Assembly (NCBI RefSeq): GCF_028747785.1
Contig: NZ_CP118158.1
Coordinates: forward strand, 3,348,001 to 3,412,000
Direction: 5' to 3'
Source of the DNA: Halosimplex aquaticum
GTDB lineage: Archaea > Halobacteriota > Halobacteria > Halobacteriales > Haloarculaceae
DNA: 64,000 nt
Shown: positions 1-64,000 of the stretch, in pieces
How the letters are laid out: the number at the start of each line of letters is the position of its first letter
How positions within the stretch are numbered: the stretch's first letter is position 1
The notes under the pieces: generated by a model
Databases searched by the model: none
What the model saw: the letters and a program-made list of their open reading frames with translations, nothing else
Told to the model about the DNA's origin: nothing
Position numbers and translations under genes: made by a program

Positions 1-190
1 CGGCCCGCTCTGAGATCGGCGACCGGAAGAAGCGCTTTCGAGACCGCCGATAAGCGGAAAGAGAGTCGTTGTACAACAAGCGCCGACAGCGGGCAAAGTG
101 TACGGGTACCGGTAGTTGATACGGTGACCGTGTCGCAACAGATGATCCCGGTAACGGAACCAATGCGACCAGGAAATTGATGCAGGTGGG

Positions 191-200
191 AAAAATATTT
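191..200 (+). promoter_or_regulatory. TATA element of the beta-propeller gene
   Basis: An A/T-only decamer, AAAAATATTT, ends 25 bases before the ATG at 225. In haloarchaea a TATA box at this distance puts transcription start at the start codon itself, so the mRNA is probably leaderless. No Shine-Dalgarno-like sequence lies before the ATG, which agrees. The 190 bases further upstream hold no convincing gene, although a short open frame closing with TAA at 51-53 could be the tail of a gene that starts outside the window. Confidence 0.5.
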
Positions 201-224
201 CAATGGTAATTCAAATTAGACATT

Positions 225-2780
225 ATGGAATTTCCGGACGGGAACCGGCGTCAATTCCTTCGAATCGCTGCCGCGTCGATGGCCGGGTCATCGCTTTCAC
301 GTCCGGCGCTCGCGAGCGATCGAGCGGTGGGCGGGACGGACCCAGTTCAGGGAGATGGAAATTGGCCGGTTGCCGGGCACGACAGCCGGAACTCCAGTGT
401 CGCCCCTCACGCCGGGCCCGTAACGGACGGATTCGAAGTCGACTGGCAAACATCTGCGATCCAGGGAGTGAATCCACCGATTATCGGGAACGAGCGGGCC
501 TATGCAGGTACTCCCGACGGGGTAGTCGCCTTCGATCCCGTCGACGGGACCGAGCTCTGGCGTTCGCAGACGGAGGGGAGCGATTTCGCGCCAGCGATCG
601 GAAACGGACGCCTCTACGTCAGTTCGTCGAAAGACCTCGTCACTGCGCTGGATCCCGAGTCGGGGGAGCAGGTGTGGAGCGCTTCGATAGACGACGCGGC
701 ATCTGCTCCGCCGGTCAGCGACGGCGATACAGTCTACGTTTCGGGGAACGACAACAGATTATACGCGCTATCGGCGGATACTGGCGACACCGACTGGGCG
801 ACGGACGTTGGCGCGAGTAATGGAATGCCCGCAGTCGGGGATGGAGCCGTCCACGTGGTTTCGTTCACGGGGAAAGTGACCGCACTCGATACGCAGAGTG
901 GGGACATCAGGTGGGAAAGACGAATGGGCACCTCTACCGTGAGCGGCGCGGCCATCGGTGATGGACGAGTCTACACGGGGACCTTCGACCGTGTTCACTG
1001 CCTCGACGCCGCCGACGGGTCCGATGTCTGGACGTTCAACTTGCCCAGAAGTGACCAGCTCGTGGCGACTCCGGCCGTCGCTACCGACTCGGTTTTCGTC
1101 GGGTCGTCGAACGCGGTCTGGGCAATCGACGCGCGAACCGGCGATACCAGATGGTCTACGGCTGTAGAAGCCCTCGTCACCGATATTATCGTCGGTGACG
1201 GAATCGTATACATCGCCGACGACGGCGACTACGTCTACGCGGTCGATCGCGGAGACGGTTCCGAGCACTTGCGCGGGCAGTTTCCGGTCGACCAGGGACG
1301 ATTGTCGATCGACGATACGCGGTTGTACATGGGTGGCGCGGGCACTGTCGTCGCGTTGCGAAATGCAACTTCGACCGAACAGCCCGCGCAGGGAACGGGG
1401 ACGATGCGTAGAGAGTGGTCGGCAGAGGGGGGAGGGGCCTATCGATTTTCGTCCGGTTCGTCCGATCCGACGGTATTCGTCGGGAACTTCGACGGCCGTA
1501 TCTCTGCCCTCTCTGCGGCATCCGGATCGACCCGGTGGCAGACCACGCTCGACGGGCCGATTCAGCGGCCACCAGCGGTCGAGGAGGACCGTGTGTACGT
1601 CGAACAATTCTTCGGAGATCTCGTCGCGCTGGACCGTAACACTGGAAAGATACAGTGGAACTACGAGATGGAGGGCGGAGACTCGCGACCAGTCGCCGCC
1701 GACGGCGTGGTGTATACAGGGAGTCGGCGCGGTGAGGTCATCGCTGTTGAGGGGCAATCGGGGGAGGAGAAGTGGGCCACTTCGGTTTCGAGTACGAACG
1801 GGCTCGTCGACCCCGATCTTCTCGTCGGGGCGAAAACCATTTACGCGAACGGCGGCCGTGTTCGAGCGATCGACGCGGTGAACGGCTCCGAGATATGGGG
1901 CCGTGATACGGGCGGAACTGGCGGTCTTCCGATGGCGTTCTCGGATACGACGTTGTTCGTTCCTCGCGGGAACACGGTTGGGAGTGACGCCCAATTCGTC
2001 GCGTTAGAGTTGGCGAGTCGCAGTGAACGCTGGAGCCGAACGATGCCCGCGGTTCGCGGCCGGCCGACCGTCGACGACGACACGATATTCACCCCGTGCG
2101 AAGACGGGGCGCTCTACGCGCTGAACGTCGAAACCGGAGAGGAACGATGGCGGTATCAAACTGGGGGCCGGTTGCGTGCGTCCCCGGTCGTGAAGCGAAC
2201 CCCGACTGCGAGAGACGACGTCGTGTTCTTCGGCGGCGCGGACGAGCGAATCTACGCCGTCAACGCGAGAACCGGAGCGTTGCTGGACTGGCTCGACGTC
2301 ACGGGAGAGATCACCGGGCCGCTCGTCCTCCACGACGGATCACTGCTCCTCAGCCACGATACAGTCACGACGATCGACGTTTCGTCTGTCGCGCCGGAAC
2401 CCCCGGCGACTACCGACGACGATAGCGCCAACGGTGGTAGCACCGACGGCGGTAGCACCGACACGGTGACCGATAGCAAGACGACAGTGCCGACTGAAAC
2501 GCGCACGGCAGAGCCGACGCCGCGGAGTACCGATTCGCCCTCTCCGACGACTGAGAGCGCGACGCCTGAGACCGACCGAACGCAAACGAAAGCCAGCGGG
2601 ACTACCGATTCGGAACAGCGCTCAAACAGTTCGACCGCGGCTCAAGAAGACGCAGGAGACGATAGAACCGCATCCAGTGGGCCTGGATTCGGGGCCGGGA
2701 CCGCCCTAGCAGCGGTCAGCGGTCTCGGACTCGCTCACCGCCTCCGTGACGACGATTCGCCAGACTCCGAATCGAACTAA
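225..2780 (+). CDS. Exported PQQ-like beta-propeller surface protein, PGF-CTERM anchored
   Basis: This 851-residue protein starts with a twin-arginine signal (RRQFLR, residues 8-13, then a hydrophobic stretch ending in ALA), so it should be exported folded through the Tat pathway. Most of the chain is repeats of about 40 residues of the type GxVYAxDxxTGxxxW, typical of PQQ-binding-like (PF13360/PF13570) beta-propellers; the number suggests one large or two linked propellers. From about residue 735 the chain turns into a Thr/Ser/Pro/Asp-rich stalk, followed by PGFGAG, a hydrophobic helix and a basic LRDDD end. This is the layout of archaeosortase A (PGF-CTERM) substrates, which are lipid-anchored on the cell surface. 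The ligand is unknown: such proteins in archaea are often not enzymes, and the propeller may be a binding or scaffold module. The family assignment is firm, the function is not. Confidence 0.9.
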   Translation: MEFPDGNRRQFLRIAAASMAGSSLSRPALASDRAVGGTDPVQGDGNWPVAGHDSRNSSVAPHAGPVTDGFEVDWQTSAIQGVNPPIIGNERAYAGTPDGVVAFDPVDGTELWRSQTEGSDFAPAIGNGRLYVSSSKDLVTALDPESGEQVWSASIDDAASAPPVSDGDTVYVSGNDNRLYALSADTGDTDWATDVGASNGMPAVGDGAVHVVSFTGKVTALDTQSGDIRWERRMGTSTVSGAAIGDGRVYTGTFDRVHCLDAADGSDVWTFNLPRSDQLVATPAVATDSVFVGSSNAVWAIDARTGDTRWSTAVEALVTDIIVGDGIVYIADDGDYVYAVDRGDGSEHLRGQFPVDQGRLSIDDTRLYMGGAGTVVALRNATSTEQPAQGTGTMRREWSAEGGGAYRFSSGSSDPTVFVGNFDGRISALSAASGSTRWQTTLDGPIQRPPAVEEDRVYVEQFFGDLVALDRNTGKIQWNYEMEGGDSRPVAADGVVYTGSRRGEVIAVEGQSGEEKWATSVSSTNGLVDPDLLVGAKTIYANGGRVRAIDAVNGSEIWGRDTGGTGGLPMAFSDTTLFVPRGNTVGSDAQFVALELASRSERWSRTMPAVRGRPTVDDDTIFTPCEDGALYALNVETGEERWRYQTGGRLRASPVVKRTPTARDDVVFFGGADERIYAVNARTGALLDWLDVTGEITGPLVLHDGSLLLSHDTVTTIDVSSVAPEPPATTDDDSANGGSTDGGSTDTVTDSKTTVPTETRTAEPTPRSTDSPSPTTESATPETDRTQTKASGTTDSEQRSNSSTAAQEDAGDDRTASSGPGFGAGTALAAVSGLGLAHRLRDDDSPDSESN

Positions 2781-2850
2781 CCGTCTTGACGAACCGGCAC
2801 CCCGGTGCGGCAAGGTGTGAACCCGCTACGGGCCGTCGTCACCGACGGTG

Positions 2851-3954
2851 TCAGTTCGATCGCGTTTCATTCACGCCCGGATTGACAGCCGACATCTCGG
2901 GGGTGTCCATCTGTTCGGCAATATGGGCCCAGTCATCGAACGGCCCTTTGCGGGCGTATCGAGTGTGGTATTTCCCCGAATTGTAGTTCATCGTGCTCGG
3001 GTACTTCGAGAGAGAAACCGATCGGGAGTCGATACCCTCGTAGTCGGACGGGCTGAGGCCGACCGAGTGGCCCAGTTCATGCATAAAGACACTCGCCGCT
3101 CCGCGGTAGTTCCCCCTGGCGTTGAACACGAACCACGGGCCATGGGGCCCGTGCCCGGCTAACCCACCGACGTCGTTCCCGTCACTTTCGACGTCCTTGA
3201 CTGCGACGGCGTAGTGGTATCCGTACCCGCGCCTGTCAAACCACTCTGACTGCAACTTGTCTACCTTCTGGCCGTCGACGGTCCCGACATCCGGCACCTC
3301 CTCGTCGACAATAATGTGGAGCGAGATCCCGTTCGTGCCGTCCGGATTCGTCACTGGAGCTTCCGAGTAGCGTCTCGTAACGAGCTCTCGCGTGCCGGGT
3401 TTGAACTGAACGCCTTCCACGTAATCTACCTCGACGAAGACGTCCATGCGTAGCGGATCTGACCCGTTGAGATACTGCAAGTCGGATAGTTCCGCCCCAT
3501 CAGCGAAGCCGTCTCCGTCGGTGTCTGGATTCGTCGGCTCTGTCCGGAGGGAGGTGACTTCTCGGCCGTCGGCGAGCCCGTCGCCGTCGGAGTCGTTGAC
3601 CGCTGGGTCCGTCCCGTGTGTGGTCACTTCCTCGCTGTCGTTCACCGAATCTCCGTCAGTATCTAATCGGAGCGGATCCGTATCGAATTGGTCGACTTCG
3701 GACTCATCGGTCAACCCGTCGTCGTCACTGTCCGGGAGCGTCGGGTCGGTACCGACCTCGCGCTCACGCGCGTCGGCGAGGCCATCACCGTCCGAGTCCA
3801 CGCTCGTCCCAGTCGGAGTGGTTTCGTTCGGACCGGGCGACGTTCCCGCGTCGTCAGGGTGTCCCCCTCGGTCGAGATCGATGCCACCAGGACCAGCACA
3901 CCCCGCGAGCGCCAAACAAACCGCAAGTACGATCAATCGGTTCGCGGTATCCAT
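2851..3954 (-). CDS. Lipoprotein metalloprotease with calcium-binding DxDxDG repeats
   Basis: A 367-residue lipoprotein. The chosen ATG at 3954 gives a signal peptide with lipobox LAGC (Cys19); an earlier in-frame ATG would put 26 polar residues before it. Residues of about 45-165 carry five to six DxDxDG loops separated by short spacers (DSDGDG, DSDDDG, DTDGDS, DTDGDG), the thrombospondin-type-3/EF-hand-like pattern that binds calcium. The C-terminal part holds HELGHSVGL (292-300), a metzincin-like zinc signature, and STMNY around residue 322, which would be the Met-turn. The third zinc ligand is not at the usual GxxH position; Asp304 is a candidate. The protein probably acts outside the cell on proteins, with calcium-stabilised repeats as spacer. 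A TATA-like element at 3981-3990 fits a leaderless start at 3954. Substrate unknown. Confidence 0.82.
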   Translation of the reverse strand: MDTANRLIVLAVCLALAGCAGPGGIDLDRGGHPDDAGTSPGPNETTPTGTSVDSDGDGLADAREREVGTDPTLPDSDDDGLTDESEVDQFDTDPLRLDTDGDSVNDSEEVTTHGTDPAVNDSDGDGLADGREVTSLRTEPTNPDTDGDGFADGAELSDLQYLNGSDPLRMDVFVEVDYVEGVQFKPGTRELVTRRYSEAPVTNPDGTNGISLHIIVDEEVPDVGTVDGQKVDKLQSEWFDRRGYGYHYAVAVKDVESDGNDVGGLAGHGPHGPWFVFNARGNYRGAASVFMHELGHSVGLSPSDYEGIDSRSVSLSKYPSTMNYNSGKYHTRYARKGPFDDWAHIAEQMDTPEMSAVNPGVNETRSN

Positions 3955-4330
3955 TAGATCACTATCGATCAACATAACTATGTAAATATCTTCGTGATCG
4001 GCGGTCCGCCTGCATGCCGGCGAACTTCCCAATCACGGACACAGATATCCGAATCGGTTCGTGCGTCGAAGCGTGGCTACCTCTGGGCGGGATGCTGTCC
4101 ACGGGCAGTCCGCGAACGCGCTCCACAGCGGATGACGGTGAGAATTCGTTTCCCGCGGATACAGGGGACGACTTCCGAGCGCGCACGTCTGTGGCGGGCC
4201 GAACCCGAGATACCGGGGGACCGGCGGCAGCCGACCGAACGACACGGTGAGAGACCTGGACGCCGACCGCGGATTCAGCGTTGATAGCCGCACCCCAATT
4301 CTTATTCGAGCGTTCGACCGAGTCTCTCGG
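3955..4330. promoter_or_regulatory. Divergent intergenic region with two TATA elements
   Basis: This stretch separates two divergent genes. On the minus strand an A/T-rich box at 3981-3990 lies 27-36 bases from the lipoprotein ATG. On the plus strand ATTCTTAT at 4299-4306 lies 25-32 bases from the kinase ATG at 4331. Both spacings fit leaderless transcription. The GC-rich middle (about 4010-4290) is open in several frames, but no frame gives a protein that I recognise, so I call no gene there. Confidence 0.4.
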
Positions 4331-6190
4331 ATGCACCCGTCGACAGCGACGTCGGAGTCGATTCGAGTACTCCATGTCGACGACGAGCCGGACCTCGTCG
4401 ATCTCGTGGCCACCTTCCTCGAACGCGAAGACGAGCGACTCACAGTCGAGACGACTTCGACCGTCGCCGACGCCGTCGCTCGGCTCGACGAGGCGGATAT
4501 CGACTGCGTCGTCTCCGATTACGAGATGCCCGGTCGGAACGGTCTCGACTTCCTCGAAACCGTTCGGACGGACCGGCCGGATCTGCCGTTCATCCTGTTC
4601 ACGGGCAAGGGGAGCGAGGAGATCGCGAGCGACGCGATCTCCGCCGGTGTCACCGATTACCTCCAGAAGGAGACGGGCACCGAGCAGTACGCCCTCCTCG
4701 CCAACCGCGTCATCAACGCCGTCGAGCGAGCGCGTGCCGAACAGGCCGAGCAACGGCAGCTCCGCGCGATCGAAACCGCCCATGAGGGCATCAGCATCCT
4801 CAACGCGGACGGCGAGTTCATCTACGTCAACGAGGCCTACGCGGACCTCTATGGATACGACCGGGAGGAGATGATCGGTGCGCACTGGTCGCTCATCTAC
4901 CCCGACCAGGACACCCGATCGATCCGGGAGACGATACTCCCGGCTGTGCGAGCGAACGGGTTCTGGCGGGGCGAAACGACCGGTCTCCGTGCAGACGGGA
5001 GCACGTTCGTCGAAGACCACCGCCTCGCCACGACCGACCACGGCGAACTCGTCTGTACGGTGCTCGATACGACCGAGCAGCGGAGACAGAAACGGGCGAT
5101 CGAGGAGCTGCACAGCACCGCCCGCGCACTCATTCAGGCCGAGACCGCCGAAGCGGTCGCGGAGATCGCTGTCGCAGCCGTCCGTGACATCCTCGATATG
5201 CCGGCCAACGGGGTCCACCGCTACGACGAGTCGGACGACAGGCTGGTGCCGGTCACCTGGACCGACCGGACCGAGGAACTCGTCGGCGAGCCGCCGGTCT
5301 TCGAGTCCGGCGAAGGGATCGCCTGGGAGGCGTTCGCGGCGGGTGAGCCGCTCGTACACGACGATATCGCGACCAACGAGAGCCGGTACAACCCGGACAC
5401 ACCGATCCGGAGCCAGTTGGCCATCCCGCTGGACGACCGCGGCGTCCACCTCGTCGGCTCGCCCGAACCCGCCGCGTTCGACGAGACGGACGTCTCGCTC
5501 GCGAAAACGGTCGCCGCACACGCGACGGCGGCGCTGGAACGCGTCGAACGCGAACGAGAACTCACTCGGCAGAACGACCGGCTCGCGACGTTCACCGATG
5601 TCGTGAGCCACGACTTGCGAAACCCGCTCAACGTCGCGATCGGCCGTCTAGAAATGGCACAGAAGGCCTGTGACTGTCCGCATCTCGCGGACGTCGACCA
5701 GGCGCTGACGCGGACGGAGACACTGCTCGACGATCTCCACGCGTTCGCTCGGGCCGGGATAGCGACGCTCGATCCCGAACCCGTCGATCTCACGACTCTC
5801 TGTCGAACCTGCTGGGGACACGTCGAGACGGGCGAAGCGACGCTGATTACCGACACTCAGCAGGCGGTACACGCCGACGAGAGTCGCCTCCAGGAGCTAC
5901 TGGAGAATCTCTTCAGGAACGCGGTCGAACACGGGGGCGATGGGGTGACTCTCACCGCCGGCGACCTCGAAGACGGCTTCTACGTCGCTGACGACGGGGT
6001 CGGGATCGCAGATGCCGACAAGGACGTCGTGTTCGACTACGGGTATTCGACGAGTCGGGACGGGACGGGGTTCGGTCTCTCGATCGCCCGGGAGATCGCC
6101 GACGTTCACGGCTGGGACCTCCGCGTCACCGATAGCGAGACGGGCGGTGCACGCTTCGAGATCCACGATACAGAGACGAGTGAGAGGTGA
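4331..6190 (+). CDS. Hybrid sensor: response-regulator receiver, PAS, GAF and histidine kinase
   Basis: A soluble signalling protein of 619 residues. Order: receiver domain (about 12-130) with the acidic pair in HVDDEP, phosphoacceptor Asp63 in SDYEMPG and the Lys of FTGKG; PAS domain (about 135-255); GAF domain (about 275-400); dimerisation/phosphotransfer helix with His427 in SHDLRNPL; HATPase_c with the N-box NLFRNAVEH and the G-boxes DDGVGIAD and GTGFGLSI. An N-terminal receiver followed by PAS, GAF and kinase is common in haloarchaea. No membrane segment is seen, so the input should be a cytoplasmic ligand or partner acting on PAS/GAF. The start at 4331 (MHPST) was preferred to an upstream ATG because the receiver domain begins right after it and a TATA element sits about 28 bases upstream. 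No cognate output regulator is adjacent. Confidence 0.92.
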   Translation: MHPSTATSESIRVLHVDDEPDLVDLVATFLEREDERLTVETTSTVADAVARLDEADIDCVVSDYEMPGRNGLDFLETVRTDRPDLPFILFTGKGSEEIASDAISAGVTDYLQKETGTEQYALLANRVINAVERARAEQAEQRQLRAIETAHEGISILNADGEFIYVNEAYADLYGYDREEMIGAHWSLIYPDQDTRSIRETILPAVRANGFWRGETTGLRADGSTFVEDHRLATTDHGELVCTVLDTTEQRRQKRAIEELHSTARALIQAETAEAVAEIAVAAVRDILDMPANGVHRYDESDDRLVPVTWTDRTEELVGEPPVFESGEGIAWEAFAAGEPLVHDDIATNESRYNPDTPIRSQLAIPLDDRGVHLVGSPEPAAFDETDVSLAKTVAAHATAALERVERERELTRQNDRLATFTDVVSHDLRNPLNVAIGRLEMAQKACDCPHLADVDQALTRTETLLDDLHAFARAGIATLDPEPVDLTTLCRTCWGHVETGEATLITDTQQAVHADESRLQELLENLFRNAVEHGGDGVTLTAGDLEDGFYVADDGVGIADADKDVVFDYGYSTSRDGTGFGLSIAREIADVHGWDLRVTDSETGGARFEIHDTETSER

Positions 6191-6226
6191 CTGAGCCGAC
6201 GGCAGGCTCCGGCTATTCGATGGCCT

Positions 6227-6246
6227 CCACGGCCGTCAAGCCGTGG
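6227..6246. terminator. Hairpin between convergent genes
   Basis: CCACGGC (6227-6233), a six-base loop and GCCGTGG (6240-6246) form a perfect 7-bp stem in the 89-base gap between the convergent sensor-kinase and PadR genes. It could act on transcripts from either side, but no clear T-run follows, and archaeal terminators need not have a stem, so the role is only suggested. Confidence 0.3.
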
Positions 6247-6279
6247 CTCTGCCTGTCCCACCTCTACCGAGATCCCCTC

Positions 6280-6570
6280 TCACGCGGGCTTGCCGTCCGC
6301 GTCGACGTACTGGGCTTCCCAGTCTCGTCGGGCCTCGATCTCCCGGCGCCCGCGTCGGGTGAGACTGTAGAAGTTGGTCCGCCGATCTCGTTCGCCCTTC
6401 TCGACGAGCCCCTTGTCGACGAGGGTGTCGAGGTTCGGATACAGCCGGCCGTGGTGGATCTCCTTCTCGTAGTAGTCTTCGAGCTCTTCTTTGATTGCGA
6501 GACCGTGCGGTTCGTCCTGGCCAGCGATGGCGTACAGCAGGTCGCGTTGAAATCCGGTCAAGTCGAACAT
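6280..6570 (-). CDS. PadR-family transcriptional regulator
   Basis: A 96-residue winged-helix protein. The family pattern is clear: FQRDLLYAI at the N-terminus, EPHGLAIKEELEDYY (helix 2), HHGRLYPNLDTLVDKGLVEKG (recognition helix and start of the wing), then a Tyr-Leu-type wing strand NFYSLTRRG and a short C-terminal helix. PadR proteins of this single-domain size bind DNA as dimers and often control an adjacent efflux or stress gene. Here the neighbours are a convergent sensor kinase and small unknown genes, so the target is not evident. The start at 6570 (MFDLTG) fits the family; the longer reading adds 32 residues with no family match. Confidence 0.92.
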   Translation of the reverse strand: MFDLTGFQRDLLYAIAGQDEPHGLAIKEELEDYYEKEIHHGRLYPNLDTLVDKGLVEKGERDRRTNFYSLTRRGRREIEARRDWEAQYVDADGKPA

Positions 6571-6791
6571 TGAACTAGTTCCTGATACGACTGCCAGACG
6601 GTTAATTCTATCGAGATCCCGGGATAGTTGTGGCGAAAGTACAGTTGTGTAACTACACCGTCGCATAGTAGATCAGAGATGACGGTATCTCGAAGTGCGG
6701 ACCAGGAACGTAACCGCCCCCAGTGAAAGTGGATCCAGTTTCGCTCCGGTGTTGGCTGGCGTCTATTACCCGCCGCACCGTTCGAGCGCGT

Positions 6792-6980
6792 ATGAGCTCG
6801 ACGCTCGACGAGATGACCGAGGCGGACCACACGCGCAGACACATGACGACGCTCCTGCTCGAAGAGCGAGACGACGAGTGGGTCGTCACGCAGGGCGGCG
6901 TCGACGTCGAAGGCACGGGACGGACCGCCGCCGCCGCGGCCGCCGACTACTGCCGGAGAATCGAGAACGCCGAAGAGTGA
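6792..6980 (+). CDS. Small HicB-like/conserved haloarchaeal protein
   Basis: This frame encodes 62 residues: an acidic helix (STLDEMTEADH), a strand-rich middle (LLLEERDDEWVVTQGGVDVEGTG) and a helix (TAAAAAADYCRRIENAE). The pattern of one sheet ending in G-x-G-x-T followed by an alanine-rich helix resembles the HicB-like fold that occurs alone in many haloarchaeal genomes, but no HicA partner is present, so a toxin-antitoxin role is not supported. An upstream in-frame ATG at 6723 would add 23 basic residues unlike the rest, so the start at 6792 is preferred. Function unknown. Confidence 0.55.
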   Translation: MSSTLDEMTEADHTRRHMTTLLLEERDDEWVVTQGGVDVEGTGRTAAAAAADYCRRIENAEE

Positions 6981-7398
6981 CCACGCGGCGGTCACGACAG
7001 ACGCCGGGTTGGACCAGCGACCGTGTCCAGAACACCGCGCCGATCTCCTCGGCCAGGCCGGGCCGACGGTCTACTGCTACGGCCGTGGGCACGCCTACCG
7101 CGACGCTGATCCGCTCGACGGGGCTGAAACCTGATCCGTACCGGTGTCAGTTCGATCTCACTGGACCGCGCAGTCGCACCGAAGAGAATCCGGTTCAAGG
7201 GCTAACTCGGCTATACAGGACGAATACAACGGCGACGATATCGTCCCCAGCGAGTGTCACGAGACGAAGGGCCGGACTCCCGAGGCTATCGAGACCGTCC
7301 TGCGCCAGAACGTCTCGCTCACCGACTGACTGGAGGTATCTATCACCGGCGGGGCCGCTCGTTCGCTCGCCGATCCAGCCGACTTAGACGCCCGGCCG
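6981..7398. other. Gene-poor stretch with two possible short relic frames
   Basis: No secure gene. One frame of the plus strand from a TTG at 7009 to TGA at 7132-7134 reads as a compact Cys/His-containing peptide (CPEHRADLLGQ followed by GPTVYCYGRGHAY), which looks more protein-like than its surroundings and may be the remnant of a small zinc-binding protein. A second frame, 7144-7329, ends in a helix-like segment (TPEAIETVLRQNVSLTD). Neither has a convincing start or a family match. Confidence 0.2.
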
Positions 7399-7959
7399 TC
7401 ACTGGTGGCCGAGCGCGACGGTTCGGTCGGCCCACGCTCGCAGCCGCCGGACGACGCCGCGTTCCCGCACCGACACCGGGTCGTCCGTGCCGAGTTCGTC
7501 GCTCTCGAACGCGTTGAGAACGGCCGCTTCGGCCGTGTCGCAGTAGTCGAGTAACTGATCGACCTCGTCCGGCGCGTGCTGGAACCCGATGGTAGCGTCG
7601 TTCACGAAGACGGCGGCCGGGTCCGCGGGTGCGGCCGCGATCCGGTCCGCGACCGCCGCCGCGTTCTGTCGGGCGAGTTCGCGCAGTTCCGGTTCGCTCT
7701 CGCTTTCGGACCGCGGGGCGTGCGCGTCCACCGTTCCGACCCAGACGTCGGCCGGGACGTCCGTGTACCGTTCGAGCCGTCGACCGAGGACGGTCCCCTC
7801 GTGTTCGTACTCCGGACCGAACTCCAGGAGCACGACGCCGGTCGGTCCTTCCCGGTCGATCCACGCCTCCAGGGCGCGAGCGGTGAGCCGCGTCTTGCCG
7901 GCCTGGGACGGGCCGACGATCAGCGTCGACCCGTCGAGCGGGAATCCGAGGTCTGTCAC
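7399..7959 (-). CDS. P-loop NTPase-like protein coupled to the NRAMP-like gene
   Basis: A 186-residue cytoplasmic protein that starts with GTG at 7959, overlapping the stop of the NRAMP-like gene by two bases, so translation is probably coupled. Near the N-terminus GPSQAGKT (residues 16-23) is a Walker A motif preceded by a hydrophobic strand (STLIV). A following segment, GPTGVVLLEFGPE, could be the next strand. I see no ABC signature and no obvious Walker B acid pair; AAVFVND is the nearest candidate. The C-terminal part is helical and acidic. The gene pair suggests that this nucleotide-binding protein serves or regulates the transporter, but I do not recognise the family beyond the P-loop fold. 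Confidence 0.7.
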   Translation of the reverse strand: MTDLGFPLDGSTLIVGPSQAGKTRLTARALEAWIDREGPTGVVLLEFGPEYEHEGTVLGRRLERYTDVPADVWVGTVDAHAPRSESESEPELRELARQNAAAVADRIAAAPADPAAVFVNDATIGFQHAPDEVDQLLDYCDTAEAAVLNAFESDELGTDDPVSVRERGVVRRLRAWADRTVALGHQ

Positions 7960-9281
7960 GCGAAGGCGCCCTCCCGTCGGACGTACTTCCCGAAGACACC
8001 GACCGTCGCCAGACCCAGGACGACCGCGAAGACGAGGATCGCTCCCGACAGTGGACCGAGGCCCGCGGCGACCTGCTCCCTGACGAAGTTCGCCGCGAGC
8101 GCCCCGGAGACGACCAGCAGGGCCAGTCCGGCGAGGTTGGCGACCGCGGAGTTCGATTCGGGGACCGCGGGCGAGTTGAGCAGGTACAGGACGACCGCGA
8201 TCGCGAACGGGGTTCCGACGGTCCCGATGGCGAGCACGAGCGCCAACTGGCTCAGGACCGGCCCGCCGATGAACGCCCCCGGTGCCGAGAGGAGCGCCGC
8301 CGCGACGAGGAGTCCGCGGTACCGGTCGTCCTCGACGGTGGTCCCCCACCCGAGTTTGTCCGCGAGGAGGAACGGCGGGACGATCGTGTTCCCGCCGAGC
8401 GTCGAGACCGCCGCACCCAGGAGACCGAACAGGAAGAGCCACTCGGCGAACCGTCCGGCAAACGGCCCGAGCGCCTGTGCGGCTTCCACGGTCGAGAGGT
8501 CGCCGGAGGTGAGGACGCTCGCCGTGACGAGGTAGATCGCGACGCTGTAGATCCCGAAGGCGACGAGCATCGACGCGACGACGTCGAACGTCGCGAGGTC
8601 GTAGTCGTCGGCGGTCCAGCCGCGTGCTCGCATGGTGTAGGAGTGCATCGTTATCAGGGTGATGTGGACCGCGCCCCCGAGGATGCCCGCCGCGACGAGC
8701 GCGCTCCCGGACGGCAGCGACGGGACGAGTCCGCCGACGGCCGCGCTCGCATCGATCGGGACGACGAACAGGGACGCCACGAACGCGACGACGACGACGC
8801 TGACGAGGAGTTTGGCGACGGTTTCGAGGAATCGGTAGCCCCGCGTCGCGAGTCCCGCGGCGAGGACGACGGCCCACACGACGCCCCAGACGCGGCTGTC
8901 GACGCCGGTGACGGTCGCCGAGACGCTCGCGACGGTCTTCATGATCAACAGCTGGGCGACGCCGGCCGCGACCACCACGTCGAGGACGAGCAGCCAGGCC
9001 CAGGTGTCGCCGAGCCGGTCCGCGACCACGCCCACGATACCGCGCTCGGTGAGCACCCCGAGGCGCATCGCGAGGTACTGGGCGAACGCGCCGGCGACGG
9101 CGGAGAGGACGACGACCCAGAACAGCGCGTAGTCGAAGGCGCCGCCGCCGGTGATCAGCGACCCCATCGTCGCCGGGCCGGCGGCGATGGCACCGGCGAC
9201 CCACGACGGCCCCATGTTCGAGAGATACGACCTCACTCGGCCGACCGAGGCCGCCCCGCTGTCGCGTGTCGATGTTTGCAT
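7956..9281 (-). CDS. Divergent NRAMP-family (natural-resistance-associated) transporter
   Basis: A polytopic membrane protein of 441 residues with about eleven hydrophobic segments and the overall NRAMP pattern: the first helix carries GPATMGSLITGGGAFDYALFW (starting near residue 35), the sixth helix region reads AVHITLITMHSY. In true Mn/Fe transporters helix 1 has DPGN and helix 6 has MPH, which bind the metal. Here the DPGN position reads GPAT, so both the Asp and the Asn are lost, and the Met-Pro-His is not seen. It therefore belongs to the wider NRAMP-related group and its substrate may differ (other cation, or non-metal). The start at 9281 gives a short polar N-terminus before the first helix. 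It overlaps the P-loop gene downstream. Confidence 0.85.
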   Translation of the reverse strand: MQTSTRDSGAASVGRVRSYLSNMGPSWVAGAIAAGPATMGSLITGGGAFDYALFWVVVLSAVAGAFAQYLAMRLGVLTERGIVGVVADRLGDTWAWLLVLDVVVAAGVAQLLIMKTVASVSATVTGVDSRVWGVVWAVVLAAGLATRGYRFLETVAKLLVSVVVVAFVASLFVVPIDASAAVGGLVPSLPSGSALVAAGILGGAVHITLITMHSYTMRARGWTADDYDLATFDVVASMLVAFGIYSVAIYLVTASVLTSGDLSTVEAAQALGPFAGRFAEWLFLFGLLGAAVSTLGGNTIVPPFLLADKLGWGTTVEDDRYRGLLVAAALLSAPGAFIGGPVLSQLALVLAIGTVGTPFAIAVVLYLLNSPAVPESNSAVANLAGLALLVVSGALAANFVREQVAAGLGPLSGAILVFAVVLGLATVGVFGKYVRREGAFA

Positions 9282-9446
9282 ACCACGGGGTCGGAACACG
9301 GGCGGTATGAAGGTTTCTACACGGTAGTACCACTCGGTTGTAGGTTTCGGCGGAGGCCGGATCGGCCGCAGTGGCGACCAAGGCGCCGCTCGACTCGCGC
9401 TCGTACACTCCAGAAAACACTTTGAGTCGCGTCCGAAGGGAACCGT

Positions 9447-11006
9447 ATGAACCGACGGACGTTCCTCGCGGCGGTCGGCGCCGCGGGGCTCGGTGGCTGC
9501 TCGGGGTTCGGCGATCCGACCACTGAAACCGCGGCGACGGCGCCTGCGGAGTCCGACGCGTCGACTCCGACGCGGGCCCAGGGGGCAAGCCCGAACCCGA
9601 CCTCGACTCGGGAATCGCCCGCCGGCACGGCGACGACGCCGGGAGACGACTCGGGCGTCGCAGCGGCGAGTATCGTCGACCTGGAGCCGACCGACCGGAC
9701 GTACGCGCTGGCGCCGACGCGGTACCGGACCCCCGACGAGGGGAAAATCACGGCGCGGTTCGCCTCGACGGCCACGGCCGAGTCCCCGGCGACCCTCTCC
9801 GCGTCGCTCGAAAACGCGAACGACTTCGCGAACACGTTCCGGATCGAGTGGACGCCGCCGTTCGGCCGCCTCTCCAGCAGGGTCCCGGAGCCCTTCGCGG
9901 ACACGGACGCGCTCGCCGACGCCACGCACCGCGCTGGTCTCGTCCTCGCGCCGACGGCGAACCACGAGCTCGTCGACGACCCGCCCGAGTTCGAGCGCGA
10001 CGACGACGGCTACTGGCGCCTGGCGACCGGCGTCGACCAGTGGCTCCCCGAACGGGTCCGATTGGACCCGGGGGAGACGGTACACGGGGAGTACGCCGTC
10101 GTCGGGCATGCCGACGGCGCCGGGGAAGGGCGGCCCCCCGGCGTGTACGAGTTCCGCGGGCGGTCCGATTCGACGCTCCGGATAGCCGTCTGGGAGACGG
10201 GGCGCCCCGGTCCCGAGGGGGGCTCGCGGTTCGAGCAACAGACGCTCCCTCCGATCTCGGAGGAGGCGTCGACAGCCTGGTTCCACGACGCCGACGCGAC
10301 GACTGGCACGTACCTGCGCCCGGATCGGGAACAGGCCCGGCTGCCGGCGCAGGTCGCGTTCACCGTCGTGAACAAGTCCCGGTCGACGACCGGGTGCGGT
10401 CACTGGAGCCTCTACAAACTCGACGGCGAACGGTGGTACCACATCGGCCCGTACGTCCACACTGCGGACTGTCGCCAGCTCCGCCCGGGCCAGACGAAGT
10501 CCTGGACACTCAACGCCGACGGCGGCGAAGCCCTCCCCCCTATCGGGCACGGAAACGGTGCGAGCTTCGGGTTCCTCGGCGGCGGCGCGTACGCGGCTGT
10601 CGTCGGCTACGGCGGGCGAGCAGACCAGAGCGCGGCCCTCGTCGAACTCAAGGGCGACGAGGTGTCGATCGAACCGACCGACGACGTCACCTCCGAGCGA
10701 TCGGACGCGACGGTGACGGTCACCTCGCCGCGGCGGGAACGCACCGACAACTCCGCCCCGGCGGAGCTGACGCTCACGAGTGCGGACGAGGCGAACCGGA
10801 CCCTCGTCCCCGAGCAGGTGATGCAACGCCGATACCGGGGGCTCCGAAACACCGTCGGATTCGTCGAGGAGGCTATCGAGACTGTGACGCTCCGGACGAG
10901 CGAGCGAGTCGCCGAACGGGTCGTCGGTCACGACGCCGACCGACGGCGGTTCCGGATCCGCGGAACGGGGACGTACGAAGTCTCGATCGAACGGCAGTCC
11001 GCGTGA
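9447..11006 (+). CDS. Exported lipoprotein of unknown function
   Basis: A 519-residue protein with an N-terminal RRTFLAAVGAAGLGGC signal: twin arginine plus lipobox, Cys18 as the lipidated residue. A Thr/Ala/Ser-rich acidic linker (about 20-75) follows, usual for haloarchaeal lipoproteins. The remainder is beta-rich, without transmembrane segments. Motif-like parts include TTGCGHWSLYKLDGERWYHIGP and a TADCRQLRPGQTKSW segment, so two cysteines could form a disulphide. It resembles extracellular Ig-like or cell-surface sensor lipoproteins, but I recognise no family. It is divergent from the NRAMP-like gene and ends where a degraded hydrolase fragment begins. Confidence 0.8.
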   Translation: MNRRTFLAAVGAAGLGGCSGFGDPTTETAATAPAESDASTPTRAQGASPNPTSTRESPAGTATTPGDDSGVAAASIVDLEPTDRTYALAPTRYRTPDEGKITARFASTATAESPATLSASLENANDFANTFRIEWTPPFGRLSSRVPEPFADTDALADATHRAGLVLAPTANHELVDDPPEFERDDDGYWRLATGVDQWLPERVRLDPGETVHGEYAVVGHADGAGEGRPPGVYEFRGRSDSTLRIAVWETGRPGPEGGSRFEQQTLPPISEEASTAWFHDADATTGTYLRPDREQARLPAQVAFTVVNKSRSTTGCGHWSLYKLDGERWYHIGPYVHTADCRQLRPGQTKSWTLNADGGEALPPIGHGNGASFGFLGGGAYAAVVGYGGRADQSAALVELKGDEVSIEPTDDVTSERSDATVTVTSPRRERTDNSAPAELTLTSADEANRTLVPEQVMQRRYRGLRNTVGFVEEAIETVTLRTSERVAERVVGHDADRRRFRIRGTGTYEVSIERQSA

Positions 11007-11019
11007 ACGCGTCGTCATC

Positions 11020-11226
11020 GAACCGCCGTTCCTCCTCGTCCACGGCTCCACCGACCCCGTCGTTCCCAACCAATAGAGCGTCTCCCTCCGGGAGGTGCTC
11101 CGCGACGCCGGATCGACGGCGACGCTCTACACCTTCGATGGTGGAGGCCACGGCCACTTCGACGGCCCCGAGGTCCCTCGACTCACGGACGACTTCCTCG
11201 ATCGACATCTACGCGGGAGCCAAGGC
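11020..11226 (+). pseudogene. C-terminal relic of an alpha/beta hydrolase with nonsense codon
   Basis: Reading from 11020, the sequence encodes EPPFLLVHGSTDPVVPNQ, a TAG stop (11074-11076), then SVSLREVLRDAGSTATLYTF, GGGHGHF and DDFLDRHL. This is the end of a prolyl-oligopeptidase/dienelactone-hydrolase-like domain, with the acid (GSTDPVVP) and histidine (GGGHG) of the catalytic triad, but the nucleophile half is missing and a stop interrupts the frame where the family usually has Gln or Glu. The upstream end abuts the lipoprotein gene. No start or promoter is seen, so this is a dead fragment, probably left by a deletion. Confidence 0.7.
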
Positions 11227-11255
11227 ACCCGATTCGGCCCCTCGTCGGTGTTCGC

Positions 11256-11477
11256 CACGTTCTCACCGCCGAAAATCTCTGTCCGCACGAACCGCTGGAG
11301 GCGACGCTCAACGACCAGCCGCTGAAACAACCGAACTGTCGGCAGTCCGCGAACTGCACGTGTCGCGCTGTACCCGTCGAAGCGATCGGAGTCGCACTGG
11401 AACGACTCGCGAATCAAGACGAGAGTGCCACCGCCAATACGAGTGACGAGCGACGCCAGAGACGTAAAATTATATAG
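11256..11477 (+). pseudogene. Possible relic of a cysteine-containing protein
   Basis: One frame stays open from about 11256 to TAG at 11475-11477 and reads as believable protein: ENLCPHEPLEATL, QPNCRQSANCTCRAVPVEA and IGVALERLANQ, with four cysteines in the pattern C-x20-C-x5-C-x-C. It has no start codon at its upstream end and a different frame from the hydrolase relic before it. It could be the C-terminus of a truncated gene. I cannot name the family. Confidence 0.3.
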
Positions 11478-12083
11478 TTCACAGGTATAACTAAATTATT
11501 ACACTATTCTGGGAAGCGGTGAAGTCAACTATCGGGGGACCGGGCGAGGTCCGATGTGCTTCACTCGCTCGAACGCCGAACTAAGAGTGAAATCGAGAAA
11601 TCAATAATTCGACTCCCTGACGCGTAAAGCGCAGCGATTCTAAGCTTTGATGCGCTGGGCGCACGATCTCGCGCGTTCCGCTATTCGAAGTGATCCGTGA
11701 GACCGGTTGTGGCCGAGAGCGGATGATAAACGCCTATTTGTCGGCTATCAGGTCTGTTTTAGCTGATTTCTGCGGCCGCCGAGACTCCGATAACATTGTA
11801 ACTCGATCGGGCGGGAATTCTGTTACTCTATCTCGTGATATTGCCCGTTCATCGATATCCTGATCGAGGAATTGAACGTACAGGATGAGTACTATATCCA
11901 GTTACTATAGTAGTTATTATATTACTGCTACCGACGAACCGGGGCCGAGTTACTCGATTGCGTGGAGACGGCAAGGTGCACGGTACGATGGGCGGCTGAG
12001 AGCACGCGGTCGCCCTGGTCTCGTGTGTTCAGAATGGCACACGGGATGGGTCGTCCTCCGGGTTGTGGGCTACACCTTTCCGT
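11478..12083. other. AT-richer intergenic stretch
   Basis: About 600 bases between the relics and the IMPase gene, with runs such as TATATAGTTCACAGGTATAAC near 11471 and TAGTAGTTATTATATTAC near 11907. No frame is long or protein-like throughout. A short frame near 11553-11625 encodes LERRTKSEIEKS and could be another relic. No repeat or insertion-sequence end was found by eye. Confidence 0.3.
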
Positions 12084-12857
12084 TCACTCGGGCGTGATCC
12101 CGGACGAGAACAGGACGACGAGTTCGCGGTGGATCTGGGCGTTCGACGCGAGGATCACTTCCTCGTTGCCGTCGGTGAACAGTTCCACGCGCGTCACTTC
12201 GCCGCCCGCCTCTTCGACTATCAGCGCGCCTGCGGTCGTATCCCAGACCGACAGCATCCGCTCGAAGAACGCGTCGAACCGGCCCGCCGCGACCATCGCC
12301 AGCTCGCTGGCGGCCGATCCGAACCGGCGGACCCCCTGTGTCATGGAGACGAGCGAGCGGAACGTCTCGAAGTCCCGGTCGTGCACGGACGCGGCGTCGA
12401 ACCCCGTCACGACCAGCGCGTTCGAGAGCTCGGAGGTCTCCGACAGCGACAGCGGTTCCCCGTTGGCGTACGCGCCGTGGCCCTCGACAGCCGTGAACAC
12501 GGTATCGGTCGGGATGTGGTAGACGACGCCGACGTCTTCGGTGCCGGCCCCCTCGAAGGCGACCGAGACGGCGTAGTGCGGGACGCCGTTCAGGAAGTTC
12601 GTGGTGCCGTCGAGCGGGTCGATGATCCACCGCGGCTTCGCCGTGTAGACCGGCGAACTCTCCTCGGAGACGGTGTTGTGCTCCGGAAACGTCTCCTCGA
12701 TCACGTCCAGGACCGCCCGTTCCGCGATCAGGTCGCTCTCGGTCGTCCCCTCCGCTTCTTCCCGCGACTGCCCGGGGGTCGGGGAGTGCGACGAGAGCGC
12801 CTCCCCCGCCCGCCGCGTGGCGCGAACCGCCGTCCAGAGCTGTGGGTGAGTCCCCAT
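12084..12857 (-). CDS. Inositol monophosphatase family protein
   Basis: A 257-residue enzyme of the Mg-dependent, Li-sensitive phosphatase fold (IMPase/FBPase/PAP phosphatase). Visible motifs: the first metal acid in EESS (the canonical motif is GEE), WIIDPLDGTTNF (metal-binding Asp and Thr), and WDTTAGALIVEEAGG near the C-terminus. It hydrolyses a phosphate ester such as inositol-1-phosphate, fructose-1,6-bisphosphate or a nucleotide; motifs alone do not decide which. ATG at 12857 was chosen over an in-frame GTG at 12881 because a TATA-like element (about 12890-12899) lies 33-42 bases upstream. It stands alone, divergent from the exported EEP protein. A second member of the family is at 25235, with different loops (about one third identical by eye). 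Confidence 0.9.
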   Translation of the reverse strand: MGTHPQLWTAVRATRRAGEALSSHSPTPGQSREEAEGTTESDLIAERAVLDVIEETFPEHNTVSEESSPVYTAKPRWIIDPLDGTTNFLNGVPHYAVSVAFEGAGTEDVGVVYHIPTDTVFTAVEGHGAYANGEPLSLSETSELSNALVVTGFDAASVHDRDFETFRSLVSMTQGVRRFGSAASELAMVAAGRFDAFFERMLSVWDTTAGALIVEEAGGEVTRVELFTDGNEEVILASNAQIHRELVVLFSSGITPE

Positions 12858-13083
12858 GCCCTCGGCTGTCACCCGCGACACGATTTAGATTGCTATGAGG
12901 TCTCTGTTCCGCTCTATAGCCCCGCGCCGGGAGGGGCCAGTTCGGCTCGGTGACCAACCACGAATGTCGTTCGGAATATGACCGATCGGTATTCGAAAAG
13001 AGCTTTCTATTCGACACATGTATCGATTGGTTAATATTATAATGATTGTTTAGACGACGGTTCGTCCCGGACGGTGGTCAGAG

Positions 13084-14172
13084 ATGACTGACCGAAGCGA
13101 CATCACGGTCGACAGACGAACCGCTCTGAAAGCAAGCGCGGGCGCCCTCGGCGCGGGGGCTCTCGGGACGGTGGGCCTGGTCGACACCTCCCGGGCCGCC
13201 GCCGAATCGTACCGGTTCCTGTGGGTGAACTCGTGGCTGTCCAACGGAACCGAAGGAGTCGCCGGAATTCCCGTCGACATCGCGGCGAAACCCCAGTACG
13301 AACAGCGGGCGGAGGAACTGGGGCAGCGCCTCGGCCAGGACGGGTACGACATCGTCGGACTGTGCGAGGTGTTCGACGATCAACACGGGACCGTCACGGA
13401 CAACTACGTCAGCGCGGCCGGGTCCGGCGAGTCCGTCTCGGGGCCAGCGGCCGACGGCGGCGAGAAGGGCGCCGGACTGCTGGATCTGGTCTCCGGCGTG
13501 AGCGTGACCGATCAGGCGACGCTGGAGTACGAGGCCGAACCGTCGGGGAACTTCACCTACGTCGACGCCCACGTCGGCAAGGGAGTGAACTACGCGGAAC
13601 TAGACCTCGGACCGGGCAAGATAGACATGTTCACGTCCCACCTGGTCACCGGGTCGCTCCTGCCGTGGGCCGACAGCGGCGACGAGGACATCCCGGCGCT
13701 GCGCGAGCAGCAGATCGACGAACTGGGCGGGTTCGTCGACCAGCACGCGAGCGACGACGCCATCACCGTGGTCGCCGCCGACTTCAACATCGCGCCCGGC
13801 GACGAGGCCTACGACGCGCTGACGACCTTCGCGTCCGACCGCGATCTCTACGACGTGTGGGAGGAGCACGGCACCGGCCACGGCGGGACCGAGGACAACG
13901 CGATCTTCGACGGCTGTAACTTCGATCCGTCCGGCGCCCCGCCCGCGTACTGTCCCAACGACGACGCGGGCGAACGCATCGACTACGTCTTCATCGAGGA
14001 GTCCCAGTCGGCCCACGCCATGGACCTCACCGTCGACTCCGTTCGGCGCCGGGTGTTCTGGCGGGAACTCGCGCCGCCGGACCAGTTCTACGTCGACGAC
14101 AACGAGGAAGAGCCGAACTACCTCACCGACCACGTGGGCCTAGACCTGTCGCTGAGCGCGACGTCGAACTGA
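13084..14172 (+). CDS. Exported endonuclease/exonuclease/phosphatase-family protein (sphingomyelinase-like)
   Basis: A 362-residue protein with a Tat signal (DRRTALKASAGALGAGALG, residues about 10-28). The mature part shows the EEP (DNase I-like) order: LCEVFDD (metal-binding Glu), MFTSHLVTG (catalytic His region), ADFNIAPGD (Asp/Asn), ERIDYVFI and the terminal LTDHVGLDL (catalytic Asp-His). The DxxN and final DH motifs are intact, so an active phosphodiesterase is expected. Its layout resembles secreted neutral sphingomyelinase/phospholipase C-like members more than AP endonucleases. It could act on extracellular nucleic acids or phospholipids. An A/T-rich promoter region lies at 13031-13054. 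Confidence 0.88.
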   Translation: MTDRSDITVDRRTALKASAGALGAGALGTVGLVDTSRAAAESYRFLWVNSWLSNGTEGVAGIPVDIAAKPQYEQRAEELGQRLGQDGYDIVGLCEVFDDQHGTVTDNYVSAAGSGESVSGPAADGGEKGAGLLDLVSGVSVTDQATLEYEAEPSGNFTYVDAHVGKGVNYAELDLGPGKIDMFTSHLVTGSLLPWADSGDEDIPALREQQIDELGGFVDQHASDDAITVVAADFNIAPGDEAYDALTTFASDRDLYDVWEEHGTGHGGTEDNAIFDGCNFDPSGAPPAYCPNDDAGERIDYVFIEESQSAHAMDLTVDSVRRRVFWRELAPPDQFYVDDNEEEPNYLTDHVGLDLSLSATSN

Positions 14173-14298
14173 CGGCGACCGAACGAGACGGGCCGGTATC
14201 GGTCGTCCACGCGGTCTAGACCGGCCGGTACCACCGGTCGACGGCCGGCGCTCGCTTCCGGTACCGTCGAGTCGGGCCTGCTGCCACGGGCCGGGGAT

Positions 14299-14520
14299 TC
14301 ACCGGTAGGTGTACCAGGTGAGGCAAAACGCGGAGAGACCGACTGCGATCAGCGCTGCTCCCCAGATCGGGAACAACCCGGCCCACACGCCGGTCTGCAT
14401 GACGTACCCCGCGAGGACGAACGCGAAGCCGCAGAGAGCGAGTCTGAGCGAGAACCTCCCCCAGATGTTCGAGAGCGCTTCCCGGATCAGTCCGAGCCCT
14501 GTCGTTTGATTCGTTCTCAT
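14299..14520 (-). CDS. Small membrane protein with two helices
   Basis: Seventy-three residues with two hydrophobic segments (LRLALCGFAFVLAGYVM and LFPIWGAALIAVGLSAFCLTW) joined by a short loop, and a basic/polar N-terminus. An alternative ATG three codons upstream is possible. It precedes, in the same direction, no obvious partner; the Yip1-like gene lies just upstream on the same strand. Function unknown. Confidence 0.6.
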   Translation of the reverse strand: MRTNQTTGLGLIREALSNIWGRFSLRLALCGFAFVLAGYVMQTGVWAGLFPIWGAALIAVGLSAFCLTWYTYR

Positions 14521-14602
14521 AGCTGGCAAACGGCAGACGTGTCTGCAGTCGGTTGACAGTGAAATGTAATTTTCGGTGAGAGCGACGGGCCTGACCCGCT
14601 TC

Positions 14603-15232
14603 TCAGACGACCGCGACGATCTTCCAGAGGACGTAGACGCCGACCGTGATCCCGGAGACGATGGCCCCCTCGCGCCTGCTGATGTCGCTGGCCGTCACGA
14701 GGCCCGCCGCCCAGAGGTACCCGGTGACGAGGACGAACAGACATCCCAGTATCGTGGTCCCGATCAGGAGCGGGTCGCCTGCCGCCTGCGCCGTGAACTC
14801 GTTGAAGACCTTGTTCTCGTGTTCGATCCCGGGATACGGCGGCTCCGAGAGGGCCGCGTCCCGATACACGAGGTACTTCCCGCCGGCCCAGACCAGCGAC
14901 GCCAGAATCAGCGGGGCCATTCCCCAGCCGACGACTCTGGTGAGATGCCCCATCAGGGGTCTCCCACCGATCAGACTCGATAGCACGTACAGCGCGGCGG
15001 TGAAGATCCCCCACAGGGCCAGTCCCCAGACGAGGTGGCCGATCCACAGCACCGTCAGCAGGTCGAGCACCCACTCGCTCTCCCGCGGGCCGAGCGCGTA
15101 CGAGAACGCGATCGGGTGGAGGCTGAAACTCAGCGCCACGAGCGCGACGATCACCCCCGGTTCGTAGATACGGCCGACCGCAGACTTGCGCTCCAGGTAG
15201 TCCTCCGAGTCGGTGAGCAGACGGATGACCAT
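14603..15232 (-). CDS. Yip1-domain-like membrane protein
   Basis: A 209-residue integral membrane protein with about five hydrophobic helices: PGVIVALVALSFSLHPIAF, VLDLLTVLWIGHLVWGLALWGIFTAALYVLSSLIGG, LTRVVGWGMAPLILASLVWAGG, LLIGTTILGCLFVLVTGYLWAAGLV and GAIVSGITVGVYVLWKIV. The Gly-rich GGRPLMGHLTRVVGWGMAP loop-helix segment is characteristic of the Yip1/YIF1-like family found across haloarchaea, where its role is not known. TATA-like sequence TATAAATATATTA lies just upstream (about 15254-15266 on the plus strand), which supports the start at 15232. Confidence 0.75.
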   Translation of the reverse strand: MVIRLLTDSEDYLERKSAVGRIYEPGVIVALVALSFSLHPIAFSYALGPRESEWVLDLLTVLWIGHLVWGLALWGIFTAALYVLSSLIGGRPLMGHLTRVVGWGMAPLILASLVWAGGKYLVYRDAALSEPPYPGIEHENKVFNEFTAQAAGDPLLIGTTILGCLFVLVTGYLWAAGLVTASDISRREGAIVSGITVGVYVLWKIVAVV

Positions 15233-15405
15233 GTCTCCGAAAATGACGACCTGTTATAAATATATTATGAATGGAGTAAGAGGTGTCTCTCCGGGAGGGA
15301 GATGCGCAGGCCGCGAAGCGGGTGCGGACCGCGGTCACCGTATTGATAGCGGCGACCGGAGGTACCGCCCTGCCGTGGTGCCACCGGATGGCTAATCTGG
15401 GTCTT

Positions 15406-15612
15406 CTAGAAGGGGTCCCAGCCGACCGAGATGACGACCACGGCACCGAAGACGGTGAGTACGGCCGGGACCAGCGCCATCACGCCCACGACGAAGGCCT
15501 CCTGGCCGGCCGCGGTCTGGCGATCGAGCTCGAGGAAGGAGAACCCGAGAATGAGGACGAACAGTACGGAACTCGTCAGGACGAACCGGACGAACGTCTG
15601 CCACGAACCCAT
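15406..15612 (-). CDS. Small two-helix membrane protein
   Basis: Sixty-eight residues from MGSWQTF. Two hydrophobic segments (FVLTSSVLFVLILGFSFL and AFVVGVMALVPAVLTVFGAVVVISVG) are joined by a polar linker. A longer reading from 15639 adds nine residues. No family is recognised; it lies downstream of nothing on its strand and convergent with no gene. Probably a real but uncharacterised membrane peptide. Confidence 0.55.
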   Translation of the reverse strand: MGSWQTFVRFVLTSSVLFVLILGFSFLELDRQTAAGQEAFVVGVMALVPAVLTVFGAVVVISVGWDPF

Positions 15613-15797
15613 TGTCGGCTCTGGATCAGCCGAACACATAAGCTTTCCTGAGAAGTCCCCGCCCGATGGTTCGGGACGGGCGGTGCGGTTGCGCCGACCC
15701 GAGCACGAATCGTTCGTGTGCCTCCGAGCGTGTTCCGGGCCGCGGTGGCGGGGTGCGTGGCATACGTTTTTGTGTCAGTGCCCGATACTCTCTCGCG

Positions 15798-16649
15798 ATG
15801 GAAGTCGATCTCCGAGAGACCGTGGACCGACTGCGCCGTCCGGAGTACACCGGCGAGAACCGCTGCGGCCTCTGTACGGTCGTGAACCTGACGCTCGCGG
15901 TACTGCTGAGCGCCGGAATCGCCGCCGTTGCCTGGGCTCGGTTCGAACCGCTCTCGGCTGTCCTGACGAGCGCCCTCGGACTCTCCGCGTTCGTCGCCGC
16001 GATCTACTTCCGGGGGTACCTCGTCCCGAAGACTCCGGTGCTGACGAAACGGTACGCCCCGGACCGGATTCTGCGGCTGTTCGAAGCGGAGCGGCCCGAA
16101 CCGCCGACGACCGAGGACGGGGACCTCGACGCGGAGGCGACGCTGCGGCGGGCCGACGCAGTGACGGACTGCGATCGCGCGGACGACCTCTGTCTCACGG
16201 ACGGGTTCCGGGACGCGTGGAGGCGCCGCATCCGTCGGTCGCGGGAAGACGACACGCCGCGGGAGGAACTGTCGGCGGTCCTCGGGGTCAGTCCCGGTGC
16301 GCTGTCGTACGACGAACACGGCGACGCGTTCGTGGCGTTCTACGACGAGGAGCTGATAGGCAGGTGGGAGTCGTACGCGGCGTTCGTCGCCGACGTCGCG
16401 GCCGCGGACGAACTCCGGTCGCGGGGCCGGGGGTGGTCGGCCCTGACCGTCCGTCAGCGGAGCACCGTCCTGCAACGGCTTCGTGCGTTTCTGGAGGCCT
16501 GCCCGTCCTGTGGAGGGCGGTTACGCGCCGGGCAGGAGGTCGTCGAGTCGTGTTGCAGGTCGACCGACGTGGTCGCGATCGAGTGCGAGGACTGCGGCGC
16601 GCGACTGTTCGAAGCCCGCCAGCGAATCGAGCCCGAGCGACAGCGATAG
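15798..16649 (+). CDS. Membrane-anchored zinc-ribbon protein, hypothetical
   Basis: A 283-residue protein. Two membrane helices lie near the N-terminus (about 32-52 and 57-74), preceded by CGLC. The large acidic cytoplasmic part ends in a zinc-ribbon-like segment: CPSCGG, then CC, then CEDCG (about residues 235-272), enough cysteines for one zinc. I do not recognise the family. The start at 15798 (MEVDL) matches the beginning of protein-like sequence; an earlier in-frame GTG would add a basic, unlikely leader. It is convergent with the importer permease gene that ends 14 bases away. Confidence 0.7.
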   Translation: MEVDLRETVDRLRRPEYTGENRCGLCTVVNLTLAVLLSAGIAAVAWARFEPLSAVLTSALGLSAFVAAIYFRGYLVPKTPVLTKRYAPDRILRLFEAERPEPPTTEDGDLDAEATLRRADAVTDCDRADDLCLTDGFRDAWRRRIRRSREDDTPREELSAVLGVSPGALSYDEHGDAFVAFYDEELIGRWESYAAFVADVAAADELRSRGRGWSALTVRQRSTVLQRLRAFLEACPSCGGRLRAGQEVVESCCRSTDVVAIECEDCGARLFEARQRIEPERQR

Positions 16650-16662
16650 CGCGAACTCGGGG

Positions 16663-17739
16663 CTACACCCAGGAGTCGGTGTTCTCGACGTCCTCGGCGC
16701 CTTCCTCGGGCGGCGACTCGTCGAGCTGCTGGATGTGCTTGGCCCTGACGCGCGGGTTGAACACGCGGTCGAGCGACTGCGACAGGAGGATCATGCCGAT
16801 CGAGAGGACGACGATGACCGCCGTCGGGATCAGCAGCCAGTGGATGACGTTCGGGCGGAGGTGGGCGTTGTTCGAGTACGCGGTGTTCAGGATCGTCCCC
16901 CAGTTGGGGTCGGTGATCGGCAACACGCCGATGAAGTAGAGGCCGACGGCGCCGAAGAGGACGTTGCGCATCGCCTGGACGAGATTGACGGTGATGTACG
17001 GCAGCAGGTGCGGGAGGACGTCCCGCAGGATGATCTTCTGCTGGGGGACGCCGATCGTCCGCGACGCCTCGGTGAACGCTTCCGTCCTGATGCTCAACAC
17101 CTGTGACCTGATCGCCCGGGCGAGCCCGGCCCACGCGGCGACCGTGAGTAACAGTCCGAGCACGTAGGGGTTCTCCGGCTGGATGATCGCCGCCAGCACG
17201 ATGACCAGCGGCAGCCCCGGGATGTTGATGAAGATGTCCGTGATCGTGCTCAGCACGACGTCGACGGTCCCGCCCTTGTACCCGGAAACGGTCCCGAAGA
17301 GCGTCCCCATCGAGACGGTGAACAGCCCGCCGGCCGCCATCATCTGCAGTATCGGCTTGGTCGCGTAGACGTGCAGCGCGAGCAGGTCCCGGCCGAGGTT
17401 GTCCGTGCCGAGCGGATGCGCCCAGGTCTGGAGCGGTTTGACGAACCGCCCCCCGTCGTTCGTGCTCGTCGGCTCGACGAGCGTCGGGCCCAGGACGCCG
17501 ACGCCGAGGTAGAACAGGACGATGGAGAGGCCGACCACCGCGCGCCAGTCGTGGGCCATGATCGAGAGCGGGCCGTAGACGTACTGGACGAACGCCCCCT
17601 TCAGCCTGGACTTGCGCGTCGTCTGGGTCCCGTCGTCGGAGGACTGCATCAGTATCTCGAACGGCGACGCGTCCTCCGTCCCCCCGTCGGTCTCGGGCGT
17701 CCCGTCGCGGCGGTCCTCAGAAGGCTTCACGCTGCTCAC
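16663..17739 (-). CDS. ABC importer 1, DppC/OppC-type permease
   Basis: This 358-residue inner-membrane permease has an acidic N-terminal tail (about 60 residues), one first helix (VVGLSIVLFYLGVGVLGP) and a BPD_transp_1 domain with about five more helices. The HPLGTDNLGRDL segment before the core, and EASRTIGVPQQKIILRDVLPHLLPY (the EAA loop that contacts the ATPase), are hallmarks of DppC/OppC/NikC permeases. It pairs with the DppB-type protein, whose gene overlaps its start by 23 bases. Start is GTG at 17739. The extended, charged N-terminal tail is longer than in bacterial DppC and is shared with the paralogue at 42567, though the sequences differ. Confidence 0.92.
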   Translation of the reverse strand: MSSVKPSEDRRDGTPETDGGTEDASPFEILMQSSDDGTQTTRKSRLKGAFVQYVYGPLSIMAHDWRAVVGLSIVLFYLGVGVLGPTLVEPTSTNDGGRFVKPLQTWAHPLGTDNLGRDLLALHVYATKPILQMMAAGGLFTVSMGTLFGTVSGYKGGTVDVVLSTITDIFINIPGLPLVIVLAAIIQPENPYVLGLLLTVAAWAGLARAIRSQVLSIRTEAFTEASRTIGVPQQKIILRDVLPHLLPYITVNLVQAMRNVLFGAVGLYFIGVLPITDPNWGTILNTAYSNNAHLRPNVIHWLLIPTAVIVVLSIGMILLSQSLDRVFNPRVRAKHIQQLDESPPEEGAEDVENTDSWV

Positions 17740-18712
17740 CCCCCGTCCGCGGATCGAGCTTCGAGTACGTGAGGTCGGCGACGAGCAGCGCGACGACGAC
17801 GCAGATCGTGATGATCATGAAGACGCCCATCATCGTCGGGATGTCGCGCCTGTCGATCGAGTTCACCATCGTGAGGCCCATCCCTCGATACGTGAACAGG
17901 GTCTCCAGGATGACGGAGCCGCCGACCATTGACCCGAGCGAGATGACGAACCCGGTGTACAGCGGCAGGACCGCGTTGCGCGCGACGTACTGGACCGCGA
18001 TCGTCGCGTCCGACAGCCCGCGGAGCCGGGCCACGCGCAGGTAGTCCTCGCCGAGCACGCGGATGCTGTTGCCCCGCATCGACAGCGACGCGAGGCTGCC
18101 GGACAGGACGAGCGATAGCGTCGGTAGGGCGGCGTGGTGGATGACGCCCTTCATGAACTCCCAGTGGAACCCGGGGTCGACGCCAGAGTACTGCCGTCCG
18201 GTGTACGGGAACCACCCCCATCGCACCGCCAGGAAGAGGATGAGATAGATGGCGAAGATGTAGTACGGGACGGAGCCGGCGATCATCGCGTACGACGTCA
18301 GGCCGACGTCTAGCTTCCCGCCCTCGTAGTACGCCATGAGCGCGCCGAGCACGATGCCGACGAAGAAGCCGATGAACGTCGCCCAACTCAACACGAAGAT
18401 GGTCCACGGCGCGGTCTGTGCGATGATCTCGGCGACGGGCTGGTTGTTCCACATTGACTCGCCGAGGTCGCCGGTCAGCGTGTTGCCCATGTAGTGGAAG
18501 TAATCGACGTAGATCGGCCGGTCCGGTTGCGTGTTCAGGAACTGCTCGACCCGCCGTGCGATCTGCCTGTCGGACAGCCCCTCCCGCTGGAGTTGGACTC
18601 GCAGCGTGTTCGCCGGCCCGCCCGGCATCACGCGGACGAGCACGAACGAGAGCGAGACCACCGCCCAGACGGTTATCAGCGCCTGCAGTATCCGCTGAGT
18701 AATCCACCTCAT
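17717..18712 (-). CDS. ABC importer 1, DppB/OppB-type permease
   Basis: A 331-residue permease with six predicted helices. The N-terminal RILQALITVWAVVSLSFVLVRVMPGGP is the family start (R-x-MPGxP). A large external loop (about 45-90) follows, then the BPD_transp_1 domain with LRVARLRGLSDATIAVQYVARNAVLPLYT, the EAA-type ATPase-contact loop. The start at 18712 (MRWIT) matches the family; the upstream ATG adds seven residues. It is transcribed after the fused ATPase gene, 165 bases downstream of its stop, and overlaps the DppC gene, so the two permeases form one unit. Confidence 0.92.
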   Translation of the reverse strand: MRWITQRILQALITVWAVVSLSFVLVRVMPGGPANTLRVQLQREGLSDRQIARRVEQFLNTQPDRPIYVDYFHYMGNTLTGDLGESMWNNQPVAEIIAQTAPWTIFVLSWATFIGFFVGIVLGALMAYYEGGKLDVGLTSYAMIAGSVPYYIFAIYLILFLAVRWGWFPYTGRQYSGVDPGFHWEFMKGVIHHAALPTLSLVLSGSLASLSMRGNSIRVLGEDYLRVARLRGLSDATIAVQYVARNAVLPLYTGFVISLGSMVGGSVILETLFTYRGMGLTMVNSIDRRDIPTMMGVFMIITICVVVALLVADLTYSKLDPRTGGEQREAF

Positions 18713-18877
18713 TGAAAAAACGTCCAGACGCATTCGGTATCAAAGTTGTGGATAACTGCTGACATAGACCGGCCGTCCCGGCCCGGTCCGCCCGGACGGC
18801 GCGATCCGCGTTCATCGAAGAGTACCGGACAGCGGGCCTCCCACGGTAAGTGCGACAGTCGGATTGAGAGCGGCGTG

Positions 18878-21418
18878 TTACGGCGAGCGAGTGCCGCTCG
18901 CGGACTCCGCCTCCGCGTCTACGGACTCCCGCTCGGCGTCCGGTTCCGAGTGACGGAAGCACGCGACCTCCCGGTCGCCCGCGTGGCCGCCGGCCGCCGA
19001 GTTCGGGCCTCCGTCCCCCTCGGTCGCGACGAGTTCCTGGGGCGAGCGCCGCTGACAGACGGTCGGGAACTCGTCTTCGAGCAGCGCGCGTGCGCCCTCG
19101 GAATCTCCCGCGGAGAGCATGTCGAGCGCGTCCGCGACGATCCGTTCGGCGCTCTCGTCGCCGAGCGTCCCGGGAATACCGAAGTAGTCGCGGACGCGAG
19201 AGGTAAACTCCGACTCCGGGAGGGTCTCGACCTCCGCGCCCGGACCGAACACGCGGTCGACGAGGGCACCGCCGTCGAACTCCCCGCGCTCGACGGCCTC
19301 TTTCAGACTCATGACGGCGTTCCACTCCGCCTGCTCGAACGCGTACGCGTCGGGCTGGATGACCTCGGAGCACCGGGTGTGATACCGACAGCCCCTGGGC
19401 GGGTCGGTCGGTTCGGGGATGTCGATGCTCCGGACAGGCGTGTCGTCGTCCGATCGCTCGTCGGGGTCGAGGGTCGTCGTCGCCCAGCGTAACGCCTTCG
19501 TGTAGGGGTGTTTCGGGTCGTGGATGATCTCGTCGGGCGTCCCGATCTCGACGATCTCGCCGAGGTACATGATCGCGATGCGTCCGTCCATCTTCTTGGC
19601 GACGTAGCGGGCGTTCGAGAGGTCGTGGGAGACGAACAGGAACGACGTGTCGAACAGGTCCTGCAGCTCGACCATGAGGTCCATCATCTCGACGCGCAGG
19701 CTCACGTCGAGGGCGCTCACCGGTTCGTCGGCGAGGATGAGCTCCGGATTGACCAGCATCGCCCGGATCAACGCGACCCGCTGTTTCTCCCCGCCGCTCA
19801 ACTGACCCGGATACCGCTCGGCGTACTCCTCCGTGGGCGTCATCCCGACCCGGTCGAGCATCCTCGCGATCAGTTCGTGGCGCTTGTCGGCACTCAGCTC
19901 GGGGTACCACCGCTTGAGCGGGTCTTCGAGGGTCGACTTGACCCGCCGCATCTCGTTCAGTGAACTCCCCGGGTCCTGGTGTATCACCTGCAGCGCCTTG
20001 CGGATGTCCTGGAAGGGGATGTCGATGTCACCTAACCGGCGTCGCGCCTGCCAGACGTCCTGGCCCCGGTACTCCACGGTGCCGCTCGTCGGCTCCTGGA
20101 CCCCGATCGCCGCCTTCCCGAGCGTCGTCTTGCCCGATCCGCTCTCCCCGACCAGCACGACGACGTCGTTCTCGTACACGTCGAGGTCGACGCCGTCGAC
20201 GGCTCTCACCGTGCTCGTCTCCGAGAACGGGTTCAGCTTGCTGCCCCGCTCCTGTTCGAAGTGGACTTCGACGTCGGTCAGCGTCACGACCGCGTCGTCC
20301 GACCGGCGGTCGGTCGTCGCTCCCCGGCCGGTCTCGGCGACCTCGGCGACCTCGCCGTCGCCGTCGCGTTCCTTCCAACTGAGCGGGATCGACTCCGGGA
20401 CCCGCTCCCTGTAGTGACAGTGAACGTCGTGTTCGCGGTCCACGGCGTACGCCGGGGGGTCCTCCTGGAGACACTCCTCGTCGGCGAGCGGACACCGCGG
20501 GTGATACGAGCAGCCCTCGGGGATGTTGACCGGGTCGGGGCTCGATCCCACGATCGGTTCCATCTCGTCCACCTGCGTCTCCAGGTTCGGCGTCGAGTTG
20601 AGGAGCGCGCGGGTGTACGGGTGTGCGGCGTTCCGGAGGATCTCGTCGGCGGGACCGACCTCGACGAACTCGAACGCGTACAGCACCCCGAGCCGGTCGG
20701 CGAGGTTCGCGACCAGCGATAGGTCGTGCGTGATGAACACGATAGTCACGTCGTGCTCCTCCTTGATCTCCTCGATCAGCGAGATGATCGAGCGCTGCAT
20801 GAGGAGGTCGAGCGCGGCGGTCGGCTCGTCCATCACGAGCACCTCGGGCTCCAGCAACAGGCTCAGGGCGATCAGGATGCGCTGGCGCATCCCGCCGCTC
20901 AGCTCGTGCGGATAGGCCTCCAGGACGCGGTCCGGGTCGAGGTACAGGTCGGAGAGGAGCCGCCGCGCCCGCTCCATCCCGTCTTCGACCGGGTAGTCGT
21001 GCGCCGAGAGCGTCTCGACGAAGTGCGTCTCGATGCGCCGGACCGGATTGAACGAACTCATCGCGCCCTGGAACACCATCGAGACCTCTTCCCACCGGTA
21101 TCGGTTGCGGTCGGCCTTCGACAGGTCGAGCACGTCGACGGGGTCGCCGTCGGGCGGGTAGTAGGTGATGTCGCCGGAGAGGACGCCCGGTTCGACGACC
21201 GCGTCCAGCAGCGACGAGGCGAACATCGACTTGCCGCTCCCGCTCTCGCCGACGACGCCGAATATCTCGTTTCGCTTCAGGTCGACGCTCACCTCGTCGA
21301 GGACCCGCGAGTTGCCCCGATCCGTCCCGAACCGGACCGTCACGTCTCGCAGCTCGAAGACGGTGTCGTCGCCGCTGTCGATGCCGCTCGCGTCGCGCGC
21401 ACCGGCTGTCTCAGACAT
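18878..21418 (-). CDS. ABC importer 1, fused double ATPase (DppD-DppF type) with C-terminal insertion
   Basis: An 846-residue cytoplasmic ATPase with two complete nucleotide-binding domains. The first has GESGSGKS, signature LSGGMRQRI and Walker B VLVMDEPTAALD, then the oligopeptide/dipeptide C-terminal cysteine cluster (GCSYHPRCPLADEEC and a later CHY). The second has GESGSGKT, LSGGEKQRV and LILADEPVSALD. After it the second cluster starts normally (C677, C683) but the third and fourth cysteines come only at 788 and 820: a helical segment of about 98 residues is inserted in between. The paralogue at 44551 has no such insertion. Start: ATG at 21418 is chosen, but a GTG at 21571 is in frame and a TATA-like element near 21611-21620 would suit it better, so the N-terminus may be longer by 51 residues. 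Confidence 0.9.
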   Translation of the reverse strand: MSETAGARDASGIDSGDDTVFELRDVTVRFGTDRGNSRVLDEVSVDLKRNEIFGVVGESGSGKSMFASSLLDAVVEPGVLSGDITYYPPDGDPVDVLDLSKADRNRYRWEEVSMVFQGAMSSFNPVRRIETHFVETLSAHDYPVEDGMERARRLLSDLYLDPDRVLEAYPHELSGGMRQRILIALSLLLEPEVLVMDEPTAALDLLMQRSIISLIEEIKEEHDVTIVFITHDLSLVANLADRLGVLYAFEFVEVGPADEILRNAAHPYTRALLNSTPNLETQVDEMEPIVGSSPDPVNIPEGCSYHPRCPLADEECLQEDPPAYAVDREHDVHCHYRERVPESIPLSWKERDGDGEVAEVAETGRGATTDRRSDDAVVTLTDVEVHFEQERGSKLNPFSETSTVRAVDGVDLDVYENDVVVLVGESGSGKTTLGKAAIGVQEPTSGTVEYRGQDVWQARRRLGDIDIPFQDIRKALQVIHQDPGSSLNEMRRVKSTLEDPLKRWYPELSADKRHELIARMLDRVGMTPTEEYAERYPGQLSGGEKQRVALIRAMLVNPELILADEPVSALDVSLRVEMMDLMVELQDLFDTSFLFVSHDLSNARYVAKKMDGRIAIMYLGEIVEIGTPDEIIHDPKHPYTKALRWATTTLDPDERSDDDTPVRSIDIPEPTDPPRGCRYHTRCSEVIQPDAYAFEQAEWNAVMSLKEAVERGEFDGGALVDRVFGPGAEVETLPESEFTSRVRDYFGIPGTLGDESAERIVADALDMLSAGDSEGARALLEDEFPTVCQRRSPQELVATEGDGGPNSAAGGHAGDREVACFRHSEPDAERESVDAEAESASGTRSP

Positions 21419-21992
21419 CTGTCTGGTGCTCTCCTCCGGACTCCTTGTCGCCTCGACCGGCCTGCGGCCCGTTCGGACGGCGTTCGTTGGCGCCACTTCG
21501 ACTCTGGGGACAGTCGTCCAGACGGTCGGTTCCGCCGCAGACGCGAGTCTGATCGTCGCCACGTCTCCCACTCGGACACATTGCTTGCTGGCTCTGCTCT
21601 CGCATATTACTTAACATTTTGGAGGTTCTTCGCGGCGAGGTTCGCCCCGTCCGGACGACCCCCGACTCCGGGTATCGGCTGGGAGTATGTGCAGCAGTGG
21701 CCTCGCTTTCCGAATTGCGACGCTCGCCGCTGACTCGGGCCGCGCCGAAGGCTCGGGGAGTGGCGTCGGCGCGTTATAGGCCGGGGAAATTCCCCTACCG
21801 AGAGTTACATAGAAATTACAGTCGTAGTTCTGTAATTAGATGGGTATCGGTGTGTTCCACTATCGAGAGATATGTAGGAACAGACTCACGTGGCCCGTCG
21901 CTCCCGTTTCGACCCCGGGAGGCTCCCGGATCGTGTCGTCGGCGTTCGGTCGACCGAGGGAAATTTCACTCGGGGCGCTCTCGTCGTCGAGT
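21419..21992. promoter_or_regulatory. Divergent intergenic region with two palindromes
   Basis: Between the divergent ATPase and phosphoesterase genes. On the minus strand TTAAGTAATA (about 21611-21620) is the best TATA candidate for the ATPase. On the plus side GGGGAAATTCCCC (21783-21795) is a perfect 13-base palindrome, and AATTACAG (21814-21821) repeats in inverted form as CTGTAATT (21830-21837) with an 8-base spacer. Both are about 150-210 bases ahead of the GTG at 21993 and may be regulator sites. The stretch 21840-21990 is open in the phosphoesterase frame from an ATG at 21840, but its composition does not look coding. Confidence 0.35.
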
Positions 21993-22754
21993 GTGGACTA
22001 CCTGGTACTCGCTGACGTTCACGCGAACCTCCCCGCGCTCGAAGCAGTTCTGGATCGGGAGTCAGACCGGGACGCGGTCCTGTTTCTCGGGGACGCCGTC
22101 GGCACGGGGCCGCATCCGGACGAGGTACTGACGACGCTGTCCCGGCTTTCGGGCGGGTTCGTCTCCGGAAACCACGACCGGTCGGTCCTCGACACGCGAC
22201 CGGAACGACCGCCTCCGAACTCGCGCGACTTCGAGCGCTGGACGAGCGCGCAGTTATCCCCGGAGAATCGTCGTTTCCTGGCAGGTCTCGCGGACGAGCG
22301 GCGCGTGGCGACGGCCGCCGGTCCGGTTCGATTACACCACGGGGACTTCGCGGTCGAGCGCGAGGGCCTCGATTGGGACCGGCGCGGATGGCCGGACACG
22401 GACCCGGAGGTGTACCGCGAACTGGCCGACCGCTACGACGAGGACGTCGTCCTGTTCGGCCACTCGCACGTCCAGTTCGAGACGACCGCTGGCGGGACCC
22501 GGTTCGTCAATCCCGGGAGCGTGGGACAGCACCGACTGGGCGAGGTTCTCGCGTGTTACGCCGTCGTCGAAGACGGCGACGTCGACCTCGGAGCGGTGGA
22601 CTACGACGTCGAGCGGACGATCGCGGACCTCGAAGCACTCCCGCTCGCGGACGAGTACGTCGAGGCCCGGAAGCTCGTCTACACCGAGGGGCGACTGCCC
22701 GACGACCCGCCGATGCGGGACTTCGAACCGCTCCGCGAACGGGGATACCGATAG
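21993..22754 (+). CDS. Calcineurin-like metallophosphoesterase (YfcE/MJ0936 type)
   Basis: A 253-residue hydrolase. The motifs of the family are complete: DVHAN (first metal site, residues about 8-12), GDAVGTGPHP, GNHD (second metal site), the single histidine in HHGD and the final GHSHVQF with VNPGSVGQHR. It is closest to the UPF0025/YfcE-MJ0936 phosphodiesterases that hydrolyse small phosphodiesters in vitro; natural substrate unknown. The start is taken as GTG at 21993 because the conserved strand DYLVLADVH begins there; an ATG at 21840 is possible. The gene is inserted between the binding-protein and ATPase genes of importer 1, on the opposite strand, thus splitting that operon. Confidence 0.9.
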   Translation: MDYLVLADVHANLPALEAVLDRESDRDAVLFLGDAVGTGPHPDEVLTTLSRLSGGFVSGNHDRSVLDTRPERPPPNSRDFERWTSAQLSPENRRFLAGLADERRVATAAGPVRLHHGDFAVEREGLDWDRRGWPDTDPEVYRELADRYDEDVVLFGHSHVQFETTAGGTRFVNPGSVGQHRLGEVLACYAVVEDGDVDLGAVDYDVERTIADLEALPLADEYVEARKLVYTEGRLPDDPPMRDFEPLRERGYR

Positions 22755-22867
22755 CGGGGAAGCAGAGAAAAGCGGAGAAGACGTGGAGAAACGCGGGGGT
22801 ACGAACTGTCCCGCCGTCGCGCCCCGAGGGCGGGGTGCGAGCGGGGAACGAGGGAGCGCCCGACGCG

Positions 22868-24862
22868 TCAGTTACCGATGGTGACGTCGTCGAACTCGGG
22901 CAGACAGGCCTCGCCGCCGGGGCCGTCCTGGTGACGGAGGATCCCGTACTGCGCGAGCTGGTGGAACGAGTGGCTCGGGAGGTCGTTGATCCAGACGCTC
23001 TTGTCGGTCGACAGTTCCCACGGCGGGCTCCTGACGCCCTGTGAGGACACCTTCAGATAGGGGATGAACGCGGGGAGGTACTGGTTCCACGCCCAGCCGA
23101 GTTCGGTCGTCCGCTCGAACGCCTGCTCCTCGGGCATGGCGAGGATCCCCTTCATCTTGTCGTAGACGTTGACCGTCGAGAGGTCCTCGCCGTCGGCGAG
23201 GAGGTTCGGTTCGCTGACGGGCTGGGGCACTTCCCACTCGGCCGGGTGGTCCCACCGCTCCTGGTACGAGGAGTTCGGTCCCATGCGACCGAGCCGCCAG
23301 CGCTCCATCGAAGGCTGGGTCGTCCCGGTCGAGTCGGGGTAGATGTCGTACTCCCCGGAGTGGCGCCGCTTGTCGTAGACGGCCGTGTCGACGATCTCCA
23401 GCGTCACGTCGAACCCGAACTCGCTCAGCTGGCTCTCCATCGTCTCGAAGCTCGCGACCCAGTCGCCCTCGGAGACCATCAGGTCGAGGTGGGCCTGCGC
23501 CCCCTCGACGTCGTCGTAGACCTGGCCGTCCTCGTAGGCGAAGTCGTCGGTCGCGTTGATCAGTTCGACGGCCAGGTCCTGGTCCTGGGGCGTGTGGTCC
23601 GTCCAGCTGGAGAGGTCGCCGTGCATGCCGTTCTGCACGTTCTCCACCGAGAGGTGACTCTGGGGGATGGGGAAGTCCTCGAAGCCGGGGCCCATGTTCT
23701 GCACGATGAGCCCGAAGTCCAGCGCGAACGCGATCGCGTGGCGGATGCGGCGGTAGTTCGACGGCCGCCGGGGGCGTTCGCCGGACCCGTTCACGTTGAA
23801 CGCGTGGATCTGCCAGCGCGTCTCCCGCTTGTACTTCTCGACGTCCGGCGCCTGCTGGGCGAGGCCCGACTCCATGGGGTACTCCCAGTTGTCGAGTTCG
23901 CCTTCGACCCACGCGGACTGGGCGACCGAGCGGTCCTCGATGAAGTCGTAGTGGATGCGGTCGATGTTGATGCAGTCGGCGCGAGGGTGGTCCTCGAACT
24001 TCTTGAGTTCGAGGCTCGACTCGCCCAGGCTGTCGAACTGGAAGGGACCGAAGCCGAGGAACTTCTCGCCGGCCTGCTTGGTCGGCGTGAACTCGCTGAG
24101 GTCGGTGAGGAACTGGTCGAACTCGTCAGTGCCGGGCTCGGTGTTGACGGCCCGTTCGCGCCACTCGTTCCACGTGTCCGGGTGGTACGCGAAGTGGCTG
24201 TCGAGGTCCAGCGTCGCGTCGACCAGGAACGTCTTCAGCACGCCGTCCTGGTAGCGGTCGCGGAGCGTGAACTCGACGCGGTGGTCGTCGACGATCTCGT
24301 AGTCCTTGTAGAACTGCGCGTCGATGTTCGGTTCGCCGGTGTGCTCGTTAATCGCCCAATTGATGTCGTAGGCGATCCCGATGCTCTCGGTCGTGACCGG
24401 GTCGCCGTTGTGCCACTTCCAGTCGGGGTCGAGTTCGACGTAGACCGTCCCGTCTTCCTCTCCCCAGTCCTCGGCCATGATGGGGAACGTCTCCTGAGCG
24501 CCGAACAGCTTGCCGACGACGCCGTCGAACAGGTGTACGCCCCACCGGCAGCAGTGCTGGGTGATAGCTCCCGCCGGCCCCCACGGGGCGTTCATGTGGG
24601 CGTTCGAACCGGGCTCGATCGGGCCCATCCAGCTGTGGTACACGACCTCTTCGTCGGTTCCAGTGCCACTGTCACCGCCGTTGCCGCCACCGCCGTTGCC
24701 GCCGCCGTTACCGCCGTCCGTGCCGGTACCGCCGCCACCGCTGTCGCCACCGCACCCCGCGAGGAGCGCCGCGCTCCCACCGGCCATGCCCTGCAGAATT
24801 TTACGCCTCGTATGATAGTCCGTGATCTGTGCTCCCGTTGTACCGTCGCCCTGTGAGGGCAT
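22868..24862 (-). CDS. ABC importer 1, extracellular solute-binding lipoprotein (family 5)
   Basis: A 664-residue SBP_bac_5-type protein. N-terminus: RR at 19-20, hydrophobic stretch and lipobox LAGC (Cys37), thus Tat-exported and lipid-anchored. A glycine-rich linker (GGDSGGGG..., about 38-75) follows; it is a low-complexity spacer, not a repeat element. The mature domain has the family pattern of a large two-lobed peptide/nickel-binding protein, with the substring EDGTVYVELDPDWKWHNGDPVTTE matching the usual WHDGxPxTAxD site. Family-5 proteins bind oligopeptides, but in Thermotoga and many archaea also oligosaccharides. The neighbouring sugar genes favour a saccharide, not proven. It is the first gene of the importer set, separated from the ATPase gene by the phosphoesterase. 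Confidence 0.93.
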   Translation of the reverse strand: MPSQGDGTTGAQITDYHTRRKILQGMAGGSAALLAGCGGDSGGGGTGTDGGNGGGNGGGGNGGDSGTGTDEEVVYHSWMGPIEPGSNAHMNAPWGPAGAITQHCCRWGVHLFDGVVGKLFGAQETFPIMAEDWGEEDGTVYVELDPDWKWHNGDPVTTESIGIAYDINWAINEHTGEPNIDAQFYKDYEIVDDHRVEFTLRDRYQDGVLKTFLVDATLDLDSHFAYHPDTWNEWRERAVNTEPGTDEFDQFLTDLSEFTPTKQAGEKFLGFGPFQFDSLGESSLELKKFEDHPRADCINIDRIHYDFIEDRSVAQSAWVEGELDNWEYPMESGLAQQAPDVEKYKRETRWQIHAFNVNGSGERPRRPSNYRRIRHAIAFALDFGLIVQNMGPGFEDFPIPQSHLSVENVQNGMHGDLSSWTDHTPQDQDLAVELINATDDFAYEDGQVYDDVEGAQAHLDLMVSEGDWVASFETMESQLSEFGFDVTLEIVDTAVYDKRRHSGEYDIYPDSTGTTQPSMERWRLGRMGPNSSYQERWDHPAEWEVPQPVSEPNLLADGEDLSTVNVYDKMKGILAMPEEQAFERTTELGWAWNQYLPAFIPYLKVSSQGVRSPPWELSTDKSVWINDLPSHSFHQLAQYGILRHQDGPGGEACLPEFDDVTIGN

Positions 24863-25234
24863 GTGGGAATCGATATTCGACTCCAATAAAAAGTTATTGG
24901 AACGAATCAGACAGGTATCTGATTCAGACGGTCCCCCTGTTCGTCCGCGGGCACTCGGTAGGTCACCCACGGGTCCCCGCGCAAGGAAGGCCGAGTCACT
25001 GTGGAGTGGGTCGGCACGACAAACACCACTGCCGCCGAGGGTGATCGACTTCGAGACTCCGCAGAAAATGTCCAGGGGCGAATCGAGCGCCGGAAATCGG
25101 GCATAGAGGGACCCCGATCGGTTCGAGACTGTTCGTGTCGAGATCCCTCTATCGGCTGCGTTCATTACAGAGAAAAAACAAAAAGGTAAAGAAAGGTCTT
25201 TTCGTAGCCAGCCGTCAGGCGGTGTCCATTCAAC
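24863..25234. promoter_or_regulatory. Divergent regulatory region with two inverted repeats at the importer 1 promoter
   Basis: Upstream of the binding-protein start at 24862, CCAATAA (24883-24889) is repeated in inverted form as TTATTGG (24894-24900) around four bases. On the minus strand this covers CTTTTTATT, the most likely TATA box (21-38 bases from the ATG). Just beyond, GAATCAGA (24904-24911) and TCTGATTC (24918-24925) form a perfect 8-bp inverted repeat with a 6-base spacer. The positions suit a repressor or activator site. The other half, to 25234, is GC-rich, then has an A-rich tract (25171-25200) that may be the promoter of the IMPase gene. Confidence 0.45.
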
Positions 25235-26017
25235 ATGGAACAACTCGTGAGAGAGAATAAGCCGTTACGAGTCGGACTGGAGGCGGTAGATAACGCGGCC
25301 ACGATCCACCAGGAGCGGGAGTGGGACGGCGCGGAGTTGAAGTCACCGCAACAGCTCGTCACGGAGATCGACTTCCGGATCGAACAGCGGATCAAAGAGC
25401 GGCTCTCCGCGGAGTTCCCGACGCACGCGTTCGTCGGAGAGGAAGAAGGCTCCGAGGGCGCCTCGGAGTCGGTCTGGTACATCGACCCGATCGACGGGAC
25501 GACCGACTTCGTCTACGACCTCCCCCACTCGTCGATATCGCTCGCCTACGTCGTCGACGGCGTCCGAACCGTCGGTATCGTACACCACCCCGAGTCGGAC
25601 ACGACGTACGCGGCGGTGGCGGGGGAGGGCGCATATCGCAACGGAGACCAGATCTCCGTCTCGGACGAGACCGACCTATCCCGCTCGCTCTTCGGCATCG
25701 GGTTCTCGCAAAACGACGTGAACAGCCAGACGCTCCGGACGGCGTTCGAGTTTCTCATCGACGAGACGCTGGGCGTGCGGCGATACGGGTCGGCCGCCCT
25801 GCAGCTCTGCTACGCCGCCGACGGGACCTTCGACGGGTTCCTCCACCGAAACCTTGGGTCGTGGGACGTCGCCGCGGGAACGCTCATCGTCGAGGAGGCC
25901 GGCGGCGTGGTGACCGATTTCGCCGGCAACTCCACCGAGGAACAGCTCTTCGAGGGCGACGTCGTCGCGACGAACGAGCAGTTGCGGGACCGCATGGAGT
26001 TCGTGACTCCCTCGTAA
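25235..26017 (+). CDS. Inositol monophosphatase family protein (sugar phosphatase candidate)
   Basis: This 260-residue member of the IMPase fold has GEEEG (first metal-binding Glu), WYIDPIDGTTDF (Asp, Asp, Thr ligands), GAYRNGDQI, RYGSAALQLCY and WDVAAGTLIVEEAGG. All catalytic parts are present, so it should be an active Mg-dependent phosphatase. Placed between the importer binding protein and the Gfo/Idh and amino-sugar genes, it could dephosphorylate a sugar or inositol phosphate made in the pathway, though this is inferred only from position. Only about a third of positions match the paralogue at 12084. Confidence 0.9.
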   Translation: MEQLVRENKPLRVGLEAVDNAATIHQEREWDGAELKSPQQLVTEIDFRIEQRIKERLSAEFPTHAFVGEEEGSEGASESVWYIDPIDGTTDFVYDLPHSSISLAYVVDGVRTVGIVHHPESDTTYAAVAGEGAYRNGDQISVSDETDLSRSLFGIGFSQNDVNSQTLRTAFEFLIDETLGVRRYGSAALQLCYAADGTFDGFLHRNLGSWDVAAGTLIVEEAGGVVTDFAGNSTEEQLFEGDVVATNEQLRDRMEFVTPS

Positions 26018-26193
26018 CGGCGACAGCCGCCGGTGAGGAACGGCGTCCGCACGCCGCCTGCCGTCCACACGTCGTCCGCCGTCAGCGACGCCGACTCCCC
26101 CGTCGTCTGTCACCACCGGCGCCGGTCCCACGGCCGATCTCTGGTGCCACACTTCCTTCGCGAGTGATACGATCCGGAACGTTGAAACCTGCC

Positions 26194-26212
26194 CTCCGAG
26201 ATGCTCTCGGAG
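26194..26212. promoter_or_regulatory. Perfect inverted repeat before the oxidoreductase gene
   Basis: CTCCGAGA (26194-26201) and TCTCGGAG (26205-26212) face each other across three bases, ending 11 bases before the ATG at 26224. As DNA this is an operator-like palindrome; as RNA, if transcription starts upstream, an 8-bp hairpin at the ribosome entry site. Confidence 0.35.
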
Positions 26213-26223
26213 AGGCGCGACGA

Positions 26224-27444
26224 ATGGATGAGACGAGCTTCGCAGTCGTTGGAGCACAGAACTTCGCCGCCGAATACATCTCGAACATCCGGTCGCTCGG
26301 AGGCGACGGCGTTGGGCTGGCGGGCGTCGTGATCACCGACCAGACGGCCGAAGGCGAGCGAGCTCGCGAACTCAGGCGCGACGGGATCCGGATCTTCGAC
26401 TCCTACGAGGACCTCCTGCGGAACGGCCACCGGCACGTCGACGTGATCGGGCTCCCGACGTCGATCGCTTCGCACGCCGAGTTGAGCATCGCGGGCATGA
26501 CTCACGGGTACGACGTGCTCCTGGAGAAACCCCCCGCGCCGACCGTCGGGGAACTCGACGCGATCAGTCGGACCGCGGACCGGACGGGCCGGTTCTGCTC
26601 CGTCGGGTTCCAGTACCTCCACGCGCCGTCGATCCGGCGGTTGAAACGCGAGCTACTCGACGGTGCGATCGGCGACCTCGAAGCCGTCGCGTGCCAGGGG
26701 TCCTGGCCGCGGTCGAACGCCTACTACGAGCGCAACGGCTGGGCCGGACGACTCGTCCACCGCGGGGACGTCGTCCTCGACGGCCCCGTCAACAACGCGT
26801 TCGCGCACTTCCTGCAGAACATGCTGTTTCTGACCGGCGAGGAGGCCCACGAGACGGGAACTCTCACCGAGGTGACCGCCGAGTGCTACCGCGCGAACCC
26901 GGACATTCAGGCCGCCGACATCGCGTGTCTCACCGCGACCACGGACGGGGGAGTCGATATCGACTTCTACGTCACGCACGTGCCGCCCGAGCGCCGCGAT
27001 CCGTCCATAGTGATCGAGGGGACCGAGGGGATCGCCGAGTGGCGCTACAGCGGGGATACGACGATCCGGCCGGCCGACGGCGAGCCGATCAGTTTCGACG
27101 ACGGGGACGTCGATCCCGGTCTGGAAGTGTTCCGTCGGACGGCGGCGTACGAACGGGGCGACGTCGACGCGCTCTACTGTACGCCGGAGACCACCCGCGA
27201 ATTCGTCACCGCCGTCAACGGCTCCTTCGAGTCGTCCGGGACCGTCGTTCAGCTTCCGGACGACGCGGTCCGCACCGAGGAAACGGACGACGGTACGGTC
27301 CGTCGCGTCGCCGAGGGGATCGACGAACTCCTCGACGAAGCGTTCGAGCGGCGAGTGCAACTTTCGGACACCGGGGCGGAGTGGGCCGAGCCGTCGTCAC
27401 CGGTGGACCTGACCGGGTACGAGCAGTTCACTCCGCTCTCCTGA
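26224..27444 (+). CDS. Gfo/Idh/MocA-family oxidoreductase
   Basis: A 406-residue NAD(P)-dependent sugar dehydrogenase-like protein. The N-terminal strand-loop FAVVGAQNFAAEYI replaces the usual GxGxxG by GAQNFA, so the Rossmann loop is atypical. DVIGLPTSIASHAELSIAGMTHGYDVLLEKPPA contains the signature EKP (catalytic-site Lys). GFQYLHAPSIRRLKREL and the following D-x3-N/H-rich region DGPVNNAFAHFLQNML (residues about 185-200) match the substrate domain of inositol 2-dehydrogenase/glucose-fructose oxidoreductase relatives. It oxidises or reduces a hydroxyl of a sugar or cyclitol; the exact one cannot be read. Next to an IMPase, inositol catabolism is one possibility. Confidence 0.85.
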   Translation: MDETSFAVVGAQNFAAEYISNIRSLGGDGVGLAGVVITDQTAEGERARELRRDGIRIFDSYEDLLRNGHRHVDVIGLPTSIASHAELSIAGMTHGYDVLLEKPPAPTVGELDAISRTADRTGRFCSVGFQYLHAPSIRRLKRELLDGAIGDLEAVACQGSWPRSNAYYERNGWAGRLVHRGDVVLDGPVNNAFAHFLQNMLFLTGEEAHETGTLTEVTAECYRANPDIQAADIACLTATTDGGVDIDFYVTHVPPERRDPSIVIEGTEGIAEWRYSGDTTIRPADGEPISFDDGDVDPGLEVFRRTAAYERGDVDALYCTPETTREFVTAVNGSFESSGTVVQLPDDAVRTEETDDGTVRRVAEGIDELLDEAFERRVQLSDTGAEWAEPSSPVDLTGYEQFTPLS

Positions 27445-28042
27445 ACCGCGTCGGTTCGACCGATCTACCGGCGGCTCCGTTTCTCCCCAGATAATTCGTT
27501 CAGTGCCACGCTCCGACGGAGGGATTCGGGCAGGCGTCCCTTCGGCCCGAGGGAGTCGCATCAGCCACGCCTGCCGACCGGTGGAACTCCGGCGCGCGCC
27601 CCGAGTCCCCTCCGGCGATTCGGACCACCCCGAAAGACGTGGTGGGGGCATATCGGTACCGAGGGATATATTCCACACATAGTGTTGTAATCGGGCCTTA
27701 TATACCGAGCGAACCCGGTCGAAATCTGCGACCGCGATTCCCATCAGCACCGACGAGATCGACTCTACCACGCGAGTTTTGGTAGTCGGCGAGACCTCGC
27801 GACCCCGACTCGATTCCCTTCCAGTGTGAGACGGCCCCGATATTTTCTCCCGAGGGGCGTCCGCTGAACACGGCGTTCGTCCCGCGACGTATTTCTCCCT
27901 CAGATATAGTACCAGTATATAGCCGACATACGGGCACATGCCGTGATCGTACCAGAGACCGAGCGGCAGGAAGCGGTCGGGAGGCGGACGCTGCACTGCG
28001 ATCCGGTGGACTTTTCATTCCGTTTCCGAAATTGACGACTTC
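27445..28042. other. Intergenic stretch with several TATA-like boxes
   Basis: About 600 bases without a credible gene. A/T clusters occur at about 27668-27705 (GGATATATTCC and CCTTATATACC) and at 27901-27931 (GATATAGTACCAGTATATAG). They could be promoter elements, but the nearest start, at 28043, is more than 110 bases away, and no clear TATA lies at the usual distance in front of it. Minus-strand open frames here look like composition shadows. Confidence 0.3.
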
Positions 28043-29062
28043 ATGATCGGAGAGCAGTCGAATGCAGCTATCAGTGAGGGCTGTGACGTCGTCGATCGAA
28101 CGCTCTCGGCGCGGGCCGCGATCGAACCGCTCGGTGACGCCGTCGCTGCGGCCCGGGAGGTGTTCTTCCTCGGGTGCGGTTCGTCGTACTGGACCGGTGA
28201 GATCGGAAGCTATCTCCTCGCAGCGGCGGGTGTCCCGGCGCGGGCGGAGTACGCCTCCGAGTTCCGCCACGCGGACCCCCCGGTCGACGAGGAGACGCTG
28301 GTCGTCGCCCTCTCGCAGTCCGGCGAAACGACGGAGACGGTCGCGGCCCTCGAACGGGCCGGACGGCGCGGCGCCGAGACCGCCGCGATCACGAACACGG
28401 CCGGGTCGACGCTCGACGAGCGCGCGGAACGGACGTACGTGACGCCCGCCGGCCGCGAGGAGGCGGTCATGGCCACGAAGACCGTCGACGCCGCCGTGGC
28501 GGCCCTGTATCTCCTGGCGGACCGCTTCCGCGACGGCGGACCGGACCTCTCGGCCGTCGGTGAGCGCTGCCGCGAGGCGCTGACCGTGGACCTCTCGGGG
28601 GCCGTGTCGGCGATCACGGCGACAGACCGGCTGTACGCGCTCGGGACAGGCCCGTTCCACGGGGTCGCCGGGGAGGCCGCGACGAAGTTCGCCGAGGCGA
28701 CCCGCCACCACGCGACGCCGCTGTCGACACTGGAGATCACGCACGGCCCGATCGCGAACAGCGACGGGAGCGCGGTGCTCGTGTTCGCGCTCACGGGAGA
28801 CCGAGCAGTCTACAGGCACGTCCTTGAGCGCCTGACAGACGCCGGCGCGGAGACGGTCGTATTTCGGCCGGCGGATGAATCGTACGCCGCTACCGAGACG
28901 ATCGCGGTCGGCCGACCGGTCGAGACGGCGCTACCGGCGCTGAAGCTCGTCCAGCGGCTGGCCTACGAGGGCGCCGTCGAACTGGGCCGGGACCCGGACG
29001 ATCCCCCGGAGCTATCCAAGCACGTCGAAGTTCCGGCGATCGCCGGGCAGAACCGCACATGA
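28043..29062 (+). CDS. SIS-domain sugar isomerase/deaminase (AgaS/GlmS-like)
   Basis: A 339-residue protein with two SIS (sugar isomerase) domains. First domain: VFFLGCGSSYWTGEI (residues about 39-53) and VALSQSGETTETV (about 88-100), the phosphosugar-binding loops. Second: RLYALGTGPFHGVAGEAATKFAEATRHHATPLSTLEITHGP, then the NSDGSAVLVFALTGD loop. This is the isomerase half found in glucosamine-6-phosphate synthase without the glutaminase half, as in AgaS and GlmS-like deaminases. It overlaps NagA by 4 bases (ATGA), so it is very likely the amino-sugar-6-phosphate deaminase/isomerase acting after the deacetylase. Fructoselysine-type deglycase activity is an alternative. Confidence 0.88.
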   Translation: MIGEQSNAAISEGCDVVDRTLSARAAIEPLGDAVAAAREVFFLGCGSSYWTGEIGSYLLAAAGVPARAEYASEFRHADPPVDEETLVVALSQSGETTETVAALERAGRRGAETAAITNTAGSTLDERAERTYVTPAGREEAVMATKTVDAAVAALYLLADRFRDGGPDLSAVGERCREALTVDLSGAVSAITATDRLYALGTGPFHGVAGEAATKFAEATRHHATPLSTLEITHGPIANSDGSAVLVFALTGDRAVYRHVLERLTDAGAETVVFRPADESYAATETIAVGRPVETALPALKLVQRLAYEGAVELGRDPDDPPELSKHVEVPAIAGQNRT

Positions 29063-30213
29063 GCGGGACGATCGACGTGTACGCCGGAACCGTCCTGACA
29101 CCGGGAGAGACGTACAGCGGGGCCGTTATCAGTGTCGTCGATGGCCGGATCGACGGCATCAACGAGTCCCCAGAGAGATCGGCCGACCTGTCGTTCCCGG
29201 ACGGGATCGCGATCCCCGGGCTGATCGATGTCCACACGCACGGATTCGGCGGTCACTGCGCGACTTCGGGTCACGCCTCGGACGTCGCCGAGATAGCCGA
29301 GTCGGCGCCGTCACACGGCGTGACGACGGTGTTTCCCACCACGATGTCGGCGACACACGGCCGCCTGCTGGACGCGGCGTCAGCGTTCGCCGCCGCGAGG
29401 GCCCGGGCGGCGGGAGGGGCGGACCTGCCCGGGTTGCATCTCGAAGGCCCGTATTTCACCGACGACGGCCACAGCGGGGTGCAGGATCCAGACACGTTTC
29501 GCGAGCCGAGCGTCGACGAACTCGACGAGCTCCTCGACGCGGCCGACGGCGGTATCGCCAGGGTCACGCTAGCACCGGAACTCGACGGAGCCCTCGAGTT
29601 CGTTCGAGCGGCGAAGCGCCGGGGACTCGTCGTCTCCGCGGCACACAGCGACGCGGGGTACGAGCGGACCCGGACGGCGTTCGACAGCGGCGTCTCCCTG
29701 GTGGCGCACCTCTACAACGGCATGGCGCAGTTCCACCACCGAAGGCCCGGGCTCGTGGGCGGGGCGCTGGTCGCCGACGGCGTCGCCGTCGAACTGATCG
29801 CCGACGGCGTCCACCTCCACCCCGCTGCCGTGGAGCTAGCGATCCGTGCCAAAGGCGTAGAGAACGTCCTCCTCGTCTCCGACTCGGCGCCCTACGCGGG
29901 CTGTCCCGACGGCGAATACGAAATCGGAGGGCGACGGGTCGTCGTGAGTGACGGCGCGTGTCGTGCAGATGACGGTGAGACACTCGCCGGGAGTGCGCTC
30001 ACGCTCGACGGCGCCGTCCGAACGGTCGTCGACGAGACGAGCGTGGACCTCGCGGACGCGGTGGCCATGGCGACGGCGAACCCGGCTCGCGAGCTGTCCC
30101 TCCTCGACCGGGGTCGACTCGCGACGGGGTACCGGGGAGACATCGCCGTGCTCGACGGGGACCTGGACGTCGTCGCGACGGTCGTCGAGGGGACGGTCCA
30201 GTATCGTCGCTGA
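29059..30213 (+). CDS. nagA: N-acetylglucosamine-6-phosphate deacetylase
   Basis: A 384-residue amidohydrolase. Family residues are visible: GLIDVHTHGFGG (HxH metal site), LHLEGPYF (metal-binding Glu), SAAHSDAGY (His), HLYNGM (substrate-binding His-Asn), VSDSAPYAG (catalytic Asp) and GETLAGSALTLDGAVR, the C-terminal signature of NagA. It removes acetate from N-acetylglucosamine-6-phosphate (or the galacto isomer) to give the amino-sugar phosphate, the substrate of the co-translated SIS protein. No sugar kinase is in the window, so phosphorylation must come from elsewhere. Confidence 0.92.
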   Translation: MSGTIDVYAGTVLTPGETYSGAVISVVDGRIDGINESPERSADLSFPDGIAIPGLIDVHTHGFGGHCATSGHASDVAEIAESAPSHGVTTVFPTTMSATHGRLLDAASAFAAARARAAGGADLPGLHLEGPYFTDDGHSGVQDPDTFREPSVDELDELLDAADGGIARVTLAPELDGALEFVRAAKRRGLVVSAAHSDAGYERTRTAFDSGVSLVAHLYNGMAQFHHRRPGLVGGALVADGVAVELIADGVHLHPAAVELAIRAKGVENVLLVSDSAPYAGCPDGEYEIGGRRVVVSDGACRADDGETLAGSALTLDGAVRTVVDETSVDLADAVAMATANPARELSLLDRGRLATGYRGDIAVLDGDLDVVATVVEGTVQYRR

Positions 30214-30324
30214 CGAGTCCAGGTGGATCCGTCCGGTCGCGAGCCCTCGCCCGACCCCGACGGCCGAGCGGCGTCTGTCGACCGTTCCAAAAACCTCAAA
30301 TAGCGGTGCGTCGCACCAGCGCGT

Positions 30325-31701
30325 GTGACTCCAGCCTCCGATCCCCCGGGAGCGGATAGAACCGACGCCGAGGCGCGCGTGATCTCGGAGAACGCCGGCC
30401 GCAAGAGCGCTCACGACAAACAGAACCCGCAGGCGGTCTACGCGCCGGGCGAGGACACGACCTTCGTCGTCTTCCGCGGCGAGAGCGCCGACCCGTACGC
30501 CACGTACTACGACCACGAGGGCGGCGAGATCGGGCCGGAAGTCCGGATCGGGACGAACCCGATCCCGGACGACGACACCCACGGCGCCCCCGCGCTGACG
30601 ATCGACGACGAGGGGTTCCTACACGTCTTCTACGGCGTCCACAACGACCCGCTCTCGTACGCGAAAAGCGAGGCGCCCTACGACACCAGCGCCTGGGAAC
30701 CGATGGGTCAGCCGATGGCGGAGGCCGATGACGACATCCTCGCCTCGGACTACTGGGAGACCGACCGGGCCCTGCTTTCCGTCCCCGGCGGAACCTACAC
30801 GTTTCCGCTTACGTACCAGAGCTACATATATTTACTGTATCGGACAGGAACGGAACCAAACGCCCACGGTCCGGATCCGGAACAGGGCGACCAGATCACT
30901 TACCCCTCCCACGCCTTTGCGACGATACTCCGGAGCACGGACGGGGGTGAGACGTGGGACGATATCGGGCCGGTGATCGACACCAGGGGCGCCCGGGGAC
31001 GACCGGAGTCCGACGCGTACGTCGAGGACTTCGACGAGCGGGACGGGAAGCTCCACATTACGTGGACCGTCGCGACCGGCGATCCCGACTCCCAGCCGCC
31101 GCGCGGTCACGACGGCCCGCGGCGCGGCGGTTACCACGCGTACTACGACACCGAGGACGGTCTCCTCTACGACCTGGCCGGGAACCAGTACGGGTCGACG
31201 ATAACCTGGGACGACCACAGCGATGGCGCCCTCCGTCTGGCGGACGACGAGTACACCACTCGGAGCGGGTGGGTGTACAAACACCTGCTCACCGACGACA
31301 CCGTCGTCGTCGTGTTCCAGTCGACGGACAACTTCGGGATCCCTGACGGGAAGTCCCAGCACGTCCTCGCGACCTACGACGACGGCTGGGCGTTCGAACG
31401 GATCCCGGGCTCCTACACCGCGAGCAATCACTCGCACGTCAGGACGAGCGACGACGGACGACTGGAAGCCCACCTCCTCACGGAGACCGACGAGGGTGGC
31501 GAGCGGGCCTCGGACTACTCCGTGCTCACGCGGTCCGACGGCGAGTGGACGCAGGAGGTGCTGCTGGAGGCCGAGCCGATCGAAGGGATCAACACCGTCA
31601 GGAACGGGACTGACGAGTTCGCGGCGCTGGCGAACGGGATAGCCAGCGATCGGCCGCAGTTCTCGAAGCGGCTCTGGGCTGTCGGGACGTTCTCGGGGTG
31701 A
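30325..31701 (+). CDS. BNR-repeat protein, possible polysaccharide lyase or glycosidase
   Basis: This 458-residue protein starts with GTG and lacks a signal peptide. It shows beta-propeller repeats of the BNR_4 (PF15892) kind: FRGESADPYATYYDHEGG, HGAPALTIDDEGFLHVFYGVH, STDGGETWDDIGPVIDTRG (a full Asp-box), HITWTV and RLYKHLLTDDTVVVVFQ-like strands. The N-terminal part with HGAPALT...HVFYG is typical of BNR_4 proteins, several of which are polysaccharide lyases of ulvan and related families (PL24/25/40). Without signal or catalytic residues that I can confirm, cytoplasmic degradation of an imported oligosaccharide is a reasonable guess only. It lies 111 bases behind nagA on the same strand. 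Confidence 0.7.
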   Translation: MTPASDPPGADRTDAEARVISENAGRKSAHDKQNPQAVYAPGEDTTFVVFRGESADPYATYYDHEGGEIGPEVRIGTNPIPDDDTHGAPALTIDDEGFLHVFYGVHNDPLSYAKSEAPYDTSAWEPMGQPMAEADDDILASDYWETDRALLSVPGGTYTFPLTYQSYIYLLYRTGTEPNAHGPDPEQGDQITYPSHAFATILRSTDGGETWDDIGPVIDTRGARGRPESDAYVEDFDERDGKLHITWTVATGDPDSQPPRGHDGPRRGGYHAYYDTEDGLLYDLAGNQYGSTITWDDHSDGALRLADDEYTTRSGWVYKHLLTDDTVVVVFQSTDNFGIPDGKSQHVLATYDDGWAFERIPGSYTASNHSHVRTSDDGRLEAHLLTETDEGGERASDYSVLTRSDGEWTQEVLLEAEPIEGINTVRNGTDEFAALANGIASDRPQFSKRLWAVGTFSG

Positions 31702-32068
31702 CTGGTGGGTAGTCGGCGGCTCTTCCGGACGGCTTCTGATCCGCCGACTCGGGTCCTCCGATCCGGATCTGCTTCCGAACGACGTGGCCGATCGGTCGTG
31801 AGATTCTATTAGTAATAAATCACACTATATGGGGAAAGCATACTAATTTTGAGTACTACATCTGCCTTGGACGTGGTCGGATTTCACACTCGCTGGATCC
31901 GTTGGTGATCGACGAGTCCGCCCGCTGAGACGATGATGGCAACACGTCGAGCGCCCGCGGCGTATGTAACGAAAAATCATTTGTCATTCCGCGGCGTACA
32001 GTAGACGCTTGCGGGAGCGCGGAGGCACGGCGCGGACGAACCGACGGCGATATCTGGGGACGAGAGAC
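31702..32068. other. Intergenic stretch
   Basis: About 370 bases; an A/T-rich part (31801-31857: TTCTATTAGTAATAAATCACACTATATGG) that may hold a promoter, then mixed sequence with a short open frame from a TTG at 32009 leading into the next gene. I see no RNA gene or repeat. Confidence 0.25.
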
Positions 32069-32935
32069 ATGCCACATACCGTCTGCACGGGGACTCAGAG
32101 CGGCGTACTGTCGTATCTCAAGCGGCTGTGGGATCGCCTGCTGGCGCCCGACCTCGACATGGCGACCAAACTGGAGCGCGAGTTCGCGAACGAGACCGAC
32201 GAGTTGGGGCTGGACTACGCGTTCCTCTCCCGGATCGACCGGGAGGCCGACCGGTTCACGTTCGAGATCGTCCACGGGCCCGGGGACCGCCTGGAGCGGA
32301 GCGTCTCGGTCCCGCTCGCCTGTACCTACTGTCGGAAGACGATAGCCGACCCCGGCGGGACGATGGCGGTCAGCGACGCCCTCGCGGAAGGGTGGGACGG
32401 GGACCGGGCGTACGAGCGATTCGGATTCCGGAGCTACGTCGGGACGACAGTGACCGTCGAGGGCGATCTGTACGGGACGCTCTGTTTCGCGGACACTGCC
32501 CCTCGTGCGGAGTCCATCAGGAGCGAAGAGCGGGCGCTCGTCGAGATGCTCGGCCGGTGGGTGACCTACGAGCTGAACCAGTGGACGGGACCGCCGACCG
32601 ACGAGACGGTCAGCCACAACCTCGGCGAGCACGACAGCCTGCGGTCGCCGCAGATCGACTCGATCATGGACGCGCTCGCCAAGCGTCCGCGGCGACTCAT
32701 CCTCCTCGCGCTGCTGGACGATTCCGTCGAGACCAGTCTCGACGGCGTCGAACGAGTGGCAGACGATTCCCTGTCGCGCGTGGCGTTACGGCACGCCCAC
32801 CTCCCGAAACTGGAGCAGACCGGCTACGTCGAGTGGCACCCCGCCGCGGATCGCTTCTCCCGCGGTCCGAACTTCCGAGAGATCGAACCGTTCCTCCGCC
32901 TGCTCCGGGAGTACACGGTCGGGTGTTCTCGATGA
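32069..32935 (+). CDS. GAF-domain transcriptional regulator with C-terminal haloarchaeal HTH (DUF7344-like)
   Basis: A 288-residue soluble protein. The GAF domain (about 30-175) has the pattern LDYAFLSRIDREADRFTFEIVHGPG, a cysteine pair CTYC (about 87-90) and GFRSYVGTTVTVEGDLYGTLCFAD. The remainder (about 205-285) is a winged helix that fits the haloarchaeal DUF7344 domain: DSIMDALAKRPRRLILLALLD, HAHLPKLEQTGYVEWHP. Single GAF-HTH proteins of this type are abundant in haloarchaea and thought to sense small molecules or redox. Start at the ATG at 32069; upstream only a TTG. Its target is unknown, but it sits between a probable sugar-catabolic block and the arabinofuranosidase gene. Confidence 0.82.
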   Translation: MPHTVCTGTQSGVLSYLKRLWDRLLAPDLDMATKLEREFANETDELGLDYAFLSRIDREADRFTFEIVHGPGDRLERSVSVPLACTYCRKTIADPGGTMAVSDALAEGWDGDRAYERFGFRSYVGTTVTVEGDLYGTLCFADTAPRAESIRSEERALVEMLGRWVTYELNQWTGPPTDETVSHNLGEHDSLRSPQIDSIMDALAKRPRRLILLALLDDSVETSLDGVERVADDSLSRVALRHAHLPKLEQTGYVEWHPAADRFSRGPNFREIEPFLRLLREYTVGCSR

Positions 32936-33118
32936 CGGCGAGTCACCGAGTCGAGTTCACCCGATAGGGCCATCGTAACCGGTCGACCACTGGCTCCACC
33001 GTCCCGCCCGGTGCCCGTTCGCCGTGCGTGTTTGTCACGCGTTCCCGAATCGTTTCACAGGTCAGTGTCATGAATTCTTGAATTAGTTATTTAATATTTG
33101 TATCTGTATATCACCCCG

Positions 33119-35641
33119 ATGACACCAGGACCCGACAGCGACGGTGACACGGATCGCAATGGGGAGCGAACGGGCCTTCCGCGTCGACAGTTCCTCGCCG
33201 CCCAGTCGATGCTGGCGGCGGGGTCGATCGCGGGGCTGGGGACCGGCGTCGCGTCCGCGGACTCCCAGGAGTCGATCGAGAACACGGTGACGGTCGACGC
33301 CGACAGCCGGTCGGGGGAAGTCCACGACACGCTGTTCGGCCGGCTGAACGAGCACTACGGCGACGCGACGATCTATCCGGGCGTCTACTCGCTGCACGTG
33401 ATGAACCCGACGTTCTGGCGGGTACCCGATTACTGGTTCAGCGCGGAGATCGACGCCTTCTACGAGGTCGAACGCCACGAGACGCTGCCGTTCCCGTGGG
33501 AGCCGGTGACCGACGCGGGCGTGGGCTTCGAACACCGCTCCGACGGTGAGGGGGTGGCCGGCGGGGAGACGCCCCACGGCACCGTGGGCTACCCGCGGAT
33601 CACGGTCGACGACGCGGCGTCGACGGGCGGGCTCAGGCAGCGCATCGTCCTCCCCGACTACCGGACGCTCGGGTACGATCTGGGGTTCTCGGTCCGCGGC
33701 GACGTCGACGCGGTGACGGTATCGATCACGACCCTCGACGGCGACGTGCTCGCGGCGACCGACGTGGAGGTCGACGACGAGTGGGAGCGCCACGAACCGA
33801 CGCTCGAACTCGACGAGAAGAGCGGCGACGAGTACGTCGGCGGCGCGGTCGCGAACATCGAGACTCCCTACGGGCAGTACGCCGTCGAGTTCACGACCCA
33901 GGGCACCGGTCACTTCGACATCGACTTCGTCGAGTTCGCCGCCGACGACGCCGTGGAGGGGAAGTTCAACCCGCTGACGGTGGAGCTACTGGAGGACCAG
34001 AACGGCACGTGGCTGAAGTGGCCAGGCGGGAACGTCACGAGCCAGTACAACTGGCGCGACGGGATCGGGCCGCTGGAGGAGCGGACGCCCCGGTTCAACC
34101 ACGCCTGGCAGGGAATGCAGCCCAACTTCTTCGGGACCGCCGAGTACCTCGAACTGTGCGAGGTCGCCGACCTCGAACCGGAGATCACGGTCGGCTGGTG
34201 GGGCAATCCACCGGAGTGGGCCGCCGAGCGACAGATACTCCCCGAGGACGCCGCCGACTGGGTCGAGTACTGCAACGGCGACGACGACACCCAGATGGGC
34301 GCGCTGCGGGAAGAACACGGCTACGAGGAGCCCTGGGGCGTCGAGCACTGGGGCGTCGGCAACGAGGTCTGGGGGAGCTGGCAGTTCGGTCACACGTCCG
34401 ACCCCTCCGAGTACGCCACCGGGTCCGACGCGCGGATCGGGTTCGAGGCGTACTCCGAGGCGATGCGGGCGGTCGACGACTCGATTACCGTGCTCGCCAG
34501 CGGGTGGGACCCGGCCGAGGCCGAGCACAACGGCATCCCGTGGAACGAGACGCTGTTCGACGAGCTGTCGCCCGAGGTGCTGGACGGCCTGAACATCCAC
34601 CGCTACCAGTGGGGGCTGGACAGCGCGGACGCGGTCGAGGCGTGGAAGAGCGAGAACGACGCCGACGACTGGGACTACAACGAGGTGCTGGTGATGGCGG
34701 CGACGCAACTGGGCGAGCAACTCGGTGATATCGGCGACTTGGCCGCGGAACAGGGCTACGACGACTTCTACGTCAACCTCAGCGAGATCGGCATCTTCCC
34801 GACCGTCGCCGAGGGCGCGCCCTACCCCGGGCCGGAGACGATGCCGGGCGCCTCCTACGTGGCCGGCGTCCTCAACGCGTGCATCCGGGAGCCCGACGTG
34901 GACTGGGCGGCCCAGACGTGGGTCCCGCTCAAGACCTGGGTCCCGGTGAAGACCAACGACTACCCGCCGGACCCGAACCCGCTCCGCCCCGACGGGTCCG
35001 TGACCGGGCTGTACTCGGCCGCCTTCGAGGGCAAGGCGGAGTGGCACGCCGTCGACGTGAGCGTGTCCGGAGCGAGCCGCGACCTCCCCGACACCGGCCC
35101 GCGGATCAACCCGATGTCGGACGTCCCCTACGTCGACGCCGCCGCGATGGAGGACAAGCGGGGGAAAGCACTGACCGTGTTCCTGACGAACCGGAACCTC
35201 CGCGCGCGCAGCGAGGTGACGGTCGAACTCGGCGAGCGGTACGCCGACAGGGCCGTCGAGGTGGTCGTCCTCGAACCGGCCACCGACGAGCGTCCGCTGC
35301 CCCACGACTTTCCGACCTCGTGGGACGAACCGACGAACCACGCGGTCGCACACACCGTCGAAGAGGTCGGCGGCGACGGCACGGTGACGCTGGACCTCGA
35401 ACCGGCGTCTATCGCCCGCCTGTACGTCGACAACGACCGGGGCAAGGCCGACATCATCGGCGACAACGGCGTCTGGCACGGTCTCGACGGCAAGGAGGAC
35501 ATCCCCATCGAGAACAACCGTTCGCCGGGGCGAGGGAAGGGAAAGGGCGGCAAGAGCGGAGACGGCACCGGACAGCGCAGCGGGACGCGTCGCGGAGGCG
35601 AGCGGAACAGCGGTCCCGGACCTGACGTGGACCTCGACTAG
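33119..35641 (+). CDS. Exported alpha-L-arabinofuranosidase (GH51-like)
   Basis: An 840-residue protein with a Tat signal (PRRQFLAAQSMLAAGSIAGLGTG, after a 20-residue acidic leader). It contains a carbohydrate-binding-like beta domain (about 165-280) inside, followed by the TIM barrel. GVGNEVWGSW carries the acid/base Glu416 and VNLSEIGIFP the likely nucleophile Glu556, at the end of strands 4 and 7 as in clan GH-A. The C-terminal beta domain ends with a Gly/Lys/Arg-rich tail (RGKGKGGKSGDGTG). It should release arabinose from arabinan or arabinoxylan outside the cell. TATA-like TTTAATAT (33090-33097) gives a leaderless start. The family number is from motifs and could be a related GH-A arabinofuranosidase family. 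Confidence 0.86.
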   Translation: MTPGPDSDGDTDRNGERTGLPRRQFLAAQSMLAAGSIAGLGTGVASADSQESIENTVTVDADSRSGEVHDTLFGRLNEHYGDATIYPGVYSLHVMNPTFWRVPDYWFSAEIDAFYEVERHETLPFPWEPVTDAGVGFEHRSDGEGVAGGETPHGTVGYPRITVDDAASTGGLRQRIVLPDYRTLGYDLGFSVRGDVDAVTVSITTLDGDVLAATDVEVDDEWERHEPTLELDEKSGDEYVGGAVANIETPYGQYAVEFTTQGTGHFDIDFVEFAADDAVEGKFNPLTVELLEDQNGTWLKWPGGNVTSQYNWRDGIGPLEERTPRFNHAWQGMQPNFFGTAEYLELCEVADLEPEITVGWWGNPPEWAAERQILPEDAADWVEYCNGDDDTQMGALREEHGYEEPWGVEHWGVGNEVWGSWQFGHTSDPSEYATGSDARIGFEAYSEAMRAVDDSITVLASGWDPAEAEHNGIPWNETLFDELSPEVLDGLNIHRYQWGLDSADAVEAWKSENDADDWDYNEVLVMAATQLGEQLGDIGDLAAEQGYDDFYVNLSEIGIFPTVAEGAPYPGPETMPGASYVAGVLNACIREPDVDWAAQTWVPLKTWVPVKTNDYPPDPNPLRPDGSVTGLYSAAFEGKAEWHAVDVSVSGASRDLPDTGPRINPMSDVPYVDAAAMEDKRGKALTVFLTNRNLRARSEVTVELGERYADRAVEVVVLEPATDERPLPHDFPTSWDEPTNHAVAHTVEEVGGDGTVTLDLEPASIARLYVDNDRGKADIIGDNGVWHGLDGKEDIPIENNRSPGRGKGKGGKSGDGTGQRSGTRRGGERNSGPGPDVDLD

Positions 35642-35881
35642 TCGAACGGCCACGACTGCGCGTTCGTCGCCGCCTCGCTTCGCCGACCGCGGGCCGGGTG
35701 CGGATGCGTTGGGTGCGCTCGGCTCCGCTCCCTCGCTGCGCTCGGAGGAGTGCCGGACGCCGGTTTCACTTTCACTGCGGTAGGCTGGCCTCTATGTAGG
35801 AACGGCCCCTCAAGCGGAGGTAGTGAGAGAGCGACCGGGGCGCGGGTCGCGCTCCCGGGCCTCTCTCGCGGGAGACTACGA

Positions 35882-36037
35882 ATGACTGCTCAAGAATCGT
35901 CGCGGCTCGGCGTCTGCCCGGTCTGTGACGAGGACATCCTGGCTCGCCACGTCCTGATCAGGTACGAGACCGACTCGGACGATCGAGAAGTCTGGACCGA
36001 GTGTCCGGGCTGTGGCGGAGTTGTTCATCCGCGATGA
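35882..36037 (+). CDS. Small zinc-binding protein (DUF7837-like)
   Basis: Fifty-one residues with two CxxC knuckles: CPVCDE near residue 13 and CPGCGG near the C-terminus, separated by a charged strand-forming segment. It looks like a treble-clef or zinc-ribbon mini-protein, common and uncharacterised in haloarchaea. It overlaps the next gene by 4 bases (ATGA), so the two zinc mini-proteins are co-translated. The ATG at 35882 is chosen because the upstream extension is unlike protein. Confidence 0.68.
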   Translation: MTAQESSRLGVCPVCDEDILARHVLIRYETDSDDREVWTECPGCGGVVHPR

Positions 36038-36186
36038 GCCCGTCTCTCCTGGAGGGGATGAAGCGGCTGCTGGGCTCGTCGAAGGCGGTCGTGTTCGAGT
36101 GTCGGCGCTGCGGGACGTCGCTCGACGAAGACCCGGAGCAGTGCCCGGAGTGCGGCAGCGAGGCGTTCAGCCGCTACGAGTTTTGA
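36034..36186 (+). CDS. Small zinc-ribbon protein
   Basis: Fifty residues: an N-terminal helix with SLLEGMKRLLGSS, then a single zinc ribbon FECRRCGTSL and CPECGSEAF with a basic end. Its start codon overlaps the stop of the preceding zinc protein (ATGA). Typical of the small nucleic-acid- or protein-binding zinc fingers in haloarchaea; function unknown. Confidence 0.72.
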   Translation: MSPSLLEGMKRLLGSSKAVVFECRRCGTSLDEDPEQCPECGSEAFSRYEF

Positions 36187-36268
36187 GAGTCGACTACCGC
36201 CTCCGGCGAGGCGCGCCGCGCGTCGCGAGCACAGAACAGTTAATATTCGCGGTCGGCAGGGAACGGGT

Positions 36269-38353
36269 GTGAACTCGGACGCCGGTTCAGCGACGAGAGC
36301 GGAGGCGCGGCGACTCCTCGAACGGAGCATCGGCCCGGACGCGCAGTTCCGCCCGCAACAGTGGGAGTCCATCGACCGCCTCGTGAACGAGCGCGAGCGG
36401 CTGTTGCTCGTCCAGCGGACCGGCTGGGGCAAGAGCACGGTCTACTTCATCGCGACGAAGCTGCTGCGGGACCGAGGCGCGGGACCGACGCTGATCGTCA
36501 GCCCGCTGCTGGCGCTGATGCACAACCAGATACAGGACGCGGAGCGGCAACTGGGCCTCGAGGCCCGGACGATCAACTCCAATAACACCGACGAGTGGGA
36601 GGAGGCCAAACAGAGCGTCGTCGACGGGACCTGCGACGTCCTGTTGATCTCGCCGGAGCGCCTCGCCAACCGGGAGTTCCAGGAGGACGTGCTGGTGGAG
36701 ATGGACGAGGAGTTCGGCCTGCTCGTCGTCGACGAGGCCCACTGCATCTCCGACTGGGGCCACGACTTCCGGCCGGACTACCGCCGGATCAAGCGCATCC
36801 TGCGGGAGCTCCCGGACCACATCCCGGTCGCAGCGACGACCGCGACGGCGAACGACCGCGTCGTCGAAGACGTGACCGAACAGGTCCCCGACCTGCGAGT
36901 CGTCCGCGGGGACCTCGTCAGGGAGTCGCTGCGGATCCAGACCGTCGAGATGGACTCGCGGGCCGAGCGCCTCGCCTGGCTCGCGGAGAACCTCCGGGAG
37001 TTGCCCTCGGCGGGCATCGTCTACTGCCTGACCACCGACGAAGTCGAGGTCGTCGCCGACTGGCTGGCCGAGCGCGGCCTCTCGGTGGCGCCGTACCACG
37101 GCGGGATGGACGGCGACCGCCGGCGCGAACTCGAAGACCGGCTGCTGGCCAACGACGTCGACGGGCTGGTGGCGACGAACGCGCTCGGGATGGGGTTCAA
37201 CAAGCCCGACCTCGGGTGGGTGGTCCACTTCCAGCGCCCGCCGAACCTCATCCGGTACTACCAGGAGATCGGCCGCGCCGGACGCGGCCTCGACGAGGCG
37301 TTCGCCGTCGTGCTCTCGGGCGAGGAGGACGACGAGATCGCGGAGTTCTTCATCGAGCAGGCGTTCCCCGACCCCGACGACTTCGAGACCGTCCTGGAGA
37401 CGGTCGCGGCGAGCGACGAACCGCTGTACAAGTACGAGATCCTCAAGCGCGCGAACGTCTCGTGGAAGGCCGCATCGAAGTGTCTGAACATCCTGCGGGT
37501 GGACAACGCGGTGGTCCGCGTCGACGACGGGTTCGAGCGGACGGCCAGGGACTGGACCTACGACCGCGAGCGCTTCGAATCGATCACGGACCACCGCTGG
37601 GAGGAGCTGGCGCAGATCCGGGAGTTCGTCGAGACCGACGCCTGCCTGACGAAGTTCATCGACGACGCCCTTGACGGCTCCATGGACGCGCCGTGCGGCC
37701 GCTGCGCGAACTGCGCCGGCGAGTTCCTGCCCACAGCCGTTCGGGACGACGACCTCGTGGCGGCCGCCGTCGACCACTACCGCGCCGAGTCGTGGGACGA
37801 GATCTCGGCGCGCTACTACGTGCCCGAGCGCGGCGGCGGCCGCTCGAAGATCCCCGAATCGCGCAAACCCGAAGACGGCCGCGTCCTCTGCACGTACGGC
37901 GATCCCGGGCTCGGCGAACTCGTCCGCGACGGGCGCGAGAGCGAGAGCGGCTACAGCGACGAGCTGGTCGACGCGGCCGTCGACCACGTCGAGGAGGTGT
38001 GGGATCCGACGCCGGCGCCGGCGTGGGTGACCGCCGTCCCGTCGCGGTCCGGGGAGGACCGGGTGACCGACCTCGCGGAGCGGATCGCAGACGGACTGGG
38101 CCTCCCGTTCGCGGATGCGCTCCGGAAGGTCGAACCGACCGCCCCGGACGGGGACCTGGCGAACTCCTACCAGAAGCGCTGGGACGTCGAGGGCGTCTTC
38201 GAGGCGACGGCGTCGGTCCGTCCGGAGCCCGTCCTCCTGGTCGACGAGACGGTCGACACCCGCTGGGCGCTCACGGAGGCCGGCATGATGCTCCGAGACG
38301 CCGACAGCGGCGCCGTCTATCCGCTCGCCCTGGCCGAGCGGACCGGCTGGTAA
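36269..38353 (+). CDS. RecQ-family ATP-dependent DNA helicase with phosphoribosyltransferase-like C-terminus
   Basis: A 694-residue protein with GTG start. The helicase core is complete: QRTGWGKS (Walker A), VVDEAHCISDWGHDFRPDYRRI (motif II and RecQ loop), ATTATAND (motif III), GIVYCLTTDEVE (IV), VATNALGMGFNKPDLGWVVHF (V) and YYQEIGRAGRG (VI). The RecQ zinc site is present as CGRCANC preceded by a distant Cys. In place of the usual RQC/HRDC end is a domain with AWVTAVPSR and VLLVDETVDTRWALTEAGMML, which matches the PRPP-binding loop region of type-I phosphoribosyltransferases/ComF. Such helicase-PRTase fusions exist in other genomes. The role is DNA unwinding in repair or recombination; the tail may sense nucleotides or be a structural add-on. 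Confidence 0.9.
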   Translation: MNSDAGSATRAEARRLLERSIGPDAQFRPQQWESIDRLVNERERLLLVQRTGWGKSTVYFIATKLLRDRGAGPTLIVSPLLALMHNQIQDAERQLGLEARTINSNNTDEWEEAKQSVVDGTCDVLLISPERLANREFQEDVLVEMDEEFGLLVVDEAHCISDWGHDFRPDYRRIKRILRELPDHIPVAATTATANDRVVEDVTEQVPDLRVVRGDLVRESLRIQTVEMDSRAERLAWLAENLRELPSAGIVYCLTTDEVEVVADWLAERGLSVAPYHGGMDGDRRRELEDRLLANDVDGLVATNALGMGFNKPDLGWVVHFQRPPNLIRYYQEIGRAGRGLDEAFAVVLSGEEDDEIAEFFIEQAFPDPDDFETVLETVAASDEPLYKYEILKRANVSWKAASKCLNILRVDNAVVRVDDGFERTARDWTYDRERFESITDHRWEELAQIREFVETDACLTKFIDDALDGSMDAPCGRCANCAGEFLPTAVRDDDLVAAAVDHYRAESWDEISARYYVPERGGGRSKIPESRKPEDGRVLCTYGDPGLGELVRDGRESESGYSDELVDAAVDHVEEVWDPTPAPAWVTAVPSRSGEDRVTDLAERIADGLGLPFADALRKVEPTAPDGDLANSYQKRWDVEGVFEATASVRPEPVLLVDETVDTRWALTEAGMMLRDADSGAVYPLALAERTGW

Positions 38354-38497
38354 CCGGCCGGCGCGGCGTCCTCGCAGCGAATTACAGCCGCTCGATCGCC
38401 GGAGAGCTACTGGTATCGAGCGGTAACTGTATCCCGGGACTCGTCGCTCAGAGACGACTTGATCGGCCCTTATACACAATTATATTCTCCTTACGAT

Positions 38498-38507
38498 TAA
38501 TATTTAA
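38498..38507 (+). promoter_or_regulatory. TATA element of the rubrerythrin-like/gdh operon
   Basis: The sequence TAATATTTAA (38498-38507) ends 24 bases before the ATG at 38531, as expected for a leaderless transcript covering the mini-protein and the glutamate dehydrogenase gene. Confidence 0.5.
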
Positions 38508-38530
38508 CCGTGGCACCACAAGCGGGAGTC

Positions 38531-38686
38531 ATGCCACACGGCCAAGACGTCGAGCACGAGAACGCCCCGGACGAAGCGTCGAAGTACGAGTGCCTGCACT
38601 GCGGCGACATCGTCGAGTCGGAGTCCCACCCCGGCGCATGCGACTGCGGGGGCCAGTTCCAGAACCGCGCGAAGTCCCTCGAATAG
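38531..38686 (+). CDS. Rubrerythrin-like domain mini-protein
   Basis: A 51-residue acidic protein starting [10 protein letters not shown], with the zinc/iron knuckles YECLHCG and ACDCGGQF as in the rubredoxin-like part of rubrerythrin. It lacks the di-iron domain. Such mini-proteins precede dehydrogenase genes in several haloarchaea. Only 19 bases separate it from gdh, so the two are surely one transcript. Possible redox or metal-binding accessory, function not shown. Confidence 0.8.
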
Positions 38687-38705
38687 CCGGACGGGGGACT
38701 ATCCA

Positions 38706-40001
38706 ATGGCCTCAGAATCCACCTCGACAGCCGAGGGTACAGCGTCACAGGGCGACGAGCTTCCGGAGACCGCGCTCGAAACCGCGCGCCACCAGCTCAA
38801 CCAGGCGGCGTCGATCATCGACGTCGACCCGAACATCGTCGAGCGCCTCAACTACCCCGCGGCGGTCCACGAGGTGACGATCCCACTGGAGCGCGACGAC
38901 GGGACGGTCGAGATGTACCAGGGGTACCGCGCTCAGCACGACAGCGTCCGCGGCCCGTACAAGGGCGGGCTCCGCTATCACCCGGAGGTCTCCCGCGAGG
39001 AGTGCATCGGGCTCGCCATGTGGATGACCTGGAAGTGCGCGGTGATGGACATCCCCTTCGGCGGCGCGAAAGGCGGCATCGTCGTCGACCCGAAGGACCT
39101 GAGCGACGACGAGACCGAGCGGTTGACCCGCCGGTTCGCCAACGAGATCCGCAACATCATCGGGCCGATGACGGACATCCCGGCGCCGGACATGGGGACC
39201 GGGGCGCAGACGATGGCGTGGATCATGGACGCCTACAGCGTCCAGGAGGCCGAGACGACGCCCGGCGTCGTGACGGGGAAACCGCCCGTCATCGGCGGGA
39301 GCAAGGGCCGCGAGGAAGCGCCCGGGCGGAGTGTCGCCATCATCAGCCGGGAGGCCCTCGAGTACTACGACTACCCGCTCGACGAGGCGACCGTCGCGGT
39401 GCAGGGCTTCGGGAGCGTCGGCGCGAACGCGGCCCGCCTGCTCGACGACTGGGGCGCGTCGGTGGTCGCCGTGAGCGACGTGAACGGCGCCGCGTACGAC
39501 CCCGACGGCCTCGACACGCGAGCGATCCCCTTCCACGACGAGGAGCCCGAGGCCGTGACGAAGTACGCCGACGAGACGGTCAGCAACGAGGCCATCCTCG
39601 AACTCGACGTCGATCTGCTCGTCCCCGCGGCCGTCGGGAACGTCGTCACCGAGGACAACGTCGACGACATCCAGGCCGACCTGATCGTCGAAGGGGCCAA
39701 CGGGCCGACGACGTTCGCCGCCGACTCGATCCTCGACGAGCGGGGCGTCCACGTGATCCCGGACATCCTGGCCAACGCGGGCGGCGTGACGGTCAGTTAC
39801 TTCGAGTGGCTCCAGGACATCAACCGGCGGGCGTGGTCGCGCGAGCGGGTCAACGAGGAACTGGAGACCGAGATGCTCGCCGCGTGGAACGCCGTCCGCC
39901 GGGAGGTCGAAGCGCACGACGCGTCCTGGCGGGACGGGGCGTACATCGTCGCACTGTCGCGGATCGCCGACGCCCACGAGAGTCGGGGCCTCTGGCCGTG
40001 A
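38706..40001 (+). CDS. gdhB: Glutamate dehydrogenase (Glu/Leu/Phe/Val dehydrogenase family)
   Basis: A 431-residue enzyme that interconverts glutamate and 2-oxoglutarate plus ammonium. Seen: [25 protein letters not shown] (substrate-binding Lys in the YKGG region), [16 protein letters not shown] (catalytic Lys motif), PAPDMGT, the Rossmann loop [15 protein letters not shown] and [13 protein letters not shown]. The length and order fit hexameric archaeal Gdh. With a GFGSVG loop the coenzyme preference is not certain. The symbol follows the haloarchaeal gdhB group and is a homology call, since several paralogues exist per genome. Transcribed with the mini-protein before it. Confidence 0.93.
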
Positions 40002-40070
40002 CGCCGTTCGCGGGGCGCCCGAACCGGACGGGATCCGGGCGGCAACGCTGCCGATAATCGGGCCCCTGAT

Positions 40071-40077
40071 TATATAG
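40071..40077 (+). promoter_or_regulatory. TATA element of the membrane histidine kinase gene
   Basis: TATATAG (40071-40077) lies 24-30 bases ahead of the GTG at 40101 in an otherwise GC-rich gap. This argues for leaderless transcription and for GTG 40101 as start. Confidence 0.5.
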
Positions 40078-40100
40078 CCCCCTTCGCTCTGTAGTACACT

Positions 40101-41306
40101 GTGAACCCGTCGCTCCGCATCGAACGAAGCCGGATCCCGCGGTATCTCGTCGGTATCGCGGCCGTCCTCGCGGGAGTGACGATCTGCGAGGGCGTCCTCC
40201 GCACGCTCGGCGTGTTCGTCGGGCCGAGCGGCGAGACCCTGGTCTTCGAGGGGGAGTTCCTCGTCGGGGTCCTGACGACCGTCCCGTTCGTCGCCGGCAT
40301 CGGGTACGCGGGCTATTGGCTCCCCCGAAGCGACCTCGAATCCGCGAGGTATCCGCGGATACTGCGGTGGCTCCTCCGCGGGGCCGTACTGTCGCTGGCG
40401 TTCAATCTCCTGCTCATCGCCGTCATCGGCGTCACGTCGGTCGCGATGTTCGTCGCCTGGGTCCGCTGGAGCGTCGCGGTCGGTGCCGGCCTCGGCCTCG
40501 CCATCGGCGTCTCCGAGGGTCGGGCCGTCCAGAAGTCGGTCGAAGCCGAGCTCGCCAGGGACCGGTCCGCCCGCCTCACCAGGCAGCGCGACCTGCTCAA
40601 CTACCTGAACAGCTTCCTGCGCCACGAGGGGCTCAACACGGTCCAGGTCATCAGCGGCCACGCGAAGTTACTGATGGAGGAGAGCGACCCCGGCAGCGAC
40701 GCCCACGCGCACAGCGAGGTCATCTACCGCCGGAGCGAGGACATCACGGACGTGATAACCGACGTCCGGTTGCTGATCAAGGTGGCCCACGAGGAGACGC
40801 CGCTCGAACCGGTCGACGTCGGCGAGGTACTCCGGAGGGAGATCGAGAAACTCGAAGACAGGGACGAGCGGATCGAGGTCACCGCGTCCATCCCCGGCGA
40901 GGCGTACGTGCGAGCGAACTCGCTGCTGAAGCACGTGTTCGGCAATCTGCTGGCGAACGCGGTCGAACACAACGACAGCGACGTGCCGCGTGTGCGCGTG
41001 TCGGTGACGCGATCGGAGGAGTCGGTCGTGGTCGACGTCGCCGACAACGGCAGTGGGATCCCGGACGACCGGGTCCCGGACCTGTTCGGCCGACCGGACT
41101 CGTTCGCGACCGACCACGGCCTGGGCCTGTTCCTCATCGGAGAGCTGGCCGAGCAGTACGACGGATCGGTCGAACTGGCGGAGACCGGCGAGGACGGGAG
41201 CGTGTTCCGCGTCGAACTCCCGAGGATCGCGCCGGACGCGGACGAAATCACCGCCGGAGCGGAGACGGCGCCGGATCCGTCGGGCACCGGCGCGACGACG
41301 GAGTGA
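40101..41306 (+). CDS. Membrane-bound histidine kinase
   Basis: A 401-residue sensor kinase. Four hydrophobic segments (about 12-38, 55-75, 92-115 and 118-140) form a membrane sensor domain; no large extracellular loop is seen, so the signal may be in the membrane. A coiled linker (AELARDRSARLTRQRDLLNYLNSF) leads to the phosphoacceptor His175 in FLRHEGLN and HATPase_c with NLLANAVEH (N-box), VDVADNGSGIPDD (G1) and HGLGLFLI (G2). No partner response regulator is adjacent, which is common in haloarchaea. The C-terminal tail is acidic. Confidence 0.9.
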   Translation: MNPSLRIERSRIPRYLVGIAAVLAGVTICEGVLRTLGVFVGPSGETLVFEGEFLVGVLTTVPFVAGIGYAGYWLPRSDLESARYPRILRWLLRGAVLSLAFNLLLIAVIGVTSVAMFVAWVRWSVAVGAGLGLAIGVSEGRAVQKSVEAELARDRSARLTRQRDLLNYLNSFLRHEGLNTVQVISGHAKLLMEESDPGSDAHAHSEVIYRRSEDITDVITDVRLLIKVAHEETPLEPVDVGEVLRREIEKLEDRDERIEVTASIPGEAYVRANSLLKHVFGNLLANAVEHNDSDVPRVRVSVTRSEESVVVDVADNGSGIPDDRVPDLFGRPDSFATDHGLGLFLIGELAEQYDGSVELAETGEDGSVFRVELPRIAPDADEITAGAETAPDPSGTGATTE

Positions 41307-42290
41307 GTCGCTCACCCGGTCACGACTGATAGGGGAGCCGCCTGGTGGACAAAGCTTATGTCCCGACGGCGTGCATCCGAACCTGTCCGCACACACGGAC
41401 AACGAAGCCATCCACTTCGTTCGGGAGTCCCGCTCTCCCAAACCCACCCGAACCCACCACACCTTTCGCGGGGCCCTTCGGGGCCCGGCGTTTTCGGACG
41501 ACGCTGCGTCACTCCGGTATCGATCAGGTCTCCGGACGGCGGAGCGTACCCGGACAGGCCTCGGCGATCGGTGCCCGTCCGGAACGAGGCCCGGTGAGTC
41601 CGCACCTGTTCGGGCCGAGTGGGATCCGACCCTGCCTGGCTGATCGATGCTGATCGCGCGGAATTTTCTCGATGTCGCCCTCGCGGCGGTGTCCCGGCCT
41701 CTCCATTCTCACGTAGGTGTAGCTGAAGACGATATCTAGAAAACACAATAAATATTCTATCACGGAGGTCCGATCTTATAATTGTAATCTGTCACTCTCC
41801 AATCCAGGGGAGATTCCCGGCCCCGCGGCCGATTGAATAGTCGACACCGCGGTCGGATCTGTGTCCGACACCTCTGGACACACATCTCGCCCATAACGGC
41901 TGAAACCACCGGTCTTCTCTAAACGCGAGAACACGACGTCCGATCTTCGATTCACGAGGACTCAGTTCGAGTGACATGAGTTCAGGCCGCCGGCTCACCG
42001 ATCGAAATGGGTTGAACGGGGCTCTTGGACCATACGCTGGTCGCTCGCTGAACGTACGGTGCTCAGCCGTACCGCTATCGAGGAGTTGCGGTAGTCGCTG
42101 GAACGCGCGGCCGATCCATCCGACGAACTGCGGTTTTCATCTATAGAAATTATATATTGAAATTTGATAAGAATGAAGAGGTAGCTTGAACCACTCACTC
42201 GGAATTCCGGTCACGCTGGTTCGCCGAGGGGAGGAATCGGAGCGGTGAGACGACCGAAACACCGTTGGGGGTGGTCGTCGCAGATCCCCC
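41307..42290. other. Gene-poor stretch with one hairpin
   Basis: Nearly 1 kb with no convincing gene. A promoter-like AAAGCTTATG lies at 41353-41362, and a hairpin of two GGGCCC arms around a TTCG tetraloop is at 41471-41486 with a T-run 4 bases later, which could end a short RNA. From about 41740 the sequence is richer in A/T. Several overlapping open frames on both strands here are Arg/Pro/Ser-rich and look non-coding. Confidence 0.3.
41471..41486. terminator. GC hairpin with UUCG loop
   Basis: GGGCCC-TTCG-GGGCCC: six G/C pairs closed by a TTCG tetraloop, followed by GGCGTTTTC. UUCG loops give unusually stable RNA hairpins. The site is 165 bases behind the kinase gene, too far to be its clear terminator, and may belong to a small RNA. 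Confidence 0.25.
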
Positions 42291-42521
42291 ATGGAAACGT
42301 TCGGCGATCGGTTCTGGGACGTGGTGTGCCTGTTCACGACACAGGCGTACGTGCTGCTGGCGGTATCGACGTCGCTCCTGGCGTTGACGCTGTTCTCGTG
42401 GCTCAACACGACGCCCGGTTCGGAGGCTCGGGCGATCAGCCGGTTCACGTTCGCCGTGTTGCTGGTCAACATCGTCGTCCTGGCCGCGATCGTCACGAAG
42501 TGCCGGTCACGGGACCTCTGA
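42291..42521 (+). CDS. Small two-helix membrane protein
   Basis: Seventy-six residues: a polar N-terminus, helix one (AYVLLAVSTSLLALTLFSWL), a short linker with TPGSEARAISR and helix two (FTFAVLLVNIVVLAAIVTKC). It begins just before importer 2 and is convergent with its last permease gene (45 bases between stops), so it is not part of that operon. Function unknown. Confidence 0.65.
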   Translation: METFGDRFWDVVCLFTTQAYVLLAVSTSLLALTLFSWLNTTPGSEARAISRFTFAVLLVNIVVLAAIVTKCRSRDL

Positions 42522-42566
42522 GGGCCGTCGAAGGCCGAGAGAGAACGAGAGCGCGACCGCGGCGCG

Positions 42567-43547
42567 TCAGTCCTCGTGACGGGCGCGGACGCGGGGATTG
42601 AACAGCTTGTCCGTCGACTGGGAGATGAGGATGAGGCCCAGCGACAGGGTGACGACGGCGAGGATGGGCCAGACGATCCAGTGGAACATCGACCACGTCG
42701 TCAGCGCGCCGTTGGTGTAGGCCTGGTCGATGAGCACGCCCCAGTTCTCCTGGGAGTAGGGAAGCACGCCCAGGTAGTAGAGCCCGACCGACGCGAACAG
42801 CACGCCGCGCATCGAACTCATGAAGTTGTACATGACGTAGGGCATCATGTTGGGCAGGATGTCCTTCGAGAGGACGCTCCGGGTCGTGACGCCCATCGCG
42901 CGGGCGGCCTCGACGTACTCCTCCTCGCGGATCGAGAGCACCTGCGAGCGGAGGTTCCGGGCGAGACCGCCCCAGCCGTTGATCCCGAGGAGTATCCCGA
43001 TGAGGATCGGGTTCTTGGGATTGAGCGTCACCGCGAGGACGATGATCAGCGGCAGTCCGGGGATCGTCAGCGCGACGTCGGTCGCCGTCGAGAGCACGCT
43101 GTCGATCCGCCCGCCGGCGAATCCGGCGAGGGTCCCGACGATCGTCCCGACGACGACGACGAACAGCCCGCCGCTGAACATCATCGTCAGCACGGGCGGT
43201 GTCCCGTAGACGATGAGTTTGAGCAGGTCGCGGCCCTGCGGGTCGGTCCCCAGCGGATGGGCCATCGTCTGGAACGGCTGGGTGAGCCGCTCGCCGGCCC
43301 ACATCGAGGTGGGCTCCAGCAGCCACGTGCCGAGCGTCGCCGTTGCGAGGTACAGCAGGACGATCCCGAATCCGACGAGCGCGCGGTAGTCGTTCAGCAG
43401 TATCTTCCCCGGGATGACCACGTACGCGTAGAGGATGTCCCGGAGCGTGTCTTCCCACGTGTACTCCACGTCGGAGACGACTTCGAGGGGGATCTCGTCG
43501 TCGTCGATCGCCGCGTCGGCGACGTTGTCGATGGACGCGTCGCTCAT
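42567..43547 (-). CDS. ABC importer 2, DppC/OppC-type permease
   Basis: A 326-residue permease with a charged N-terminal region (about 50 residues), then a first helix (ALVGFGIVLLYLATATLGTWL), the conserved HPLGTDPQGRDL and the BPD_transp_1 core with YVEAARAMGVTTRSVLSKDILPNMMPYV, the EAA loop. It ends the importer 2 operon; its start codon overlaps the stop of the DppB gene (ATGA). By eye it matches the importer 1 counterpart in order and length, with perhaps 40-50% identical residues in the core, so the two systems are paralogous. Confidence 0.93.
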   Translation of the reverse strand: MSDASIDNVADAAIDDDEIPLEVVSDVEYTWEDTLRDILYAYVVIPGKILLNDYRALVGFGIVLLYLATATLGTWLLEPTSMWAGERLTQPFQTMAHPLGTDPQGRDLLKLIVYGTPPVLTMMFSGGLFVVVVGTIVGTLAGFAGGRIDSVLSTATDVALTIPGLPLIIVLAVTLNPKNPILIGILLGINGWGGLARNLRSQVLSIREEEYVEAARAMGVTTRSVLSKDILPNMMPYVMYNFMSSMRGVLFASVGLYYLGVLPYSQENWGVLIDQAYTNGALTTWSMFHWIVWPILAVVTLSLGLILISQSTDKLFNPRVRARHED

Positions 43548-44551
43548 TTGGATTCACCTCGCGCTTCGATTCGCGGGTCGAGTTTCCCGTACGTCAGGTC
43601 GGCGACGAACACGCCGATGACGACGGCGATGGTGATGATCAGGAACGCGCCCATCATCACCGGGTAGTCCCGCCGGAGCGTCGAGTCCAGCAGGAGGTAG
43701 CCGACGCCGCGGTAGCTGAAGATCTGTTCGAGGATGACCGACCCGCCGAACAGGAAGCCGATCTGGATCAGCATCCCCGTGTACAGCGGGAGGATGGCGT
43801 TGCGGGCGACGTACCGGTAGGAGATCCGGAAGTCCGAGAGCCCGCGCAGGCGCGCGCCGCGGATGTAGTCCGACCCGAGGGTCTGGATGCTGTTGGCGCG
43901 CATGCTCAGCGCGATGCCGCCGAAGCCGGTCACGACGAGTGAGATGATCGGGAGCGCCCCGTGATAGAGGACGCTCTTGTAGAACGCCAGCGACCCCGGT
44001 TCGAGCCCGGAGGCGTACTTCCCGCCCTGCGGGAACACGTCCCACTGGAACGCGAAGAAGAAGATGAGCATGAACGCGAACACGTAGAACGGCGTCGAGA
44101 CGAGGAACGTGGCGACCGAGGAGGTGGCGACGTCGAAGTTGCTCCCCTCGGTGTAGGCCATCATCGCCCCGAGCAGGATGCCGATGACGTACTGGCACGC
44201 GATCGCGACCGAGAGCAGGAACACCGTCCACGGCAACACGTCCGCTAGCAGGGTCGACACCTCGACGCCCTGGATGTACGAGTAGCCCATGTTCCCCTGG
44301 AAGGTGGTGACGACGTAGTCGATATACTGCCGCCAGAGCGGCTCGTCGGGCTTGACGTTCAGGTAGAGGCGGACCTGCCGGTTGATCTCCGCGTCGGACA
44401 TCGTCGCGCCGTAGCGCTGGTAGAGCTCGGCGCGCATCCGGTCGATGGGACTGCCCGGCATCAGCCGGATCATGAAGAACGTCAGCGTGATCGTGATGTA
44501 GGTGACCAGGAACCCCATCCCGAGGCGGCGCAGGACCCACTTCCACTGCAT
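43544..44551 (-). CDS. ABC importer 2, DppB/OppB-type permease
   Basis: A 335-residue permease with the family N-terminus (LRRLGMGFLVTYITITLTFFMIRLMPGSP), a periplasmic-side loop with PLWRQYIDYV, and YIRGARLRGLSDFRISYRYVARNAILPLYTG, the EAA loop to the ATPase. Six helices predicted. Its start codon shares one base with the stop of the ATPase gene (TGATG), so the genes are translationally coupled. Confidence 0.93.
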   Translation of the reverse strand: MQWKWVLRRLGMGFLVTYITITLTFFMIRLMPGSPIDRMRAELYQRYGATMSDAEINRQVRLYLNVKPDEPLWRQYIDYVVTTFQGNMGYSYIQGVEVSTLLADVLPWTVFLLSVAIACQYVIGILLGAMMAYTEGSNFDVATSSVATFLVSTPFYVFAFMLIFFFAFQWDVFPQGGKYASGLEPGSLAFYKSVLYHGALPIISLVVTGFGGIALSMRANSIQTLGSDYIRGARLRGLSDFRISYRYVARNAILPLYTGMLIQIGFLFGGSVILEQIFSYRGVGYLLLDSTLRRDYPVMMGAFLIITIAVVIGVFVADLTYGKLDPRIEARGESK

Positions 44552-46683
44552 CAGTCGTCACCTCCCACCGTCGCCGCGTCCTCGTGGATCGGCTCGCTCT
44601 CCCAGTAGGGGTGGCCCTCGCGCTCCCGGAAGCAGGCCGCCGCGTGGTCGGGGTCCTGCAGCTCCGGTTTCATCGTCGTACAGGCTTCGCGGGCCTTCGG
44701 ACACCGCGGGTGGAACCGGCAGCCCGAAGGGGGATCGATCGGGTCCGGCACGTCGATGTCGACGATGGGCGCCTCGCCCGTCTCCTCGTCGGACTTGATG
44801 TTCGTCGTCGACCAGTGGAGCGCCTTGGTGTAGGGGTGTTTCGGGTTCTGTACGATCTCTTCGGCGGGGCCGATCTCGATGATCTCCCCGAGGTACATGA
44901 CGGCGATCCGGCCCCCAGCGCGCCCGGCCAGGTACCGGGCGTTTGTGAGGTTGTGGCTGATGAACACGTACGAGGTGTCGAACAGATCCTGGAGCGTCAG
45001 CATCTGGTCCATCATGTCGACGCGCATCGACACGTCGAGCGCGGAGACGGCCTCGTCGGCGAGGATCACGTCCGGGTTCATCAGCAGTGCGCGGATGAGC
45101 GCGACGCGCTGTTGCTCGCCGCCGCTCAGCTGGTGGGGATACCGGTCGGCGTAGTCCTCGGGTGGGGTCATCCCCGCGGCTTCGAGCATCGCGAGGACGC
45201 GCGCCTGTCGGTCCTCCTTGTCCAGATCGGGTTTCCAGCGTTTCAGCGGCACCTGCAGGATCGGGGAGACCTTGCGGTTGGGGTTGAGCGAACTCCCCGG
45301 GTCCTGGTGAATGATCTGCAGCGCGCGTCGAATCTTCCCGTAGTCGGCGTCGTTGTCGCCGCGCTTGGCGGCCCAGACGTCGTCGCCGCGGTAGTTGACC
45401 GATCCACCGGTCGGTTCCTGCAGCCCGACGGCCGTCTTGCCGAGCGTCGTCTTGCCGCAGCCGGACTCGCCGACGACGGCGACGACGTCGTTCTCGTAGA
45501 CGTCGAGGTCGACGCCGTCCACCGCCTTGACCACGTCCGGTTCGCTGAAGAAGTCGAGCAGGCCGGTGTCCTCCTCGAAGTGCACTTCGAGGTCTTCGAG
45601 CGTGACCACCGGCTCGTCGGACTGGCTGCCATCGTACACCTCCGCCGGGGCGTCGGACGCCTCTTCCTCCAGGACGAGCGGTAGTTCCCGTTCGACCTGG
45701 TCGTGGTGGTGACAGGCGACCTCCTGGTCGGGCGCGATCTGCGCCCGCGGCGGGTCGTCGGTCTGGCACTCGCTCGTCGCCAGCGGGCACCGCGGGTGGT
45801 ACGAACAGCCCTCCGGGACGTCGACGGGGTCGGGCGCCGACCCCTCGATGGACCGGAGTTCGTCGAGCGGCGTCTCCAGGTTCGGGACGCTGTTGAGCAG
45901 CGACCGCGTGTAGGGGTGTCTGGAGTTGGCCAGATCGTCGGTCGGGAACACCTCGATCACGTCGAAGGCGTACATGACCGCGATGCGGTCACAGAGGTCC
46001 TTGACCAGCGGGAGGTCGTGCGTGATGAAGAGGATCGTCAGGTCGTACTTCTCCTGCAGGTCGTCGAGCAGCGCGAGGATCGACCGCTGCATCAGCAGGT
46101 CGAGCGCCGCGGTCGGCTCGTCCATCACGAGGACGTTCGGGTCGAGGATGAGCGAAAGCGCGACGAGCGCGCGCTGTTTCATCCCGCCCGACAGCTCGTG
46201 GGGATACGTGTCCAGCACCCGTTCGGGTTCGAGGTGGAGGTCGGTCAGGAGTTCGCGGGCGTGCTCCATCCCCTCGTCGACGTCCCGGTCGTGGGCCTTC
46301 AGGGTCTCCACGAAGTGCCCGCGGATGGTCATCGTCGGGTTGAAGAAGCTCATCGCGCCCTGGAAGACCATCGCGATCTCCTCCCAGCGGAGCGCGCGGA
46401 GGTCGTCGTCGTCGAGGTCGAGGACGTCGACCTGTTCGCCGTCGGCGCGGTTGTAGGTTATCTCGCCGGAGGTCTGCCCCGGGTTGACGACCGCGTCGAG
46501 GATCGCCGAGGCGAGCATCGATTTGCCCGAACCGGACTCGCCGACGACCCCCATGATCTCCCCGCGACGGACGTCGAGTGAGACGTCGTCGAGGACGCGG
46601 GACTCTCCCCGATCCATCGAGAAGCTGACGTCTACTCCCCGCATTTCGAGTACGTTGTCGTGCGTTACCGCCTGTTGTGACAT
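44551..46683 (-). CDS. ABC importer 2, fused double ATPase (DppD-DppF type)
   Basis: A 710-residue protein with two full nucleotide-binding domains: GESGSGKS, LSGGMKQRAL and VLVMDEPTAALD in the first; GESGCGKT, LSGGEQQRV and VILADEAVSALD in the second, where the usual DEP is DEA. Both oligopeptide C-terminal cysteine clusters are of normal length (GCSYHPRCPLATSEC; GCRFHPRCPKAREAC followed by a later Cys), each expected to bind one metal cluster. It lies 132 bases after the binding-protein gene. Compared with the importer 1 ATPase it lacks the insertion in the second cluster. Confidence 0.93.
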   Translation of the reverse strand: MSQQAVTHDNVLEMRGVDVSFSMDRGESRVLDDVSLDVRRGEIMGVVGESGSGKSMLASAILDAVVNPGQTSGEITYNRADGEQVDVLDLDDDDLRALRWEEIAMVFQGAMSFFNPTMTIRGHFVETLKAHDRDVDEGMEHARELLTDLHLEPERVLDTYPHELSGGMKQRALVALSLILDPNVLVMDEPTAALDLLMQRSILALLDDLQEKYDLTILFITHDLPLVKDLCDRIAVMYAFDVIEVFPTDDLANSRHPYTRSLLNSVPNLETPLDELRSIEGSAPDPVDVPEGCSYHPRCPLATSECQTDDPPRAQIAPDQEVACHHHDQVERELPLVLEEEASDAPAEVYDGSQSDEPVVTLEDLEVHFEEDTGLLDFFSEPDVVKAVDGVDLDVYENDVVAVVGESGCGKTTLGKTAVGLQEPTGGSVNYRGDDVWAAKRGDNDADYGKIRRALQIIHQDPGSSLNPNRKVSPILQVPLKRWKPDLDKEDRQARVLAMLEAAGMTPPEDYADRYPHQLSGGEQQRVALIRALLMNPDVILADEAVSALDVSMRVDMMDQMLTLQDLFDTSYVFISHNLTNARYLAGRAGGRIAVMYLGEIIEIGPAEEIVQNPKHPYTKALHWSTTNIKSDEETGEAPIVDIDVPDPIDPPSGCRFHPRCPKAREACTTMKPELQDPDHAAACFREREGHPYWESEPIHEDAATVGGDD

Positions 46684-46815
46684 GTGTTGTAGTTCTCGTG
46701 TCGAAGCTTTATCTTTAGCGTTTAATCATGTACTACTCGGCCACCGGAGATCGGGGCTGTCGGACCCTGATTCGTCGACGTTCGTGGCGAGATGCCGTCG
46801 AGGTGAGCACGTCAC

Positions 46816-48735
46816 TCACTTCGGGCTCATCGCGGGGATCGACATGAACGACCGGTTCGTGAAGTTGATCCCCCACAGCGGGTCGTCCTTGGCCGGCCAG
46901 CTCCAGTCGGAGGTGCTGTACATCATGCCCCAGTTCTCGACGTTCGTCGGGATCGACGGCAGCGTGTAGTTGTAGATCCACGCGAGACGTTCGAGCTGCT
47001 TGGTGTACTCTTCGCCGGTGAGCTGCGCGAGGCCGTTGACTTCCTCGCGGACGTTGACTTCCTCCGTGCTCCCTTCCCAGTCGCCGACGGGCATGGGGAC
47101 CTCGACGGTGGCCGGGAAGTGGACCATGCTGTTCTCCTCGAACATCGTGCTCATGTACGACACCGGCGTCAGCGCGCTCGCGTGCGTCCGCAGCGAGTCC
47201 CAGGTGTCGTCCGAGCGGCCCCACAGGATCGAGCCGAAGTTCTCGTTGACCGAGAAGCTCGTCTCGAAGCCGAACTGGTTCAGCTGGCTCATCGTCGCCT
47301 GGCCCGTCGTCGGCCAGTGGTGGTAGTTCGGCGAGATGTGGTCGATCGTGAACGTCTCGCCGTCGTACTGCCACGTCCCGTTCTCCTTCGAGAACCCGAG
47401 GTCCTGGAGCATCGACGTCGCCTTCTCGTGGTCGACCTCGTAGGTTCGGAGCTGGTCGTGGATGTTCGGGAGCGCCTCCTCGACGTTGAAGAACACGCCG
47501 TCGGCGCGTTCGAGCGCCGTCGTCCGGGTCGGGTGGGCGCGCCCGATGCCCTCGTTGTCGAGGACGTACGCGATCGCCTGCCGGAACTTCGGATTCGCGT
47601 AGATCTCCGGGACGTCTTCGGCGCTGGTGTTCCAGTTGAGGGCGAATCCCTGGACCGCCGTCCCCGCCCGGATGACGACTTCCTTGCTGTCGTCGCTCTG
47701 GATCCGTTCGATGTGTTCGGGCTGGGGAAGCGGACCGGCCTCGATGTCGCCCGAGAGGAACGCCGAGATCGGCTGTGCGCGGCCCCCCGCCGCGTCGAAG
47801 TTCTCGATGCGACCGGAGAAGTTCACGTCGGTGTGGTACCCCTCGTTCGGGACCAGTTCCGCGACCGTCTCGGTCGAGGACGCGATCTCCCACGGCCCGC
47901 AGGTGACAGTCTCGTCGATGGGGAAGTCCTGGAACTCGGTGAGCTCCTGGTCGATCGAGTTGATCTCCTCCTCGCTGGAGGCGTCTTCGAGCCGCTGGAG
48001 GAAGGAGACGAACTCCGTCTCCTCGCCGTTGACCTCGCGGGGCGGGTTGAGGTGGAAGTCCTGCGTGAACAGCTGTTTGGCGGCGTAGTCAGTGTTCAGC
48101 TGGCCGAGTTCGATAACCGCAGTCTTCTCGCCGTCGGCGTAGATGCGGTCCATGTTCGCCCACAGGACCGTGTCGTATCCCAGCTGTTTGTTGATCTTGA
48201 GGTTTAGGACGACGTCGTCGGCGGTCACCTCGTCGCCGGAGGTCCACTGCCAGTCGTCGAACAGTTTCATCGTGATCGTCCCGCCGTCGCGGTCGATGTC
48301 GAGGGACTCGACGCCGGTCTCGATGAACTGGTTGTACGTCTGGGTCGTCTCCTTGTTGAACTCCGCCGATGTCGACCAGCGGGCGAGGTGCGGGTGGACC
48401 GCCCACGCCAGCGCGTGGTAGTTCGCCGACTGCCCCCACGGGTTCCCGATCTGGGACTGGGACTCGATCGCCCCCGGCAGGAAGGTGTGGAACTCCGGCA
48501 TGTTCCCGCCGCTGGTCCCGCCACCGTCGCCACCACCGTCTCCACCGCCCCCATCGCCACCGCCGTCGCCGCCGTCGCCGCCGCCGTTGACCGGCGTCAC
48601 GTCTTGGTCGTTCGACCCACATCCGGCGAGCATCACCGCCGTGACGCCACCGGCCCCCTGGAGCATCCGACGACGCGAGATCTTCCCACCGCTATACCAC
48701 TGGTTACCGCTGGAAGTGCCGCTATCTTTTGACAT
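46816..48735 (-). CDS. ABC importer 2, extracellular solute-binding lipoprotein (family 5)
   Basis: A 639-residue SBP_bac_5 protein. RRR (21-23), a hydrophobic run and lipobox LAGC (Cys39) show Tat export with lipid anchoring; a glycine/aspartate repeat (GGDGGGDGG, about 50-80) is a flexible linker. The mature domain includes FDDWQWTSGDEVTADDVVLN, the family site near the substrate pocket, and a C-terminal lobe with WIYNYTLPSIPTNVENWG. First gene of importer 2. The ATG at 48735 was chosen by the signal peptide; the TATA element at 48771-48778 predicts a leader of about 10-15 bases. Substrate unknown; peptide or oligosaccharide. Confidence 0.93.
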   Translation of the reverse strand: MSKDSGTSSGNQWYSGGKISRRRMLQGAGGVTAVMLAGCGSNDQDVTPVNGGGDGGDGGGDGGGGDGGGDGGGTSGGNMPEFHTFLPGAIESQSQIGNPWGQSANYHALAWAVHPHLARWSTSAEFNKETTQTYNQFIETGVESLDIDRDGGTITMKLFDDWQWTSGDEVTADDVVLNLKINKQLGYDTVLWANMDRIYADGEKTAVIELGQLNTDYAAKQLFTQDFHLNPPREVNGEETEFVSFLQRLEDASSEEEINSIDQELTEFQDFPIDETVTCGPWEIASSTETVAELVPNEGYHTDVNFSGRIENFDAAGGRAQPISAFLSGDIEAGPLPQPEHIERIQSDDSKEVVIRAGTAVQGFALNWNTSAEDVPEIYANPKFRQAIAYVLDNEGIGRAHPTRTTALERADGVFFNVEEALPNIHDQLRTYEVDHEKATSMLQDLGFSKENGTWQYDGETFTIDHISPNYHHWPTTGQATMSQLNQFGFETSFSVNENFGSILWGRSDDTWDSLRTHASALTPVSYMSTMFEENSMVHFPATVEVPMPVGDWEGSTEEVNVREEVNGLAQLTGEEYTKQLERLAWIYNYTLPSIPTNVENWGMMYSTSDWSWPAKDDPLWGINFTNRSFMSIPAMSPK

Positions 48736-48770
48736 TGCTGAACGCCTGTTCGCTCCTTTACGACCGGTGT

Positions 48771-48778
48771 ATTTATAC
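48771..48778 (-). promoter_or_regulatory. TATA element of the importer 2 operon
   Basis: On the minus strand GTATAAAT sits 36-43 bases before the binding-protein ATG at 48735, within an imperfect palindrome (plus strand GGTGTATTTATACC, 48767-48780). The remaining divergent gap to 49059 also contains CTCGCGAG (48804-48811). The palindrome over the TATA box resembles the arrangement at importer 1, but the sequences differ. Confidence 0.45.
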
Positions 48779-49028
48779 CATTTTATTATTTCATTTATAG
48801 TACTCTCGCGAGTGAATGTTCTCCAATGCAATTGCGGTTTTCGTTCTCCCGCGATCGTGAGGGTGGCATCTGCCGTCGAAATGAGTGAACTAACGGCGTA
48901 CGGACTCCTGTTTCGTCCTTACAGTCGTTCCGAGAGCCCGTCGTGCGGGAGAGTCGGTGGACCGACCGACGACTTCATCGGGGCGGTCGTTGACCGAAGC
49001 CGACCAATCCGTGACCGACGGGACGTAC

Positions 49029-49037
49029 TTTTATATA
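49029..49037 (+). promoter_or_regulatory. TATA element of the mannonate-dehydratase-like gene
   Basis: TTTTATATA (49029-49037) lies 23-31 bases before the ATG at 49060, which implies a leaderless mRNA beginning at that ATG. It argues against the in-frame GTG at 49039, which would lie upstream of the transcription start. Confidence 0.55.
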
Positions 49038-49059
49038 GGTGAATCCGGTACTGGGCCCT

Positions 49060-50121
49060 ATGACTGCGGGAAGCAGCACGTCTTCTCTCACCCTCGAAGA
49101 GCTTCCGATGCGGGTGGGGGCGGGACAGTTCATGGATCCGACGCCCGAGCGCTTGCGGTACGTGAAGCAACTCGGCGGGTCGGACGTCCTTCTGAACATG
49201 TATCAGGTCGACGATCCCGACTACGACCACATGCCCGACGACGAGCGGGTGCCGCTGTCGAGCGATGGGCCGTGGTCGGTCGAATCACTGTGCGAACTCC
49301 GCGAGCGCGTCGAGGCCGAGGGGTTGCGGCTCGCGGCCATCGAGAACGTCCCGGTCTCGTTCTACGAGGACGTGATGCTGAACGGCCCGAATCGCGACGC
49401 GCAACTCGCGGCCCTCAAAGAAACCATCCGGAACATGGGTGCGGCGGGCATCCCCATCTTCGGGTATCACTGGGCGCCGGCGGGCGTCTGGCGGACCGGG
49501 TGGGAGGAGACCCGCGGCGGCGCGGACGTCTCGGTCTTCGACGGCGACGCGATCGACACCGAGGAGTTGACCCACGACCGGGAGTACTCGGAAGCCGAAC
49601 TGTGGGCCAACTACGAGTACTTCCTCGACGAACTGCTCCCCGTGGCCGAAGAAGCGGGCGTGACGCTGGCGTTGCACCCGAGCGACCCGCCGATGGAGCG
49701 ACTGGGTGGGGTCCCCCAGCTGTTCCGGAATTTCGAGAACTTCCAGCGGGCGATGAACTATCGGGACAGCGACTATCACGGCCTGGATCTGTGTCTGGGC
49801 TGCTGGTCGGAGATGGGCGCGCCGCTCGAAGACGTGATCCGCTATTTCGGCGAGCGCGAGGAGATCGTCTACGTCCACTTCCGCGACGTGTCGGGGACCG
49901 TCCCGCGCTTCGCCGAGGACTTCATCGACCGGGGCAACTACGACGAGTACGCGCTGTTGAAACTCCTCGACGAAGTGGGGTTCTCGGGACTGATGATCCC
50001 CGACCACACGCCCCACCTCGAGGGCGACACCGACTGGGAGCACCGCGGCCGCGCGTTCACAATCGGCTACATCCGCGGCATGCTCCGGGCCATGCGAGCC
50101 GAGAGGCCGTCTGGGACGTAG
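49060..50121 (+). CDS. Mannonate dehydratase (UxuA)-family TIM-barrel enzyme
   Basis: A 353-residue TIM-barrel protein. Motifs: MRVGAGQFMDPTPERLRYVKQLG (N-terminus), GIPIFGYHWAPAGVWRTG, LALHPSDPP (His and Asp metal ligands), LCLGCWSEMG (Cys/Met region as in UxuA) and MIPDHTPH (final Asp-His). UxuA removes water from D-mannonate to give 2-keto-3-deoxygluconate in hexuronate breakdown. Residues agree with UxuA but the protein is somewhat shorter than the bacterial enzyme, so a related sugar acid is possible. The divergent importer 2 shares its control region, so a hexuronate oligomer is a candidate for that transporter. Confidence 0.8.
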   Translation: MTAGSSTSSLTLEELPMRVGAGQFMDPTPERLRYVKQLGGSDVLLNMYQVDDPDYDHMPDDERVPLSSDGPWSVESLCELRERVEAEGLRLAAIENVPVSFYEDVMLNGPNRDAQLAALKETIRNMGAAGIPIFGYHWAPAGVWRTGWEETRGGADVSVFDGDAIDTEELTHDREYSEAELWANYEYFLDELLPVAEEAGVTLALHPSDPPMERLGGVPQLFRNFENFQRAMNYRDSDYHGLDLCLGCWSEMGAPLEDVIRYFGEREEIVYVHFRDVSGTVPRFAEDFIDRGNYDEYALLKLLDEVGFSGLMIPDHTPHLEGDTDWEHRGRAFTIGYIRGMLRAMRAERPSGT

Positions 50122-51312
50122 CGACACCGGGCATCCCTTTTCGCGGTCCACTAACCGGCCGACGCTCTGCGTTTCTCTCCGACGAAGTCCGAGCGTCTGC
50201 TACGACTTTACCTCGCGCTCTGCTATTGATCCACTCATGTTGGAAACGGTGTTCTCGCGAGATATCAGGTAAAATTCTCCGGGAGAGTACCAGGGGATCC
50301 ACGAGCGCCGTCTTCGGTGAGGTGCAACACCGGGAGACGAACCGAGAGAGATTACAAACATAATCTTGCAATTTGGACCGACTGGTTCCAGCGATGATGG
50401 AAATTAGCAACACGCAGGTTCCCGGTAACCGAGTGAGGCGCAAATTTAATCCAACGGAACGCTGGCACCGACCCGATATTCTGGTGGCTACGACCGGCCT
50501 CAGACTTGGCACACCAGGCTGGTGAGCCACCACACGTCGCCCTCGACTTTGGTTTTCGACTCCGACCGACTTTCGCCGTATTCTATCGACCTTTTTACCG
50601 CCACATATTATCAGAATCAATCTAATACGACCGTTTAATAAAATTCTCTACTTTTTATTGAGGAAAGTATCTGTTTGAGAGTCTAAGAACATATCTCTGG
50701 AAGTCAAACACAGCCCAGTAGCTGATCTCGGGTACCAATAGAACAGAACGACCTCGATCTCCAGGTCGCTGCGTGAAACCAGAATAGATCGCCTGTAAAG
50801 CCTCAAAAGCCGAAGATATGCGCCTTCCCATGCAACTGTTGCGTCACTCTAAGGTGCGGCAATATGTGTCGTCACTGCCGGATAGTTTTCCGCCCGTACC
50901 GCTTCGCGTCCATCACGAAAGTCGCGGATCTCCCCTTTTAATTCCGTAATACTGCTGTTCTTCTGACTGTCCTCTCCGATCGAAGGGCTATAAGATAAAT
51001 TTCGGTGTTATATATCTATATATTATATGTCTGTTCGTTGTGGAGATTTCCCCCCACCATCGCATTATGGTCAAGCGGGGAAGACCCGGATCCCGAATCC
51101 GGTCTGGGGTATCGGGTGGATCGACAATTAAGGGAAGCGAGGTGGTGTCTGATTACAACGGGACGACGTGCAACGGCGTCCCGTCGGCGAATACTACGAA
51201 TAGTGGACTCCGACGCGGAACGCTGAACCCGGGCAGCCGAGTCACAGGACCGATCGAAGCGGCCGCTGGCGACGGGATGGCTTCCGTCGAGCGGTGCCGG
51301 GCGTCGTGCTGT
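50122..51312. other. AT-rich gene-poor stretch
   Basis: About 1.2 kb with clearly lower GC than the window, notably 50575-51040 with runs such as CCGTTTAATAAAATTC and TTATATATCTATATATTATATG. No frame on either strand reads as protein and no known RNA element is visible. It may contain a promoter of a small unseen RNA, or mark the scar of a lost element. No terminal repeats were found by eye. Confidence 0.3.
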
Positions 51313-51489
51313 TCACTCGTCGGAGTACTCGAAGTACTCGATCCGGTCGCGGTCGATCTCTTCCCACGTCCCGTCGGTCAGCTGTTCGGTCACTCGATGG
51401 ATATCGTCCTCACCCGGGAACAGGAGGATACGGAGCCGTCGCGGCGCGGTGTCGACGGGGTGGTATTCGAGTTTGAAGATCTCTTCCAT
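51313..51489 (-). CDS. Conserved haloarchaeal small acidic protein
   Basis: Fifty-eight residues starting MEEIFKLEYHPVD, strand-rich in the middle (RLRILLFPGEDDIHRVTEQL) and ending EEIDRDRIEYFEYSDE. The start at 51489 fits the first protein-like residue; an upstream ATG adds 15 less convincing residues. Isolated gene, function unknown. Confidence 0.65.
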   Translation of the reverse strand: MEEIFKLEYHPVDTAPRRLRILLFPGEDDIHRVTEQLTDGTWEEIDRDRIEYFEYSDE

Positions 51490-51711
51490 GCGAGTTCCAC
51501 CGGCCCGGCACCAGATTCTCTCTGGCAGACACAATAACGTCTGCTATTTACGGAGCGGGCGCTGGGCCTGTTCAGCGGGGGAATTCGCCGGACGGTGGAC
51601 GAATCGTCCGCCGTTTTCCCCTGGTGCGAGTCCCGGGCGCCGGCAGGCCGGTCGCGGCCGCCCTGCAGTATCCGCCCGGCCACCGATTACGCGCGGCGCC
51701 GTACCGCGGGC

Positions 51712-53271
51712 ATGCTCACGGCTGACCGGATGCGAGCCGTCGAAGCGAACGCGGTTGCGCTCGGCGTCTCGCGGAGGCAACTGGCGGAAGCGAGCGGGAG
51801 CGCCGTCGCCCGCGAGGTGCGCGGGTGCGCCGACGCGGCGGCGAGTGTCGCCGTTGTTGCCGGACGCGGAGCCAACGGCGGCGTCGCTCTCGCCGCGGCG
51901 TGACATCTCGACGAGTTCGATCCGTCGGTCGCACTGCTGGGCCGTCCGGAATCGATCGCGACCGCGACCGGGCGGGCAAACTGGGCCGCCGTCGTCGCGT
52001 CGGAACTCGACGCGCAGTCGATCGCGGACCCGCGTGCCATCGACCTCGCCGGCGCGGACGTGGTCGTCGATGGGATACTCGGCGCCGACGTCGCCGACGT
52101 GCCGGACGAACCCGAACGGACGGCGATCGAGGCGGTCGACGGCTGCGAGGCCACGGTGGTCGCCGTCGATGTCCCGTCGGGGCTGAACGGGAACACGGGC
52201 GAGACGCCGGGCGCCGCCGTCGACGCCGACCGGGTCGTCGCTTTCCACGCGAGAAAGCCCGGCCTCGACGCCGCGGCCGGCGTCACGGTCGCTGACGTCG
52301 GCGTGCCGTCGGCTGCGGAGCGATTCGCCGGTCCCGGCGACCTCCGGCCGATCCGCGGACGAATGCGGGGCGACCGCGGAGCGGACGACTCCGGGCGGAT
52401 CTTCGTGATCGGCGGTGGCCCCTACACCGGCGCCCCCGCGCTGAGCGCGCAGGCGGCGCTCGGGGGCGGCGCCGATCTGGCCTTCGTCGCGGTCCCCCAG
52501 GCGGTCGCGGACCCCGTCAGCGGGTACGCCGAGGACCTCATCGTCCAGCCGTACCCCGGAGCGCACCTGACGCCGGATCAGGTCGACGACCTGGTGCAGA
52601 CGGCGACGTCCCACGACGACGTCGTCGTCCTCGGTCCGGGACTCGGCGACGCCGACGAGACTCTGGAGGCCGTCGAGTCCTTCCTCTCGGCCTACGACGG
52701 GCGCGCGGTCGTCGACGCGGACGCCATCCCGGCGGTCCCCGCGGTCGAGACCGACGCGACGCTCGTCCTGACGCCGAACACGCACGAACTGCAAGAACTC
52801 GGCGGGCCGTCCGTCGAGGACCTCCGCGAGTCGGCCGACGAGATCGAGTCGTTCGCGGACGATCTGGGCCACGCGATCGCGGTGAAGGGCGCCGAGACGG
52901 TCGTCACGGACGGGACGGAGACTCGCGTCTCCCGCGCCGGCACCCAGGCCCTGACCGTCGGCGGGACGGGCGACGTCTTCGCCGGGGTGACCGCGGCCTT
53001 CCTGGGCGTCACCGCGCCACTCGACGCCGCCTCCGCGGCGGCCTACGTGAAAGGCCGGGCCGGCGAGCGACTCGCCGAGCGAGTCGGCCCGGGCTTCGTT
53101 GCGTCGGACCTGCTGCACGAGATATCGCCCATGATCCGGCAGGCCGGAGCGGGCCGAGACGGTGCGGGGCCGCGCGGAGGGAGCGGCGGGCCACACCGGA
53201 GCGCAGACGTGCCGCCCGCGGGCGGCGATCGGCCACCCCGAGGCGGTACGCCCCGCGGTCCGCAGCGGTGA
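51712..53271 (+). pseudogene. nnr: Bifunctional NAD(P)HX epimerase/dehydratase with in-frame TGA
   Basis: The frame encodes NnrE-like epimerase followed by NnrD-like ADP-dependent dehydratase, which repair hydrated NAD(P)H. The N-terminus MLTADRMRAVEANAVALGV is as in the family. At codon 64 (51901-51903) a TGA interrupts the helix after GRGANGGVALAAA; the canonical motif GNNGGDxLVAAR suggests Arg (CGA) there. The epimerase loop is also altered (N to A, D to V). Beyond, the rest of the frame is intact: VVAVDVPSGLN, GRIFVIGGGPYTGAPALSA, LTPNTHELQEL, VKGAETVVTDG and VGGTGDVFAGVTAAFLG. The C-terminal dehydratase may still be made by internal initiation, e.g. near 52060. The C-terminal 40 residues are Arg/Gly/Pro-rich and unusual. 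Confidence 0.8.
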
Positions 53272-53396
53272 GCGCAATGGGTCGTCCGTCGCGGTCGGCC
53301 GCTCGGCCGCTCAGCGGTGCGAACGCGCGAACCCGCCGCGGTTTCACTTCCGCTCCGTGGCGCTCACTCTTGGGCGTCCCGGCCCTACCGCGCGAC

Positions 53397-54551
53397 ATGG
53401 CTCGACGCACGAGCGCGGACCTGCCGCTACACTCCGGATCGGCGCCCTCCTGGCTGTTCGACCGGATGGTCGACCTCAGCGGCGCCATCGCCGAGGCCGT
53501 CGTCGCGGAGTACGGCCGGGAGGAGCTGCTCCGACGGCTCGCCGACCCCTACTGGTTCCAGGCGCTGGGCTGCGTCATCGGCTTCGACTGGCACTCCTCG
53601 GGCGTCACCACGACGACCATGGGCGCGCTGAAGGAGGCGCTGTCCGCCGAAGACCACGGGATCGAGATCGTCGGCGGCAAGGGCGCGACCTCCCGCGAGA
53701 CGCCCGACGAGATCGACGCCAGCCCGCTCGGCCTGCCGCCGGGGGCCCGCGACGACCTCCGGTACACCTCGCGGCTGAGCGCCACCGTCGACAACGCCTG
53801 CGTCCAGGACTCGTTCACCCTGTATCACCACACGATGGCGATCACCGAGTCGGAGTCGTGGTGCGTCGTCCAGCAGGGGATGAACGACTCGACTGCGCGG
53901 CGATACCACTGGCTCTCCGACGACGTGGACGACTTCGTCGAGGAGCCGCAGGCGGCGATCTGTTCGCAGGGCGGGGCCGACACGCTCGATCTCACCGCCG
54001 AGGCCTCGGCGGAGACGCGCGCGGCGTCCGTCGACCTCGTGCAGGACGACCCGGCCCACCTCAAGCGCGAACTCCGGGGCGAGACCTCGCTCGCCGACTT
54101 CGGCGGGGGCGCCCCGAGCGTCGACGACGGTGGGGGCGGACGGAGCGGTACGAGAGCGCTCGACCTGCTGGCCGAGGACCCGGATCTGACGATGCCCGCC
54201 CACCACGAACTCCGGGACGCCGACCTCTCCGAGCGAGCGCTCGACCAGCTGGAACGGGCCTACGAGTACCAGCCCGACAGCTACGAGGAACTCCTCGACC
54301 TCGACGGGATCGGGCCGGGGTCGATCCGGGCGCTCGCGCTGATCGCGGAACTGGTCTACGACGCCGAGAGCTCCCGCGAGGACCCGGCGAAGTACGCCTA
54401 CGCCCACGGCGGCAAGGACGGGACGCCCCAGCCCGTCGAGCGCGAGCGCTACGACCGGTCGATCGAGTACATGCGGTCGATGCTCGACGGCGCCGAACTC
54501 GACCGCGAGACGAAACAGCAGTCGCTCCAGCGCCTCGCCGAACTGGAGTGA
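53397..54551 (+). CDS. DUF763-domain protein
   Basis: A 384-residue protein of the DUF763 family, common in archaea. N-terminus from MARRTSADLPLHSGSAPSWLF is characteristic. The core includes LGCVIGFDWHSSGVTTTTMGALKEAL, EIVGGKGATSRETPDEI and a Gly-rich acidic insertion (about 245-260). Near the C-terminus DLDGIGPGSIRALALIAELVY is a helix-hairpin-helix motif, which suggests DNA or RNA binding; the overall function is not established. The ATG at 53397 matches the family start. Lies just behind the broken nnr gene on the same strand, with a 125-base gap. Confidence 0.86.
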   Translation: MARRTSADLPLHSGSAPSWLFDRMVDLSGAIAEAVVAEYGREELLRRLADPYWFQALGCVIGFDWHSSGVTTTTMGALKEALSAEDHGIEIVGGKGATSRETPDEIDASPLGLPPGARDDLRYTSRLSATVDNACVQDSFTLYHHTMAITESESWCVVQQGMNDSTARRYHWLSDDVDDFVEEPQAAICSQGGADTLDLTAEASAETRAASVDLVQDDPAHLKRELRGETSLADFGGGAPSVDDGGGGRSGTRALDLLAEDPDLTMPAHHELRDADLSERALDQLERAYEYQPDSYEELLDLDGIGPGSIRALALIAELVYDAESSREDPAKYAYAHGGKDGTPQPVERERYDRSIEYMRSMLDGAELDRETKQQSLQRLAELE

Positions 54552-54557
54552 GACGAG

Positions 54558-54938
54558 TTAGCCCGTGGCGTCGACGCGTTCGACCTCGTCGGCGACCTCG
54601 TCGAACAGGCGCTCGGCCTGCTCGTCGTCGTAGTCGGTGTGATACTCTTTGGGCACGCCCTCCTCGGCGAGGTTGACGTGGTAGTCGGGCGTGACGCCGT
54701 GGTCGTCCAGACAGGCCCGCGCGCACTCCAGCGGGCAGCCGTCGATCACGACCGCGGGTCGGCCGGACGTCGCGGTGTCGACGAGCGGGGCCACGTCCCC
54801 GCCGACGCCGGCGATGCAGGACATCTCCGCCAGGCGCTCGCGGTCGAGCCGGACGGCGATGTCGTTGGCCAGCTGGGCCGCGCTCGAACAGCCCGAACAG
54901 GAGTACACGAGCGGCAGGTCGTCGTAGTCGGCGGTCAT
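54558..54938 (-). CDS. DGC-domain putative zinc-binding protein
   Basis: A 126-residue protein with the DGC (PF08859) features: YSCSGCSSAAQLANDIAV, MSCIAGVGGD and VIDGCPLECARACLDDHGV. The conserved cysteines (about six) suggest a metal or thiol site. Convergent with DUF763 (6 bases between stops). Members are associated with sulphur or metal metabolism in some bacteria, but the reaction is unknown. Confidence 0.85.
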   Translation of the reverse strand: MTADYDDLPLVYSCSGCSSAAQLANDIAVRLDRERLAEMSCIAGVGGDVAPLVDTATSGRPAVVIDGCPLECARACLDDHGVTPDYHVNLAEEGVPKEYHTDYDDEQAERLFDEVADEVERVDATG

Positions 54939-55094
54939 CGGCCCACTCTACCGCGCCTTCCGCGGAAGGGGTTGCCCCGAACGTCGTTCGCCTCCGTGCC
55001 CGGATCCCGACGGCGGGGCCCCGCAGACACTCGCGACCGGACGAAGGTATTCGCACGAATCCCTTCGGCGGTCGCGGTCGTCGGTCCCGACGCA

Positions 55095-55328
55095 ATGGCC
55101 GAACAGCAACTCGATCTGCGCGAGGTGCCGCCGCCGGAACGCCACCCGAAGATATTCGAGGCCTTCGAGGCGCTGGAGAGCGGCGAGGCGCTGGCGATCG
55201 TCAACGACCACGAACCGACGCCGCTGTACCACCAGATGGCCGCGGAAGTCGAGTCGTTCGACGCCGAGGGGTACACCGTCGACCGCGTCGGTCCGAACGA
55301 GTTCATCGCGACTCTACCGAAGAAGTAG
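55095..55328 (+). CDS. DUF2249-domain protein
   Basis: Seventy-seven residues; pattern LDLREVPPPERHPKIFEAFEALESGEALAIVNDHEPTPLYHQMAAEV is the DUF2249 (PF10006) signature: a sulphur-carrier-like TusA-type fold with REVPPPERH and DHEPTPL. It occurs next to nitric-oxide and redox genes in other organisms. Here it is divergent from the DGC protein, with about 156 bases between them. Start at MAEQQL (55095). Confidence 0.88.
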   Translation: MAEQQLDLREVPPPERHPKIFEAFEALESGEALAIVNDHEPTPLYHQMAAEVESFDAEGYTVDRVGPNEFIATLPKK

Positions 55329-55426
55329 CGGGCCGGCGACGTGACCGATCCCGCCCGCGACGAGCGGCCGCGAGCGGTCTCTCGGCACCGCGTGATTTTA
55401 TACCGACCCTGCCGAGAGAACGGACG

Positions 55427-56308
55427 ATGACGCTCTCGACGATCGCGGTGACCGGCGGCAATGGGAAGATCGGGCGGGCGATCCTCGGGGACCTCTCGGA
55501 TCACGGCTACGAGACGGTGAACGTCTCGCGCGGGAAACGGCGCGAGGACGTCTCGGACGCGTACGTCACGACGGACCTCCTGGACGCGGGGGAGACCTAC
55601 GGGGCGCTCGCGACGGCGGACGCCGACGCCGTCGTCCACATGGGGACCATCCCGAACCCGGACGGCAACCCGCAGTACCGGACCTACGAGAGCAACACGA
55701 TGTCGGCGATGCACGTCCTGGAAGCCAGCGAGGCCCTCGGACTGGAGTCGTGCTGTCTCGCCTCCAGCATCAACGCGATGGGCGCCGAGCACCAGCAGCG
55801 GCCGCCGCAGGTCGAGTACCTCCCGGTCGACGAGGCCCACCCCCGGACGCCCGACGACGTCTACGGCGTCGCCAAGCACGCGATGGAAGTGACGGCCGAC
55901 GGGTTCGGTCGCCGGCCCGACTCCGACCTGACGATCGCCACGCTGCGGTACCCGTGGGTGCCGAACGAGGAGGAACTCGTCGAGAGCTTCGTCGAGCCCG
56001 ACCGCTCGCTGGAGGCGCTTGCCGACGACCCCTGGAGCGGGCGCGACGTGCTGTTCTCGTACCTCCACCTCGACGACGCGGCGGTCGTCGCGCGCAAGGC
56101 CGTCGAGGCCGACTACGACGGTCACGAGTCCTTCTGGACGGTCGCCGCCGACACCACCGCCGACGCTCCGACCGCGCGACTCGCCGACGAGTGCTTCCCC
56201 GAGGCCGAGCGCCGGAGGGACCTGGAGGGCCACGAGGCGCTGTTCGACCTCTCGAAGGCCGAGGCCCTCCTCGACTGGAGGCCCGAACGGAGCTGGCGCG
56301 ACTACTGA
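55427..56308 (+). CDS. NAD-dependent epimerase/dehydratase (extended SDR)
   Basis: A 293-residue short-chain dehydrogenase with AVTGGNGKIGRAIL (nucleotide loop, residues about 6-19), Ser/Ala-rich SSINAMGAE, and YGVAKHAME (Tyr-x3-Lys catalytic pair at about residues 146-150). HLDDAAVVARKAVE is the substrate-site helix typical of UDP-sugar or uronate dehydrogenase relatives. Fits sugar-nucleotide epimerase/uronate dehydrogenase; which one is not decidable. A TATA-like ATTTTATACC is at about 55393-55402, about 25 bases before the ATG, so likely leaderless. Confidence 0.88.
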   Translation: MTLSTIAVTGGNGKIGRAILGDLSDHGYETVNVSRGKRREDVSDAYVTTDLLDAGETYGALATADADAVVHMGTIPNPDGNPQYRTYESNTMSAMHVLEASEALGLESCCLASSINAMGAEHQQRPPQVEYLPVDEAHPRTPDDVYGVAKHAMEVTADGFGRRPDSDLTIATLRYPWVPNEEELVESFVEPDRSLEALADDPWSGRDVLFSYLHLDDAAVVARKAVEADYDGHESFWTVAADTTADAPTARLADECFPEAERRRDLEGHEALFDLSKAEALLDWRPERSWRDY

Positions 56309-56495
56309 ACTCTCGGATGGGCCGCGTCAAGAGACGATCGGTCCACCGGGTCAGGTTCCGGATGGCCCCCACCAGCGGTTCTCCCGGCTGCCGGGTCGCA
56401 GGCGTCGTCGACGGCGATGGGGATCGAGCGCGTCGCCGGCCGTGGCTCGATAGAACCAAGTGGTCCGGGGGCCTGCGTGCGAGACAGAGCTACGA

Positions 56496-56996
56496 ATGGA
56501 GATCTCCGATCAACTTCGCTGTCTCTTCTCCGCACAGGTAGAGGAACGAGACGGATCGTACGTCGTCGAGGTGCCGAAGCGGGAGGTCCGACGCGGCGGG
56601 ATCGAATCCGACGAGACGTATCGCGTGGCGCTGGTCCCGTCGCCGGCAACGAACGAGCGCGAGCAGCGGCAGACGAACGGAACTCGGTCCTCTGGCTCGG
56701 ACTCGTCACAGTCGTCGAACGGGGACCGGGCGAGCGGGAGCGGCGACGCCGACGAGTCGACGAACGGGAGCCGAGACCGCGGCCGGCAGCGACCGCCGGT
56801 CGAGGAGGGCGAGTCCCGTCGCGTCGAGATCGAGGACATCGGCGAACAGGGCGACGGCATCACGCGCGTCGAGCGGGGGTTCGTCGTCATCGTCCCCGAC
56901 ACCGAACAGGGCGAGCGCGTCGAGGTCGAGATCACCGACGTTCGGGAGAACGTCGCCTTCGCCGAAGTCGTCGAGCGCCTGAGCTACTACGAGTGA
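56496..56996 (+). CDS. TRAM-domain protein
   Basis: A 166-residue protein with a C-terminal TRAM domain: VEIEDIGEQGDGITRVERGFVVIVPDTEQGERVEVEITDVRENVAFAEVV, the RNA-binding beta-barrel. It has a long Ser/Asn/Gly/Asp-rich disordered middle (about 50-100) and an N-terminal strand-helix region (SDQLRCLFSAQVEERDGSYVVEVPKRE). Single TRAM proteins act as RNA chaperones in archaea, where several copies exist. Start from ATG at 56496. Confidence 0.88.
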   Translation: MEISDQLRCLFSAQVEERDGSYVVEVPKREVRRGGIESDETYRVALVPSPATNEREQRQTNGTRSSGSDSSQSSNGDRASGSGDADESTNGSRDRGRQRPPVEEGESRRVEIEDIGEQGDGITRVERGFVVIVPDTEQGERVEVEITDVRENVAFAEVVERLSYYE

Positions 56997-57097
56997 GGCC
57001 CGGCTTCGGGGTCGCGTCGGCAGTGTTTCGCCAGTCGCTGACCGCCGGACAGAACGCTTAACCGAACCCGTATCGCACGTCCGGAACAGAACCACCC

Positions 57098-58252
57098 GTG
57101 ACGACGATCACCGACTACGAACTGTTCGAGGTACCGCCGCGCTGGCTCTTCCTGAAAGTCGAGACGAGCGACGGAACCGTCGGCTGGGGCGAGCCCGTCG
57201 TCGAGGGCCGCTCGAAGACCGTCGAGACGGCCGTCGAGGAGCTGATGGACAACTACCTGCTCGGCGAGGACCCCGCGGACATCGCGGACCACTGGCAGGC
57301 GATGTACCGCGGCGGCTTCTACCGCGGCGGCCCCGTCCTGATGAGCGCCATCGCCGGCATCGACCAGGCGCTGTGGGACATCAAGGGCAAGCACTTCGGC
57401 GCGCCCGTCTACGAACTCCTCGGCGGGAAGGCACGCGACCGCGTCCGCGTCTACCAGTGGATCGGCGGCGACCGACCCGCCGACGTGGGCGACGCCGCCG
57501 AGGAGCGCGTCGAGCAGGGGCTCACGGCGCTGAAGATGAACGCCACGCCGGAACTGCGCCGCGTCGACAACCCCGCGGCGGTCGAGGCGGCCGTCGACCG
57601 CGTCCGGACGGTCCGCGAGCGCGTCGGCGACGAGGTGGACATCGGGCTGGACTTCCACGGCCGCGTCGCCAAGTCGATGGCCAAGCGCATCGCCGAGGCC
57701 GTCGAGCCCTACGAGCCGATGTTCGTCGAGGAGCCCGTCTTGCCGGAGAACAACGACGCCCTCCCCCACGTCGCGAACCACACCACCACGCCCATCGCCA
57801 CCGGCGAGCGGATGTACTCCCGCTGGGACTTCAAGGAGGTCTTCGAGCAGGGGGTCGTCGACGTCATCCAGCCCGACCTCTCTCACGCCGGCGGGATCAC
57901 CGAGGTCTCGAAGATCGCGGCGATGGCCGAAGCCTACGACGTGGCGCTGGCGCCGCACTGCCCGCTCGGTCCCATCGCCCTCGCGTCGTGCTTCCAGGTC
58001 GACGCGAACGCGCCGAACGCGCTCATCCAGGAGCAGAGCCTCGGTATCCACTACAACGAGGGGACCGACGAACTGGCCTACCTCGCGGACCCGTCGGTGT
58101 TCGAGTACGAGGACGGCGCCGTCGCCGTCCCCGACGGTCCGGGACTCGGCATCGAGATCGACGAGGACTACGTGCGCGAAGCGGCCGAAGAAGATGTCAA
58201 CTGGCACAACCCGGTCTGGCGCCACGACGACGGCGGCGTCGCCGAGTGGTGA
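57098..58252 (+). CDS. dgoD: D-galactonate dehydratase (enolase superfamily)
   Basis: This 384-residue enolase-superfamily enzyme has the family N-terminus (TDYELFEVPPRWLFLKVET) and TALKMN. The predicted metal ligands are Asp185 (with His187 in DFHGR), Glu211 (in FVEEPV) and Glu237 (in TGERM), and the catalytic His287 (in APHCPLGP). The spacings 185-211-237-287 equal those remembered for E. coli DgoD (183-209-235-285), so D-galactonate dehydration to 2-keto-3-deoxygalactonate is a strong guess; related sugar acids (e.g. gluconate or arabinonate) remain possible. GTG start at 57098. The nearest downstream genes on the other strand are LutAB-like. Confidence 0.9.
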   Translation: MTTITDYELFEVPPRWLFLKVETSDGTVGWGEPVVEGRSKTVETAVEELMDNYLLGEDPADIADHWQAMYRGGFYRGGPVLMSAIAGIDQALWDIKGKHFGAPVYELLGGKARDRVRVYQWIGGDRPADVGDAAEERVEQGLTALKMNATPELRRVDNPAAVEAAVDRVRTVRERVGDEVDIGLDFHGRVAKSMAKRIAEAVEPYEPMFVEEPVLPENNDALPHVANHTTTPIATGERMYSRWDFKEVFEQGVVDVIQPDLSHAGGITEVSKIAAMAEAYDVALAPHCPLGPIALASCFQVDANAPNALIQEQSLGIHYNEGTDELAYLADPSVFEYEDGAVAVPDGPGLGIEIDEDYVREAAEEDVNWHNPVWRHDDGGVAEW

Positions 58253-58903
58253 GCGGCCGCTGCTCGGTCTGAGGAAGTGTGGTTTTCGCGGCGTGAAAGC
58301 GGGCGAGCCGCCCCGAACGTGAAATCAGTGACAGTGACAGAGTGGGATCGGGCGGGGCGGTGCCGTGGCAAGATGGGGCCCGTCTGGCACGAGCCATCTG
58401 ATCAGAGGGCCTGCAACGGCATAGCTGTCCGGCCTCAAATCTTAGGCCCGGGTGAACCGGTTCAGTTCCAGCGGGACGAAGGGGTGTTCCCCGCTCGGAA
58501 ACTCCATGGTGATAGTAACCTAATATGCTTGGTATGAGTGAGTATACGTCTGGAAAGAACAATGAGACCGGCTCGATCGTCGCTGTTGCCGATCGCTCTC
58601 TGGTCAAAACTCGCTGACGACGATACGGGTGTTCTAATCCGCAAATACCGCGTTGCAGATCAGGTCCGCCCATGGCCGGCAGGACCACAAGCGTTACTCT
58701 CTCCTGGTGGTGAAGTTTGTTCGCGAATCAGCGGCGTTTAGGCTTCTTCGCGGATTTCTACTCTGATTCTGGGCTGTGTTCGGTGCCGCTGGCTGGTTCG
58801 AGTCTGTCGCGGCGACGATACGAAATATAATTTCCCGATCAGTGTATGGGAGATGTCTAATCTGCGTGTTCGAAAGCGTCGACTCCTCGGCGGAGACCGG
58901 GGA
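58253..58903. other. Intergenic stretch with possible relic
   Basis: About 650 bases. A short frame from ATG at 58533 encodes MSEYTSGKNNETGSIVAVADR and then ends after 26 codons with TGA, so it could be a truncated gene start. No promoter element was certain, and no RNA or repeat was recognised. Confidence 0.25.
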
Positions 58904-61129
58904 TTATCGGCCGCGCCTCGGGTCGAGGAGCTCGATGGGGTGTGCCGGCTCGCGGGCGAGGAGCGCGTCGATCTGTTCGAGGCAGGAGGTGCCGCTCGCG
59001 ACGGGGATCCGGTCGTCGTTTCCGGGCGCTTCGAGTTGCTCGCCGAGTTGCTCGCCGACGTCCATACTGATCTCGTAGTAGTCGGTCTTGTAGCCGAAGC
59101 TTCCGGCCATCCCGCAACACTCCACGTCGGTGGTCGTCACGTCGTAGCCCAGCCGTTCGAGGACGGCGACGGTGTGCGATTCCAGCCCGAGCGTCCGCTG
59201 CTGGCAGTGGCTGTGGTAGACGACGCCCGGTCCGTCGGCGTCCGGGCCGGTCAGGAGGGCCTCGTCTGCACCTTCCTGGGTCAGGAGGCCGTAGACGTAC
59301 TCCAGGACCTCGTAGCTGTTCGCCGAGACCGTCTCCAGCGCGTCGTCGTCCTCGGGGAGGAGCTTCTCGTACTCGCGGTCGATCATCGCGAGGTCGCTCG
59401 GTTCGACGACGACCACGTCGTAGCCGTCGGTGACGTATTCCGAGAGCGAGTCGATCACGTCTTCGGCGTGGTCGGTCGCCGTTCGGACCATGCCCTGCGA
59501 GAAGGGTGCGCGGCCGCTGGCGCGCACGTCGGGGACGGACACGTCGCAGCCCAGCGCTTCCAGCGTGCGGACGGTCGCCTTTCCGCGCTCGGTGAGGACG
59601 TGGTTCGTGTAGAGGTCGGGGTAGACGACGACCTTCCGGCCGTCGGCGGATGCGCTGATACCGCTCGTCCGCGTTTCGGCCCACTCGCGGAACGTCTCCC
59701 GGCGGAAGGTCGGGAGGTCGCGGCGGCGGTCGACGCCGAGCACGCGCTCCATCGCCCAGCGGCTCGGCCCCGCGTCGGCCAGCCAGTTCGACAGCGGCGC
59801 GGTCGCGCTCCCGAGCTTCGCCGCCGTCTCGAAGTTCCCGAAGAAGCGCTTGCCGAGCGGCGGGCTCGCGTCGTCCTCGGCGTCGGGCGTCAGACCGTCG
59901 ACGAGCGGGTCGAAGTTCCCCTCGTCGGCGCCCCGGTTGACCCGGTCGCGGACGACCGTGTTGATCCACGGGATGTCGATGCCGACCGGACAGGCGTTCA
60001 CGCAGCGCGTACACCCGGTGCACAGATCGTTGAACTCCGCCGCGACGTCCTCGCCCTCGATTCCGGCTTCCCAGCCCGTCGCGATGCCGCCCGAGTACGT
60101 CTCGCCGCCGAAGGCGTGGCCGCCGACGCTCTGGAAGTTGGCACAGCTGTTCGAACAGGCCGAACACCGGATGCAGTAGAGCGTCTCGCGCAGCTGATCG
60201 TCGTCGCGCATGTCGAGGCGGCCGTTGTCGACGAGCACGAGGTGGAAGTCGCGGTCCGCGTCGAGTTCCGAGAGGGGCGTCTCGTCGTCGCCGAAGTCGA
60301 CGGTGGGCGTGTCGACCGGCGGGGTGAACAGCGAGATGTAGGAGGTGATGTCCTGTCCGGTGCCCGAGCGGCCGATGAGTTCGACGAAGGGAGCGAAGTC
60401 GCTCACCGAGGGGACGATCTTCTCGACGCCGGCGACGGCGACGTGCGTGTCCGTCGCGGCGACGGACTTGCGGGCGTTGCCCTCGCTCGTCACGAGCGCC
60501 ATCGTCCCCGACTCGGCGGCGATGAAGTTCGCACCGGTCATGCCGACGTCGGCGTCCTCGATCAGTTCGCCGAGGTGCTCGCGGGCGAACTGGGTGAGTT
60601 CCTCGGCGGTCTCCAGCGGTGGGTCGGGGTCGAAGCGCTCGTTGAGCAGGTCGGCGATGCCCTCGCGGGACTTGTGGATGGCCGGCGCGACGATGTGGCT
60701 CGGGGCCTCGTCCGCGACCTGCAGAACCCACTCGCCGAGGTCGGTCTCGACCACGTCGACGCCGTCGGCTTCCAGCGCCTCGTTGACCTCCAGTTCCTCG
60801 GTGGTCATCGACTTGCTCTTGACCACCCGCTCGGCGTCCTCGTCGGCGACGACCTCTCTGATGTACTCGTTTGCGTCCGCGGCGTCGTCGGCGACGTAGA
60901 CCGTCCCGCCGTTGTCCTCGACGGTCTCGCGGAGCTGTTCGACGAGTTCGGGGAGGCGCTCGATGGCGTCTTCCTTGATCGCGCGGGCCTGTTCTTTGAG
61001 TTCCTCGTAGTCGTCGAGCCTGGCGACCGACTCGTAGCGGCCGTCGTTGAACGCCGTCGTGTTGGCGCGGACGGCGGCCCCCTCGGTGTCCATGAGCCGG
61101 CGGTAGTCGTCTTTCTTCGCCACGGTCAC
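58904..61129 (-). CDS. LutA-LutB-like fused (S)-hydroxy-acid oxidation protein: LUD, 4Fe-4S and CCG domains
   Basis: A 741-residue protein. N-terminal LUD (DUF162-type) domain, about 60-290, includes VKSKSMTTEELEVNEALEADG. Two ferredoxin-type clusters: CIRCSACSNSCANF and CTGCTRCVNACPVGI (about residues 310-385). C-terminal Cys-rich CCG regions: HSHCQQRTLG and VECCGMAGSFGY, as in GlcF/LutA. It thus combines LutB and LutA in one chain and should transfer electrons in L-lactate or glycolate oxidation. Its GTG start overlaps the stop of the LutC-like gene by two bases (GTGA), hence coupled translation. It lacks an FAD-binding oxidase, so a separate dehydrogenase or direct action as in LutABC is possible. 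Confidence 0.86.
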   Translation of the reverse strand: MTVAKKDDYRRLMDTEGAAVRANTTAFNDGRYESVARLDDYEELKEQARAIKEDAIERLPELVEQLRETVEDNGGTVYVADDAADANEYIREVVADEDAERVVKSKSMTTEELEVNEALEADGVDVVETDLGEWVLQVADEAPSHIVAPAIHKSREGIADLLNERFDPDPPLETAEELTQFAREHLGELIEDADVGMTGANFIAAESGTMALVTSEGNARKSVAATDTHVAVAGVEKIVPSVSDFAPFVELIGRSGTGQDITSYISLFTPPVDTPTVDFGDDETPLSELDADRDFHLVLVDNGRLDMRDDDQLRETLYCIRCSACSNSCANFQSVGGHAFGGETYSGGIATGWEAGIEGEDVAAEFNDLCTGCTRCVNACPVGIDIPWINTVVRDRVNRGADEGNFDPLVDGLTPDAEDDASPPLGKRFFGNFETAAKLGSATAPLSNWLADAGPSRWAMERVLGVDRRRDLPTFRRETFREWAETRTSGISASADGRKVVVYPDLYTNHVLTERGKATVRTLEALGCDVSVPDVRASGRAPFSQGMVRTATDHAEDVIDSLSEYVTDGYDVVVVEPSDLAMIDREYEKLLPEDDDALETVSANSYEVLEYVYGLLTQEGADEALLTGPDADGPGVVYHSHCQQRTLGLESHTVAVLERLGYDVTTTDVECCGMAGSFGYKTDYYEISMDVGEQLGEQLEAPGNDDRIPVASGTSCLEQIDALLAREPAHPIELLDPRRGR

Positions 61130-61635
61130 TCCCCCTCCAGGACGACCGCGGTCACCGTTTTCGGCCCGTGGGCCCCCTCGACGAGCGCGCCCATGTCGGC
61201 GGTGGCGCTCGGCCCCGTCGCGACGATCCGGCTCCCTCTTGCCGTCTCGGGGTCCGCGTCGAACGCCTCGAAGGCGGCCTCCATCTCGCCGACGACGTCG
61301 CTCTCGCGGAGCACGGCGACGTGGTCCTCGACGAAGAGGCTGACAAGTTCGGCGCCGTCGGCGGTACCGGGGAGGACGAGCGACCCGTAGTCCGCGATGC
61401 ACAGCGACGCGGGCGTGACGCCGACGGTCGCGTCGTCCAGTTCCGCGGGCGTGGGGTCGACGGTCACGGGCGTCTCCTCCAGCGAGACGGGGAGGTCGGT
61501 CAACGCGACGCCGACGGCCGGTCCGACGGCCAGATCGGCGATGGTCTCGGCGAACGCCGCCGGCCGGACGCGGCGGGTCCGCACGCCCGCCGCTTCGAGG
61601 TCCTGACTGAGGCCGTCCGCACTCCCGGAAGTCAT
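61126..61635 (-). CDS. LutC-like LUD-domain protein
   Basis: A 169-residue LUD-domain (DUF162) protein with the short form found in LutC: TPASLCIADYGSLVLPGTADGAELVSLFVEDHVAVLRESDVV and GSRIVATGPSATADM, the end that resembles the NagB/RpiA-like fold. The first gene of a two-gene operon with the fused LutAB-like protein, into which it is coupled. Function in L-lactate utilisation is inferred from bacterial LutABC; substrate in this cell not shown. Confidence 0.88.
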   Translation of the reverse strand: MTSGSADGLSQDLEAAGVRTRRVRPAAFAETIADLAVGPAVGVALTDLPVSLEETPVTVDPTPAELDDATVGVTPASLCIADYGSLVLPGTADGAELVSLFVEDHVAVLRESDVVGEMEAAFEAFDADPETARGSRIVATGPSATADMGALVEGAHGPKTVTAVVLEGE

Positions 61636-61795
61636 GGGACGAACGTCGGACTCGTCGGTCTTGTGTTTTGCGGGTCCCCGCCGAACGGAGAGGTAGTTTC
61701 AAGACCCAGCGCCGACTGGACCGGCACATGTCTGACGAGCGCGGACGACGCGGACGACACGCAGCGAACCGGGCCCAAGCGGCGGTGACGGCACC

Positions 61796-62584
61796 GTGGT
61801 GACCTTCGACGTCAACGCCGGGATCGTCGGTGAGTCGGTCCCGGACGGGATCGAGCGCGCCGCGGACCTGGGCGTCGGCGCCGTCGAGTTCTTCGACTGG
61901 GAAGGCGCGGACCTGGACGCCGTCGAGTCGGCCTGTGAGATGCACGGGGTCGACGTCGCGGGCATCCTCGCGGCCGGCGCGGGGTCGAACATCGACGACC
62001 GCGACGCCCCCGCGGCGGTCAACCCGTACGACCGCGAGACCGCCGTGGCCGACGTCGAACGGTCGCTGGAGGCAGCCGCCGACCTGGGTGCAGACGCTCT
62101 CATCGTCACCGTCGGTCCGGATCAGGGGGGCTTCGACCGCGACACGCAACGGCGTGCACTCGAACGCGTCCTCTCGGACGTGGCGCCGACGGCCGAAGAC
62201 GTCGGCGTCACGGTCGTCGTCGAACCCCTCAACACCGTCGTCGACCATCCGGGCTACTTCCTCGAATCCTCCCGGGAAGCGTTCGACATCACGCGCGCGG
62301 TCGGGAGCGACCGCGTGCAGGTGCTGTTCGACGTGTACCACCAGCAGATCACCGAGGGCGACGCGATCCGCAACCTCACGGAGAACGTCGACCAGGTGGG
62401 CCACGTCCACGTCGCCGACAACCCCGGCCGCCTCGAGCCCGGCACTGGCGAGATCGCATACGGTCGGATCTTCGACGCGCTGGACGACGCCGGGTACGAC
62501 GGCTACGTCGGCCTGGAGTTCTTCGCGACGAGCGACGGCACGTCGATGGACGAGGCCGTCCGGTCGACGCTCGAACTCGCCTGA
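61796..62584 (+). CDS. Hydroxypyruvate-isomerase-like TIM-barrel protein
   Basis: A 262-residue protein of the xylose-isomerase-like superfamily (PF01261) starting with GTG (61796 or 61799). Motifs: FDVNAGIVGESVPDGIERAADLGV at the N-terminus, EPLNTVVDHPGYFL, VLFDVYHQQITEGD, HVHVADNPGRLEPGTGEI and YVGLEFFA. These are features of hydroxypyruvate isomerase/OtnI-like proteins, which interconvert small ketoses or hydroxypyruvate and tartronate semialdehyde. Fits well next to the LutABC-like genes in a 2/3-carbon or sugar-acid pathway, but the reaction is not certain. Confidence 0.85.
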   Translation: MVTFDVNAGIVGESVPDGIERAADLGVGAVEFFDWEGADLDAVESACEMHGVDVAGILAAGAGSNIDDRDAPAAVNPYDRETAVADVERSLEAAADLGADALIVTVGPDQGGFDRDTQRRALERVLSDVAPTAEDVGVTVVVEPLNTVVDHPGYFLESSREAFDITRAVGSDRVQVLFDVYHQQITEGDAIRNLTENVDQVGHVHVADNPGRLEPGTGEIAYGRIFDALDDAGYDGYVGLEFFATSDGTSMDEAVRSTLELA

Positions 62585-62686
62585 GCGGCGGCGTGTCGGC
62601 CGTCCACGTCGGTCGAAACTCTCGCGTCAGCGGTCGACGGGCCGGTCGCGAACGGCCGACCCGCCGTTCCGGTAATACCGTACAGA

Positions 62687-62693
62687 TTTATAA
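62687..62693 (+). promoter_or_regulatory. TATA element of the IclR regulator gene
   Basis: TTTATAA (62687-62693) lies 39-45 bases ahead of the ATG at 62732. Initiation about 25 bases downstream would leave a leader of some 15 bases, so this gene probably has a short 5' leader in contrast to the leaderless neighbours. GAAGG directly before the ATG is too close for a normal ribosome site. Confidence 0.45.
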
Positions 62694-62731
62694 CGATCGA
62701 GTTCCCAGTATCGGACAGAGGCGACCGAAGG

Positions 62732-63493
62732 ATGCAAACCGAGATCGACGTTCCGGTGAAGGCGACGCGGGTGAGCTTCGACGTCGTCGAGGTGCTCCGG
62801 GCACTCGACGGGGCGGGCGTGACGGAAGTCGCGGACGAGCTCGACCTCCCGCGGAGTACAGTGCACGACCACCTCCGGACGCTGGAGGAGCTGGAGCTGG
62901 TCGTCAACGAGGACGGGACGTACAAGACGGGGACCAGGTTCCTGGAGTTCGGGGGGTACGCGCGCCAGCGCATGAAGGTGTTCGATGTGGCCAAGCCCGA
63001 ACTACAGAAGCTCGCCGAACAGACGGGCGAACACTCCAATCTCATGATCGAGGAGCACGGCCGCGGCGTCTTCCTCTACAAGACCGAGGGGGAGAACGCG
63101 GTCAAGCTCGACACGTACAACGGCTACCGCGTCCACCTCCAGACCACGGCGCTCGGCAAGGCGATGATGGCCCACATGGACGAGGATCGCGTCCGCGACA
63201 TCCTCGACCGCCACGGCATGCCGGCGATCACCGACCGGACGGTCACCGACGAGGACGTGCTCTTCGAGCAGTTCGAGGAGATCCGCGAGCGGGGCTACGC
63301 CATCGACCGGGAAGAGCGCGTCCGCGGGATGATCTGCATCGCCGCGCCGCTGCTCGACGACGACGAAGTGCTGGGGGCCATCTCCGTCTCCGGCCCGAAA
63401 AACCGGATGCAGGGCGAGCGCTTCGAGGAGGAGATCCCGCGGCAGGTGCTGCGCATCGCCAACGTCATCGAAGTCAACATGACCCACGCGTAA
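62732..63493 (+). CDS. IclR-family transcriptional regulator
   Basis: A 253-residue regulator. N-terminal winged helix: VVEVLRALDGAGVTEVADELDLPRSTVHDHLRTLEELELVVNEDGTYKTG. C-terminal effector domain: AEQTGEHSNLMIEEHGRGVFLYKTEGENAV, ALGKAMMAHMDEDRVRDIL, REERVRGMICIAAPLLDDDEVLGAISVSGP. The effector in IclR proteins is usually a sugar acid or aromatic acid. Located between the isomerase-like gene and the FAH-family gene, it is the natural candidate to control this sugar-acid locus. Haloarchaeal IclR paralogues are known for sugar genes. Confidence 0.93.
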   Translation: MQTEIDVPVKATRVSFDVVEVLRALDGAGVTEVADELDLPRSTVHDHLRTLEELELVVNEDGTYKTGTRFLEFGGYARQRMKVFDVAKPELQKLAEQTGEHSNLMIEEHGRGVFLYKTEGENAVKLDTYNGYRVHLQTTALGKAMMAHMDEDRVRDILDRHGMPAITDRTVTDEDVLFEQFEEIRERGYAIDREERVRGMICIAAPLLDDDEVLGAISVSGPKNRMQGERFEEEIPRQVLRIANVIEVNMTHA

Positions 63494-63678
63494 CAGCGAT
63501 ATCGACGCGCCCGGCTTTCCCACGGGCGCTGTCGGCGCATCGCCCCCGGTGAGGACCGGTCGGCGCCGGTCGGCACTGGCGTCACTGGCCGTCTCAGCGG
63601 TTCGTTGCCCTTCCCCGGCCGCCGCCGAAGCGTCGCCCTTCTAAAGATTTAAGGGCCGATGGGTCGCCTTTCTCGGTG

Positions 63679-64000
63679 ATGCGATTCGTTCGGTACACAG
63701 ACGGCGGTAGCGCCACCTGGGGCGTCCGGGACGGCGACACGATCCACTCGCTGGACGGCCAGCCCACGGGCGAACCGACCTACGAGGAACTGACCAACCA
63801 GAGCTATCTCGACGAGGTGCGCCGCCGCGTCGAGGGCGGCGCGCTCTCCCAGCGCTCCGCCGAGGAGGTCTCGCTGCTCGCGCCGGTGCCGGTCCCCGGC
63901 AAGATCGTCTGCGTGGGCCTGAACTACCGCGACCACGCCGAGGAACAGGACGAGGAGATCCCCGAGACGCCGCTGCTGTTCTCGAAGGCGCCGACGACGG
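63679..64000 (+). CDS. Fumarylacetoacetate-hydrolase-family protein, N-terminal part
   Basis: The window ends inside this gene; 107 codons are seen. [25 protein letters not shown] is the short N-terminal domain, and [21 protein letters not shown] is the start of the FAH catalytic domain (GKIVCVGxNYxxHxxE). The metal-ligand Glu residues lie beyond the window. FAH-fold enzymes include 2-keto-3-deoxy-sugar-acid dehydratases and various hydrolases; with an IclR regulator and sugar-acid genes nearby, a 2-keto-3-deoxy-pentonate dehydratase is a possibility. TATA-like AGATTTAAG is at 63646-63654. Confidence 0.85.

Follow-up and report, generated by a model that had tools for sequence, protein, structure and literature searches.

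In a survey of more than 1,600 prokaryote genomes, the genes for NAD(P)HX epimerase and NAD(P)HX dehydratase were both present in 1,248, being fused in 97% of these, and the dehydratase occurred alone in 168. The fused form, Nnr, is represented by YjeF of E. coli and TM0922 of T. maritima (PDB 2AX3), and the standalone ADP/ATP-dependent dehydratase, NnrD, by YxkO of B. subtilis (PDB 3RPH). The epimers of NAD(P)HX convert into each other spontaneously, the half-time being 40 minutes. Given this interconversion and the 168 genomes with the dehydratase alone, a dehydratase that lacks a functional epimerase partner is neither novel nor unexpected.

The window, a stretch of 64,000 nucleotides from the Halosimplex aquaticum genome (5.16 Mb in 3 contigs), contains an extra nnr gene, referred to below as the window copy. 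This gene is an additional member of a known family in partial decay, a minor but cleanly documented case.

The interrupted nnr copy

The window copy, an NnrE-NnrD fusion gene with one internal TGA, was located at 51712..53271 on the forward strand, to which its parts described below also belong. Its end coordinate takes in a C-terminal extension of about 40 residues (53146..53271) that was absent from the aligned relatives. After translation, the TGA at 51901..51903 (codon 64) was the sole internal stop, and the rest of the frame was open. Residues 23-184 matched Pfam YjeF_N (NAD(P)H-hydrate epimerase; E 4.8e-28), residues 231-471 matched Pfam Carb_kinase (NAD(P)H-hydrate dehydratase; E 2.9e-40), and the stretch after the TGA still matched YjeF_N by itself (E 2.8e-17). 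Both Pfam matches thus belong to one YjeF_N and Carb_kinase protein, in agreement with a preliminary description of this DNA, in which the frame was called protein-like on both sides of the stop.

The window copy was compared with Nnr (YjeF, TM0922). The two domains and their order were shared, and residues 17-476 aligned with TM0922, but the window copy differed by the stop at codon 64, by the replacement of the GNNGGD loop with GANGGV and by the loss of roughly one in four of the residues conserved in the epimerase. The YjeF_N and Carb_kinase domains, which characterize Nnr when present in one open frame, were both recognizable, but TGA 51901 interrupted the frame that joins them. Judging from its sequence, the window copy is a derived, broken member of Nnr by descent.

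The column of the stop was invariably occupied by Arg in the 47 aligned intact homologs (CGC in 28, CGG in 14 and CGA in 5), and TM0922 also had Arg there. An Arg codon at this site had been expected in the preliminary description, with C-to-T as the change. Since CGA alone among the Arg codons seen is one step from TGA, this change from CGA was indeed the simplest route to the stop. No internal stop was found in any nnr homolog among the matches listed.

Unequal decay of the two halves

The epimerase (YjeF_N) half comprises codons 1-211 (51712..52344). Alignment with relatives demonstrated that the GNNGGD loop had changed to GANGGV (N54A and D58V; 51868..51885), as was noted earlier, and that the VDVPSG motif (52165..52182) and the KPG motif with Lys182 (52255..52263) were kept. 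In E. coli YjeF, replacement of K192 with Ala abolished at least 95% of the epimerase activity (PMC5938422); judging by the motif, Lys182 of the window copy should be the equivalent residue. GNNGGD is the nucleotide-binding loop, and two of its residues have been lost in the window copy. With GANGGV in place of this loop and 24 of 85 invariant residues lost, the half departs from the signature of YjeF_N, and its epimerase activity has probably been lost.

Invariant columns were defined across 19 relatives of the clade to which the window copy belongs. Of these columns, 85 lie in the epimerase half and 81 in the dehydratase half; the window copy has lost 24 of the former and 6 of the latter (Fisher p = 5e-4), and each clade relative lost 0-5 such residues per half. 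A codon model with three site classes was then fitted to eight sequences, for each half separately and for two control genes. With silent sites saturated and branch lengths at or near their bound, the effect sizes from this model are rough: selection was relaxed in the epimerase half (k 0.55, LRT 29.8; neutral-tail LRT 21.3), not relaxed in the dehydratase half (k 1.04, LRT 0.05) and little or not at all relaxed in the control genes (LRT <=5.3). For the epimerase half, relaxed selection was a better fit than full neutrality. GC3 was 0.85 in the epimerase half versus 0.93 in the dehydratase half. It had been proposed that the epimerase was already failing when the stop arose, and decay extending well beyond the loop, as seen in both the residue losses and the k value, supported this view.

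Several results bear on the size and the boundary of this difference. The excess of change was strongest in codons 1-160 and faded before the domain border, and codons 361-476 showed a weak, non-significant excess. A permutation test for one change-point in the conserved-column losses gave p = 0.07, which is suggestive only. Under tighter branch bounds the dehydratase half was also mildly relaxed (k 0.79), an effect that was gone with looser bounds. A branch model with one omega excluded omega = 1 over the entire branch for either half; saturation of the silent sites kept it from telling the halves apart, and models with site classes were therefore used instead. Taken as a pattern in the sequence, the asymmetric decay, with the epimerase half worse than the dehydratase half, is real.

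The dehydratase (Carb_kinase) domain occupies codons 231-471 (52402..53124) and covers profile positions 2-240 of 242. The GGGPYTGAP, GPGLG, DADA and VGGTGD motifs (the last at 52957..52974) were all kept, so the domain is complete and retains the signature of Carb_kinase/NnrD, and the earlier statement that this half retains its motifs was confirmed. The residues lost from it include R251G, D396T, M414L, L423F and N447K, and in the tree of this half the branch of the window copy was long (0.49 versus at most 0.38 in the other tips). If made alone, the second half of the window copy would match the standalone NnrD (YxkO), from which it differs in being the remnant of a fusion with only a candidate start.

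Across the order, two variants of the nnr dehydratase half were observed: TPHQGE, which occurs in Halosimplex's own copy among others, and TPN..E, which occurs in the window copy and its relatives.

Other copies in the genome and origin of the window copy

The search for a separate intact copy, which the preliminary description had recommended, was successful. A bifunctional ortholog, 55% identical and with no stops, was found in the same genome at G000:C1:637168-638583, and its NNGGD and REP motifs were complete. Its neighbour is a moaC-like gene. In addition, a standalone dehydratase gene, likewise intact and encoding 261 residues, was found at about C1:4769252-4769983. Because an intact fusion is present elsewhere in the genome, the epimerase function of the cell is not missing, and the suggestion that the cell might have lost this activity did not hold. 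The combination of a dead epimerase and a live dehydratase had also been considered unusual; the 168 surveyed genomes and the standalone gene found here speak against this.

Within the family, genomes were seen that carry the fusion together with an extra standalone dehydratase gene (G000:C1:4769252, G001, G003, G004 and G113) or, in others, with extra standalone epimerase genes (G005, G007, G029, G031 and G034).

The other seven Halosimplex genomes contained no second full-length nnr copy; they had the ordinary copy and, in some cases, standalone single-domain genes. The sequences closest to the window copy were nnr genes of Halomarina (L033-L035) and of other families (L004 and L043), with 60-62% identity over the full length. 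These genes are intact, whereas the window copy is long-branched and its epimerase half decayed. In the tree, it grouped with these relatives, apart from the Halosimplex copies, and had the longest terminal branch (0.63). An intact DUF763 gene (53397-54548) that adjoins the window copy had no counterpart in the seven other Halosimplex genomes; elsewhere in the family, it occurred in just four genomes. The genes around the window copy matched scattered places across the genus. The simplest and most likely reading of these comparisons is that the gene was acquired laterally from another haloarchaeal lineage; an old duplication that was lost in the other Halosimplex lineages is a possible alternative.

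Explanations for the interrupted gene

The window copy is probably a redundant nnr gene, itself likely acquired, in which the epimerase half was failing before the nonsense mutation and the dehydratase half was retained. According to this explanation, an extra nnr fusion would have entered from another haloarchaeal lineage. Since the resident intact nnr already provided epimerisation, constraint on the epimerase half of the newcomer would have weakened, and a large number of conserved residues, among them two in the GNNGGD loop, would consequently have been lost, with ordinary purifying selection persisting on the dehydratase half over the same branch. A later C-to-T change, probably recent, would then have placed the stop in the half that was already failing.

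Because relaxation fitted better than neutrality and no indels relative to close relatives were found in the 211 codons of the epimerase half, this half was probably translated most of the time. The single stop, the lasting constraint on the dehydratase half and the relaxed rather than neutral fit together suggest long translation through a failing epimerase domain and then a recent stop, and we infer that decay preceded the stop. Against this explanation stand the rough effect sizes of the codon model, the centring of the excess on codons 1-160, short of the domain border, the change-point p of 0.07 and the fact that the dehydratase half also lies on a long branch and has lost residues. As to the present state of the gene, it is about equally likely that the dehydratase is still made, for example from an internal start at ATG 52363, and that the whole gene is dead.

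That the window copy is a plain new pseudogene, in which the stop put an end to the protein and the dehydratase half has simply not yet had time to decay, has somewhat less than an even chance of being correct. The redundancy of the gene beside two intact ones, the lack of a detected downstream start signal, the loss of the original stop with a low-complexity tail and the loss of a few conserved dehydratase residues are consistent with it, but by itself it leaves the prior decay of the epimerase half alone unexplained; for that, the dehydratase would have to have been useful over a long period beforehand.

It may also be proposed, tentatively, that the truncated gene now acts as a standalone dehydratase gene, translated from an internal start, most likely ATG 52363..52365 (codon 218), into a protein of 302 residues with the complete domain. 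This codon is the only in-frame ATG between the stop and the dehydratase domain and lies 13 codons before the domain; the frame that starts from it holds the whole Carb_kinase domain (E 9.5e-41, profile positions 2-240 of 242), and Met was found at its position in none of the seven relatives aligned with the window copy. The lack of relaxation in the dehydratase half and the existence of standalone dehydratases, including one in the same genome, are in line with such a product, and internal in-frame translation has been reported for a haloarchaeal Cas gene (PMC11899642). However, no TATA-like or Shine-Dalgarno-like element was found in the 35 bases upstream of ATG 52363, the first drop in constraint ended near codon 160 rather than 218, and two other dehydratase genes are already present in the genome. 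If this proposal were correct, a fusion gene might have been caught in the course of conversion to a single-domain gene, with a working dehydratase made by internal initiation and the epimerase half rotting upstream, a picture that deserves the same caution.

A base-call or assembly error, in which case the protein would be full-length, its epimerase domain degenerate and its dehydratase functional, is unlikely. Only a single base is at issue, and the frame is otherwise open and free of frameshifts; however, the stop falls in a half that decayed independently, the other 23 lost residues would remain unexplained, the genome is assembled in 3 contigs, and nearby genes read open. Readthrough or recoding of the stop, yielding a full-length enzyme, is very improbable: the frame is open on either side of the TGA, but the completed domain would be without its loop residues, the intact homologs have Arg codons only, and an Rfam search of 44000-60000 revealed no RNA element (no tRNA was found in the window either). 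The absence of NAD(P)HX epimerase from the whole cell was rejected at the sequence level, since the intact copy at C1:637168-638583 has complete motifs and nothing beyond the window locus supports such a loss.

The preferred explanation, that of a redundant copy decaying first in its epimerase half, agrees with the view in the literature that cells can to some extent do without NAD(P)HX epimerase but not without the dehydratase: either half of such a copy could have been lost, and the epimerase half was the one that decayed. It concerns one case in one genome, and the predicted repair capacity of the cell is unchanged.

Two further irregular nnr genes were encountered. In the draft genome of Halostagnicola sp. 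A56 (L115, 2000-3800), nnr seems to be frameshifted in its epimerase half, which may mean another broken gene or an artefact of the assembly. At G069:C31:52013-52757, the dehydratase half is apparently split over two reading frames, possibly by a frameshift.
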